NCBI GenBank assembly: GCA_038030265.1
Contig: CM075941.1
Span: forward strand, 19,406,001 to 19,470,000
Origin: Corythucha ciliata
Taxonomy: Eukaryota; Arthropoda; Insecta; Hemiptera; Tingidae
Direction: 5' to 3'
Length of the DNA stretch: 64,000 nucleotides
Made by a program: the position numbers and the translations under genes. The notes under the pieces were generated by a model that ran no database searches, was not told the DNA's origin, and was given only the letters and a program-made list of their open reading frames with translations. Below, in pieces: positions 1 through 64,000 of the stretch (positions are counted from its first letter, which is position 1; every line of letters starts with the position of its first letter).

Positions 1-104
1 ACTGTAATAATTAACATAAAAGCACTGTCTATTAAGGTTAATTTGGCTGATCACCGAATTCCATTGTATTGATTAGTTTGCGGTCGATTATTCGCTCGAC
101 AGGG

Positions 105-112
105 TATAAAAA
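105..112 (+). promoter_or_regulatory. TATA box of the small secreted-peptide gene
   Basis: The motif TATAAAAA lies 52 bases upstream of the ATG at 164, which leaves about 25-30 bases to a start site near 133-137 and a 5' leader of about 30 bases. This spacing is normal for an arthropod TATA promoter. No consensus initiator is obvious. Confidence 0.7.
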
Positions 113-163
113 GAAGACCCTCGTAAAGCAACGATTCGAAGTCGTAGGAAACTTGGAAATATC

Positions 164-369
164 ATGGCTATGCCCGGAAAAGTGTTGTGTGCCTTCGCTG
201 TCGTTGCCGTACTCCTGGTAATTGTGTACCTATTTCTTGCCAATTAATTTTCACAGTTCACACACTCACGCTTTTTCTCTGTTTATAGGCTACGTTGGGT
301 CAAGTCCTGGCCGATGAAAAAAAGAAAACTGATCCTCTCACTGCTTTCTTAAATAAAATTGGTCGTTAG
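164..369 (+). CDS. two-exon gene for a 44-residue secreted peptide precursor
   Basis: Coding exons are 164-217 and 289-369; the 71-base intron 218-288 begins GTAATT and ends TTTATAG, and splicing is in phase 0. The spliced product has 44 residues. Residues 1-26 form a textbook signal peptide (start MAMPGKV, then a hydrophobic core of Ala, Val and Leu, ending in VLA), with predicted cleavage before Asp27. The mature part would be only 18 residues, DEKKKTDPLTAFLNKIGR: a charged head, then an amphipathic tail. It ends in Gly-Arg just before the stop, which in other precursors is an amidation signal after carboxypeptidase trimming. A TATA box at 105 and an AATAAA at 677 frame one compact transcription unit. 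Without splicing the frame stops after nine more hydrophobic residues. I do not recognise the family; secreted regulatory, salivary or defence peptide are all possible. The gene structure is seen; the function is unknown. Confidence 0.75.
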
Positions 370-699
370 TTGTGATGATGCTACGATAGTAACGTACTGC
401 TCAGTTGCCAACCCTTACCAAAACACAGAATACAAATAACCTAACATGTTAGAAAGAAGAGCATGGTGATGTGTATGTTCAAGTCTTTTGTAATCAATTG
501 ACTGAAAAAGTAGTGACGTCTCATCACATAACTCACTTTCTAAACAAACTGTAAATACGGTAAATTTCGTAGGCTCGCAATTATAAACCACTGTAGTAAG
601 CTCTTGAAGAAAATTGTTGGTTTTGTTTGGAAAGTGCCTACGGCGACGTTAGACACTTTTTCAGTCAATTGAATTAAATAAACGTACTCACAATCCACT
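370..699 (+). other. 3' untranslated region and poly(A) signal of the secreted-peptide gene
   Basis: About 320 bases of AT-rich non-coding sequence follow the stop. An AATAAA lies at 677-682, so cleavage would fall near 695-705, exactly where the downstream SINE inserted (target duplication 692-699). No other frame of interest is seen here. Confidence 0.55.
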
Positions 700-1018
700 G
701 ACTTATTTTTATGATATTTTTTTCGGGGGTGCCTTTCCCGGCCAAGCCGAGTCCAGCGACGCCAAGGCCACTAGTGGGCTCCTACGTCATACCTATCTAT
801 CTAACTGTGCACTTCACGCCCGTACTACGCGGGCGTTTCGGTCGGTGCGCGGTTTGTTGAACGCACACCGCCGGGAGCGCCCACACGAAGCCGAGTGTGC
901 CGCGTCACAGCACAGCTCGCCGCAGCCTTATAGTGTAGTGGGCAATGGCTGGATTCGAACCCAGGACCGCTGAGTTGCGAAGCGAGCATTGTATCCATTA
1001 CACCATCGAGGCGCGCCG
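700..1018 (-). mobile_element. tRNA-derived SINE, full length with target-site duplication
   Basis: Read on the minus strand, the element starts near 1018 with a tRNA-like head (about 1015-944). It holds an A-box-like TGGTGTAATGG and a B-box-like GGTTCGAATCC. A GC-rich body follows, and the tail ends in CCCCCGAAAAAAA near 717. The anticodon arm does not pair well, so this is a tRNA relic rather than a tRNA gene. Flanks at 692-699 and 1019-1026 are both AATCCACT, an 8-bp target duplication that fixes the ends. No second copy is seen in this window. The parent tRNA is unclear, because an Arg- or Ala-like loop can be drawn either way. Confidence 0.75.
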
Positions 1019-1026
1019 AATCCACT

Positions 1027-2129
1027 TTCTTAATTATATTCCGCAATTAATCACAGGAAATGGACCCAGAATTCACGTAGCCACCAATTAAGAGCAGGAT
1101 GCATTTCATGATAGGGCCAAAATTACTGGTCAGATGGTGTTCTATGTAACCTGACTGTTACATCAAGAGCGCGCCCTTCACGAAATTACTTGATCAGCCA
1201 AAATTGTGAGCGGAGTAGGATTTGGCGTGACCATGCCAAAAATTATTTGCCACAGTAATCGAAACCTAGTCGTTTCTTGGTATGTAAAACTTGAAGAAAA
1301 ATCATTTTCCAGGCATTTTCTCCCCGAAGCGGAATGCTATTTTTTGATGCATTCAATAATGTACGCGAAAAACGGGAACATGGAAGTATCGTGTGGTCCT
1401 GAGATGCACTGATCCAGGTTAAACTTGTGTTTAGGGTACAATTATTATTAATTAAAATAAAAAGGGGCTTTCGCGCCCTTTTTTGAAATTTCGACCGTTA
1501 TTTTGTGCTAAAAACGACGATTTTGGCTACAAAAAAAGTTGAATTTTTTGGGCAATATTGTAGTCAATTCGCAAGAAAATTTCACGAGGAATCCGAAAAT
1601 AAAAATATTAAAAAAATTCTGGAATCACTTGTTTTGAAGTTTTAACTAAAAACGAGGTTTCGGTACGGAGAGAACATGTTCGATAAATTATTTTTTCTCA
1701 AAATAAAGGCCATATTTATGCTTCACATACCAAGTAATGGCCAGGTTTTCATTTGCATGCAATTTATCGGGGAGAAAGCGACAGACCGACGGATTGCCGA
1801 AAACTCCTTTTTTTCAACCTTTCATAGGTTGTACATTAAGAATGTGAAGTCGAACTCAATTTTTTTCACGAACACCATACATCGATTCCCTATGAGGAAC
1901 ATCAATATGGAAGTGAAGTAGATGGCTTTGGTTTCAGCCGATTTCCTTGACTCCAGAGCGAGCCAGTGAGGTCCACCAGTTCCGTCAAGGATCTTATTGT
2001 TCCGTCTTCAGGGCTGCCTATCGCCTGGCATTGGCGTCCCTGGATGATGCGTCCAAAAACACCGGAAACACATGGCGAACGCCTATATTGGATCGTCTGA
2101 ACCCGGCTGGACTATTTGCATCGAAATGT
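1027..2129. other. gene-free AT-rich stretch
   Basis: Short open frames occur at 1206-1412, 1676-1921 and 1947-2135, but none has a recognisable domain, signal peptide or splice context. A weak hairpin (AAAAGGG/CCCTTTT) sits at about 1460-1484. I see nothing else. Confidence 0.4.
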
Positions 2130-3635
2130 GTTTGAATTGACGATTCACCCCCTAATAATAGCAAAACTGACTACTCACGCTTTAAGAATGTCCTAAACTG
2201 ACTATTAAGGCAATGAAAATGGCCCACAAGTGACCATTCGCGTTCACTTCAGCGTTGAAAACGGCTGAACTACACATTTAGCTGCCTGAAATAGCCTAAC
2301 TACATGTATAGCAATGCACGCCCTGGAAATGGCAAACTGACCACTCCGTGCCCTGGAAATTGTTTTATTCGCGCCATAAAAGTGACAAAATATTGACAAT
2401 TTGCATCCAAAAAATTGGTTAGCCTGAAAATGGCTAAAACCGACCGTTCACATCCAAAAATGGCAAAACTCCGCACGTGCCAAATGACCTTACTGACTGC
2501 TGCAATTGCACCATAAAATCTAAATTGGCTGTTTACGCCCTGTAACTGGCTAAATGCCTCCAAATGCTAAATTGATGATTCGCGCCTTGAAAATGGTAAA
2601 AACGTGAGAATTTCGAATCCACAAAAGGTAAAACAGAACAGTAGAGCCATGAAAATGGCCGAACTGACAACTGCCGTCCAAAAAATAGACAAACTTCGCC
2701 TCCTAAAACTAGCCAAATTCATATACCATAAAAACAGCAAACTGACGATTTTCGTGAAAAATTGGCGAAACCGAAGATTTGGCTTAAACTCAATGGAAAA
2801 TGGCTTAACTGAATGTTGGCACCCTAGAATTGATTTAACAGTCGATTGTCGCCTTAAAAATGCCGAAACTGATTATTGAAATGACTAAAGCGATCATTCG
2901 CGCTAGAAAAAAAAATTGCCAACACAGACTATTCGCGCGATGAAAATGACCAAACTGACATTTTTAGCGCCCTGAACATGGATGACTGAAAACTGACAAT
3001 TTGCGTTCAAAAATGACTCGCGCCTTGAAAATGGTTGGATTCACATCCTTAAAAAATGGCAAAATATTGATATTTTGCGCCCAAAAAATGGTTAAACTGA
3101 CAATTCGGGCATTGAAAATGGCTATAACATACCGTTCACGCTTTAAAAATGACAAACTGACTATTCGCGCCTGACAAAGTCTTCTCTAAAAATGTCGAAA
3201 CGATGACGGCGAGCGAAAGACTGAAGAGAGACGATTCAAGCTCTGAAAATGGTCATATTGACGAGTTGCACCCTAAAAATAACCAAACTGGCTATTCACC
3301 TCCCCTAAAAATAGCCAAATCCATGCCATACAAAACAGCCAATTGACTATTTTCGTCCAAAAAATGGTGAAACTGAACGATTTGCGCCTTGGAAATGGCT
3401 TAAAAGAATGTTAGATCGCACCCCGAAATTGATTGTACCGACGATTTTCTCCTTAAAAATGTCAAAATTGTCTATTCAAACCCTGAAAACGGCAAAAGCT
3501 ATCATTTGCACTAAAAAAATGGCCCACACTGACTACTCACCCGATAAAAATGGCTAAACTGACATTCTAGCGCTCTAAAAGTAGACCAACTGTGGGAATT
3601 CACCACTCAAGACCTGGAAATGGTTTGAGTCTGAC
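2130..3635 (+). repeat. family A degenerate ~30-35-bp tandem array, forward
   Basis: About 45 diverged copies of a unit resembling GACTATTCGCGCC followed by CTGAAAATGGCTAAACT. The invariant parts are the AAAATGGC core, the AAACTGAC junction and a TTCGCG box; copies vary in length by several bases. Open frames inside (2300-2563, 2604-2879, 2964-3155) are products of the period and not genes. The same family recurs at 6.7 kb and, reversed, at 35.3-37.0 kb. Confidence 0.85.
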
Positions 3636-6384
3636 CAAAAATCCGTCTCGATTGTTTGATTCCCCGTGTCAAGAAACCCCTAAATAAGCGATTTCGTTAA
3701 ATTTTAAATTTGGTTTAGATTTTTTAAAATCTTTTTGGGCATAAGTGGGCGATTTTTCAGCCATTTTGACTTATTATTTCTCAATAATAAGTCTTTGTAA
3801 TCGTATCGCAAAAAAAATTGTTTGACCCCCCCTCAAAATTTGTAGTTTTACGTTTCAAAGTGCGTAGAATCCAAATCTGCAATAAAAAAAAATGTCCGTC
3901 CGCCGTTCGCGTCCGGGCCATATCTTGCTCTAGGATTGCTCGAAAAAACTCGTTCTTTCGCACATAGACTCCATTTGGGGTCTAGTTGGTCCTAACATCT
4001 GATCAGTTTGATCAAATAACTCCCTGGGGTTTTATGGGCCAAAAGCGGGTCCAAAATGGGGATTTTCAAAGGATTTGGGATCATAGGGGTGTGGGGTGTC
4101 GATTTTCATGTAATTTCAAGCCGGATTTGACTACATCGATGAATAATAAACCCACAGTCGAAATAATAAGGCATTGTTCGATAATTCGCAGCGTTTTTTC
4201 AAGGGGATTCGATTTGAGCCCATTCCACGAAGCCCCCTGCACGGACCAAGTCCCCCCCCCCACCAGATTTCCGAGTTGATCTATAATTTTACCTGTCAAA
4301 TCTCGTACATGATCCTAGAAATGAATAATTTAAGAAATAGGTTTCTTCATTTTTGTTCGAATTTGACAGGAAAATTGTTGATGTTTATATACGTTATGCA
4401 GTCAAGGTTTCTCAGACTCACCGACAACTCTTCACTTCTGTAGGCAGTTAAAGTTTGTTCGTCCTGCAGGAGTACGCAAAAGTACGGTTCCCACGTTAAC
4501 GAGGGTATTTTTTCGTCTTTGTTCGGCCGATGACCGTGTGGGAGGTCTTTGTCTGAAAACAAAACAACAAAATACCAAAATTAAATACCAATGGCGTTTT
4601 AAAATGACAACAAAACATATAGAAAGGATCTGAACAATAATAATAAAAAAAAAAGACGTCAAAAGAAAAGAGAAAATTAACTGAAAACTTCGTTGTGAGT
4701 GTTCCGTGTCTAGTAAAAGATGCGAGCAACGTACAACTCAACAGCAATCAAGGCGTGTCATGAGCATAAAGCTCAGAATAACCTTTACCTTCTTAATGGT
4801 CATTCATTTGAATTTCCTTTCACTTCTCGGGGGCATTTTTTTCGACATCTTCTCTTTTTTTCTCCACGACACTTGAATGATGAAAAAAAAAAAAAAAACA
4901 ATTTTTTTTTCAAATTGTAGAGCCCACTCAAACAGGTTGTGGGAATTAAGAAACAAAGTAGGAATGATTCATTAGAATCATGTTCTGGAAAGATTGAGAG
5001 CGATCTTAACAGAACGTATCTTTAATTTTCAATTTCGGATAACTGCGCACATATTTATTTAATTTTTTTTTTTTCAGCCCAGAACAAAAATGATCCTTTC
5101 TCACTATCCATGAATCCTTCTCTCCCTCCATGTTACTTGTATTCCCTGTGACTATGATTATATCCCCTTGTAGTATCAAAACCTAAATTATGAAATAACT
5201 GAGAGAAAGCCACCCTAACATCAATGAACAACTGGTCACTAGTCGACCTTGAGTATACCATTGAAGGAGTTACTGGCCAAAAAGAAGTTCAGAGCTAGCA
5301 AAAAGATGCCTTTTGAGATTAATTACACGCGAGGAAGTTCACTTGTCGACGACCGGATCCAATGAAACGACCCAACGGCCATCAAACTATCCTGTTCAAT
5401 GGTAAAAGACCGCCCAGTGGAGCAAATGTAGTGTTCAACGCCACTATTCTAAATAAAATAATAATTTTGCAGGTAGAAACTTCTGCTAATTTTTTTTCCT
5501 CTAAATTAATTTCGATGATTTCAAAAACTCTTATGTGGCCTCGCTTACATCAGTAAGTATGTAGTGGCCAAAGCTCGTCACGGGAGAGCGCTTTCCATTG
5601 TCTACCTCCTCACCCAGTAAATTTAAATAGCTGAGCAGCGTCCCGAACGAAATTCCTTGTTTAATAAATCTCTCAAACTTTATTGTAATCGAATTATGTA
5701 CCAGTAAAATAAATACGCTGCATTGAAACTCAGACGGCCGGAATTGACATAAAAAAGTGTAAATCTTAATATAATAAGAATCATCATTATCAAGTGGGCG
5801 GAAGAAAACATTATGCTATAATGTTCATACATCCTCAAAGAGGAAGGGGGGGGGGGATCTGAAGTCATTAGCCTTTTATGCAACGCGGGTCGCATGAAAG
5901 TGTAGTGTAATGATGATTCCACTTTTTCTCTCTCTCTCTCTCTCCGAAAGCGAAGGATTTGGACATTCCTTAGCCATCTCCACCGACCTCACTTCCTATA
6001 AACCCTAAATTACACCTTAGTTTAGACCATTATCCTAAGGATGACGAAAGGGCAATTCGAGAATCAATTTCTTGATGAGGGAAAAATGGCGAAGAGCATG
6101 AGCTTGGTAGAGGTAACCTTCCCCTGTGGATTGCACCGAAATATTCCGATTCTGAGGCTAAAACCCATTGGGCCACAGTACACGGGAAGTACATTGGGAG
6201 AATGGACGGGGCCGCAGGGAATAAGAAGTAAGTGTGTGAGACGGCCAGGCATGTACGGTTACTGACCTCGCCAACTGATGGCACGGCCAAAGGGGTCGAG
6301 CATGGGCCACGAAATGGTATACGTGCCCATAGGCGTTGAGAGAAGTACTCTCGTTCAGTCGTTTTTATGATGGTTGTACTCCGG
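3636..6384. other. gene-free stretch with low-complexity tracts
   Basis: No coding region is supported. It holds homopolymer tracts (for example A and T runs near 4880-4910, T at 5068, G at 5847) and a (TC)n tract at 5927-5945. Overlapping frames on both strands at 4081-4747 and 6030-6446 look like chance: they lack codon bias and known motifs. Confidence 0.4.
5927..5945. repeat. (TC)n microsatellite
   Basis: About nine uninterrupted TC dinucleotides. Confidence 0.9.
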
Positions 6385-7187
6385 CAGGGGCGTAGCTTGA
6401 TATTTTGATGCCCGGGGCGGTTGCTATGGGTGTTGCCCCTCCCCACCTTATTAAGATTTTGTTTATTTCAATACGTAGGTGATGAAGAGGGTTTGCAACG
6501 AGTTACAGATTTGCCAGAATGGACTAAAACTGCGTTTTGGGCTATTTCTGGAGGAAACTGCACGGTTGAAATTGAAGAAAAGCTCAAAACATTGTTTTGG
6601 GTTATTTAAATCAACTAAAAACGCGAGTATTGTATTGGGCCACTCGAGTTAGGACAGTGATTTCCCGCTGGGGAAAATTGTAGGGTTTATGGCTAAACTG
6701 ACGATTTGCGCCATGGAAATGCCTAAACTGATGATATCCGTGACCTGAAAATGGCTTAACTGACCATTCACTTCTTAGAAATGGCTGAACTGACGATTCG
6801 TTTTCCAAAAATTGTAAAAACGCCATAAAAATGTTAGAGTTTCTTAGAGCAAACTCGCTATTCGCTCGCTTAATGGATTTAATTGACCATTACCCGCGCC
6901 CATAAGCTTGCCATTCATTCACGTACCGAACACCCCGAACCAACTGATCTGAAAATTGGTGAAAGCATGCTAGGACCCCTCGTCATCCGGGCACAGAGAT
7001 GACTAAGATGTCAAATGAGGGCAAACCTCGAGGGGGGGGGGATTCTTCTAGGGCCACACGCATTTTCGACTGTGCCCCGTTCTTGGACAAATTGAAAAAA
7101 TTAAAAGCCTCTGTATAGTGGTGCCCTATTTGAAGTATAATGCCCGGGGCGGGCCGCCCCACCGCCCCCTCATACGGTACGCCACTG
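6385..7187. mobile_element. hAT-like non-autonomous DNA transposon, 803 bp
   Basis: The left end reads CAGGGGCGTAGC and the right end, reversed, CAGTGGCGTACC; both run into GC-rich terminal sequence containing GCCCGGGGCGG. Flanks are TACTCCGG (6377-6384) and TACTCCGC (7188-7195), an 8-bp target duplication with one mismatch. CAGNGGCGTA ends plus 8-bp duplications are typical of hAT elements. No transposase remains. The interior carries a block of the family A tandem repeat (about 6688-6965), so this array was probably moved by the transposon or expanded within it. Confidence 0.8.
6688..6965 (+). repeat. family A tandem repeat block inside the hAT-like element
   Basis: Roughly eight diverged units with the core pattern AAACTGAC, GAT/ACC, TTCGC, then AAAATGGCT, as in the 2.1-3.6 kb array and in the same orientation. 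Confidence 0.75.
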
Positions 7188-7369
7188 TACTCCGCTGGGT
7201 AGTCCGTGGATTAGGGATTACAATTAGAGAGGGCCGAGAGTCCCGTCGGGAATTGGAGATTCGAGGCTTGCCGATCCTGTTAGCCCATAGTTGGCTGTTT
7301 CCCTATATTAAGCGATTTTTTTTGGTCAATTTTTTAGGGAAATCCTCCTTGTTTTTATCACGTTGTGGC

Positions 7370-7995
7370 TAAATTAGTCATTTTTGAATCGACAACAAGA
7401 TTCGTTGAGTAAACTCGCTAATTCACGGGAAAAGCGAAAATCACTAATTCACAGGAAAAATTGAGAATACATAATTCAAATTCGAGGCCAACATTTAAAA
7501 AAAGCCGCACAAATTGAGAAAATGCGCTATATTACAGGTAATAAACATCTCAAACTCATCTCCTCTCCTCCTCCCAAAACAACAACCTAAAACATCTCTA
7601 ATTATTAGAGGTTAAAATTGTGAAAAATCCTGATTCTTGGTTATAATAATTGGTTATATAATTGAGTAAAACGCTGATTCGCCGCAGATATGATTGAAAA
7701 ATAGCTCTTATTACAAGCTAAAATTGAGATAGCCAGCGAATAAAATTGAGAAAAAAATTTTATTACGCGTCAAAATCTACGAAAAGAGGTAAAATAATTC
7801 GCAACTGAATTGAGGAAAGGCTGTAGTCCATGGGAAAAAGTGAGTTAAAGTGCCAATTCACGACCAAAATTAAGGAAACCTCCTAATAATTGGCTAAAAT
7901 TGGGGAGAAGCGGATGAAATTGTGGAAAAGCCAATTTACGGGTACGGAATAAAGATGCTAATTTTGTAGAAAACGGCTAATTGTAAGTGACAACT
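7370..7995 (+). repeat. family C degenerate ~30-bp tandem array, forward
   Basis: The unit resembles GCTAAAATTGAGAAAAAGCG followed by CTAATTCGCG. Copies are diverged, with spacing drifting between about 25 and 40 bases. The same family recurs at 24.3-25.3 kb (forward) and reversed at 31.5-31.9 and 39.9-41.4 kb. Confidence 0.8.
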
Positions 7996-9021
7996 ACAGC
8001 TAGCTAAAATTCTGAAGACGCTCTAATTCCGCCCAACTACACGGGCGATGCCTTAGTTGGGCGAGTGTCAAGTCATAATTACCGTAATTGTACCTATAAT
8101 CGTGTTTGTTATTTTGTTGACAAATAAAAAAAAAAAAAAAAAAAAAATTCAAGACTAAAAGTTGAAAAATCGATAATACGCGGTTACAAATGAAAAACAA
8201 ATTCGCTCCGGCAGCTGGCGGTCGGAAAGAGTGCATTTCATTCCGTATACGAATACCCTAAGCCGTCCCAGAAGTAATAATTTTGATACCATAATTTGTT
8301 TCATTAAGCCGAACTTCTTCCTCTATTTTCACCCCCCTCTCTTCAAAAATGTCGAAAAGTGTCGGTAGTTTTCCAAGGGCTTTGTTATATTAAATTTTTG
8401 TGCCGTATTTTTTAATACCTAAACGTGTGAATTTAAGCGATTTTTTTGAAATTTCATCCCCCCTTTCACCCTCAACCATCAAAGTTTTCGATAAATCTCA
8501 ATGGAACCCAGGGCTTTCGTTACATTAAATTATTGAGTCGAATTTTAGAGCGCTAAGATGAACTAGTGAAGTTCAACGCTATTTTTACACCTCCACACCG
8601 GAAGGACCACCCCCACCACCTTGAATTTTTCGAAAAATTAAAATGGGAATCAAAGGCTACTATAACATGGAGTATACGTACCAAATATAATGCTTCTAGA
8701 ATCAACTGGTGAATTATAGTGATTTTTTGACCATTTAATCCCTATTCCCCCCTCCATCTAGACCAATTTCGCCCAAATACAATACCGACCGGGGTCTTAT
8801 GACTACTGATTTTTGTGCCAAAGCGCGTTCCGCTAAATTAACTTCTACGAGAGTTATCGTGCTAACAAGAAAACGGCCATAATATTATATATATATATGA
8901 ATTCCGGAGACCACTGAATTCGTGTTCTAGAGGTCCTGAAACATGAAAAAAACATGCCATGACCCATGTTCGCCACCATCACGACGATACCAATAGTGCA
9001 TTTTGACATAAATGAAATGCA
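7996..9021. other. gene-free stretch containing a ~140-bp tandem repeat
   Basis: After an A tract at 8127-8147, the part from about 8290 to 8830 is made of about four diverged ~140-base units. Each runs through an AAGCGATTTTTTGA-like start, a C-rich (CCCCCCTTTCACC-like) block, a TTTTCGAAAAAT-like box, AAGGGCTTTGTTA and TTAAAT. No gene is seen; an (AT)n tract lies at 8885-8898. Confidence 0.55.
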
Positions 9022-9240
9022 CTAAAATGGAAGGATACTTAGGAGTGTGCGACTTTTCCACACGCCAAATACTTTGTCTCTGAGAAACACCCAGTCTCGA
9101 TTGTCTGACACGACCCCCCCTGCCTTTGCCTTCGTCAAAACTCTTTTCCACGCTTCCTCCTTATCGTGATAAGTGATTCGTGAGGAAAATGAGGCTAAAA
9201 GAATACTTTTATCTTTTTCGATTTCCTCCAAAACACACAT
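9022..9240 (-). pseudogene. Myb/SANT-like DNA-binding domain fragment, copy 1
   Basis: The 72-residue frame begins MCVLEEIEKDKSILLASF and continues with a KEEAWKRVL helix, a ...RDWVFLRDKVFGVWKS segment and a short tail. The KEEAW...W...L....W spacing of aromatic residues matches the Myb/SANT-like trihelix domain found in transposon regulators and NAIF1-type proteins. An A tract (T on the plus strand, 9241-9256) sits right before the ATG, and the frame stops soon after the domain. It is therefore a fragment or a very short gene. A related copy in the opposite orientation lies at 10162-10646. The domain call is by pattern; the family is not proven. Confidence 0.5.
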
Positions 9241-9291
9241 TTTTTTTTTTTTTTTTGCCTCTCCAAATTGCTTGCCATTTTACTCGTAAAA

Positions 9292-9774
9292 TCAAATCAA
9301 AAGAAAAGACTTCGGCTCAATGTATGGGGGAGAGGGTATGAAAGTGCGAAGCCACTTTATTAATGGAGTTCGAGGAGTTGTGATGAAATTCGAAGCATCA
9401 GTGAATCGCTCCGTTATCATGGTAGTGCAATCTTCGCAATTCGCAAATCTTGATTGACGACTCTTCCAATTAGCGAGATTTGTCCAACGGTTCAATAGTG
9501 TACTGAAAATCATCACCAAGCCAAGTGTCAGCACGTTGGACCCATGCCCATTCACGGATGAAACCCAGCTCATTGCCACGACATCTTTTGGCGGCTCACG
9601 AATCGTTTCGAAACTGAAGGGGACGACTGTCTTGACCTCATCGAAGCCGTCGATGACCCATGAGTCCACCACTGTACGCTTCAGGGCTAACAGTAAAGCG
9701 TGGCATAGGGACATAAAGGTGAATCCGTTCCGGTCAACGTCAAAAATCGTTTGTCTCCGAAAAAATGGCGGCAT
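9292..9774 (-). CDS. unidentified 160-codon ORF
   Basis: An ATG follows directly after an in-frame TGA, and the frame is open for 160 codons. This is the longest open frame outside recognisable transposons and expanded arrays. Third positions are richer in G and C than the surroundings, and the minus-strand reading looks more protein-like than the overlapping plus frame (9536-9811). Hydrophobic stretches occur at about residues 19-32 and 95-110, the latter possibly a membrane segment. A small CEDC motif lies near residue 123. I recognise no family. Sitting between two Myb/SANT-like fragments, it could be another piece of the same mobile element, or a relic. No splice evidence was found. Confidence 0.35.
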   Translation of the reverse strand: MPPFFRRQTIFDVDRNGFTFMSLCHALLLALKRTVVDSWVIDGFDEVKTVVPFSFETIREPPKDVVAMSWVSSVNGHGSNVLTLGLVMIFSTLLNRWTNLANWKSRQSRFANCEDCTTMITERFTDASNFITTPRTPLIKWLRTFIPSPPYIEPKSFLLI

Positions 9775-10161
9775 TCAAAACGGAATTCTTTTGATTGATT
9801 TCCCGAATTGATGCTGACTGCTAGTGCGAGTTTCTCCTCAATATGAAAGCCGCTTATTCAACGAAGCGGAGACACCAATCTATCCAGAGAGCGTACTTTG
9901 CAACTCTTCAGTACCACCTCTACACTTTTCCGCTAAGTTCGAAGAGTTTGTGTTGCACCATTCTAGCGGCAAAACTTTTCATTCTTCCCCAGTTGCAGAG
10001 TGATTTTGAAAAGTAACCTTAGCAAACGAATATATTTTTTGTAGCGTTACTCTCGTACGTTGAAATTATTACTGGCCATTATAGCCGGCATCACGAAAAC
10101 AGTAGTGACAATAAGTGATGTTTTAAGGGTATATTACAAGAGTACGAAGAATTTAGAGAAA

Positions 10162-10646
10162 ATGTGTGTTTTGGAGGAAATTGACAAAGGAATAAAGCTA
10201 TGTCTCCACTTGTGCACTTTCGCCTTCCTCTTTCAATTCAACACGCCTTTTCAACGTTCGCTTCAACTTCAACAACGCATGTGTCTAAGCTATGCACGCA
10301 ATTTCTTATATCCTTCCAGCTTTTTGAGGCATACAATAGCGCATTCCTCATGCATGTTCAACACCGTGAGCTATGACGCACGCCTCTGACGCACGTGAAA
10401 AGGCACAAGTGAAGACATAGCTTAAGAAATATTCTCTTCGCTTCGTTTTTCTCCAAAATCAGTCATCACAAAAAAGAGGACGCGAATATTGTGAGAATCA
10501 TAAAAGCTTATTCCAGGCCAGTTTGTGTTTACTGCATAAACCACGTAGTCAGACCCTCAAATCACTATAACATCAATAGCGTGCTTGCCGAGTCTGTTGA
10601 AGATGTGTTCGTAGTGCACCCTCGGATCGTCTATATCAATCATTGA
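10162..10646 (+). pseudogene. Myb/SANT-like fragment, copy 2, interrupted by a foldback element
   Basis: The frame starts MCVLEEIDKG at 10162, matching copy 1 (MCVLEEIEKD), and is open upstream to about 10060. It is cut at 10195 by a 227-bp element with a TAA duplication. If the element and one TAA are left out, the frame continues with ILFASFFSKISHHKKEDA, which aligns with copy 1 ILLASFSSRITYHDKEEA. The frame then stays open until a TGA at 10644-10646, although the later part no longer resembles copy 1. The fragment was thus coding-like before the insertion and is broken now. Confidence 0.6.
10196..10422. mobile_element. foldback MITE, TAA duplication, 227 bp
   Basis: Inverted ends AGCTATGTCTYCACTTGTGC, with arms of about 35 bases, are flanked by TAA at 10193-10195 and 10423-10425. 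A smaller inverted repeat lies inside. The TWA-type 3-bp duplication fits the PIF/Harbinger superfamily. It is inserted in the Myb/SANT-like frame. Confidence 0.8.
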
Positions 10647-10896
10647 GCCATCGACGCGTCCAACAACCAGAACCAGAACTACCTACTGACATATTGCTTT
10701 TCTCGTCTAGTCAAGCAGAGGATCCCGTCAGAAATTCGTCAAAATCTATTCAAAACCCCTTCAAATAAATAATGATAACGAATCGAAAAAAAATTCTACA
10801 TTAATAATTATGTGAATTAATAAATTAATTAGACTGATATTATCCGGACGACGATGGAAGGGCATAGCCCAACACGATTCGAGTTTCGAGAAAAAT

Positions 10897-10967
10897 GGCT
10901 CCCCGGGGATTTGAACCCGAACCTCTGGATTACCAGTCCAGCACGCTGCCATTTGCGCCACGGAGAC
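10897..10967 (-). tRNA. tRNA-Thr(GGT)-like, probably degenerate
   Basis: The anticodon stem CTGGA/TCCAG encloses the loop CTGGTAA, giving anticodon GGT. This copy is 71 bases long and lacks 3 bases in the T-arm relative to its partner, leaving only a 4-bp T stem. The acceptor has a G-G mismatch at its first pair. A run of five T follows. Sequence around the D- and T-arms also resembles eukaryotic tRNA-Trp. Likely a pseudo-tRNA. Confidence 0.5.
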
Positions 10968-11040
10968 CCCTATGGGACCCAGGTCCATTGTTGGGTGGGG
11001 TTCGGCTTAGCTTATCCCTCGGAGTACGACTCCCATAGGC

Positions 11041-11114
11041 GTCTCCGTGGCGCAAATGGCAGCGTGCTGGACTGGTAATCCAGAGGTTGCGGGTTCAAAT
11101 CCCGCCGGGGAGCC
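11041..11114 (+). tRNA. tRNA-Thr(GGT)-like gene
   Basis: 74 bases with a D-arm (TGGCGCAAATGGCAGCG), an anticodon arm with loop CTGGTAA (anticodon GGT), an intact 5-bp T stem GCGGG/CCCGC with loop TTCAAAT, and a T6 terminator at 11116-11121. The acceptor pairs at six of seven positions; the first pair is G-G. Threonine codons ACC/ACT are normally read in eukaryotes by an AGT anticodon, so a GGT tRNA is unexpected. The GTGGCGCAA and AGGTTGCG segments recall tRNA-Trp. It may be a repurposed or inactive copy. Confidence 0.6.
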
Positions 11115-11195
11115 ATTTTTTCTCGAAACTCGAATCGTGTTGGGCTATGCCCTTCCATCGTCGTCCGGATAATATCAGTCTAATTAATTTATTAA

Positions 11196-12671
11196 GTAAA
11201 ATACCGGCGACAGATTTATTCATTATATCCATCTAATTATGTGAATTTTGAGTACCTACCTATTTTATAATTACTATTTGTTCATACAATAATAGAGTGT
11301 CCATAGGGGAGTGATGAACTCCATATAGTTTTCATCGAGGATTATCGGTAATCCACAAGTGCTTCTGCATACTCAACGAGCAGACAGACTCTCGAGGAAT
11401 CGAACAATTACACGCCTCAGACGACCCGGCGTATACCGTTGTCTTATACTATTATAAAATTTATGTAAATTTTATAGTGCTTTCGAACATGCATCCATAC
11501 ACAATCTTCATCACTTTCTTTCAGTGAAAAACATAAATACAGACATTTGGCGTAGGTATTTTAATCACTACTTTTGACTTAATGGGTCAACTAATGACTC
11601 TGCAGAAAAACTTGAAACTTTTGAAGAGTGTGGCTCTTCACTCTGCGAATCCATGCTTGGTGAAACAGAACTACATATTTTTTTGAAAAGTTAATAAGTT
11701 TTCACTTTGCACTTCACTTTTCCAACCACTTTTCAAATTCCTTTTGGAGGAATAGAAACTTTGCAGAAGAGTGCCGAGTTGTGAAATGTAGTGTTTTGCG
11801 TGAATGTGACTTGTTTGGTCTCCTCATGCTTAAACAAACGTTAGATGGCTGGCTTTTTTTTGACAATGATGGACTTGTGGAGGAGATCATGAGCAACAGC
11901 AGCGGCTTCTCACCCGCCCCGGTTTGGTTTACGTTGATGGGATTGAAAACTTGCTTATTTATATGGAAAAATGATGGTTTATAAAAGAAGGTGAGTACCC
12001 GCCGTAAAGCCGTGAATCCCGTCCCAAAATGTTTTTTTGCTTATGAATAAGCTTATGATACAGGCTGTTTTCTCTACACTAAGTCCAATTTTTCATCAGA
12101 AGCTGAACTCAATTGAGGACACTCACAACTAAAGCCTAGAACCGGAAACCTTCAATTTCAATTGCGAAGTAAACTAAAAACCAAAACCCTTGACATTTTG
12201 CTCCAGAAACACAGGTTTCGCTATAAATTCACCATTCTTCGACTTAAACCCTACAGAAACTGGATTTTTTCCCCCTTCTAGAAACTGACAATAAGCACCA
12301 GAAACTGACTCTTCGAGGCGAGCGTCAATCTAGAATTTATCCCCTAACTCGGCATGTGCACTCCTCCTCCCTAACAGTTGGTATTCAGAATCGGTAAAGA
12401 TTGGGTCCAGTTTCTTGCCCCCCTCCCAAGTATTGGAATTTTTGCGGTGTGATTTGGCCATTTAGACCGAGAAATGTTCCCGGATTTCCCGTAAAACTGG
12501 TTTTTTATATTACACGAGTAACACTGGCAGTGGGTATATCCATTTGGCCACAAAGCCGGGACTTTTGACCTGTAACTATCGCTTCTGGTCATTACACTGG
12601 CCACTATTGACTATTCAACTGCGTGGTAATTTTGCCCAGCAAAGCCTTTGGAAACGAAAAACATTTGCTTA
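11196..12671. other. gene-free stretch
   Basis: AT-rich sequence with only short frames. I see no splice context, RNA gene or element end. Confidence 0.35.
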
Positions 12672-12860
12672 AAGCGGCCCATACACGTACAATAATATTG
12701 CGCAATAATAGGGGTTGTACAATAAAATTGAACGTTTGTGGGTTGTATTGATGGGTTGCACAATATAATGAACAACCTATTTTTTTATCCCTAAACATCT
12801 GGAAACGAAATATTGTACAAATTTATTGCGCAATATTTATTGTACGTCTATGGACCCCTT
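12672..12860. mobile_element. foldback element, ~189 bp
   Basis: The left end AAGCGGCCCATACACGTAC and the reversed right end AAGGGGTCCATAGACGTAC match, and the arms continue through AATA-ATTGCGCAATAA. No convincing target duplication is visible. Confidence 0.65.
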
Positions 12861-14265
12861 CAGAATAAGAATTGACTTTCCGCAACAAAAATGACAATTT
12901 CTCGACGGAAACTAACTGTGCTCCAGAAATTTAGCTCTACTGAGCCTCATCTTGTGGCCACATAATCGCTAATTTTGATTTAATCAGTCCCAAAAACTCC
13001 TGGTAATTTTTTTAATACCGATTTATAGTGACCTGCAGTTATTTTCAATCCGAATAATAAATTCGTTTGAAACGCATTTAAATAGGTATGTATGTACTTG
13101 AAAACATTGCGAAACTCCTGGACGGCGCGGCGGACCCTCTTGCCTACCTCAAGGTCCACCACTTGCAACCCTACATGTACAAAATACTTAACAAATTTTG
13201 ATCACCGCGATGACTGATGAGTTGGATGGTCATTGAGGAAAAAAACGTTGAAAAATTCTGGCCGTACGCAGCTGCTCCCTTCACGCCAGGACAGAAACTA
13301 CTGTTACATTACCGACCATATACTTTTTCCCATCTCTCCCTGTATTATCGACTACTTCTGTGAGAACTGTGAAGCGGGCTCAGCTCAGACTAGTCAAAAT
13401 CGCATAGAACGGATACGAATTTTATTTTATTATTTAAAGAGGATTTTGTATAAACCATTTTAAGATTTTCTACTTTTCGCGTCAATTGAATTAAATTTAA
13501 ATTTGTCGATCAATTAGGTATAAATTGTTTAGTGATGCTGGCCCGAACAGGCTACAAAATTACTCTGGTATGTAAAACTTTGGTGAGGCGTCTTTGAAAG
13601 ACATTGGGCGTTAATCGTGCATGAAGGAAAGACGAGTTTACCTAAATATTGAGCCATAATTTACCATTTTTTAATATCCACCCCTATTTGTTCACGAAAT
13701 CATGGCCATGCTCGAGTTTGACCATAGTTAGATGGTTTTTAAAATTTAAAACAAACGAAGGGGCACGCACTTCGGCATATTTCATGGTATCAGTACCTGG
13801 CGAACGGGATAATTCTCCAAATGATGAGGAATTAAAATGAAAAATAAATCATGGAATGAAAAAGAGCAAACCTTCAGTAACCATTTTATGTGTTTGTTCG
13901 TTTCCGACCATTTATTAGCTAGAGTCAGCAAAGATTCTTGAACCACACGCCAATAAACTAATAAATCAATAAAAGGTAAGAAAAAGATAGAATTAACTAG
14001 TAATAAGTACAACAAGAAAGGCTACATGAAATTTTAAACCTGGGATTCATCACTATCCGTGCGTGGAACATTAAAGTATTAAGCTGCTTAAAGTTAAAAT
14101 ATCAAGTAGTTGAACTGAGGAGGCGTAAGGTAGGTTAGTGGAACAAGTTTTATGCATAACAATGTCATTCCGTGAAGATGAAGGGTGCTACCCACTTTTA
14201 TGTCGAACGTTGAATGATTATTAAAATCGTGAAAGCCGGTCATTCAACCGTAATTCAAATTGAAG
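12861..14265. other. gene-free stretch
   Basis: Nothing recognisable. Short frames on both strands without motif or codon bias. Confidence 0.35.
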
Positions 14266-14395
14266 TATAAAAGATACGGCCAAGGGAATCTTCTTCAACT
14301 TTCGTCTTCTCGTGCGGTTAGCTAAATGTAATCAGTAGGAGAGAAAATTCCGAGGTATTGCTCGTTCTTTTAAGGCATTGCTTCTTTTTTTACTC
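14266..14395 (+). promoter_or_regulatory. candidate TATA promoter with a non-coding first exon
   Basis: TATAAAAG at 14266-14273 is followed about 120 bases later by a strong donor-like sequence, CTC|GTAAGT, near 14395. No useful ATG lies between them (the one at 14325 is followed at once by a stop), so if real this is a 5' untranslated exon of a gene running right. No downstream exon could be assigned. Confidence 0.25.
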
Positions 14396-17284
14396 GTAAG
14401 TCAGAAATTCGATTGTGTATTTCACTCTTCAACTTTACTCCAATCTATTACGATCAATGGCTATGAACTGCTGCGATTGGTTAGTTGCGCCAAATTCTGG
14501 TGTTGGAGGGGGTGGGGTCTTGTGGTCTGCCAGGCAATACGACTCTACAAACAAAACACAGAACAGGGTGAATATTCTGAAATCTATCAATCTCGTTTCA
14601 CTCATTGTCAACCAACTTTCAGCTCCCATGCCCATACATTTGCCACACCAACCAAGATCCCCATCGGTGTGTGGGAAATAAAAATTAGAAAACGGTCGTT
14701 GCCGTTCTCTTTTTGTTTAGCCTTTTCAAAAAAAAGACGACATGAAGTGCAGTTTTGTATTGTTTGTTCCTCCCACTATTTGCAATAATAATCCGAGGCG
14801 TCTTAAAATCGAATCAGTTACGCTACGGTTTTTGACCCTCCGAAATGTTAATATTTTTTTTTGTCGTCACTCCAATGAGAAATTGACTAGACGAAGCTTC
14901 TGCAGAATGTCAGAGGCTAAAAAAAACATTAACTTTTTTTCGCGGTCCAATTCTACTTTCCTATTTCTTTTTTTCGATGGCAACTTTTTATCGTCATAAT
15001 TATAATCTATGGTACGACTTTTTGTACTTTAAGATCAGTCAAGCTTACTCACCCCTAAAAATAACAAGTGCGATGTCAATGTGAGTTCATAAAGAGACAA
15101 TTTTTTTTTTTGTTATTCTCTAACGAGATCGTGGCGTTTCTACGTCAAAAATTAAGGCTATAACGACAAGGCAAAAGGATTATAGAAAGAGGGACATTTT
15201 GATATTTGAGTCGTAATTGGGGTCGAGAGAGGGTTAAGATTTTGAGAAAGTTTAATGCAGGTCCATAGCAAGATCAAATTGGGGAAAGCAAAAATGAGAA
15301 AAAAATACAGTTAATGACCAAAATCAAATACATAAAGAAGAAAGTAAATAGCTACCTACATATGTGCGTTTGTTTCGATCTGCATGCGGTTTGATGACCA
15401 CGTATACCTTTCACTTTTCGATAACATGATGTACATGAATAATGCACGTATTTCGAGTGATTACACTCGATGTAACATCCTCAGATTAAGTCAAGCTTGA
15501 TAATAAAGACAAGGTAGTGAACAGTCCTAAAATAGGGAAATACCGTAATGTAATAGCTTTATAAGCGGAAGATACAATGTTTGAAGTGGGTTCAAACAAG
15601 GCCGGATGGTTAGAACTTGTATCACGAATAGCGCGAAAAATCGCGCTTTTGGTGCGCCGATCACGACGCTTTAAATAAAATCTAATTTATGTGTTTCGTA
15701 GCTATAAAACATTCAATATCCAGTTTATCAAACTCCTTTGCTCATTATATAAGTTGTTTGCCCAGAAAAACTTAGGCTCCCATAGAGAAACGTTGAGTGA
15801 GATAAAGTTGAAACTGTAACCGACAAACCATCTTCTGGGATTCAGTTTCTGAGGAGGCGCCCTCGGTTCATGGATCCCGGTTTTGAGGCTTTATCCCGGT
15901 CACAATAACTAGGATCTCAAATTAGCCGTATTTTCATCATGAGTAGGTACGCAAAAAAAGCAGTGTTTTGAAGTATGGTCAACTTGCTAGCAGTAGCAGT
16001 AGCGGTAAACAAAATTCTTAAAAAATTAATAATTGTCCGAATCTTTTTTAGAACCCCTTGCTTATCTTGCCTCAAGCACGATGTCTCAAAGTAATAAAGT
16101 CACGGACGGGTCACCGTACAAAAAATAACACGCCCGCGTACCCCCACATATACAGACCACCCACATTTATAGGCCTATCTCAAGAGATTCATGAGGAGAA
16201 GGGGGTTAATCAGTAGGAAAAAAAAAAGAATTGTTGAAGCTGATAATGATGAGGGAAGAAGGGGAGGAAAAGGGAATTGACCACCACAATTATTGTTTCC
16301 TCACACGCCCACAAAGTGCTTTAATGAAAAAAAAAAAAAAAAAACTGGGTGTACCTGCGGGGGCTCGACAATAGGTCAGAGAGGATGCGGACACTTTTTT
16401 CATGCGTTAGGACCGTTGAATGCGCAAAAAACAACAACTAAAAACGAAAATAATTGGTAGCTTTATAAACCATCGACGATATTCGATTACGAAAAAAGTT
16501 AAGGATGTTGCAAAAGTAGTAATGCCGTAATTAAAGGATCTTTATTAATTTATAATGGGGTGCCGGACGGGCGATATCAAGGAAATGGTGACGCGAGGAA
16601 TATTAATTTTGATGCAATTCTGAGGGTTTTATATACGTTTTTAAATAGATAATAAAAGTTACAAAAAATTCTCTCCCACACCACCGGCTACCATCCGGCA
16701 GCAATCGTCTTAGTGGGAATGTTAGACACTTGCACCGCCAACTCAAGACGCCACGCTGACGAAAACTGGGTCCCGAAAAGAAACTCGAAAAAAAAACTCC
16801 CTTCTTGTTTTACTCCAAATACGATTTGTCTTCAGAAGAAGACCGAAGACATCACCTCGTTTACGGCGAATCTCTCAGAGTCCCTGGTGAATTCTTCTCC
16901 CCACCTGTACCCCCATCACAACAGTACTTTCCCACCTGAGAAAAGAAACACCTCCAGAGATCATCAGCAATTTCAACCAGAATCTGTCCTATCCTTAAGG
17001 CATTCGAAACACAAGAGCTTATCGTTTCCAAATAACTAAAAATTGGCTCCCACGTCAGGATTCGTGCTAACAGTTGACAGGGGCTGCCAACAGTTTCAAA
17101 TTCAGCACTTCGGGATCTCATCAAAATCCGCTGAACCACTGCGATTCAGTCAAGCCATAGTAGGGTGACCGCATGACGTCCTACTTTCCCCGGACATGAC
17201 CTAATTTTATAGAGAACGTCCTGGCCCATTTTTCAGGTGTCCACGAGAGGATACAATTGTCCAGTGACCCAAGACCCAACCCAA
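14396..17284. other. gene-free stretch
   Basis: AT-rich, with A/T runs and one longer frame at 16719-17039 (about 106 codons after its first ATG). That frame is Ser/His/Asn-rich with no motif I know. No element ends were recognised. Confidence 0.3.
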
Positions 17285-19085
17285 GTTTCCCAGATTGTCG
17301 CTCTTTCAAAGCTAAATTCTGCGGACTCGTCTCGTTCAAATCCGATTTCACGAGTTTTGCTCCTTGAATAATCTAATTTCGTGGGTTTTAATCTTTTAAA
17401 CACCACGTCGGTTTTACCCTTTAAAAAACCGAAATTCGTGGATTTTGCTCTTTCGAAAACAAATTTTGCGAACTTTTGCTCTCAAATCCCAATTTCATGG
17501 TGGTTTTAAAACCCAATTTCGGGAATTTTTGCCTTATCAAAAACAAAGTGTTGTTCCTTAGCAATTTAAAAAATCAGTTCCGCAAAATCGGATAATCCGA
17601 AAAACTGATTCGTCGAAAATAGTATATTGTACACCTAGGCATGAAAGGCGTACTTTTCCGGGCCGAGAAAAAAAGTGGACAGCCGAGACGCACTCGAGGC
17701 TGACCATTTTTCGAGGCCCAGAATACGCCTTTCTGCCGAGGCGTACACATGATTTTTTATCCTACGCAAGAAGGAAAAAATTAATAAATTAGTAGGTGAG
17801 TTTACAACTGGAAGGTGGAATAAAAAGAAAACGTTTGCCCATCTGTACTTGACAAAATACAAAATAAAAGTGCATCTAGACAAACGACAACGCCTCAGTG
17901 AGTGGTAACGTCGGTCGGTGTGGAGGAGTGAGGAGAGCGTTCGTTGCGTGGCAACGAGAAAACCCCCTGCAAGAATAAGAAACAAAATGCAATAGCTATC
18001 CGAAGCGCATCTTGGTGACAAATTTTGGCAAAAATTTTCATGTCTAGACATGAAAATCGTATTTTCATGACAGTTGCGAGACATGAAAGCAGGCGTTTTC
18101 ACAACGAGTAAGATAAAAAAACGAATTTGGTGATTTAAGCTTTTTTAAACTTCTATTCTGCCAGCGCTTTTTGCTCTTCCATAACCAAATTTTTCGGATT
18201 TGGCACCATCGAAATACAATTTTACGGATTTATGCTGCTTGAAACCCCGTTTTTGCGAATTTTCGCGCTTTTAAAAACCAAACGTTGTCGTTTTATTAAT
18301 CGGTTTGACAGGTTTGGCCAATTGAAAAAAAAGCCTTTCCTCTTTCAAGCCAATTCCTGGGATTTGCTTATTATTCATCCACAAATTACGTCATTTTGGC
18401 TCTCACAAACCCAAATTTTCGCTCTTTGAAAATCAAATGTCACGGATTTGGTTCGTTCAAACCTCAATTTCACAGATGTTTGTATATTTCAAAAGCCAAA
18501 TTTTCTGAAAAAAGTTTCACAGGCTTGGCCAGCTCGAAAAACTAATTAGTCGAAAAACGAAACACGAAAACACAAACATGATTTTGGTTCTTTCAACCCC
18601 AATTTTGCCGGTGATTCTCTCTGTTCCACAACCAAATGTTGCGGATTTCACTCATTCAAAACGATATTTCACGGATTTTTGCTATTTTAAACCCTCGCGT
18701 CATTTTATTCTTTTAAACAACAAATTTCGTGGCCTTTTAGCAATTTTTTAGAATCACAGCTCGAAAAACAGATGTCGAAAACAGAACTCGAAAAAACAAA
18801 TTCACGGATCTGGCTCGTTAAAAAAAAACTTATTTCATTTAGGCTCTCACAAATCCCAGTTCCGTGGATTTTCGCGCTTTGAAAACCAAATTTCGTGGAT
18901 TCAGCTCGTTCAAAAAACCTTCTTTTAATTTAAAACCCCAAATTTAAGGAGGCTTGGATTTTTCAAAGAGACAATTTCGCGGACATTCACTATTTAAAAA
19001 CCAAATTTCTTGACTTTGGCACCTTAAAGCCCAACTTCAGTGGATTTACGCACCAAATATCGTGATTTGGCCCTTTTGAACAACA
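17285..19085 (+). repeat. family B degenerate ~30-bp tandem array, forward
   Basis: The unit resembles AAAACCAAATTTCGCGGATT followed by TTGGCTCTTTC. Copies run 17285-17634 and 18115-19085, the two parts being separated by an inserted repeat (17640-18110). The array is mirrored by family B in reverse from 19370. Confidence 0.8.
17640..18110. mobile_element. unclassified ~470-bp insertion with palindromic ends
   Basis: It interrupts the family B array. The left part has a short foldback (AAGGCGTACTTTTC against AAGGCGTATTCTGG reversed, 17644-17736). The right part has the perfect palindrome TTTTCATGTCTAGACATGAAAA-like core at about 18036-18057. GCATGAAAGGCG at the left and ACATGAAAGCAGGCG at the right are direct-orientation relatives. 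A 155-codon frame on the minus strand (17635-18102) spans it but shows no known protein. Confidence 0.4.
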
Positions 19086-19369
19086 AGTAACAATGGGCCT
19101 GTTGTAAAACCATGAGGGCGTTAAAACCATAAATTCATCGATGGATTAGGTTACAAAGCTAACACGTGATAAATGTGAGGGAAGGATCAATCACTATGGA
19201 AACCTGATCCATCAATGGGTCCATCCATTTCCACCACCATTTCAACACTAAATTGATCAACGAATAATAGATGTTGTTAACTTGTTTTTAGCCGTCCTAA
19301 TGTTGTTGCAAGCTACAAATTAGTCGTATTCTGTAAATAAACTCTACGATGGTTTTTATCAGATCCAGA
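19086..19369. other. unique centre between opposed family B arrays
   Basis: Sequence with short internal repeats (GATCCATCAATGGGTCCATCC-like) separates the forward and reverse arrays. No gene seen. Confidence 0.4.
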
Positions 19370-20545
19370 CCTATGAGAATGGATTTTTCAAGAGCAAAAC
19401 CCCCGAATTTTTTTCATGAGCCTAAACCGAAAAGTTTATTTTTGAGGCAACGAAACCTCAAAATGATTTAAAGTGAAACTGTGTTTTTGAAAGGCCAAAG
19501 CGGCAGAATTAATTTTTGGAAGAGCCATAACCCCGAAATTTGGTCCTCAAAGAGCCCGGCCTGCGTATAATAGGTTTCTTGAAATTCGAAACCCCACAAA
19601 ATTCATTTTTGATGCCCATCCCCGCAAAATTCACTTGCAAAATTCGGTTTTTTCAACGACTCAGGCTCGAAAAAATTGGATTTTTGAAGAACCAAAGCGG
19701 CAAAATTGTGTTTTTGGAGGAGATATATTGATTTTTCGAAACCTAAACACGAGAAATTCGTTTTTACAACGGCTGAGCCCCACGGAATCATTTATTTCAG
19801 TGAACGAGCCCGATAAAATTGGTCTTTAGAAGAACAAAACCCACAAAATAATTTAAAGCTCGTGAATTTTTTTTTTAAAAAGCCAAAATCTCTAATTTTT
19901 ATATTGATGAAACCTTGCGAAATCAGAGGTCTCAACAACTGGATCCTGCAAAATTAGTTTTTTTAAGGGGCAAACCCCTGAAATTGATTTTCTGAAAGAG
20001 CCAACACCACGAAACTGTGTTTTTGATGAATCAAATGCGCGAAATTGATTTTTGGAAGAGTCAGTCGGAAGAGTTTTAGAGATTCAAAATTCTTCATCGG
20101 AGGTTGTTAACAGATTTGGGAGTACCTCGTACAGGGCCAGTGTAGTACGGGTGCTGTCAGTCTATCGTTTAAGGCCAAAAATATGGGGCTACCGTCCAAA
20201 AACATGTAATTTTGACAAAATAACGATTGTTGTTAAGGGGGGGGGTGACACTCGATGTTCCTGCCCCGGGTGCCAAGTGCTCTTGGCCTGCCGCTACAAG
20301 GCCTACGTAATTGGTGAAAAAAAAGTTAAGGTTTTTGTGCTACTGGGGTTCCCACGATTGAGCACCACGATTTTTTTTTTTTTTTTTTTTTTTTTTAGAT
20401 CTGAACCCTTAAAATTTGTTGTACTATTCTAAGCCAGATCCCAGAGAATGTTTTTTTTCAATAGGTAGTTAAATTTGAGAAATGTTGTTTTGACAGCCTC
20501 AACACCGCGAAATTGGTTGTTTCTTTTTTGGATCAGACAATAACA
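19370..20545 (-). repeat. family B array, reverse
   Basis: Units read GAAATTGATTTTTGAAAGAG then CCAAAACCCC on the plus strand, the reverse complement of the upstream array. A non-repeat segment with a long T run (20371-20396) interrupts it from about 20061 to 20430. Open frames here (for example 20052-20432) are not convincing as genes. Confidence 0.75.
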
Positions 20546-20990
20546 CTGCGAAATTCCACTGATGTCGACCTCTCTATTCTGGTTTCCCTCCCCTTGAAGT
20601 TCCTTCAAGTCCACTTCAAAGCTCTGCCTTTCCTAGTTTCCTAGAGCCTATGGCTTTTCCTCAATTTTAACCGCAGAGTAGCCTCCTACACATTAACTCT
20701 TTCAGTAGCTGTCGACGGCAAATCGTATAGGGGGTCTTCATTAATCTGTTCGACAAAATAGAATGAAATCAGACGATTGACTGTGTACATCTACTGCTGC
20801 TATTTTCAAAAGAACAGGCGACGTGTTCTCATTCGCATAAACACGCGACACACTACAATAAGTCAAGGCAGTTTCTCGTGAAAATATGTAGCAAATGGTT
20901 TACAGAGCTACATTGTGATGAATAGAGTATCTAATGAAAGAGATTATTTTCACTCTCACATTTCTATGATCCGAGCCTAGAGGACGAAGA

Positions 20991-21023
<33 letters not shown>

Positions 21024-22039
21024 GACATATACAGCACGCAGTAAGAGATACGGCGGCGTGCCAAGATCGTGCGCTTTTTTCAATTAGGGAAGGAAAAAAA
21101 CCCGGGAAAACTTACTTTCTGCTGGTTTAAACGAGCATAGCGAGTTACGCGAATAATAATGTTAATAATAAAGTGAAAGTTCAACCGGAAAAAAGTGATC
21201 TTCACACGCTCTAACAAAATATCCTGATTATTATTACCCGATTAAAAATGACGAGTTCGAATTACGTAGCCATCGTAATGAAAAGGAAACCCAGACGAAA
21301 AGCGCTCTTTTGCACCTTTTAAGTATTAACGTACAATCGTCTTGGTTCTGTCATGTGCGAGCAGGGCTGTTCGACCAAAACGGCTCAACACGGCGGACAC
21401 GGAGGGGAAAAAGAAAGATCCATAGAAAGGGGTCACGTACAGGAAGTTATTATGCTTATTGTAAAACATATCCTTTTTCAGGTTTTTTTCTGCATTATTC
21501 TTGGACAGACAGAATTGTTTGAAAAAATCATAAAGTAGTCGTTCTCACTCTTAATACAACATCTTCAATTTATTCCCCGTTTTTCCCTGCGGCTTCGAAG
21601 GGGGGGGGGCATGAAAATGAAATGATGACGATCATTGTAGTAAAAAGAGCCGAAGCTACGTTCTCAAGTTAAAATATAAAATAAAAAAGGGAAATTGTCG
21701 AACACCCATCTCAAAGAAAAACGAGCTCTGTCCAGCCGAGCGAGATGACCGTTCTCAACGGTACTTCACTCCATTTATTGCATTTTTTCTCTATTTAAGG
21801 ATGAATTAAAAGGAAAAAGTTCAATACAACGTTACGTCGGGTATAAAATAAAACCCCTCGTTGACCTGTAAACCTGTGCACTGGAACATTTTCAACTGTA
21901 TTCGCGAAATTCCTGCAGTCAGCGTGGTTATCGCTGGTATAGGACATTTTTTACATTGTGTAAGTAACCATAGGTACTTCGCGAGAATAAAAGGAAACTG
22001 AAGGCTATTCATGCGGTGAGTTTACGTAGTCAGTTATAA
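20546..22039. other. gene-free stretch
   Basis: A 26-base T run lies at about 20994-21020. Two overlapping short frames at 21310-21538 have a basic, Arg-rich or hydrophobic character but no known motif. Nothing else is supported. Confidence 0.3.
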
Positions 22040-22175
22040 AGGCCCGTTCACAAGCTCCGTGCAATGCGTCTGTGGAGTCCATGTAACCTATCAAAATGCT
22101 TCATTTTTCGAGGGAATAAATTTGTTTGGTTGCATTATCTCTACAGAACGCATACATAGAGCTTGTGAACTGGCC
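22040..22175. mobile_element. foldback MITE GGCCCGTTCACAAG family, copy 1
   Basis: Ends AGGCCCGTTCACAAGCTC and the reversed GGCCAGTTCACAAGCTC; arms are about 45 bases around CTTCATTTTTCGAGGGAATA. TAA at 22037-22039 and 22176-22178. Copy 2 lies at 47628-47764. PIF/Harbinger-like by its TWA duplication. Confidence 0.85.
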
Positions 22176-22924
22176 TAACTTTCACTGAAACTAAGTCAGA
22201 TGGAATAATTATTCCAGCCAAAATAATCATTTTTAAGCCCCTTTCAAACGAGAATTGTCCAGCTGATCGGTTAACAGAAAGCTGCGCCTGCCAATAACTA
22301 CATAAATAGTAGGTACCGCAAGCAGTACTGACATAATTCACAACCTCTGCAGCCAATACATTTAAGCTGAGTAGTAACTAGAAGCAACGTTGCTACTAAA
22401 AGTGTGGTAGATAGACCCTTAATTAGTGTACATTAGTTAATTAATAAGTATAGGTATACCTTGCTTCCTATACAGAGAAATTGCCCTCAATAAACGCAAA
22501 TAGGTGCGTTCCACATAACTAGTCGTACCACCCATTCGCTTTAGGGCACTGCTAATTTAAAAGGCGCTTGCAATGACATGTCTCATGTAATCGAACGATT
22601 CTCGTTCTTCGATTTTAAACAAAATTTACAAATAACCAAGAAACAAACCTAAGGAAGTGCTTATCAACACAAAATAAGAGAAGCTCATTATCGTGCACTT
22701 TCGATTCCACTGTTACTTTTTTCCTTCAAAACCTGCACCCCAATTCATTCATTGTTCTCGTCATACGCCAGTTGCTTGCTATCACCTTTTTACGATAGTT
22801 CCGCTCGAAATGAAAACAACAAAATTGAAGGTGCGTAAGAAACATTTAAAATAGGTCGCTCAGATAGGGAGGGGGTGACATCACGTACGCGGGTATACCT
22901 ACATCGCGACCGGCTGAGCCCGTG
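22176..22924. other. gene-free stretch
   Basis: Nothing recognisable; AT-rich with TAGGTA-type simple motifs. Confidence 0.3.
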
Positions 22925-23740
22925 ATCCGAACCCATGCTAGAACAAACTTGCAGACTTGCAATTTCACGGTCAGCCCCCCAAAAATTACGAGTTCATCTA
23001 TTTTTTGCTCAGAATGATGAAATTTTTCGACTAATCGACAAGCATTTAAGCAACAAGAAAACAAGGTTCCAAAACTTGCAATTTCACCAAAATTAAGACC
23101 CGAAACTTGCAAGGAAACGTCCAGTTTTGTGGGCATTCGTCGTACACTTTGAGCGCTGTAGGGACAGGCTTGCATGCCCCCCCCCCACCAAAAAGGCCCC
23201 GAAATTTGCAATTTTTCTCAAATTAAGACTCTAAACTTTCAATTTCTTTGAAATCAAAACACTCAGTACTCGAAACTGTCAAATTCAGACCCTCTAACGT
23301 GCAAGCTCACACATATTTAGCTCTAAATGTTGGAATTATACGGCCATTCTACGCGAGCGCTCCATGCAGTCAGGGCCGTCTAGCCCAGACTCCACGCCAA
23401 CTTAAAACGAAAAGGCCAAGAAACTTGGTAATTTTGCTGGAATTACGACATAAAACTGGCAATTTAAAGAATAACGTGCCAAACTTTGCGGCTATGCGTC
23501 ACAACTTTCGCCACTCTTGTGGGCGATCATCAGCCCAGATTCCGCTTACAAAAAAAATCGCGGCCGATATCCTCGCAAACGCGCAGCTTCGAGACTACTT
23601 AGCCAGAAGCTTGAGTTTTAAGGATATTTAACCTCGAAACTTGATATTTCGTGGCTGTCTTGCCCTGAATCTTTGAAGTTACGTGACTATTTTACGCCCT
23701 GAATGAAAATTTGGAAGGAATTTTGGAATCCCAGGAAGAT
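22925..23740 (+). repeat. family D degenerate ~30-bp tandem array, forward
   Basis: The unit resembles CCGAAACTTGCAATTTCACC followed by AAAATTAAGAC. It is diverged, with one GC-rich interruption near 23350-23400. A reversed relative occurs at 45840-46325. Frames at 22846-23211 and 23248-23631 fall inside the repeats. Confidence 0.7.
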
Positions 23741-24330
23741 TTTTCCTGGGATTGAATTAACCGTTTTAAGTCTGAATCAGTCAGTCTGCGAAGCATAATA
23801 CCAACTCTCTGGGGCTTTCTTGCCCTCTTGCGGAGCCAAAGAGTCAAAGAAAAGTCCCACTGTAACAGTCAGTGTAACAGGGCGCTGTTCGGGCGAGATA
23901 TCAACGGGAACATGCGATTCTCTTCGGAAGGAATTACTTCCCTCCCCTCAAGTCACGCCGAAACTCCCTGCTTCTGAAGGAGCCAAATTCGCGAAATTAT
24001 AGCTTTATGATGGAGAGAAGTTCGCAAACTTGTGTTATTTTAATGGTGGATATCACCACCTCGGCTTATAAGATTCGGCTTCGTTGAAATTGGTATTTGT
24101 AATGCCCCCCCCCCCTCACGACTTATTCGTTAAGGGAGCAAAATTCAAATAGCCAATTTCAGGACCAATGAACCAGATTCTGGGATGAAATGACCAGTTA
24201 TTTCTCTAGTGGGAATAGTGTTCGTTACCTCCCTTTTCCAGAAACTATATTTGCAGCGTTAACGCCGCGCAGTGGCGTAATTATGGTTTCAATCCCCCAT
24301 CTATGGAGATGGCGTGTTGGCGTTTGTCAC
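23741..24330. other. gene-free stretch
   Basis: A C run lies near 24105-24116, and CAGTGGCGTAATTATGG at about 24285 looks like one hAT-type end without a visible partner. Confidence 0.3.
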
Positions 24331-25255
24331 TAAAATTGGGAAATATACACATTGGTTCGAAATATCTGAAGAAAACTTCGCGGAAAAAACAGAAAAAATA
24401 TGCTAACCCAATGTTATTATTACCCCAAATTGAGAACGCGTTCTAATGTGCTAATCTTGGGGCAAGAAGTAGGCGAAAAGCACTAACATTTGCGACTGGA
24501 ATAACGAAAAAAAAGTGCATGATCATAAAAAAAACACTAATTCGGGACTAAACATGGAGAAAATATTAATTTGCTAATGTAATTGAGAAAAAGCGCTAAT
24601 TCGCAGTTATACATTTGAGAAAAAGCAACAATCTATCGCTCAGCAGGACCAACAATGCCAATTTGTGGTTTCTCACGGAAACATCGGGACTAAAATTGAG
24701 AAAAAGTGCTAATGTGCTGCTAAAATTGAGAAAAACTCCAATTCGCGGTGGAGAAAAGATTAAATTCTGGGCTAATCGTTAGTTGGCAAACAGAGCTTTT
24801 CAGCGGCTAAAATACAGACACTAATTTGAGGATCAATTTGAGAAAATGCGCTAATTCAAAATTGAAGAAATTGAGAAAAACGGTAATTCACGGATACATG
24901 TTTGCTAAAAACCCGCATAATCACAGCTAAAACTGAGGCAAATGCAGATTCCCGCCTGAAATTGAGATTAAGAGTTCATTCGCCGGTAAAATTGAGTAAA
25001 TGCATTAATTCGCGGCTAAAATTAAGAAAAATCCTCATTCCTAGCTAAAATGGGGGGGGGGGCTAATTCACAGATCACTTTAAAAAAAACCCTGCTAAAA
25101 TTGAGGAAACGCGGTACCTAATTCGCGCCAAAATGGAGAAAATGAAGAAAAACGCTGATTCCCGGCTGAAATGGAAAAAAAGCGCTAGTGTGCTCCTAAA
25201 ATTGAGAAAAAACGCTAATTCGCGGATACATTTGATTAAAAAATAGGGGCGGCCT
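24331..25255 (+). repeat. family C array, forward, second locus
   Basis: About 30 copies of the CTAAAATTGAGAAAAAGCGC, TAATTCGCGG pattern, same orientation as at 7.4-8.0 kb. Confidence 0.8.
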
Positions 25256-27382
25256 GGAAGCATGTTGGGTCCTACGACTGGAACATTGTTTTATAAAAAG
25301 AAAGAGTAGATGAGATTTACGGTGGAACCTCTCCTAACAAACGCCTCTGACGCTGCGTATCGCTCCACGATTGTGGAGGCCGCCCCTCCCCTCTCTGCCA
25401 ACACCCCTTGGCAGCGCGGAAAGGAATGCTTTACCAGTAGCAAAAATTGACAAATAAAACTGAAAAGTCTTCTAACTATCTGACTAAAGAAAACCGGTAA
25501 AAACGGAACAAAAAAGGGGAAAAAATCGCGGAAAAAAAGGGGGGGGGAGTAGTTTTTCTGTCAAATCCATTCAAGAAATACTACAGCTTGCAGGTGCATG
25601 TGCCATAATAGAATAATTGTTTTCTTAAGCCCTAGGACAAACCCCAACTCTCTTGCCATCTCAATGTGGAAAAAATGGGACCATTACATCACGAATCACC
25701 GAACTTTCGCATAGGTGTACGAAATGGTTTGATTAAAATCTCTAGCCCCACCTTTCCAGAATTTTATATTGTAATTATCCGTTTATTTTTCCCTTCATAT
25801 TGTACAAAAAAGAACATCCATCTCTGCACTCTCTCTGATAAGAATCTAATAATGAAGTTTCTTTATTTGAAGCAGGAAAACAAAATACGATCTGGCGAAG
25901 AAGAATGTTTTCCACGGTCTACTTGGGTATTTAAAGAGATATGAAACAATAAAAATGTTATCCTTCGGAGAATGTTCAATGTCCCTTCTCCCCCTGCTCT
26001 TATAACTATCCTACAATAAATTTAATGAATTGGCGTGCAGGACTTTCTCCTATTAGTCCTATAATAATGATTATTTTGGTGGTGAGCACAAGTAATTTCA
26101 GTTTAATTGCATTAATCTTTTTGTTAATTATACTCATAAGTTACAACTTTTAACGCCCATCTCCACAATCGAAGAAGAACGGAGGACGAGTGAGAGAGAA
26201 ATTGGAGAGCATTGTGACTTCCTATACTCCTCTAAGTTTTCAATCGGATACACGCATGCATATTTCGACAAGTGCACTTTTTTTTCTTCTTAAATGCATC
26301 CGCGGATTGAAGTTCTTAAAAAGCTCTTAAAAGGTTCTACAATCCTAATCCACAAAAGCTCGGGCGCAACTCGTCCGCAACGAACGCCATGCGCTTGCAC
26401 CTCTGTGATATTTTCTCCATCTCACTCAATTCCTTTTCCCTCTCCGTAACACGATGTAACACCAATGTATGTGTGTTGTGTGTACTCAGAGCTCAGGGAG
26501 TCGCCTATTGCTAAGGATGCAAGCCGAATTAGAAGTAGAGGGCGAGGTGGACGGATATTTCATTAGAAAACGTATCAACGAATTCAATTTGAATCCGTCT
26601 ATTCTTTTTTTCTTCTCTCTGTAGAAATAAAGCTTTTTTTGTAATCGTCAGGATAAAGGATAAATAAACTCGAGTGGACTGTAATAAGGAAGTAGAAGCC
26701 TTTGGTGGCTGATGTCTGGGATTGCAGACATAATACAAATACGGTTGTAGGGGTTCAATTTAAAAGATTAAGTGCCAAGAAAGTAACGGAAAGGAAAAGA
26801 TGGTGGAATTACGGAAAAAATTATTCTTCCGGCCAGCTATATTCACTGTGGGCTCGCACTGCTCGCAGAGCTCTAAATTAAAAGATAGGGAAAAAAAAAA
26901 CGCAAAAAAGAAATATTTTCAACCGTTAGCTTACAGAAATTGAGCATGAAGCTGGTGGTATGAAAGAGGGGGGGGGGGTATCGCGGATCCAAGACGCTGA
27001 TTAAAAATTCCGGTGGTGCCCTAAACCATTTATTTCGAAATTTATCTACGGAGATAGTTAATGGACAAAACGTACTTCGGAGCTTTTGCTGGATCTTTGA
27101 ACGTCAAAGGTTTATTATATTACCCCCTCGAGACCAGCCTGGTTTGAACCTCTTTTTTAAATGTTAAATCGTGCACTTTTCATTAGCTTGTTCGTTAGTA
27201 TAAGAGCAGGATTCCTGAACTGGGTGAGGTTGCTTAGTCAGATGTAATGCAAACAAATAGCTTATTCATTCTTGTCATTTAAAGGCGAATTGTTATCAAT
27301 TTTACAATAAAACGTGCCCATTGCGAAGTGGGCGCAGAGAAAGTTCAAATTGCTATTGAAGAGAAGGTAAATTTTCTCTCAC
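25256..27382. other. gene-free stretch, possibly intronic to the minus-strand gene at 27.4 kb
   Basis: No exon could be assigned. If the exon at 27383-27728 is real, its intron begins here on the minus strand. GC-richer sequence at 25320-25440 and a G run near 26968 stand out but were not identified. Confidence 0.3.
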
Positions 27383-27728
27383 CGTTATGGTTCTCGTCGT
27401 TCCAGAGGTGAACATTCGCTATGTACATATTTGGCGGAGGAGGAAGCGGCAGATAGTAGTAACAGTCGGAGCAACACAGGGAGCAACAGTCGTCCGTTTC
27501 ACTTTTTGACCCATCCTCAGAGCGTGCTGGTTCAAAAAGGGTCAAATCCAGGCCGACCATTTCTTCGTCATCGCTGAACGGCTCGAATTCATCGCTGTCA
27601 CGACACTCTCGCCACCAGTCGATGTTATCCTCGAGATAGTCGCGCCAATTGGCTCGAACGCGACTTGCCGAGGAGCCGCCGCTGCAACCGCCGAGGGATT
27701 TCCAACCGTCCACCAAACCGTCCATCAT
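27383..27728 (-). CDS. probable first coding exon of an unidentified acidic protein
   Basis: The true ATG is at 27728 (gcagaaATGATGG); upstream codons open only through a GTG and a poly-Lys stretch. The frame gives about 115 residues. It begins MMDGLVDGWKSLGGCSGGSS, continues through WRDYLEDNIDWWREC and a strongly acidic stretch (SDDEE), then a cysteine cluster (DDCCSLCCSDCYYY) and LPLPPPP. A splice donor AACG|GTGAGAG ends it at 27383; beyond this the frame runs only nine codons to a stop. Trp/Asp/Glu/Cys richness and GC content (clearly above the surroundings) are those of real coding DNA. I do not recognise the family, and downstream exons were not found. Confidence 0.55.
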
Positions 27729-29029
27729 TTCTGCATTATTTGTTTGTTTTTTTTTTTTGAAAGTCGACACTCGAGGAAAGAAGTGACTCAGTTTTATCGT
27801 AATAAAGCCGATTTAGAAAACGAATGGATAGGAGCAGTGAGTTTTAAGCACGAACAGCCCTCGCTCGTCCTACATTCTTTCACTGCGTCCGTGTCGGCAT
27901 CCACCACGTATAATTCGCACTAGGTGGGTGTCAAATCTGTGGGATATAATAAACAAAATAAAAAACGAAAGCCGCCCGCTCATTCACTCGACAACGTATT
28001 GATACAAGAGCCACGATGAAAAACTTCCGCCTCCTCAGAGTAAAGTAAAATAAAATATTTAAATTTTCCTATTCACAAAAACAAACCGAGAAAAAAAATG
28101 TCATTTTGAACTAGCAGAACCCCGTTATCTCACTAACACGAAGCTCGCTGACCTAAAGAGACAGGTTTATTCCTTTTTCAAATGACTGGACTCGTCACAA
28201 GATACATCGGAGTCCTCCCACCACAAAAGTTACGACGCTTGAACCTCTTTCTCCAAGATTTCCAAGTCCACCAGGGGAAAAATCTACAAATTTGATAAAA
28301 TTCCAAGTTTCCAGAACACAAATTACCCTCGCCAACTCTTCAACATGGCACAATGCGAAAACCCTTAAACTAAACCAAGAGAAGAGAGACGTGAGAGGGA
28401 AGTTGAAACGAGTATAGAGAAGACTCGTTAGTTTCAGTTTGTTAGAGGTCTTTTGAAAGGAACGCGAATCTGTTACACTGCCGGGAACACAACTCTTTTT
28501 TGTTTTCTGACAAGTCGAAAGGCAGGGGATGGCAGGAGGAAATTCAGCTTTGGTTTAGGATCGAAGTTGATTATAGAGAGCAAGAGAATAAAGTTTTTGA
28601 GTGTGTTCATGGTCATGACTGGTGAAAACAAGATTAAAAAGACCATTCGTTGGCACTATAATTTCTAATTATAGTTTGCTGATGCGGTGAGGAACACCGG
28701 GAAATACACTGGCTTAAACATTGGGGGGCTGTATTGTTTCAGAAAACCCCTTTGGGTAAATGAGGAGGGGGGCGGGGGCGGTAGCCTGCCTTCAGTGGTC
28801 TCGACGCGAAAGCCCTGAACACGCTTTAGGAGTCGATAAATCGACCGAAAAACTCAATTTTTCTCAAGGGACGTTCTGGCTGTGGTCAGCTGCATTTTCT
28901 GCATTCTGAGGGTCTCATTTGTCGCGTCCGACTCAAATCGAAACACTTTCTTCAAAATGTCCCGAAAAATCGGTCATATAAACACTCATGACTCCCTAAA
29001 AAAAAACCAACTAAGCGGGGGCGCCCATT
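27729..29029. other. 5' flank of the minus-strand exon, then gene-free sequence
   Basis: The region upstream of the exon (about 27730-28000) would hold its leader and promoter; no TATA box is evident. A 71-codon plus frame at 28453-28668 has no recognisable motif. Confidence 0.3.
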
Positions 29030-29605
29030 CAAAGAAACAATTGTTTTTCTTTTTCGGTAGCCTCATTCAAAAAGGTAATTTCACAGATTTGGGTCCTTCA
29101 AAAAACCAACGTCGCGGGTGGTGGACTCTTTCGAAGCCTACATTTTGTGGATTTGGCACTTACAGCACCCAGTTTGGTGGTTTCGCGCAGTTCAAATAAC
29201 TAATCTTGACTTTGCCTCCTCGAAAGAAAAGTTATTCCGCCGGTTCAGCTCTTTCTAAAGAGCAATTTTGCGGGTCTGGCTCCATTCAAAAATAAAATTT
29301 TGGCGAGTTTGTCTCACTCGAATTAGGAGGATTCAGCTTTCTAGAACAACAAAATTTCGTGGTAGGCTGACTCACTCACTAAAAAGAGCAATTTCCCTCC
29401 ATCTAAAACGAAATTTCGCGTTGCACCGACCCATTCTGAAGCAATTTCACTGGGCCTACTCATTGAAAAATACAATTTCGTGCGATTTACCTCTTTCAAT
29501 CCCCAAATTTCGCGGATTCGGCACTTTCAGAAACCAATTACGTGAGTTTAGCTCATTCAAAAATGAAATTTCGCAGTTTTAGCTCCTTTAAATCCCATTT
29601 TTCCA
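29030..29605 (+). repeat. family B array, forward, second locus
   Basis: ATTTCGCGGATTTGGCTCTTTC-like units in the same orientation as at 17.3 kb. The 104-codon frame 29268-29582 lies wholly within them. Confidence 0.75.
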
Positions 29606-29689
29606 CTATCTAAGAGAGTATAATCCTGCCTGAATGGATATTCAGGTAGAAATATCCATAATCTCGTTAGTAAAATAACCATTTGCGCG

Positions 29690-30175
29690 GCAGACGGTCA
29701 CCAATTTCGTCTGAATTGGGAGTTTCTGGACCAAACAAATCAATTTACAGGGGATGATTGGAGAGTTTCGCGGCTAAATGGATAATTTCTCGGGTAAATA
29801 GAGAGTGTCACAGCTACAAAACGTTTATAGATCTAGGTGGAGCGTTTCACGGTTAAATAACTAGTTTAGTGCGAGTTCCTTTACCTAACAAATCAGTTTT
29901 CACGTCTAAATGATGAGTTTAGCTAAATTGAGAGTTTCAAAGCAAAATGGAGAGTTTTGCTAATGAACGATTTTTCGCGGCTGAATACATTTCAAAGCGC
30001 TGGTTTCTTGTGGACCATGAAATTTATTTCCACGGCTAAATGGAGATTTTCGTGGCGAAATACAGTTTTTAGTGCGAATTTTTGCGCCAACGTAGAAGTT
30101 TTCAAAGATAAATGGAGAGGATTTTCCCTGCTAAATTTGACGTATGAAGAAGCTAAATCCACGAATTAGTTACGT
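29690..30175 (+). repeat. family E short tandem array
   Basis: Repeated GGCTAAATGGAGAGTTTCGC-like units of about 20-30 bases lie between the opposed family B arrays. Confidence 0.65.
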
Positions 30176-30214
30176 ATTGCTTTTTGACTAGTTCGAAAGC
30201 GTTTTTTTTTTTTT

Positions 30215-31010
30215 TTTTTTTCGCGGTTAAACCTGTCAAATTTGATTTTATTGAGCCAACTCCAAACCCTTTATTAAATGGGCCATCAGTGCGAAATTTG
30301 GTTTTTAACGAAGCGAATTTCAATTTTTCAGTCAGTCAGCCCCGCGACATTGCGATTCAACAAGCCAACTCCAACGAAATTTCACTTTTGAAGAAGTCGA
30401 ACGCGAAATTTTTTTGGGTAAGCTAATCCCCGGCATTGGACGGCCCAACCCTAAGAAATCGTTATTTTTTTACAAGTTAGACGAGTAAAATTGCTCTTTT
30501 AAAATGACCGAACACCCTGAGAATTTGCTTTTTTGAATAGGTCAACAGCGCGAAATTGTGTTTTTGTAACAGGAAAAGCCTCGAAATATTTTTTAAAGGG
30601 CAAACCTATACCGCGGAACTCGTTTTTAATTAGCCAATCCGCGAAATTAAATTTTTGATTAGGTTGGACGCGCCAGATTGGTCCTTCGAGTGGCCCAAAG
30701 TGACGAAATTTGTTTTGTTTTTATGGTGAGCCCAACCCCAAAATTGATTTTGGATGAGCCAACCCTGCAAAATTTTTGTATGAAAAGAGCCAGACTAGTG
30801 AAGTTGTTCTTTAAAATGAGCGAAACCCGCGAAATGGCGTTTGAATAAGTTAAAAGCGGGAAATTTCGTTTCCGTAGCAGTGAAAATGCTCTACATAATG
30901 GAAGTGAATTTTTTTTAAATGAGCCTCAGGAGTAAGGATTCCACGAAATCGCTCTCTAAAATGAGCCGAAAATTCTGAAGCTCAACACCAGCTGTAGCAA
31001 ATTTCACCTT
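30215..31010 (-). repeat. family B array, reverse, second locus
   Basis: GCGAAATTTGTTTTTGAATGAGCC-type units, the reverse complement of the 29.0-29.6 kb array, give a second forward-centre-reverse arrangement. A T run lies at 30200-30221. Confidence 0.75.
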
Positions 31011-31301
31011 TGGAAAGGAAAGTATGAGACACACATATGTGACTATCCTATAAAAGGTGTGAACGATGTAAGATGTGAGGCTGAATGAAAACAAACGATA
31101 TTGCGATGGACTAGATCGCTAAACAATGATTGGGCTCGTGAGTCGGGTTGCATGAACTTTGCCGCACACAGGCGCGGATCTAGAGTTTTTCTCAAGGGGG
31201 GGGGGATGCCTTCACATTTTTTTCTAGATTTTAGCCGCAATCTCGATTTATCCATGGAAAATTCTTCATAAACCGTGATTTAGCATCTACTCTTACTTTT
31301 A

Positions 31302-31450
31302 CGCCCGATTTCACCAACTTCTTAAACCAAGATCAACAACTAATCACGATTAACAATGTAAACACTTGTATCAAAATGCATATGGGTAGCTATTGGCAAC
31401 TAATCACGATCAACTTTAAACGAGATCAATTTTGTTGGTGAAAATGGGCC
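31302..31450. mobile_element. foldback MITE with TTA duplication, 149 bp
   Basis: Left end CGCCCGATTTCACCAACT and reversed right end GGCCCATTTTCACCAACA; the arms extend through CAACTAATCACGAT. Flanks TTA at 31299-31301 and 31451-31453. PIF/Harbinger-like. Confidence 0.75.
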
Positions 31451-31479
31451 TTAGTTTAGATTTTTCATCGCGAAACAAG

Positions 31480-31860
31480 AAATTGGTGTGCTTTCTCAAT
31501 TTTAGCCGCGAAAGATCACTTTGTTGACCAATTTATTCAGTAAATGTGTGCTTCCTCTCAATTCTGCCGTGAAAGAGCACCTTTTCTCAATTCTAGCCGT
31601 GAAAAGTTTTCCATAAATGCCAACTAGCGCATTTTCTTAATCCTGGCTCGGATGTAGGAGTGCGAAACCACGAATGCGCGTGTTTTCTTTCAAATTCAGA
31701 TGCGAATATGAGCTCTATTTCTCAATTTTATCGGCGAGTAGGCCTTTTTTCTCCATTTTGGCCGTGATTTGGCGGAATTTCGGCCACGGACTTGCCCCAT
31801 CAAGGGAACAGCGCATTATTATTGCTATTTTTTCTCACATTTCGTCTCTGGATGCTGTAA
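31480..31860 (-). repeat. family C array, reverse
   Basis: TTTCTCAATTTTAGCCGCGA-type units, the reverse complement of the 7.4 and 24.3 kb arrays. Confidence 0.7.
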
Positions 31861-32211
31861 CGAAAAACAGCGTTTTTCTTTTTTTTTAGATGTTGACTTC
31901 GAATTAACGGTAACTTTCCATAATAACAGCACATGCGAATCTTAAGGGGCTTTCCTGGAAGTCGGGAGTCGTAAACATCTACCAAAGCCAGTGTCAAGGC
32001 ATAACGGTTTCATTTTCTGCCGCTGCCTTTCAGGGCGTTTATTGGCTGTGACCAGCTTTGATATTTTATGGAACTGATTTTTCAAATAAAATGATGAAAG
32101 GACAAAGTGTGAGGCTTTCGGGTTAATTCTGAATTCGTTGAACGCTAACCAGAACAAAAATGAAAATGGTTTGAATAAGAGCATCGGGGAAATCGTAACA
32201 TTAGAAGGCTT

Positions 32212-32563
32212 GCAAGTACTCCCCTCCTCCGCCCATTAACCCCTCACCCTTTTACGCGCAAAGTTTTTGGAATATTTCATTTTTTATGGTCGCTTATGAA
32301 ACCTTTTATTGGCTTGTGACAAGGCCAATTGAGCCTGAATTTCAATTTTGAGTCTCCTAAAATTTTAAATTAATTCATAAAGATACAAGTAATTTTATAC
32401 ATAAATTTAAAATTTGACGAGTCAAAATTGAAATTCAGGTTTATCTGCTGTTCTCTCAAGCCTGTAAGGTTTCATAATGAGACCATAAAAAATGAAATAT
32501 TTCGAATACTTTGCGCGTAAAACGGTAAGGGGATGTTGGGCGAGGGGTGGTACTTGTATGTCC
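32212..32563. mobile_element. foldback element, ~350 bp with ~165-bp arms
   Basis: The left arm (CAAGTACT, a C-rich block, then TTTTACGCGCAAAGT and TTTCATTTTTTATGGTC) pairs with the right arm almost throughout; the centre near 32385-32400 is AT-rich. No firm target duplication was read. Confidence 0.8.
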
Positions 32564-32682
32564 CCATGACACTTTCGACTAAATAATGTTCTCAGTAATG
32601 ATTCACTACATTTTGGTTATTATTCTTACAGAATCTTTTCACTTCAGCTGGAATACAGCTAGCATGGCCCACACAATGACAA

Positions 32683-32765
32683 GTCAGGTTGGCCGAGCGG
32701 TCTAAGGCGCCAGATTTAAGCTCTGGTTCCCGATGGGAGCGTGGGTTCGAACCCCACACCTGGCA
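32683..32765 (+). tRNA. tRNA-Leu(TAA)
   Basis: 83 bases. The acceptor GTCAGGT/ACCTGGC pairs fully (one G-U). The D-arm is GGCCGAGCGGTCTAAGGC, the anticodon stem CCAGA/TCTGG has loop TTTAAGC (anticodon TAA), a long variable arm (TTCCCGATGGGAGC) marks a class II tRNA, and the T-arm is GTGGG-TTCGAAC-CCCAC. Discriminator A. It is intronless and looks functional. The 3' flank has no strong T run; a weak one lies in the next 20 bases. Confidence 0.95.
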
Positions 32766-32798
32766 AACAAATTTTATAATTTTTGCACCGTGTGCAAA

Positions 32799-32800
32799 AA

Positions 32801-32834
<34 letters not shown>

Positions 32835-32836
32835 TA
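32799..32836. repeat. (TAA)n microsatellite
   Basis: About a dozen AAT/TAA triplets with one substitution, just downstream of the tRNA-Leu gene. Confidence 0.9.
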
Positions 32837-35099
32837 GCAACAAAGTGATAATAATTCCCGGTTTTACTTAATAAGCGCGCATTACCCGTTCCGAACTTCA
32901 CTACACTACAATGTTCAGGTTAACAGCACAGAAAAGTGCTATCTTGACTAACAGGTTTAATTTCAATTTTCGAAATGCTAACAGGTGGAAGTAATTGCGT
33001 GCATGTGCGTACAGATTTTGATGCCAGGTCAGTAAAAAGGAAAAATGGGAAACCGGCAGGACCCAAAACCCTAATGTTCATCGTTCGCCGGTTCATATTT
33101 TTGTTAATTATGAATAAAAAACAAAGGGAAATAGCCGAGAGTATGGTTTTCAAGGATATTTGCTTAATAACGATAAAAATGACTAGGATATGTCAAAAAC
33201 CTCAAAGTAGAAAGCAGGATTTTCTTTAAATTTTCAAGGACTTTTTATGACACCCACCCGTTCTTCACGCTAAGCTTCCCATCGTGGCAACTAGACACAA
33301 TACGCTTTTAATAAAAAATTATTAAACTTTTACCCGACAGTTATTAAATTAAACACTGTCGACCAGTCATAAAACACTAATCACTGGAAAAATCACATTT
33401 TCCCCCGGACCACACACAAACGTCACCGTCAGATTTCGAAACAAAATAAAAGGGAACAGAGCCGTTGGCACCCTCTCCTCCACACGTCCACAAAGACCGG
33501 TAACACACTGGCAGCACCAAAAAGTTTTCAACTTCCACCGGCGCGAGTTTGTTGCGGCCCCCTCGAACCCTCCGCACTCCCCGTAATACAGAAAAAGAAA
33601 GAGGGTGACGAGCGGTGGGAATGATGAAATGACGAAGAGGAGGGAAAGAGACTTTTTGTCTGGTCTTATCGTTTAAACTGCCTTTATAGAGGAATAAAAA
33701 GCTACTTGAGACGAATCACGATCTTAAAAAAATAGTGAACATGAAACTAGCTACTCAAAACCTTTGGTAATTTTAGCCGTAAATATAGTTTGGAATCACT
33801 TTTTTTTTGTTTAAATAGAACGCACTCCTCTTCACCTAGAGCTAATAGTAAGACCGTTGTGTCAACAAAGGAACATTGTAAACAAACGTCCATACACTAA
33901 AGATTGATGTTACCAAACGGTTTTATTTTGAGCTTCCAAATTAAAAATCAAGGAAACTAGAAAAACTGGTAAGAACCATAAATAGTATCACCGGATAATC
34001 CGCACGTTTTGTTTTCTATAACGGTTAATTGCAAGTCTAATAAGCCCAAGATGCCTATAAAAGTCACCATTAACCACACGATCCTTGTACGTTTTTATAT
34101 ACCTCCCGTTTCACAGAATGACTTCGATTTACCATTTGAAAGCTACACATAAACTTCTATACTCTTCCAGACGACTAGAGAAGAATTCCAAGAACTTTTA
34201 GATGAATATATGAAACGAGAGGAATAACCAGTAATTCTAGACTAAACCAACTAAAATCTATTTTCTCATTAGATGTGAACTTTACTGTGGGGGTAGCATT
34301 GGATGAAATTGCCTTAGAACTTAGAGAGAAACCATCATTAGCAGCGGTGCATGCTTAGGGGCACAAAAGGAACAGTCGTGTGCTTGTTGTGAGGAGTTTT
34401 GGTATTTCCATTATAGGGGCTCCACATACTGGAAAAGTAAAGTTCTAATGAAGAACTAATATAATTATGCATGTATAACGCATTTTTTTTTTACCGGCTT
34501 TTCCAAAAGCCTACTGGAAAAATTAAAGATATTGATTCATTTTTAGGCGAACCTTGTATTTTTAGTAATTTTGTTAAAAGTTCAAATTTAGGTGCGATTG
34601 ATGTGATAGACACTACAGTGCGGGGATGGAGACAAAGTCATGACTAGAAGATGCTTTTATGTTCCCTATAAAATAGGAAAAGTGAATACGGAAAAAGTTA
34701 CCGTTTAACGCCCCCTACCACACCCCACCGGTCCAACTAACTCCACATCTCTTCAGCCGCGTCGCTCAGATGCTGCGTGAAAGAAACCGCGCGTTGAGGT
34801 CCTCTTTACGAAGCACTGCCCCGCGGGGCCCCCTTAACATCAAATTGCAGACCAGTGCCCCTCAAGAGCTCATGGACCGCCAATTTTCATCCCCGAAACG
34901 CATTATTCGGTTAATAAAATATTTTGGGTGAGATCCAACCAATACCCAACCAATCGGTCGGTTGCGGCGTATAGTCTGCGTGAATTCAGCGCTTTTGTAA
35001 GGAAGAGAGTGAGTCGATCGTAAAGGGCCTTCAAGTGAGAAACCATAAAAGCGAAAGTCCTGAGATTACGGTGGAAATTCGCAGGGTTGTATAATAAAA
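32837..35099. other. gene-free stretch with one candidate TATA unit
   Basis: TATAAAAG at 34056-34063 precedes short open stretches. One, 34171-34227, starts after an acceptor-like CTCTTCCAG and encodes TTREEFQELLDEYMKREE before a stop; a single-exon reading from the ATG at 34121 gives 27 residues. Further open stretches at about 34270-34356 and 34490-34650 are coding-like in composition, but I could not join them into a gene. A GC-rich patch lies at 34715-34900. Confidence 0.2.
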
Positions 35100-35225
35100 A
35101 AGACTAATTTCGCTGTGTTGGGTCATTCAAAAAACAAAAGCTCTTGAAAGAACCATTCTTGCGGATTTGACTCTGAATGAAACCATCTTCACGGGTCTCG
35201 CTCTTCAAAAAACAATTTTGCTTTA
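35100..35225 (+). repeat. short family B block
   Basis: About four units with CTCTTCAAAAAACAATTTTGC and GCGGATTTGACTC patterns. Confidence 0.55.
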
Positions 35226-35344
35226 TAATGCCAAGGTGTTCACTGGGCCCGAGAAAAATTTGACGCATTCGTACTTCAGGGCTGTCAATTGAGGGGCCAC
35301 CATCCCCGGGAAAATTCGTGCGGTCCCTGGAAACGTGCGCAAGT

Positions 35345-36990
35345 TTTTAGGGCGCGATTAGCCAGTTAGGCCTTTTTTTCGATGCAGCAAGTCAGATTAG
35401 GCATTTTATTGATATTAGTCATCAGTTACGCCATCTGCAAGTGATCAACTCAGATATTTTGAAGTGCACGAATCGCCAGCAGTTCAGCCATTTTCAAGGC
35501 GCAAAGGCTTCAGTTTGGCGTGATCAGCCAGTCAAGCAATTGCACAGCTTGAGAGTGGTCAGTATATCCAGTCCTTAGGGTGCGTGTGCGGGCTCGATCA
35601 GTTGGTAAGGTGGTGACGGCTCATGTTCGGTGCGCGAACGCCATGTTTGGCCATTTTTTTGAAGCAGAGAGTCATTTTGCTGGCGCGAATCGCCATTAAC
35701 ACCACCTGTAGCCTCTATAGGGCGCTAATGATCAGTTTGGCCATTTTTAGAGCGTGAATAGAGCCAGTTTTACTATTTTTAAAGCATGCATCGTCAATTT
35801 GGACATTCCAAACCGTGAAGGCTCAGTTTGGTGATTTTTGACGCGCTATCATTGTCTTTTTGCCATTTTCAGGACAGGAACCCTCTGTTTAGGCCTTTGA
35901 AAGCGCGAATCACCATACCAGTTTTAGGCTACAATTATTTATACATAGAATCAATTTTGTCAATTTGAGGGGTTGAATAGCCAGTATGGCCATTTCTAGG
36001 GCGAGAACTGTCAGTGTGTTATTTTCAGAGCACGAAGCGTCAGTTTGGAAATTTTAGGTTCCACATGTCCAGTTATGCCATTTTTAGAGCGGTAATTGCC
36101 AATTTAGCCACTTCCAAGGTGAGAATAACGGTCAGTTTGGCCATTTTCAGGGAAAGAATCGTCTGTTTGTGTAGTTTCAAGGCACAGATTGTCAGTTTAT
36201 CTTTTTTTTAGAGCACATTTCTGGCTCTAAACTGATGGCAGTCAAGTTTTGCCGATTTTATGGCAAATGGGTTTGGTTATTTCTAGGCGCCAATTTTTAG
36301 TCAGTTTTCCCCTTTATAGCACTTCAGTGAATAGTCAAGCCTAGGCGATAACGGGTTGTTTGAGCACTTCCTGCGTGCGAATGGTCGATTTTGCTATTTT
36401 TGGAGCAGGCATCACCCATTCAGGCATTTTCAAGAAGAAAATTGTCAGTTTGGACAGTCCCAACCTTTAGAGTGTATTTACGTAACCCCGCAACGTCCCG
36501 CCTTTTATCATGCAGGCGATAACTCGGCATAAGTTCTCGTGCCCCCTGCCCCCTTCTACCGCGATGCTGACAATTTTTTAAGCCTTACGTCCGATTTGGC
36601 TCTTTTTAGACCACGAATCGTCAGTTCAGCAATGATCAAGTTGAGAATGGATAGATTGGCCATATTTGGAGCGCGAATACTTGGCTTTTGCCAAGTATGG
36701 ATGGCCAGATGGCCATGGATGGACATTTGTATGGCCATTCAGGACATCTGTATAGGCATTTTCATGGGACGAATAGTCAAGTTAACCCAATTTTAGAGCG
36801 CATACAGTCACTATTGACAATTTTATGGTGTGAATAGCCAGTTTGGCTATTATCAGGGCCCAAATCGTCAGTTTATTAGAGCGCGAATAGTCAATTTTGT
36901 CGTTTCTTGGGCGCGAATAGTCCACCAAGCCGAGGCGCGAATGGTCACTTTGGCCATTTCGGGCACAGCCATTTGGCCGTGTTTGAGCTC
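35345..36990 (-). repeat. family A array, reverse
   Basis: Units read GGCGCGAATAGTCAGTTTGG then CCATTTTTAGA on the plus strand, the reverse complement of the 2.1-3.6 kb array. About 45 diverged copies, with a non-repeat interruption near 36480-36560. Frames at 36014-36211 and 36539-36796 are inside the array. Confidence 0.85.
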
Positions 36991-38792
36991 AAAATTATTC
37001 TAGAATCCTAAAATTGTCCCCATCATGGACGAAAACTCCCCCCTGTAAAGGCAACGTTACGCGGTAGATGTGGGGCGAGCTACGGAGCTACACTATGTTC
37101 GAATTCGAACACACGAGGAAGTTCAAGTCACGATATAATGAACATTTTAGGAGGTTGAACTCGTCATTTTTCGCTCAAATCAAATGTCATGGGAATGGGA
37201 ATAAAACGCAAATTCTCACATCCGTCAATCAAGGGAGCTGTATTAACAAATTAGAAAAATTGTTCAGATAGAGAATATTTCAAGAATTCTGCCCTATAAT
37301 ACTCGAAGGAAACGAATGATGTTCGCCCCAACTCGCTCGGACGTGATTACGTCCAATCTAAAGTTGAGAGAGGCGTCCCGATTGAGATTTATCTTCTGTG
37401 TAATGGCGTGATGTTCCACAAGTTTTCTTTTTTGGACAGCAGCTCCTCCTCCCCTTCACCGCGAATAGTTTTTAACGGAGCAAGCATTTATTAGGTAATA
37501 ATTTGTTAAGTTAGTTCGATTCCAGTATTTCTTGTTTTTCTCAGAGTATTTATACAGTTAAAAATGACCTCAGGGTAGGTCGATACAGGTCCTGTTTGAA
37601 ATAAATACATAAAATCGACGGAGAGACAAAACCACTTTAACACTTTAATCCTAATGGAATTGAATTTCTCCACTACATCGCCCTCTTAAAACTCTTTACG
37701 AGTATTAACAGCCATAAAACTCTTAAATGTTCGCGGTTACGGTTGAAACCCTCAAAAAAAAGATAAGTTTAATTTTTTATGTATATGAATATGTAGGTAT
37801 CTATACTTCTTTTTTTACTTTCATGTTTTCATAAAGAACTCAAAAGCACCCACTTTATATCAATAATGACAAAATTAACGCCTCTTCAAGAATAGTTCCC
37901 TCTTCATCACTGGCTAGAGACGCTACAATATTCTGTTCTCCAACGCTTCAATTCAGAAATAGCGAACCTGCTGTGCTTGAAGCGATATAGAGAACTTTGC
38001 CACGACATTACTAACCCACTCAAGTAAATTTACCGACTGCATAAGAACCGGTCCTGAAACTTGAACGCATCATACTCTCAGTGATTGTGTTGGAACAAGG
38101 TAATTAGCCATTGAAAAAAAAGGAAACAGAAAAAAAAGTTCAGCCGGCCTGGAATCTTTAGAACGTCAACGCACAGAAAAAGTAAGGCGAAAGAAATAAA
38201 ATAGGTTCCATTACCGTTGTCTTTTAATACATAACTCTCTATTGACCTTCCCTTAAAAGAGTGTGAAAGCAATCGCAGTTTTTCCCTTCGTTCTTTGAAT
38301 TCAGGTGTAGGAATTCAAGCCGGACACTACAAAGTCAAGAGGCTTCTTATTGCTCCATGCACGAATAGAGGAAATGGAACGATCCCATTGAAAAAAAAGA
38401 AGTGCAGGGCATGGAATTAGATGTTTACTTTTGTCATTCTGTACGAATGCACGATGGACCAATTTTTAAGGAATATGATTTAATGTGTGGTTAGACTGGA
38501 AATAATTTAAGGTGCGTTTACAGCAAAATGTCCTGCGACACTTATTGCCTGAAATTTAGTGTCAGACACTTTCCTTGGTATAAACACAAACTTCCAGAAA
38601 TTTTAATAAATAAAAATTTAAACATAACCAAGCAGTCCAATTTTCTGTACAAAACGTTGATGAAACCATTCCAGAAAATGGTTACTTGAAAGGAAATTAT
38701 AGCCCGAACAGCCGAACATTTGGATACAAAATTATTGATTTTCTCTCCAAAATAAACAAGAAAAATCATAATTTTGTGGTTTGAACACAAAA
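36991..38792. other. gene-free stretch
   Basis: No supported gene, RNA or element end; short frames only. Confidence 0.35.
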
Positions 38793-38927
38793 GGTCCGTT
38801 CCATTGTTTTGCACTAGCTACACTAGTGTAGAAAACCATGTGATATCCTTGACTTATTCTGAAGAACTGAATGAAACCAGATGATTTTCTACAAAAGTGT
38901 AGCACTCGCGAAACAATGGAACGGACC
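38793..38927. mobile_element. foldback MITE GGTCCGTTCCATTG family, copy 1
   Basis: Ends GGTCCGTTCCATTGTTTYGC in inverted orientation. The arms include AGTGTAGAAAA(C/T)CAT against its complement. Right flank TAA and left flank AAA suggest a TAA duplication with one change. A partial second copy lies at 40375. Confidence 0.8.
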
Positions 38928-39518
38928 TAAAATTGTTTTAACCCCTAGCAACCCTTAAACGGACATTAGGTGTGTTGTGAAGCTCAACACTTGCTCAGCA
39001 CTTGAAGCAGTATCTAAAACTCCTAATAGAGCTCAGTGCTGGACAAGTGCTTAGCCATGTGATGAAGCACGTCTTATTCTCGGTGCTTAGGTACCCGATA
39101 GCCCGTCAAGAAGAATATGAAACCGCGGCCAGCGCTCTCGCATTCGATAACTTGCAACTTATCTTCCCTCTACTTTCATTGCCGAAATGGTTGTCCCACT
39201 GATCAACAAAAACAAGTGTTGTTATCAAACCGAAATTTAATGAAAGGGGTAAGGAATCATTGCTAGAGGGGCTGATCACAGGAGGGCGAGATCCACGTCT
39301 AACTTGACGGGCTATAACAGCTTCAATCGCGCTGAAACTTTTTATTCCGCCTAATAGTAAAATTTAACATTAAATTTTTAAAATTGTGATAAGATAGAAA
39401 TTTATGAGAAAAACCTCCGCACTAACACCTCAATAAGTTTCATCAAGCGGCTTCAGCTTGTTTTTAGGCGCTTGAAGAAAGGGCTAAGTTTTACAACACA
39501 ACCGTTGTCGGTCCGGCC

Positions 39519-39777
39519 CAAGGTGACTAAACTTTCTACACATAGGTGCCGAAGATCTTCGGTCATTACTGTCCTTCACCTACGTCTCGAGCAGTCCCGA
39601 ACCCAGTACATTATTAATTGTTGAATTGGGTTGTGATTTTTGAGAATTCATAAACTTCAATTTCAAAATTAACTTGCTCTAGGGTGAGCAATCGGGAGTA
39701 AAGGACTGCTGGGGACGTCAGTCCCCACTCCTCCACTGGAAAATCTGCGGCACCTATAGAAGCGTTTAGTCACCTTG
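39519..39777. mobile_element. inverted-repeat element CAAGGTGACTAAAC family, copy 1 (259 bp)
   Basis: Ends CAAGGTGACTAAAC in both orientations. The interior contains CACCTACGTC, CCAGTACATTATTAATTGTT and TCATAAACTTCAATTTCAAA, shared with copy 2 at 62529. Flanks GTCCGGCC (39511-39518) and GTCCGGTC (39778-39785) form an 8-bp duplication with one mismatch. Confidence 0.85.
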
Positions 39778-40207
39778 GTCCGGTCATAAATTGCCAATTT
39801 AAGGCAACTAATAACCTAAACGACGCCGAAAACTGTTAAGTAACCACTGAAATATGGTCATTTGAACATGTAATCGCCCAAATGATTGATCCAAGGCTTG
39901 TGTCGTTTTTTTAAAATTTAGCTTTAGCTATGACTACCGTTTTTACTCCATTTTAGCAGTGAATAGGAGATTTTTACTCAATTTCGGACGTTTATTCGCT
40001 CTTTGTCTCGATTTAGCCACGAATCGGCTCTTGGTCTTAATTTTAGCCTCGAATTAGCGCTTTTTCTCATTTTCGCAGCGATTTAGCGATGTCTACCCAT
40101 TTAATCAGGAACTAGCGTTCTTTTTTCAACTTCAGCAGTGAATCATAGCGATGTCTAAACAATTTATAGATACGAATTCGTAAGTTCGTAAGTTTAGCTC
40201 CGAATTA

Positions 40208-40355
40208 GGCCCGTATGCCAAGTCGTTCTTCGAATTTTCCTCAACCTCAAAGCTCCCACCCAAACTGGAAAAATTATAAAATAACATGTGATTCTACAGT
40301 TTGTGAGGTAGGTTGGAGTCGAGGAAATTTCGAGGAACGACCTAGCATACGGGCC
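40208..40355. mobile_element. foldback MITE GGCCCGTATGCYAGGTCG, TTA duplication
   Basis: Left end GGCCCGTATGCCAAGTCG and reversed right end GGCCCGTATGCTAGGTCG, flanked by TTA at 40205-40207 and 40356-40358; 148 bp. Confidence 0.8.
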
Positions 40356-40374
40356 TTAGTGACTTTTTCACATT

Positions 40375-40478
40375 AGGTCCGTCCCATTGTTTCGCGAGTG
40401 CTACACTTTTGAAGAATAAGTAAATGAAATCACATGGTTTTCTACACTAGTGTAGCTAGTGCAAAACAATGAAGTCAT
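40375..40478. mobile_element. foldback MITE GGTCCGTTCCATTG family, copy 2, right end decayed
   Basis: The left end GGTCCGTCCCATTGTTTCGC and the centre CATGGTTTTCTACACTAGTG match copy 1 in reverse. The right end stops at CAATGAA, lacking the final ten bases. Confidence 0.7.
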
Positions 40479-40694
40479 GAATTAGCGCTTTTTCCATTCT
40501 ACCAGCGAATTAACGATTTTCCTCCATTTTTGCAGTGAATTAGTGGATTTTCCCCGATTGTTGCTGTGAATTCGGGATTTTTCTAAATTTTAGCAGTGCA
40601 TGTGCGATGTACGTATTCACATATTGCTAAGAATTCGCTTGTTTCTCAATTTTAGCCGCGGATTAATGTTTTTTCTCAATATCAGCCACGAAAT

Positions 40695-40987
40695 TAGAGA
40701 ACCTTTAGAACCCAGGTACGGAAACACGGCGATAACCGCCATATTTGGTCCCTCCGCCTTTTTATCGCTTGTGAAGTCACTCCATTTAATAATAATAATG
40801 AAAAATAGGAATGAAGCTGTTAAAAAAAAAAAAAAAAATCAGATGGTGTGAGTTTTGAGAACTGAATAGAGACAATCAATAGACGTGTGGAAGAGAAAAC
40901 ACTTATCAAGACCCGAGTGATAGCGACCGGAGGGACCAAATATGGCGGTTATCGCGTGTTTCCGTACTCGGGTTATAAGTAGCCTTA
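40695..40987. mobile_element. inverted-repeat element with 7-bp duplication, copy A (293 bp)
   Basis: Starts TAGAGAACCTTTAGAACCC and ends, reversed, TAAGGCTACTTATAACCC. Inner arms carry CGGAAACACG and CCATATTTGGTCCCTC in inverted pairs. Flanks ACGAAAT at 40688-40694 and 40988-40994. The interior differs from copies B and C. Confidence 0.85.
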
Positions 40988-41412
40988 ACGAAATTGCCAC
41001 CAGAAGCCGCGAATTCGTGTTTTCTCGATTTTAGAATTAGTGCTTTTTCTTAATTTTGGTTGCGAATAAGTGATTTTTCACATTTAACCGTGAATTAGCG
41101 CTTCTCCCAAATTAAATAAGTGAATTTGCACTTTTTATTTACGACGTTCACATTAGCCACAATCTCAACAGTTATCAAGTTTTTAAACCCATTTAGCAGC
41201 GAATTAGCGCTGTTTCTCAATTTCAGCCGCAAATTATTAGCGACATATTCACATTTAGCGGCGAAATATCGCTTTTTCGTCCGTTTTAGCGCTGCATCTC
41301 TACTTCTACTCCATTCACAGTCGCTAGAGCTGCCTTATCACTATTCTAGCAGCAAATAGCGCTTTTCCTAGAATTTAGTCGCGAATTAGCGCTTTTTTCA
41401 ATTTTCAAACCA

Positions 41413-42355
41413 CAAAATGACAGTACATAATTACAAAATCGCCCAGATGACATGACGTTCTAAGTTCAAAATGAACTCACCAACAGAAAACAGAAAGCCA
41501 TCAGAATCACTCAAACCATAGAAATCTCCGAGCACAAAACGATGGAACCGCTCAAGACTCTAAATAACCACAAGAAGCACAAACCAAAAAAAGATTCCTT
41601 CACTCCCCAGAATGTTTGACAGCCGCTATTCTTGAGTATAAAATTAATGAGCGTTGTAATGATTTTGTCCTTCAGATGGAATGGACAAGAATATATTTAT
41701 TATGCCATTCGGTGAAAATTACATGCAGATTGACCCTAAAAAGAAAAACATGCTGGGAAATTTCAGATTGGCTTATTTATCAGATCGGATAATCCAGGTT
41801 GGCCCTTGTGTTTAAATAGTGCAGATTGACCCTTGCCTTTGGTGTCGATATGTACAACCCCCCCCCCCCTCATCACAAACCATATACCTACTTATATTAT
41901 GTATATCTCCGGACGAAGAGCCTCGGCCTCGGCTATCTGGCAACCCGTTACACCAAAGAGGCTTGAGGCTCTATTAAAGCCCTTCGCCCTCCCCGATACG
42001 GGACAAACGATTTCGAGGGTGGGGCCGTGAGTACGAGGAATGCATCCTTCAAAGAATTTTTATTTACTACAATTATTCAGCTTTGATAAAGTTAGTCCCA
42101 CTGTCACAAAATAGAACAATTCGGTCACCATTATCGTTTCGAAACAATAGGAAAACCCAAATCGAGAGGAAAAAAAAAATATAAAAGACGCTTCGAGCAT
42201 ACTAATTAGGATAATAAACGATCCGGCTCAGTCTACCACTAACAATGTCAAAGCTTGGGTAACTCTTGCCGTGAAGACTCAAAACGTCCGGCACTAAAAC
42301 GTTTCAAAACACATACAATTTAAAAGGCAACCGATTCACTCTCAATCACAAGCAA
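41413..42355. other. gene-free stretch upstream of tRNA-Gln
   Basis: A C run lies near 41861-41871. TATAAAAG at 42180-42187 is followed by ATGTCAAAGCTTGG|GTAACT (a possible tiny first exon), but nothing downstream supports it. Confidence 0.25.
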
Positions 42356-42427
42356 GGTCCCATGGTGTAATGGTTAGCACTCTGGACTCTGAATCCAGCG
42401 ATCCGAGTTCAAATCTCGGTGGGACCT
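42356..42427 (+). tRNA. tRNA-Gln(CTG)
   Basis: 72 bases. The acceptor GGTCCCA/TGGGACC pairs perfectly with discriminator T. D-arm TGGTGTAATGGTTAGCA, anticodon stem CTGGA/TCCAG with loop CTCTGAA (anticodon CTG), T-arm CCGAG-TTCAAAT-CTCGG. A T9 pol III terminator follows at 42432-42440. It looks functional. Confidence 0.95.
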
Positions 42428-42440
42428 AAACTTTTTTTTT

Positions 42441-44579
42441 ACGAGAAATTCAATCGTTACATATCGTGCAGCGTTAGTTTTAGTACGGGAGGACCACGAA
42501 TGTAAAATTATGGGAATGTAACACAAGTTTTCGTTAATTGGGTGAATTATCAGTCAAATCTGACTCCTTCAAATAGAATATTCCCCTTCTCCAACATCGA
42601 ATATCAAACAAAGTTCGGACTTTTTGCGGCTATCCTTTGTTATCATTTGAAAAATAAATTCTCGCGTTTTGTCTCTTACTAAAAAAAAACACGAAGGCGT
42701 TATTTTCTTTTACTAAAATTGCCCCACGATCCGCTTGAAACGTGATGTAAATCTTGAAGCTCTCACTTCTCCCTCCCCTAAAAGAACACTTGAAAGCTGC
42801 AGCGTAAAAAAAAGGGTAGGAAGGATAAAAAAGGTAATTAGAATGAACCTCCCTAGAGCCTGGGCAGTTGACCTCTTGAGTATGTGAACTCGAAAAAAAG
42901 AAGAAATGAAAAAGAACTCAACTCTTGATGATACAACAAAAAAGTGAATGTTTGGTCAAGTCCGAATTGGCGCGATGCGACCGCACGAGAAAAAGCTGAA
43001 AAACGTTAAGAATTTGGTGCGAGTTAAAAAGGGGCAAAAATTGTTTGCTGTTAGGTGTCCTATTGTACGGGGCCTCTCCACAATTTGGCCCCGAGGTGAA
43101 ATATACGTAAATATGATTGTATGCCCATTTTCCTCAGAATATTTCTCTCGAGTAAATTTATGCGAAGATGACCTTATATCTTTCATCTTCCTCACACTCT
43201 TTTTTTGTTTATTGAATTCTCTTCATCTCGAGAGCCTCAAAAGCCCGTGAACCCGCGTCCGCAAGATGGGAAAGTAAATTTGACTTCCCCTGACAATCAA
43301 CCGCCCCCACTCTATAAAACCATACACGCTCCACAAAAGCCCCACAGCCAAGAATCCATTCCCGTCGAAACTCTCACAGCGCACGATACTGAAGGGGAAG
43401 GCAAGGTATACAGTCACGGGGGTCGGTGGACCAATCTCATGACTTGGCAATCCCTTTAAAAAAAAAAAAAAAAAGTTTGAGCAGGTTGAGTTCAGTTTTT
43501 TAAAATGTTTTTAAGACAAAAAGCTCGTCCTCTAGCTTATTGATCTTCGAAAACGTAACGAATGCACACCTAAAATTTAATTAACTGGACGTCACAGTTG
43601 AGTGAACAGACTTGTCCCTCCTGAAAAGAAAACAAAAAAACTACCCAGTGTGAAATACGCTAAGGAAGTACGTGATTTAAATACACCTCGGTACTCGAGC
43701 ACGATATGAAGTTACTGTTTTTTGGGGGGGAGGGGGGCTTTTTTAAAGTGTTTGTAAACTGCAGACAGGTCCACCGATGTTATTTCCGTGAATGGGAAAA
43801 TGGCATATTTCCAAACTTTCCCCCCTCTCGTTAACCAAACTAGAGAGTTTTATACCCCTTACCACACATCATTGTCGGTAGTAGATAAGAAATGTGTAGG
43901 CCGAGTTTTAATGCTGCAGGAGTTTTGGCTGCAATAGGAGAATTTGAAGAAAGTTTATCGTCTGTTTAGGTATTAAAAGATCAATGTTCGGTTTGTTTTA
44001 TGAATAATTCAGACGACGATATGTGTGCATATCAAGTTATCACAGATTCGAGAAAGAGGGATCCCTCCATTTCTTTTCTGTGCTCACCGATAGGAGCATA
44101 ATGCCTCTAATAGAATTTCAAAGAGAAATGTGAGAACAGCGGGATCTTTCCAGACGTTAACGCCAGTCTGAGATTCCGTAGGAACGTATTTATAACGGGG
44201 AATGTATATACCTATAAGTAAGAAACTTTCTGTATGAACGAATCGAATGCAGAACAATGGAAACGATCTAACGCCCCCCCCCCTCCCTTATTTCCAAGAG
44301 GTAGAACACAATTGATCATGATTGTGGAACGGCAAAAACTTAGTCAATACTGTGATGCCTGTACATACCACTCTTCATATAACACAAAGAGGCGGAGAGA
44401 AATAAAATGATCCACTCACCTGAAACAAAATAAAAATAAAAATGTTATTCGATGGGGCTTGGATTAGTCCGGAATTTTAAGTCAGCAGTGCTTTAAAATT
44501 AGGAATAGAACTTTACATCGTATACATACACAAAAGCATACGCATATGCATGAAATTTAGATTATGATGGTAGTCTCCA
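42441..44579. other. gene-free stretch
   Basis: Overlapping frames on both strands at 42948-43459 have no motif. Homopolymers lie at 43458-43474 (A) and 43720-43737 (G). No RNA gene or clear element end seen. Confidence 0.3.
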
Positions 44580-45595
44580 CTAAGTTAATTTCAACTCCCT
44601 CTCATTTCGCGATTTTGGCACATTCAGAAACAACTTTCGTGGGCTTAGCTATTTCTAAATCAAATTTATTTCGAAGAATCCGGTTTTCGCGATTATGGAT
44701 TTTTCCACGAGGTTTGTTATTTCAAAAACGATTTTGGCTTGTTTAAAACAACAACATCGTGATTTTGGCTTTTTCACCCTATTCGCCTATTTCATAATTC
44801 GGGCAGCGCTGTCGTTGGCCACTTGGGAACCAGCTCACGTGGGCAGTCTTCTACTAGTTTCTAATGGAAATCACCCACAACTACATGTTTCCCAAAAAGG
44901 CCAACTGCAGCGCTGCCTGAATTATGATCAAGGCGAATAGCTACAAGATTTGGCGAATACAAAACCAAATGTCGTGAAACTGGCTCCCTACTTTACCTAA
45001 TGTCACGAGTTTTCGCGCATTCAGAGTCTCTGTTTCTGAATCAGAAACAAGTTTCGTTCCCACGCTGGTTTTTGCCCATTCAAAATTTAAAAATTTTTGC
45101 AAATCTGGATTTTTCCAAAACCAAATTTCACGAGATTTGCTTTTTAAAAAACGAATTTGAATTGTCTAAAAACCCTATTTCAATGCCAAACCTCAATTCA
45201 AAGGGGTTTACAATTCCAAAAACGAAATATCGTGATTAGGCTCTTTCATCCCAAATTTAGACGATTTCCGCTCATTTAACAACAAATGTCGTGAAATGGG
45301 CAACTTCAAAACCAAATTTCACTGATTTTTGCTCATTCGGAACCTACATTTGTGATTCTGGCTCTTTTCAAAACCAAACTCACGGATTTGCCTCATTCAA
45401 ACTCATATGTTTCATGATTTCGCCTATTTCACCCCAAATTTAGCAAATTTTCGCTCACTCAAAACCAAAAGTCGTATTTGGTTGAACTTTCAGAAACAAA
45501 GGTGGTTTTGGCTTTGTCAAAGCCTTTCGCCGGTTTTTAGCTCTTTCACTACTGGCTTTTTTTATACGAGGATACAATTTTGCGAAATATAATTC
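44580..45595 (+). repeat. family B array, forward, third large locus
   Basis: AAAACCAAATTTCGTGATTT, TGGCTCTTTC units on both sides of an inserted foldback element (44779-44940). Frames at 44564-44746, 44695-44940, 45000-45239 and 45407-45592 follow the repeat period. Confidence 0.75.
44779..44940. mobile_element. foldback element with TA-type ends, ~160 bp
   Basis: Left arm CTATTCGCCTATTTCATAAT and reversed right arm CTATTCGCCTTGATCATAAT; both continue with TTC(G/A)GGCAGCGCT. The ends are compatible with a TA duplication (mariner-like), but this is ambiguous. Confidence 0.65.
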
Positions 45596-45694
45596 TTCCG
45601 TAGCCTTTTTTTAAAATGAGCGTGGACCCTGGTAAAAAACTGGTCCGGACTTCGCCCACAGCCTGACGAATATAGCCGTGTGAAACACTCAGGG

Positions 45695-45814
45695 GCGGAA
45701 GTACGAAGGGGTGTTACATGAAATAACACGAGTGGTATTATCCACGTGACAGCCATATTCATTGTGATATGATAACGCCTTGTTAAAATTATAACACCGC
45801 TTCGTACTTAACCC
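45695..45814. mobile_element. small foldback element, ~120 bp
   Basis: GGAAGTACGAAGGGGTGTTA at the left and reversed TTAAGTACGAAGCGGTGTTA at the right. No clear duplication read. Confidence 0.55.
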
Positions 45815-45839
45815 CCCCTTGGTAAATATTTGTGAGTAT

Positions 45840-46325
45840 GCAAGCTCGGATCCAAATTTAAGCGAAATTATAAAATTTCCTGGCTGAATGTCCGCGAAAT
45901 GGACATTTTCGATTCTTAATTTCAGCGAATTGCAAGTTTAGAGTCTTGAATTTACAAATTTCGGGGCGTTTTTCGTGGAGGCGGAACTCTAGAGTCGGGG
46001 TAGCCTAAAATCCGGACGAATCCCACCAATTTGGAAATTTATTGGCTGAATATCCAAAGAATTGCATTTTTCGGGTCTTAATTCCCGCTAAATTGCGAGA
46101 TTTTGGTTTTAATTTCGACGGAATTACGGTAGTTTCGGAACTTCATTCGGAGCTTAATCTCTGGAAATCACGTTAGCAGTTTTTCGTGTGGGCTATAATG
46201 TATTTCTTTGGGGATTTATTGTCAGTAATTTCGCGCGATTCTCTACAATCTAAATATGTACCCACGAAAAACAGAAATCGCAATTTCAATGAATTCACCT
46301 TAAACAGATTTTTCAGACACGAAAA
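45840..46325 (-). repeat. family D array, reverse
   Basis: GAATTGCAAGTTTAGAGTCT and TTAATTTCGGCGGAATT-like units, the reverse complement of the 22.9-23.7 kb family. Confidence 0.55.
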
Positions 46326-46329
46326 GAGC

Positions 46330-47010
46330 CAGAATCATCAAGTTTAAACTTATTACTCTTTTGAAACCCAAAGTTCGTGGATATCGTCCTTTTGGAAACC
46401 TATTACGAGGCTATGACCCCTTCAAAAAACGTATTTCACGTGGTTGACTCAAGCAGAAAACACAAATTCGGGTGTTTGGCCCTTCCAAAAACCTAATTCC
46501 GCGGATTTGGCAGCCTTCTTATATAAGGCGATGATATTGCACTATTTTAAAACGTGATTTCACGGGGATGGCTCTGTTAAAAACAAAATTCAGCGGTTCA
46601 GGCTTTTTCAAACACGTACACTTCCAAGGAATTTACAGGTTGGGATAAATCATAAATTAATTTCGCGGATCACGGTAGCAATCGCGGATATCGTTTCTTT
46701 AAAAGTAATTATTTGTGGGACTGGCTCAACCAAAAAATTGTCGTTTTACGTCCAGACACCGATTTGCATGGATCCTGGAGGATGATTTCGCGAGTTTGGC
46801 AGCTCAGAAAACGAATTTCACTCTTCGGGTTCTATAAAAACACAATTTCGCAAGTTGGACTTTATAAAAAACCCTGGCTGTCCAAACATCTAATCAAAGC
46901 TACGTTTCACCTTCTTGGGAGTCAGAAATTCACTGATTGCCCCGGAAACTGGGAAATTGTGATTTTCACCACGCATTCAACACAATTAGGGCGAGCAGCT
47001 ATGAATTTTG
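46330..47010 (+). repeat. family B array, forward, fourth locus
   Basis: TTTTAAAACGTGATTTCACG, GGGATGGCTC-type units. The 113-codon frame 46713-47054 is largely inside and is not supported as a gene. Confidence 0.65.
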
Positions 47011-47627
47011 GCTCTGGAAATCTTGACTTGATCGTCAAGAAACTCACCTTCTAGCCCTAGAAACAAAATATTTGAATTTACAGGAGGAGTTTCAGTAAAC
47101 ATTTTATTGTTTACGCGTAAAGGAACGTCCTTGGATATACAGCCGGGTCTTAAGGAAAATACGAGACATGAATTTTGCAAAAAGGGACAACCAACAACAT
47201 CTATTTCGTGGAAAACTGATTCAAAATTTCAAAAGTTGACAATAACGTTCTCTTCAAGGAATCAGTCTCACTAAGAAACGGCTAACTCACGCGCTCTGAA
47301 GGCAGAGGGCGTAAGAGGCCGCATCTATACTTTCAAATCCAATTAAAGTGCTATTTTCCTGAAAGCTCTGACTTAGTTCAGTAACATTGAAACGAAAATT
47401 GCATCCAATTAATGCATTATGCGTTTGAAAGCAACATTACAGTAGTTTTCTGATAGGAGTTTCCAACAATAATTGTCAACCTCAAATGCATTTTTTTTTA
47501 CCCGAAGTAGCAATGCGTAGGTAGGATAAAATAATTACCTAACAGAACTTTGTTATGAATAGTTTTCTATTGATTATTTTTGTTCCTATTAATTTTGCGT
47601 TTCGTCAAAAAATATAATGATTGATAA

Positions 47628-47764
47628 AGGCCCGTTCACAAGTTCTATGTTTGTGTTGTGTGGTGTCTATGCAACCTATCAAAATGCTTCATTTTTCGAG
47701 GGAATAAATTTGTTTGGTTGCATAAACTCCACACAACGCAAACACAGAGCTTGTGAACGGGCCT
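47628..47764. mobile_element. foldback MITE GGCCCGTTCACAAG family, copy 2
   Basis: AGGCCCGTTCACAAGTTC and reversed AGGCCCGTTCACAAGCTC, with the same centre CTTCATTTTTCGAGGGAATA as the copy at 22040. Flanks TAA at 47625-47627 and 47765-47767; 137 bp. Confidence 0.9.
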
Positions 47765-47767
47765 TAA

Positions 47768-50157
47768 AGCGTTGTCCATTCGCTAAAAATTCTGCATTTC
47801 GGGCACTTCATTTTCACCTGCTCTCTCTTAATTAAACACAGACAGGACGGGTGGAAATACATTGCCTCGAAGCAAACGGAAAACGCTATAAGAAACAGCG
47901 ACACACCGTGTCAATCGATGAGGCTTTTCGTGTTTGTTGGGGTTTCATCTACCAGGCAGGTGGAAGTTCCGCTGCGTATTTCAATTTAGTTTTTTCGACA
48001 CCAAGAGACACTCGAGAGAAAATTCCCCTCCACCCACCTTATGATGAATATTAAGGAGTAAAAGAAAGTCGAGAAGCTGTTTGGAGGGGAAAAAAGAACG
48101 AAAAAGGAAGGAAGCAGACCAATTAAATTTGCCTTTGATTTTGTCTTCTTTCATCATATTTTTTATAGCTGGGCACGAAGCCAAGTGAGCAACAACCCTT
48201 TTTTTATAGCTTTGAAAAAACGTTGAATTAATTATTCATTTAATTGTAATGCTAATTCTATCCTTCTGAAGCACACAATATTCTCACCGTTTGTGCGGCT
48301 GGTCCTCGACCCAGTGTACATTGATACTACATATTTAGTCCCCCGGCATGCTATTTATAGCACCAGACGCAATCTTTCTTGATCTTACAAGCCCTATGAG
48401 AATGAAACACTTGCCAGCGAGTTACACGAGTATAATGTAACAAGTTCGCACACAAAGTACCCCCCTTCTCACTCTAAACCTTCTTGACATTTACCTACAT
48501 AACTACCAACTACCAAAGTGTGATAAGGAAGGGAAGCCCTCCAACTGGATCCTGTCGCACGTTTTCTCCTTTTTATTCCTCCTACACACACCCCCCCGTT
48601 CTGACAGTTTAAAAAGACCGCTTCTCTGTAAAAGTACATACTTAAAGCTTTACCGCTCATTGCGGAAAGCAGTCTATGTTGTCTGTTTTAAAGCCAGCCT
48701 TCTACAGGCCTTTAAAAAAGCCTATTTTTCTTCTGCTAAGGTTCTCTTCTCCTTAAACGATGAATATGATTAAAATCGCGGTTTGCGTAAATAAATTGCT
48801 CGATAGACCTTAATTTGCAGTTATACGTATAAAATGTTTCGTAGCACTGTACGTGCGATCATGAACCGCAGAGCTTTCAAAAATGTATTCAACGTACATC
48901 TAGGGAACACGTATACTAGCTCAAGGACCAAGAGCTGATGCCCCCAAAACATTTTGCCTTTCGTTCCAACGTGGACGTGGCTGCCTGTATAATTTGGAAG
49001 ATAGCTAATAATACACCAATTTCTTTTTATTTAATCAACAAATTAAGGGATTGACTCTTGAGCGAGTCAAAAAGAGGAACAATAATGAAAAGGAAAAATA
49101 GGAGAATCACACTTCACGCGTCGCCCTTTCACATATAAACAAACAGGCAACCAAGATTTCTGCTTCAAAGGATCATTTCACGTTTGTCACCTCCTATAGG
49201 TAAATACAACTTCCACTAAGTAACCAGTGTGGATACTATAACTAGCAGATAAGGAAAGGAGAATGCTTCGGAATAAAGCAGGTCATTGAACAAATCAATG
49301 TCACGGAGCCAGAGCAAAATTTTCATTGGCGAGAAGAGGCTGACCAAGACTATAATGCGTACCAGCAGTTTCCTTCTGTATATATCTATACGAGAAAGAA
49401 AAAAACCCTGGGATTTTTTTTTTTTTTTTCGTTTTTCTCTTTTGAAGCCGTGACAAAACGGCAAGGTTTTTCTTAGCATTCCCCCAGAACAAAAGTCAAT
49501 ATAACTAATACAGCAAAAGCAATGACATTTGTACTCGTGGGCTGGACATGGAAGTGGCGAAAGTTGAACTTTTCCCTTTTTTCGGCTACTTCTTACGAAT
49601 AACGGTTAATTTTTCATTTTTACTTCCATGTTTGGGAATGGAAGTATAGGGTTCTTTAATTTATTTTTTGCTTGTAGTTTGAAGGATAGAACTGTCACTT
49701 GCCCGAGATGGGTTCTGTGTAGAGAACCTCACTAAGTGACTATGACTAGCAATAAAAAAAATATTATAATTATTCGGGCCTAAAAGTAAATTAAGGGGAA
49801 AAAAAGAGATGATCGCACCCGTCGTGGAATAAAGGCACAACTCTAAAATGATGTTTGTTGGGGAATCGGCCGAGAAATTTCGGTTCTATTTCTGGCAGTC
49901 AACTTCCTACAAACAATGAATGAATGGCAAGGATTGATTCGCCATTTATTTCCTATAGCATTACTCTTGTGGCCCCTAATTCATAAATTGCATTTGTGGT
50001 CCTTGCAGGGGGTACAAATTGTCCGTTTTGCCAAAATTTTGAATTGTAACCTTTTTTTGTGGACAAATGGGAATCATTTTTAATTGTAACTTTTTTTGGT
50101 GGATAATGTAATTTTCTTTCTCGTTTTGTTTCGCCTTCTTGGAATTCTTGGGATCAG
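47768..50157. other. gene-free stretch
   Basis: A 67-codon frame at 47851-48054 begins at GTG, not ATG, and has no known motif. A T run lies at 49414-49430. No element ends were recognised up to the inverted repeat at 50158. Confidence 0.3.
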
Positions 50158-50403
50158 GAGGGTGATTCTGTAACTCGCAAAATTTACGTGTCGTAACTGG
50201 GAAGGAGGGGGAGAGGATGTACCCCGTTGCCTTGGTTTTTCCACGCATTTGTCAAGAATTTATTATTTTTTCTTCGAGACCACACATTCTAGCGTGAAAA
50301 TTCCACAGTTTAATTCACTAGGTATCGTAAAAACCATGGCAACGAGGTACCTCCCCTCGCCCTTCTTCCATTTTACGACAGCAGAAATAATACCCATTTC
50401 TAA

Positions 50404-50544
50404 AGCCCTGTTCACACGATGCAATGTTTGAAGCTAAATTGCAAGCTGGATTTTTAAAAACATCCGGTCACTGCCAAGGAACATATGTTTTTAAAAAACC
50501 AGCGTGCAATATAGCTTCAAACATTGCACCGTGTGAACAGGGCT
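50404..50544. mobile_element. foldback MITE inserted in the reverse transcriptase frame, TAA duplication
   Basis: Ends AGCCCTGTTCACACGATGCA and reversed AGCCCTGTTCACACGGTGCA, flanked by TAA at 50401-50403 and 50545-50547; 141 bp. Leaving it out rejoins AEIIPIS with KKGKSPTCPENFRPIAL in one frame, the usual start of a non-LTR reverse transcriptase. The insertion is therefore younger than the retroelement. Confidence 0.9.
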
Positions 50545-50602
50545 TAAGAAGGGCAAATCTCCAACCTGCCCAGAGAACTTCCGTCCAATTGCACTCACGA
50601 GT

Positions 50603-52543
50603 GTGTTTTGCAAGCTGTTGGAGAGGATGGTTCTCAACCGGCTGAACATATTCCTGGAAGAACGGGGACTGCTATCCCACGCGCAGGCAGGATTCCGAGC
50701 ACACCGCAGTACCATGGAACATATTGCCCATTTGTCCCAAGAAATAAAGAACGGGTTCCAACGTAAACAAAGCTCACTGGCTGTGTTTGTGGATTTTAAA
50801 TCAGCATTTGATGTTTTCTGGCGGAAAAAGCTGCTCAGTAAGCTCCTGGAGCTGGGTGTGCATGGACATATGTACAGGTTTGTCGCCTCTTTTCTTGCTC
50901 AGCGCTTCACTAGGGTGCGATACAACAATGAGGTCTCAGTGTACAGACAGACTCGCCAGGGACTTCCGCAGGGCTCAGTGCTGAGCCCGACGCTGTTCAG
51001 CATAATGATTGATGATGTCATCAACCAGGTTACAAGTCCTGGAATTAACGCACTCCTTTATGCTGACGACTTGGTGATCTGGGGTACAAGCAGCTCGATT
51101 CAAGCCCTCGAAACCGCACTGAATGGAGCGTTGAGATCACTGGGTAGATGGGCTGCCGAAAATGAGATGACAGTGAGTCCAACTAAGACCATTTTTCAGC
51201 TGTTTAGCCTTTCCAAAAAGGAGCATTCCATCTCGCTCTTCTACAACTCTGAAGCCATCCCGAGAACATCGGAGGCAGTCTACCTGGGGGTGAGACTGGA
51301 CACGCAGCTCACCTGGAGGAAACATATTGATTCTCTGAAGGATAAAGGCCTGAATAGATGTAAATTGCTCAAGCGACTCACTGGTACCAAATGGGGTGCA
51401 ACTCAGGATGTCCTGGCCTTAACATACAAAACCTACGTGCGCCCTGTTCTGGAGTATGGATCTGAGGTTACTGTGACTGCTGCAGATACCCACCTCACAA
51501 AGCTGGAAAAAGCCCAGAACTGCGCCCTGCGAGTCGTAACAGGTGGCCCAAGGTCTACACCAATCACTGCAATGCAAGTCCAGTCGGGCATTGAACCTTT
51601 GAAGGACCGACAGCAGATAGCCTCTGTAATGTTGAGGGAAAGGCTGGCAAGGCTTAGTGATCCATACTGGACCGAGGACAACAGTGTGGCACCTAGACTG
51701 AAGACCCAGACAAGCTTCACTTCTGCAGTGGCAGGGATTGAGGAGGAGCATGCCATCTCTCTTGGCCCGAGAGAGGCTTTTCTTGGTTCAATGCCAATCC
51801 TGAGCACTCCCCGGCTAAGACTTGACCTCGTTAGAGAGGTTAGTAAGGAGCTGTGTTCATCCCAGGAGCTGAGATCCCTTGCCCTGGCGACTATAGAGGA
51901 GAGATATCCACCTGAAACATGGCTGCATGTCTACACTGACGGATCCGCCCAAAACTCGACCACCAATGCAGGAGCAGGAGTTTTCTCCAACTCTTTCCAA
52001 CTTAGTGCTCCCGTTGGACAGTCAGCCTCCAACTTTGACGGGGAGGTCGAAGCCATTTCTATGGCTCTGGGCGAGTGCCTGAGGAGAGCTGACACCAGAG
52101 TCGCAATTTTTGTGGACTCCATGGCAGCTCTCCAAGCCGTGTGTAACGCTAGAGGAGATGACGACAGTTCCATTGTGAGAAGGTCCAAGCAACGAGCACA
52201 CGAGCTGATCAGCAGAGGAGTGGAACTGGTGCTTCAGTGGATTCCCGGACACTGTGGAGTGTATGGGAATGAGGAAGCTGATCGTCTGGCGAGAGAGGGT
52301 GCCCTTTCCGCCCAATTTGAGAATAGCGTCACGTACCACACTTCCAAAAGAGATACTATTAAGACCTGTATTATGAAATCTTTGGAAGTAAGGCAGCAGC
52401 GGGAAGCTGAAGGTAGGAAGTGGCAATCACTGACTGTACAAAACGGACGGATTCCACATAACCTTCCTCGACAAGTAACTGTAGCCTGTTTCAGGCTAAC
52501 CACAGAGGCCATGACTACCTCCAAGGCCACCTGCACAGAATAG
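50603..52543 (+). pseudogene. reverse transcriptase-RNase H, partial ORF2
   Basis: 646 codons are open from the first in-frame ATG, but the true reading frame enters from upstream (KKGKSPTCPENFRPIAL at 50546-50599). Reverse transcriptase motif A is VFVDFKSAFD (about residues 54-63), the catalytic YADD is at residues 153-156 (51059-51070), and QGLPQGSVLSP lies between them. RNase H spans about residues 440-575, with YTDGSA, a Glu in EVEAIS, DSMAAL and NEEADRLA supplying the expected acidic set. A small insertion near 52505 shifts the frame and causes the stop at 52541. The shifted frame continues GHDYLQGHLHRIGVF to a CX2CX8HX3C knuckle and ends at about 52740. Codon usage is GC-richer than the surroundings. 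Confidence 0.9.
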
Positions 52544-52944
52544 GTGTATTTCAGAGCCCGGATTGTGTGCTCTGTGGAGGCGGGTTCATGGATGGTCAGC
52601 ATCTGGGTAATTGTCCGGAGCTTGAAGACGTCCGTGCATCCTTGGAGGCCGAAAATTGTATTTACACCAGAAACTCGACGTTATATTGGGCTGCGAGAAG
52701 ACGAATGGCCGAAGTTGCCGCAAACCGTCGAGGCATAAGATAAAAAAAAAAAAAAATTTACGACACGTAAATTTTACAAGTTACAGAATCACCCCCCAGT
52801 TCTGAGATGTTCATGTATTCGAAATGACTCCATTTGACCATGATAACAACATTTGATATTTTTATGAACAATAAAAAAAAACAGTCTTTATTAAAAATGG
52901 AACATTAAAAAGAAACTTAGTAGGTACTAAGTTCCTAGTAATAG

Positions 52945-53194
52945 TAGAGAACCTTTAAAACACAGGTATTGCAACACGGATTTCGGCGCCATATTTGGTC
53001 CCTCAGTCGTTAGGGTAAACACAATATCATGAATGAAAAAATTGTCATCGTAACAGCAAACAAACGCGGAACGCGGTCGAAATAAATAAAAATATCCTAC
53101 TTGTCAATGAGATCAGGTGACAACTATAATCATATGAGGGACCAAGTATGGCGCTGATTTGCGTGTTGCAGTACTCGTGTTTTATAGTGCCTTA
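52945..53194. mobile_element. inverted-repeat element with 7-bp duplication, copy B (250 bp)
   Basis: TAGAGAACCTTTAAAACACA at the left and, reversed, TAAGGCACTATAAAACACGA at the right. Inner pair CCATATTTGGTCCCTC. Flanks GTAATAG at 52938-52944 and 53195-53201. Closely related to copy C at 60621, same length, opposite orientation. Confidence 0.9.
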
Positions 53195-54253
53195 GTAATA
53201 GATGCTAAATTCCTCACCACAGTCACTACTGCCCTGTTTTTTTGTTTCATCTCTGCTTAATAGTTTCTTTCTACTCGTTTGTACGAAAATTCGAGAAATG
53301 CATTAAAACAAAAAATTAAACTAATAAGAATCATTAAACCAATAAAGTGGAATACCTATCAAGGAACCTATAAGGAAGAACAATATTACACAGTCCATCC
53401 AAGACTAGAACAATGTAAACTTAGCTATAATTATGTATAATGGATCAAATCCAAGGCAATTAACAAAGATTTCAAATGACATTAGGCAGTTTGATACCGC
53501 ACCAAAACAAAGAATAGCAGGAATTTATTATGAGGCAGTAATATACAGAAAATAATTACTTCAATGATTTATAAAAATCGGCATAAGTTGGTTTAATGTA
53601 TTTACTGTCGACTTTGGATTTTTTTTTTTTTTTTTTCTGGAATCGGTAACTGTGCCTGATACGCTTTTTTCACTGCCCACGCCCTGAGTTTCTCTTTCTG
53701 CTCTTCAGCACTCAGTGTAAATGACGACAGCCTAGTGTTTCTTTTCTGCTCAAGTCGGTTAATGTCAACGAAATCAAATGACTCTTGCTGATAAGAAGTT
53801 TTACATTGGAAAATGAACGGGTTTTCTTGGCACAGCTTATTACTTAGATGTCACTGAAATTGAATCATTGGTTGTCTTCGTTTAGACACAGTAAAATTGG
53901 TCCCCACTGAATGGCTCAGATCCTTGAAGTCAATGAAGTCCTTATGACCGAACTCGTTCACGACATGATACGGTGGTCTCTTCTTGGCTGCCTTCATGAT
54001 TTGATAATATTGCGAGGGAACGTAGATCGGACTAGCTTTAAGGGCTCTTGAGATTTCTTTTTCAATGAGGAAGTTACGTAAAAAATAAAAATCGCTGGAA
54101 ACATTTTTTTTTCGAAAGAAAATGACTTAATATGACCAGGAATTCAATATTAGTGCGTAAATGATTGATTTCGATTTATAGCGAAATAATGAAACTTGCC
54201 AATTTTTTTTGTTACCTTAAACGGCCGGTCTGTGACTCGTGACGTAGTTAAGG

Positions 54254-54644
54254 TGTTGTGACCCCTCAGTTTTAAGTTTGCAATAAAAACTCCAAGTTTA
54301 TTCAAATCGAACAAATCCAAAACTGTTTATATATAATCACGAAGAGATATTGTCTTCCCACACGTCTTTTTTATTATTCATAATTTCCTTTTTTATAATT
54401 CCAGTTTTCGGTCTACAAGGAAACCATCTTCGGGGGAAAAAAGAGGATTCTTGTCAAAAACCTCTAAAAAAAATTTTCGTGTAGAGCACGTCAACTGAAG
54501 TCAAAAAACAAATCCCTATGGTAGACGTGCTGCTGTGGTAGATGTACAAAAAAATCCCACAATATCTACGCCATAAGATGGACCAAAACTGTTTATTTAT
54601 CAATTCAATAATTCTAACCATGTGACACATATAGCGGTATCACA
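54254..54644 (-). repeat. 3' LTR of the gypsy element, 391 bp
   Basis: It starts TGTGATACC right after a polypurine tract (AAGGAAGGGAGGA) and ends TCACAACA. AATAAA lies in its last 70 bases (GAATAAACTTGG). No second LTR was found, so identity-based dating is not possible. Confidence 0.7.
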
Positions 54645-54936
54645 TCCTCCCTTCCTTCATGACACGAGCTCAAGGAAACGCCAGTCGATTTGGAGGACGC
54701 CTTATTCTTTGAGAACGCCTCAGTTTATCCGGCGTAGCTTCTCTGAATTTCTCGTCCACTTCACTTAAACGACTCCTTTCACACATTTCAGGTAGCTCGT
54801 TGGTAGGAACGCTTCCGGACGATATTCTTCTCGTTTCTTTCAAATTTCGTGCGTTGTCTTCTAGAAGTGGCCATGGATATCTTTATTTTCGTGATATTTC
54901 GTGATTGATTGGTCTTTTAGATCCGACTAAAGCCTT

Positions 54937-55391
54937 TCAATTTCTTTGATACCTTCTTTCTCCAACAATCACCTCGTACCTCCGTGGAACGCCTTCTATT
55001 TTATTTTTAATGATTCCATGTTGCCCTAAGCCCTGAATGTAAACTTGCTCTCCTTCTTGTAATTCTCTGAGTTCACGAGTTTTTTTTTTTACTCTTACTA
55101 CACCAATAAGCTTGCTTGACCTTATTATTGCCATCAATTTTGCGAAGGTTGTCAAAATTTGGCCACTTGGGCTCGAGAAGTTCCGGGTTCAAAGGAAGAG
55201 TTCCTCGTAACTTTCGTCCCAGTGGTGCGGTATGCTAGAAGTACCGGGAACAAATATTCCTTCCGAAGGATGTTCTTTGCTATTTTGACCATTGCCTCAG
55301 CAAAGCCATTACTTTGAGGGTACTTCGGTGAGCTAGTAATTATCGACATTCCAATATCCTTTGCGAAAGATCGAATTTCGTAGGACGTCAA
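54937..55391 (-). pseudogene. gypsy integrase, core end and C-terminal region
   Basis: Two frames overlap (55391-55152 and 55155-54937). The first holds SYEIRSFAKDIG, then SSPKYPQSNGFAEAMVKIAK with the catalytic Glu of the DDE triad. The second is the basic C-terminal part (VKKKTRELRELQEGEQVYIQ). Further upstream on the minus strand, a damaged zinc-binding HHCC domain (EGHGGESKCLDRAIKSV, near 55740-55640) and a core start (AADHFKFQGKWYLAVGDYF, near 55560-55500) can be read in different frames. Confidence 0.8.
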
Positions 55392-55888
55392 ATTGGACGC
55401 ACAGTCACACTAAAAGTTTCTGGGATTCCGAAAGTTGCAAACAGATATGACTTTTCGTGACGTCAAATCTGTACCGACACACTCTACGTTAAGATAGCGA
55501 GAGAAGTAATCTCCAACCGCCAAGTACCATTTTCCTTGAAATTTAAAATGATCTGCTGCTATAACCTGCCACGGCCATCTTGTAGCTTTAAAGGTATTAA
55601 CGGTTCTGAAAACTTATTTCTGTGTTCTATGCATTTTTTACATTCGCCAACTTTTTATTTAATTTCCCGATTCACAGTTGGCCACCAAACACAGACTTTA
55701 TAGCCCTATCTAAGCACTTAGATTCCCCTCCATGGCCCTCACGGATTTTTGTTAAATTTCTTTTCGAAGTTAATGTGGAATGACTACCTGATGTTTGAAC
55801 ATTAAAACGTCTCGTTTCAACCAAAGGTCGTTTACAAATTTCCGAAATGGTGTTAGTCCGTTGTGATCCATGCTATTGGGGCGTTCGT

Positions 55889-56617
55889 TCAACAAAACCG
55901 TTTTACAGCTAAACAAACGGAATCTTTAAGCTGAGCTCTTCGGACTTTATCCAAACTTGAGTCTAGCAATTCTGGTCCGCACACCTCAGTTACAAAAACT
56001 TCGACTTCCTTTTCAAAGAGAATATATTCCCTATTTTCACCATTTTGAACAGGTGCCCTTGAAAGTGCATCTGGACCATAGAATTTATTTCCCGAAACGT
56101 GAGTCAGTCGATAAATGAATTGCATCAAACTCATTCTAAAGCTTTGTATCCTAGCGGATAGTTAAACAATTGCTTTATTTCCTAATAGCGATACAAGAGG
56201 TTTGTGATCAGTTAGAATTTCAAATTCTGTCCCAATAAGTAAGTCCCTGAAGTGTTCACAGCCTCTAGTAACCCCTAATGCTTCTCTCTCGATGTTCGAA
56301 TAATTTTTCTCAGCTTTTGAAAGTCCTCTTGAGGCGTATTGGATAGGCTTCCATGACCCTGTGACTTGCTCTTGCTCTTGCCCCAAACCAATCATACTTG
56401 CACCTGCAGCTAATCTCAAGGGTTTATTCGGGTCATAAAAACTATGTACGGGCGTAGACGATAAAAGCAGTTTTATTCTTTGGAATGAATCATCTTGATT
56501 TGCATCCCAATACCATTCTGATTTCTTTGCAAGTAAATTACGGAGAGGTTTTGCGACAGACGATAATTGAGGGCAAAATTTGGCATAATAATTAGTCATC
56601 CCAAGAAACCGTCTCAA
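55889..56617 (-). pseudogene. gypsy RNase H region
   Basis: The frame 56617-56162 reads RRFLGMTNYYAKFCPQLS (thumb/connection) into the RNase H domain: YASRGLSKAEKNYSNIEREA and EILTDHKPLVSL. A stop follows, then the end of the domain (GNKFYGPDALSRAPV) in 56134-55889. The first catalytic Asp position appears as AAGASMIGLG (usually D-A-S), so an essential residue is changed. Confidence 0.8.
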
Positions 56618-56618
56618 T

Positions 56619-57381
56619 TCAGTAACATTCGTCGGTTTCGGATACGTAACTATGGCTTGAACCTTTGACAGCTTCTATTCCATCCCCGGACACAATATGA
56701 CCTAGAAACTTCACTATTTTAGCTCTGAATACACATTTCATTTCATTTAAAGTCACCCCCTCATTATTTAGCCTTATAAGAACATTAGTTAATCGTTCGT
56801 CATGCTCTTCGACAGAATTTCCATAAATAAGTGAATCGTCTAGTAAAGTAATCACACCGTCTATGCCTTTTAGTACGTTCGTCATGTACTTATGGAAAAC
56901 CTCGGGCGCGCTGGAAACGCCCATCGGAACCCTGTTGTAATAGTACCGACCGAAAGGTGTTAAAAAAGTTGTATTTAGTACTTTCCGGGTGTAATTTTAT
57001 CTGATAGTACCCCGACGGCATCATGAGCCTCTCCCTTTTTACAACTTTGTTTAAGTGGTAGTAATCTACACAGATTCGAACTTCCTCTGCATTTGCTTTT
57101 GGTACGACCACCATGTGAGCTACCCAGTCCGTTGGCTCATCAATGCGAGTGATAATGCCAAGCTTTTCCATCCGGTCTAACTCTCTTTTTGTCTTTTCCC
57201 TCAAAGGAATTGGAATTTTTCGTGGGACTCCGACCGCGTAAGGCTTAGCATGGTCTTCTATAATGATTTTACGTTCCGCTTTCATGAGACCAATTGCTTT
57301 GAAAAGTTCGGGAAACTGTTTTTCTATCTTCATGTTTAGTTTATAGACCTGTCCTACCCATTTCAAAATTCCCAATTTCAA
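56619..57381 (-). pseudogene. gypsy reverse transcriptase, internally deleted
   Basis: The frame 57381-56890 carries the fingers (REKTKRELDRMEKLGIITR, VRICVDYYHLNKVVK). It then jumps from MMPS directly to GYYQIKLHP, lacking roughly 25 residues that normally include the first catalytic Asp (KLDANSGY in relatives). A frameshift follows at FNTF. The frame 56924-56619 continues with MGVSSAPEVFHKYM and LLDDSLIYG, the active-site DD with Leu instead of the usual Tyr. The copy cannot be functional. Confidence 0.85.
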
Positions 57382-57906
57382 TATAGCTGGTCACCCTAGT
57401 AAAGGAATCTGGGACCCTTCGATTACAAATATTTCTTCCTCTCGTACGTGCAAACTATTGTCGAGTTGTCGAGATTAGCTTGGTCCCTTTGCTTTTCGAT
57501 TCTGGATAGTTCCTTTTCTTTCAAGTGCGTAGAGAATTCCTCAGTTCTGTCCTCATCGGAGTTTTCATGAGCCACGCACAGCTCGCACTCATCTTTTTTT
57601 TTTTTTGTAGAAAAAAGGAGATGTTGTATTCGCTGAATATATCGAAGAATACTGTGCGTCCTTGACTGTTTAGCAACAGTCTTATTATCTGATTTCGAAA
57701 TGTATGATTTTCAGAGATTCCTTTTTTTTGGCAATATTTATTTTCCATTGGTCAGGCTGAGGTCTTCTTTTTCGACCCTTCTTCTTTAAATTGTCGTCCT
57801 CGGACGACGAGCATTCATTGTCACAACTCGTGGAGTTTTGAAAATCTGGGTCATCGTCTGTGTCGTCACTGTCTATACATATAAGAAATGGAATGGGGTG
57901 AGACCT

Positions 57907-58038
57907 GGGGCCTTATTCTGAATGGTCGGGAAAAAATGCCGCACGCCGGGATCCAAGGACGCCGAATAAGAAATAACATTATACCACCATAGCAACCGCT
58001 TTTCGCGGCATTTTCACACGGCTTAGGAATGCGGCCCC
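57907..58038. mobile_element. foldback element GGGGCC..ATTC, 132 bp
   Basis: GGGGCCTTATTCTGAATGG at the left and reversed GGGGCCGCATTCCTAAGCC at the right; both arms reach AAATGCCGC. It sits in what would be an intron of the split relic. Confidence 0.65.
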
Positions 58039-59095
58039 TGGTTATTCCCAGAAATGCCAACGTTATCCAAAGGAACGGAAAACAAGCAATTTGGCTATGC
58101 AAATGATTCAGGCGTTGGTGAATCAGAGCTGGAGAAGGAAGTTGAAGAACTAGAGCTGGAGGATGACGTGAATGACGTCAACTGTCGAGATAAACTGATG
58201 AGTAGGCGTAAAATGACGAGGGGACATTGAAGTTGTAAGACATGGAGGAGACAGTGTGAATTCCGGATTGACAGAGGTAACATCATCAGTACCTGAAGAT
58301 ACCTAATTGACTACAGTTAGAATGGATTTTGGAGGAACATAACATAACATACTAAGGCCTGTTTCTTTAATGCACTATTTCATGACAAAATAATGAAACG
58401 AGTTGGTTTAAAGTAAACTTCATTTATACTAAAACTCATTAGAAAACCATGCTGGCAATAGACGATTTCCACTCATGCGCTCTCCAGTCCTACTTCAACA
58501 GTTTTGCAACCCGCTTAGGCCAGGTTATGGGTTACTCTTGTCTTGTGCTGTGTAAAGTGAACTTATTTTCCTCTCATTCCCGTCAAACTAAAACCACATT
58601 TGCAGTTATTCAATTCTGGTTTTATTCTTCAGCCTCCGTCTCACGAAACGTTCCGATGAAAACTCGTCGTTCCGGGGGCACCTTAACATGAAGTCCCATC
58701 ATAGTTGCGCATTTATCACACTCCTTCACATGTACTTTCTCTTCCCTTTTTCCTCAATTTGAGACGTTTTCAGTAAAGTGCCGGTAAGGTTGAGGGAAAG
58801 GGATAAATTTAGTAGCTGGGTCAAAACCAGGTCGACCCGGAATGGAAGAACGTACAGTCACCGAAGCAGCAAGTATCGCATTTTTCTGACTTTAGATGAG
58901 AAGCACGCGAAGGAAGTGTAATTACAGACTCGAAATAAACGAAAAACTCAAAAAATCATGTAGTATTTGAAACCAAAATACACTCGTAGTAATGCTAGTA
59001 TGTGAAAAAAAATACTGTTAAAGAGGCTCTAGGCAGCTAGAAATAAACCCATAACCTGCAGTTCTAAACCTTCGCTTTATCCACGGAAATCGTCT
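58039..59095. other. gene-free stretch with one small acidic ORF
   Basis: A 58-codon plus frame, 58053-58229, starts at ATG after TTATTCCCAG and contains an acidic ESELEKEVEELELEDD helix; it could be an exon or chance. Nothing else is recognised. Confidence 0.25.
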
Positions 59096-59190
59096 ATTCT
59101 TATCTTATCTTATGGTTATTCTTATCTTATCTTATCGTTCTTATATTTATCGTTATTCTTATCGTCTAATCGTTATTCTTAACGGGAGCA
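59096..59190. repeat. TCTTA/TTATC simple repeat
   Basis: Interrupted runs of TTATC/TCTTA pentamers with TTATTC variants over about 95 bases. Confidence 0.8.
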
Positions 59191-59273
59191 AAAATCCCAA
59201 CCCAAAATAAAAAACATTTTTTTCCTCGAGTCTGAGGACTTGGTTTTCCATATGACTTTGGACCAACGATATA

Positions 59274-59498
59274 GTATAAACCTGGATTGCTCACAGCGGA
59301 CTGGAGGGGCGTGGAGGGGGCAGGTCGTCCCCTCATAAACAATTACCCTGTCACTCTCCTTGTGTAGTTATGGCAACACAACTCTCTTCCCGTATTTACT
59401 TTGAAACTCCACTCCTCTCATCCAATTTAAGCTCCACTTGGAGCTTATTTGATGACTATTCTTTATCAGCAGTGATGAGCAATCCAGTTCTTTTATAC
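59274..59498. mobile_element. possible foldback element, ~225 bp
   Basis: GTATAAACCTGGATTGCTCA and its imperfect complement near 59469-59498 bracket a GC-richer interior. The ends and duplication are unclear. Confidence 0.4.
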
Positions 59499-60620
59499 AT
59501 CGTTGGTTTCGACTCATAATAAACCTTATCACCTCATCATCAACCACTAGAAAAGTTTGACATTATTGATACAAGTCCCAAGTTTTAGGGCAGTTCAGTG
59601 TTTTTCACATATTTTTAAAGTTTCTCTACGTAATAGTTAGTGTCGTGAAGACCAGATTCGCAATCGACAGGGGCTACTTGATTTTTTGAATCCGTCCGGC
59701 TTCAAATGAACATTATTTTTTTCACCAAGTCAAGTGGGGGGTTCAAGTGGGGAACGAGGACAGAACAGCTAGCCCTGTCTCGTTTTCGCAGTCGAAAACA
59801 GAAGCCTTACGCGCTTGCGCGTTGGTGCTTCCCCTCTCACCAATCCCCTCTAATTTTCATCATTGGAGCAATAATCCTCCAATCCAAGTTCCTCAGTTGT
59901 TCCCACTTCCCGAGCGAAATAGTGATTCAATGGTGCAAACTTAGCCATTTCATTTTAGTCAAAAACAAATAAAACAGCATAGTTTGCACCAAAGAAACCC
60001 TTCTTTCGCCAACAGGAATTACCTCACCTCATGTCTTTAGTACTTTTTGTCCCTTACCTTTACACAAAACCTCGAACGAATAAAGGGAAGAGAATGACTC
60101 AAAAATTCCAAACTTCTAGTTATTGCATTATTTATTTGATTCACGTAAATAAGTTCAATAATTAGATGCATTGACATTAACATGAGAAATTGCAAATTTA
60201 TACAATGCCTATAGCGCAACCAACTTTTGAATGCCGATATTACCTTTTACAAATCGAAATGAAATAGGTAACGATTATTTTTCGACGCGTTAAGTGATGA
60301 GAAGGAAAATGAACTGAACTGAGAACTCTACAAGTTACATGAATAAGAAACAGAAAGACGGACTTCAGTTTTCTTCAGACTTCACACTTCAGGCCGGCTA
60401 ACCTGGTGAAAGATGAAAAGTAAAGAAAACGTGTTACCATCTTCTGTCTCTCTCTTTTTCAAAACACCCCACAGTTTTCTGTCAATCTCATTGGCCGATG
60501 GTGGCGAAGTCTTCTTTTCGCAGTTAGAACCATGTCGTTACATTGAATACCTACTTGAAAAAAATCTCCCCCAAGTGTCTCTACCACCCACCCAACCGGT
60601 TAGACAGGGGTGGGCGCAGC
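59499..60620. other. gene-free stretch
   Basis: Short frames at 59706-59972 and 60413-60685 lack motifs; the latter runs into the next element. Confidence 0.3.
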
Positions 60621-60870
60621 TAAGGCACTATAAAACACGAGTACTGCAACACGCAAATCGGCGCCAAACTTGGCCCCTCATATGATTATAATTATCCTCT
60701 GATCTCATTGACAATTAAGATATTTTTATTTATTTCCACCGCGTTCCGCGTTTGTTTGCTGTTACGATGACAATTTTTTCATTCATGACATTGTGTTTAC
60801 CCTAACGACTGAGGGACCAAATATGGAGCTGAAATCCGTGTTGCAGTACGTGTGTTTTAAAGGTTCTCTA
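60621..60870. mobile_element. inverted-repeat element with 7-bp duplication, copy C (250 bp)
   Basis: TAAGGCACTATAAAACACGA at the left and reversed TAGAGAACCTTTAAAACACA at the right. The interior is shared with copy B in reverse (CGCGTTCCGCGTTTGTTTGC). Flanks GCGCAGC at 60614-60620 and 60871-60877. Confidence 0.9.
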
Positions 60871-60877
60871 GCGCAGC

Positions 60878-62032
60878 ACACGGTAAAAACTCTCGTTTTG
60901 TCAAATTAAATCGTTTATTTATGAGTTGATTATAATAAATTATATGCCTTTGAAGTCATAAGAGACGTGTTCGACGCATTTACACCCTCCAGAGACCACC
61001 GTCAAAACACGAATGTCGGGTTTGGTTTCTTCCGGGATTAGTCGAAATTGATGACTTGCGGGTGACAAGCCAACTCGAGATACAGGGTACAGTGTACAGC
61101 ACTTGTGAAACTGTGAGTATCACTATCACCCATGAAAACTTATTTTCTGGCCGTTGAGCTCACTACACCGTGTGTGTTTTTCAAGTTTTTGATGGGATTC
61201 AGTGTTCGGTGTACCAGAAACGATTGCCCTTTCTCCTTTTACATATTCGTATTCAATTCAGCCGCTACAGTTTTTCTGCGATGACTGGAATCCCAAACGA
61301 TCATCGCAGAACAATATCAACATGGTTTTCTTTGAAGCTGGCTTCTCCTTCTTTGTGAGCCTTTACTTCGCCGGGCACCAAGTTCACGAGCCATTTTTCC
61401 AATCTCCGAAAAAATAAATAAATGAATAAAAAGGCGAGAGACTATTCACTTTAACCAACACAACAAATATCTAAACGAAACGGCAGAAGTTGGAGACTAG
61501 ACTCCTCCTCACTTCTTATTTGTTATGAGTCGAATAACATTTGAAAAATCGAACCTCGCTTCCCCATCCCATTGCGAGCAGATACCCCATCGTACCCCAT
61601 TGAAATGAATGAAATTCTAATTAGGTATATCCTTAACTTTTAGCCCCCTTTTTATGAGAACAAAGAGAAACTTTAACGACGTAGTATAGGTACCTAATTA
61701 TATGTACCTATAGATAACCGACACATTTAATAAAATCATCATAGCCATTGCATCAATGCAATTTCTGTGGATTGTATCAGACAAGACTACCAAAGAAGAA
61801 GAATTTTAAAGTAGGTATGAGAACCGGATAAAAAAAGTTTCCATTCGAGACCACCTACAATAGTGTAGCAAAGAAACAGAAACAGAATTTTTCAAGTTAT
61901 CATGAACGTAACTTGAACTCGTCGCTCGACGAGTCTATTTCATGCTCCATAAAGGAAGGAAACTCAAATGTTCGACATCTTGAGCCATCCAAACTTCACC
62001 ATTGTCAATACTTAGTCGACCATCCCAGGGAC

Positions 62033-62064
<32 letters not shown>

Positions 62065-62528
62065 GACGCTTGCTTTATCCACTTGTTCTTCGTTAATTGA
62101 ATTCAATGCCAATTGTAGAATTTTCAACCTTCGTGGACCCATTATTTGGCATTGGGGGAAACAAGTTCACGAAGACACTCACTGCTAAAAACTAAAAATA
62201 TTGTCCGGGGAAGAACAACACAATTTGAAAAAGCCTCAACTTCATCCGCGGAAAAAAGACACAAAACAAAACGAGATACGTTCAATGCGACTACTCCAGC
62301 AATTTTGAGTTGTCTCTTTTTTGTCTGAACGAAAGAGACTATCTCCTCCCACCTAATAGAGAAACATCGCCCTTTCTAGCGGTAATCGTGCCAACTAAAG
62401 TTATCCTCGTATCGGTCGCGGTCAGGTTTCTAAGGAGGTTACACTGGTTGGTGGGCAAACAACCCACCTTCACCATGTCACCATGACGACGACAACAACT
62501 GAGCAGTGATGATTGAACCAATTGAACT
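60878..62528. other. gene-free stretch
   Basis: A 27-base T run lies at 62038-62064. Short frames (61170-61417, 61913-62188) have no recognisable domain. TAGGTA-type simple motifs occur at 61620-61710. Confidence 0.3.
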
Positions 62529-62811
62529 CAAGGTGACTTAACTTTCTATAGGTGCCGCAGATCTTCGGACGTTACTGTCCTTCACCTACGTCACGAGCAG
62601 TCCCATCCGCCTTTGCACTGGACCCAGTACATTATTAATTGTTATTGGGTTGTGATTTTTGAGAAATCATAAACTTCAATTTCAAAATTAACTTGCAGCT
62701 CTAGGATGAGCAATCGGGAGCAAAGGACTGCTGGTGACGTCAGTCTCCACCCCTCCCGTCAAATGGGCAGAGGGAAATCTGTGGCACCTATAGTGAAGTT
62801 TAGTCACCTTG
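62529..62811. mobile_element. inverted-repeat element CAAGGTGACTAAAC family, copy 2 (283 bp)
   Basis: Ends CAAGGTGACTTAACTT and reversed CAAGGTGACTAAACTT. Flanks AATTGAACT at 62520-62528 and 62812-62820 are a perfect 9-bp duplication. The interior is nearly that of copy 1 (39519), with an extra CATCCGCCTTTGCACTGG-like segment. The ends suit hAT or MULE; the duplication length (8 in copy 1, 9 here) leaves this open. Confidence 0.9.
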
Positions 62812-63069
62812 AATTGAACTAGTGAACTTTGTTTGCCCACCAACCAACCTGACACCTCTGACCGCGACCGATTCCACGGACAAAACGTACTGCTCTCTGA
62901 GCGCAAATCAGGTGCTAACTCAAAACTCACATTTTTTGAGTTGTACACTTATTCCACGACGGGTGCGATGTTTCAATTTTTAATAGAAACCGAAATATGT
63001 AATACAAATTTCAAGTTAACGCGTTATAGTACGGTGCAATGAGTCAATTAGCCCAACCTTAACAAACAA

Positions 63070-63890
63070 AGTAAAACTAAGTCTAAAGCCGAGTACAATG
63101 CCACTTCCGGACTGGTCCTATCTAGATCCATTCAAGATTTATAAAATTTTTTATTGAAAGAAAATAACGGTAATTGCTTTAAGAAATCCCAGATTTCTCG
63201 GCTTATATTGCACTTGATCCAAACGTTGATGAAAGTTTCAGAAACTAAGCAAAATTTCAGTTAGGATAGAGGTCATTTCATTGCTTGAAATGATCGTTAA
63301 ATTCTAAAAATCCGGCCGTTTGTCGTAGATTCACGTAGACTCTGCAATAACTACGCTTTCCAAAAGTTTGCTGTACCCAAACGCTTTCTCCACAGACTGG
63401 CGATACATCACAAAAACGTCCCCATCTTATCAGCTTTTTTATATTCACATATGTTACCACTGACGTTTCTCGACGAATATCGTGAGCAATATTTATTTAT
63501 TCTGTAGAAAAATGCGTTTCTGTGCATTCTCGCGTTGACCGTGAAATGTGAATACACCGTAAGAAACTTTAGAAAGTAAAGGACGTTTTTTTTTGGAACA
63601 TCGTCAGTCTGTGGAAAAAACCGTTTGGATACAGCAATGTTTTGGAAAACGTACAATTTATAGAGTTTACGTGAATCTATGGCAAAAGGCCAAATTTATA
63701 GGAGTTGATGATGATTTCAAGCAATAAAATGGCCTCTATCTCACATGACATTTTCCATAGTTCCCGAAACTGCCATCAATGTTTGCATTAGATGCGATAT
63801 ACGTTTTTGCATTGTAAGAAAAAAATCATAAATCAGGATAGGACACCTCCGGTGGTGGCACTGTACTCGGCTTTAGACTTAGTTTCACCC
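63070..63890. repeat. ~820-bp near-continuous palindrome (long foldback element)
   Basis: Outer arms: AACTAAGTCTAAAGCCGAGT at 63074 and its complement ending near 63885. Inner arms pair ATAGAGGTCATTTCATTGCT with its imperfect complement near 63730, GATTCACGTAGACTC with the complement near 63670, and CCACAGACTGGCGAT near 63400 with the complement near 63610. Pairing continues to TATTCACAT close to the centre (~63500). The arms are about 400 bases each, diverged by perhaps a fifth. It encodes nothing recognisable. Confidence 0.85.
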
Positions 63891-64000
63891 AAAATTTTGT
63901 GTCAGAGGGATCCACCTCGTATACATGGCGTGACCTAGGCCAACGGAAGCCTGTTTTATCCCTTAAAAAGTAGCGCCCCTTGAGAAGAAGAGGAGGTTTT

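Follow-up and report, generated by a model that had tools for sequence, protein, structure and literature searches.

The 64-kb window (the whole stretch of DNA analysed) carries close to its beginning a compact gene model on the forward strand which is predicted to encode a short secreted peptide. A TATA box (TATAAAAA, 105-112, forward strand) was read directly 52 bases before the ATG and is the putative promoter element; the upstream DNA visible in the window before it amounts to 104 bases only. The predicted start codon at position 164 has an A at -3 and a G at +4, and no other ATG was detected within 105-163. The coding part of exon 1 (164-217, 18 codons) specifies the n- and h-region of the predicted signal peptide. 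It is separated by a predicted phase-0 intron of 71 nt (218-288, GT...AG) from the coding part of exon 2 (289-369), which comprises 26 codons and the stop codon TAG (367-369) and encodes the last part of the signal peptide, followed by DEKKKTDPLTAFLNKIGR. Splicing yields a frame of 44 residues, the preprotein MAMPGKVLCAFAVVAVLLATLGQVLADEKKKTDPLTAFLNKIGR, directly followed by the stop, while translation of the unspliced transcript would run into a stop inside the intron after 9 more residues. Poly(A) signals are located at 673-682 (ATTAAA at 673, AATAAA at 677-682). The TATA box, the intron and the joined frame had been proposed in an earlier sequence-only reading, and each of them was recovered letter for letter.

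The donor site CTG/GTAATT reaches 5/7 on the consensus count, a score attained by 208 of the 6756 GTs in the window, both strands counted. The acceptor has a score of 16, which is reached by 78 of 6945 AGs counted in the same way. Both sites rank first in their surroundings, the donor among all donors in 105-420 and the acceptor among all acceptors in 241-420. Furthermore, the intron holds five matches to the branch-point pattern yUnAy, one of which (CTCAC) is located about 20 nt upstream of the acceptor.

Two further promoter scans were discarded: the search for a kappa-B site in bases 1-163 returned only two overlapping matches with 2 mismatches, at 112-113, and a sigma-70 scan is inapplicable to an animal gene.

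According to our own rule set, applied instead of SignalP, the preprotein starts with a putative signal peptide, as the sequence-only reading had assumed: its n-region is basic, its h-region has a mean hydropathy of 3.24 and the residues at -3 and -1 fit. The -3/-1 rule puts the cut at VLA^DE, with a charged tail directly after VLA. The codons for Gly-Arg and the stop occupy 361-369, so that the letters of the C-terminal amidation signal suggested earlier are indeed present, although two residues argue only weakly for amidation as such. A KKK run in the mature part, which had not been noticed before, provides a second possible processing site. Two amidated products are therefore possible, a 16-mer or, if the KKK run is cut, the 11-mer TDPLTAFLNKI-amide, with predicted monoisotopic masses of 1859.05 Da and 1230.70 Da, respectively. 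For the free acids, the predicted values are 1917.06 Da (17-mer) and 2073.16 Da (18-mer). In TDPLTAFLNKI, positions i, i+3, i+4 and i+7 are hydrophobic, and 4.3% of its permutations attain the same hydrophobic moment, the corresponding figure for the whole 16-mer being 21.8%. Summed over the side chains, the charge amounts to +2 in the 18-mer, to +1 in the 16-mer and to 0 in the 11-mer. A classical cationic antimicrobial peptide is thus not strongly indicated, and +1 or 0 would be a low charge for a peptide acting on membranes.

Within the predicted 3'UTR lies a MITE-like foldback of 179 nt (494-672, no strand assigned) with perfect arms of 18 bp at 494-511 and 655-672; like the SINE-like element described below, it had gone unmentioned in the sequence-only reading. 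Folding was much better than in shuffled sequences both for the RNA of 470-700 (z -4.84, 0/200 shuffles) and for the DNA of 494-672 (z -4.20, 0/200). Perfect inverted repeats of at least 18 bases, spaced by up to 400 bases, gave 8 rows, which come from about 6 distinct loci in the window; since such elements are common there, a MITE-like origin of the foldback is likeliest. A microRNA-like reading is less likely, and no Rfam match was obtained at the foldback. A partial match to the foldback arm with 3 mismatches was detected at 13472-13489, and no clear target-site duplication around the foldback was seen by eye. A known structured RNA is not indicated at 1-1500 either, where Rfam returned no more than two rows, with E-values of 0.1 and 0.39, both far under their gathering scores.

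Beyond the poly(A) signals and outside the coding gene, a tRNA-type SINE-like element is located on the reverse strand at 705-1018, with a box A, an exact box B, which is the sole exact match in the window, and an A-rich tail. Neither ARAGORN nor Rfam called a tRNA at this element, and the tRNA-type label thus relies on box A and box B. It is flanked by a direct repeat of 12/14 at 692-705 and 1019-1032, which was matched equally well by 11 of 2000 shuffled flank pairs. If the element is a SINE, its insertion took place at, or just beyond, the predicted poly(A) site; the T-rich sequence that follows AATAAA would then belong to the SINE tail and not to the original gene.

The window is also repeat-rich away from the candidate gene. 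Among 10 window ORFs searched against Pfam, 8 had no match at E 0.01, the exceptions being the following two. The ORF at 50603-52543 (646 residues) is predicted to encode an RVT_1 domain and an RNase H. It has 98 relatives, the top match showing 96% identity over 48% of the query, and among the named relatives those from Diaphorina citri and Trichonephila clavipes score best (41% and 39% identity, respectively); no relatives in prokaryote or viral contigs were confirmed. The ORF at 56162-56617 is predicted to encode an RNase H, which we take to be of the Gypsy type, and has 107 relatives with no animal name among the matches listed. On this basis the DNA is likely, though not certainly, from an arthropod. 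A large palindrome (10809-11203) bears two inverted tRNA-Thr (GGT) genes. The two copies of a diverged direct repeat, each about 330 bases long (2650-2976 and 3244-3579), are 71.5% alike and lie in a region (2650-3579) where the motif 'aaaatggc..aaactgac' was seen by eye to recur, possibly an old satellite, and a repeat of 251 bases is present in two window copies that are 94% identical (52945-53195 and 60620-60870).

The search for relatives of the preprotein covered mostly microbial collections with few animal sequences. No protein sharing three 5-residue words with the query was detected among about 5.8 billion proteins by a tool with little power for a query of 44 residues. Searches of Pfam and NCBIfam returned only rows below the cut-off (fvmX1, Bombolitin, CapE), and neither PHROGs nor PDB chains matched the 44-residue query. 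When TDPLTAFLNK together with the beginning of the following codon was searched as a degenerate pattern, there were 0 exact matches in viral and 0 in prokaryote contigs, as expected for an animal gene. No local paralogue or second copy was identified in the window, the best tblastn row besides the gene itself having an E-value of 0.37. Neither of two literal peptide strings was found in 5.39 million papers, and among the titles and abstract starts listed none describes the peptide. The earlier suggestion that the peptide is undescribed thus holds for the collections and the literature searched, and the term orphan applies to these collections, which contain few animal sequences.

Among known peptide systems, the short-form Bomanins of Drosophila are similar in build. 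They are described as very short secreted precursors with mature peptides of 16 or 17 residues, and signal-peptide removal together with C-terminal amidation is reported for a number of them (PMC4411088). The candidate would likewise be a very short precursor with a possible 16-residue product. However, the Bomanins share a common 16-residue motif containing CXXC, and most of them are encoded in a gene cluster (PMC4411088), whereas the candidate has no cysteine after the predicted cut (DEKKKTDPLTAFLNKIGR), and hence no CXXC, and stands single in the 64-kb window. Daisho1 of Drosophila is presented as a short, amidated and secreted immune peptide restricted to the genus (PMC6989431). The candidate, a short secreted and possibly amidated peptide, resembles it in build, and the name Daisho was absent from the protein and Pfam search results. 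The bombolitin-type amphipathic venom peptides (PF08096) resemble the candidate as short amphipathic peptides and by a weak Pfam row, but this row (E 0.18, 12.5 bits) stays below the gathering cut-off of 25 and its match spans residues 18-26, which is the end of the signal peptide. With amidated secreted peptides in general the candidate shares a rule-based signal peptide and a C-terminal Gly followed by a basic residue and the stop. On the best reading, the candidate appears to be built like the short-form Bomanins or Daisho1, and membership in either group is not claimed.

The chance expectation of the whole layout was estimated by scanning both strands of the window and of Markov shuffles, which do not mimic transposon remains. 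At moderate thresholds, picked after the gene had been seen, the layout was detected at 1 place in the window, compared with 0/20 order-3, 20/500 order-2 and 23/500 order-4 shuffles (43/1000 for the latter two pooled). At relaxed thresholds 2 places in the window, including the candidate gene, compare with 217/500 and 244/500 shuffles (461/1000). Splice sites and signal peptide, irrespective of TATA box or poly(A) signal, gave 5 window rows, the candidate gene itself contributing 2, compared with a mean of 1.0 per shuffle (n=20 shuffles). At strict thresholds, which were set post hoc to the candidate's own splice values, the layout occurred in 33/2000 shuffles without a TATA box, in 2/2000 with a TATA box and in 0/2000 with both a TATA box and a poly(A) signal. 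Shuffles thus seldom contain the layout when thresholds are moderate or strict and often do when they are relaxed; a chance origin is unlikely but possible, and the answer varies with the strictness of the thresholds.

Taken together, the layout scan, the shuffle counts and the ranking of the splice sites support the compact secreted-peptide gene model of the sequence-only reading. The locus is probably a real gene, and it is fairly likely that this gene makes a secreted short peptide. The presence of a TATA box, a first ATG, a splice pair, a signal peptide and a poly(A) signal in the order expected of a gene, the rarity of this arrangement in shuffles at moderate and at strict thresholds, the high ranks of donor and acceptor in the window and the charged tail after VLA argue for a real gene. 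The strongest competitor, which we consider less probable though serious, assumes no coding gene at all: either the signals are lined up by chance in intergenic DNA rich in repeats, or the transcript is non-coding and its short frame non-functional. It would agree with the frequency of relaxed layouts in shuffles and the occasional moderate one, with the lack of a detected homologue and with the repeats in and directly at the 3' part. However, no shuffle combined the observed splice strength with a TATA box and a poly(A) signal (post hoc), and the absence of an upstream ATG also speaks against it. A fragment of a transposon protein was rejected, given that neither a Pfam match above the cut-off nor a protein candidate was obtained and that the reverse-transcriptase ORFs are located elsewhere in the window.

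If the gene is real, transcription would start from the TATA box of the compact gene, a single splice would take place inside the signal-peptide coding sequence and polyadenylation would follow near 690-700. The 44-residue preprotein would enter the secretory path, and the cut at VLA^DE would free DEKKKTDPLTAFLNKIGR. Transcription, splicing and cleavage are all predicted here from the sequence layout. Removal of the last Arg and amide formation from the Gly would probably follow, giving the 16-mer, while a cut at KKK could yield the 11-mer amide instead; amidation itself is suggested with caution and may well not occur. The face formed by L9, F12, L13 and I16 can form an amphipathic helix, and the most likely action would be that of a lineage-restricted extracellular effector in defence or gland secretion. 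The unusual hydrophobic moment of the 11-mer favours this explanation. It is weakened by the lack of relatives in the collections searched, by the frequency of the relaxed layout in shuffles, by strict thresholds that were set on the candidate, by the ordinary moment of the 16-mer and the low charge of both amides, by the absence of a second copy in the window and by the short upstream stretch.

Alternatively, the peptide might be made but not amidated, or tethered via an uncut signal anchor, with the terminal Gly-Arg due to chance. A two-residue end arises easily in this way, and relaxed shuffles contained chance layouts ending in Gly, Gly-Lys or Gly-Arg in 9/500 and 16/500 cases; we nevertheless regard this scenario as rather unlikely, since VLA^DE obeys the -3/-1 rule and the charged tail follows immediately. 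A neuropeptide-type precursor, in which a convertase cut at KKK and trimming of the end by a carboxypeptidase release TDPLTAFLNKI-amide (11 residues) as a hormone acting on a receptor, seems improbable: KKK, the 11-residue stretch and Gly-Arg-stop do form a possible processing layout, but KKK is an atypical cleavage site compared with Lys-Arg, the peptide is present once in the precursor and no known neuropeptide matched in Pfam. For a real gene, an extracellular effector is favoured moderately over a hormone, and a gland or venom role may also apply. The more far-reaching view of a new, lineage-restricted peptide family, in which one 44-residue precursor gives rise to the 16-mer and the 11-mer amide as alternatives and mobile elements have reshaped the 3' end of the transcript (foldback in the 3'UTR, SINE at the poly(A) site), is speculative and has a low probability.

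If the locus does not represent a real gene, it would provide a measured case of how frequently 64 kb of DNA yields this kind of layout by chance. If it does, it would encode an orphan secreted peptide with defined masses to seek. Genes this small evade ordinary gene calling, and secreted peptides of this kind may therefore be absent from arthropod annotations.
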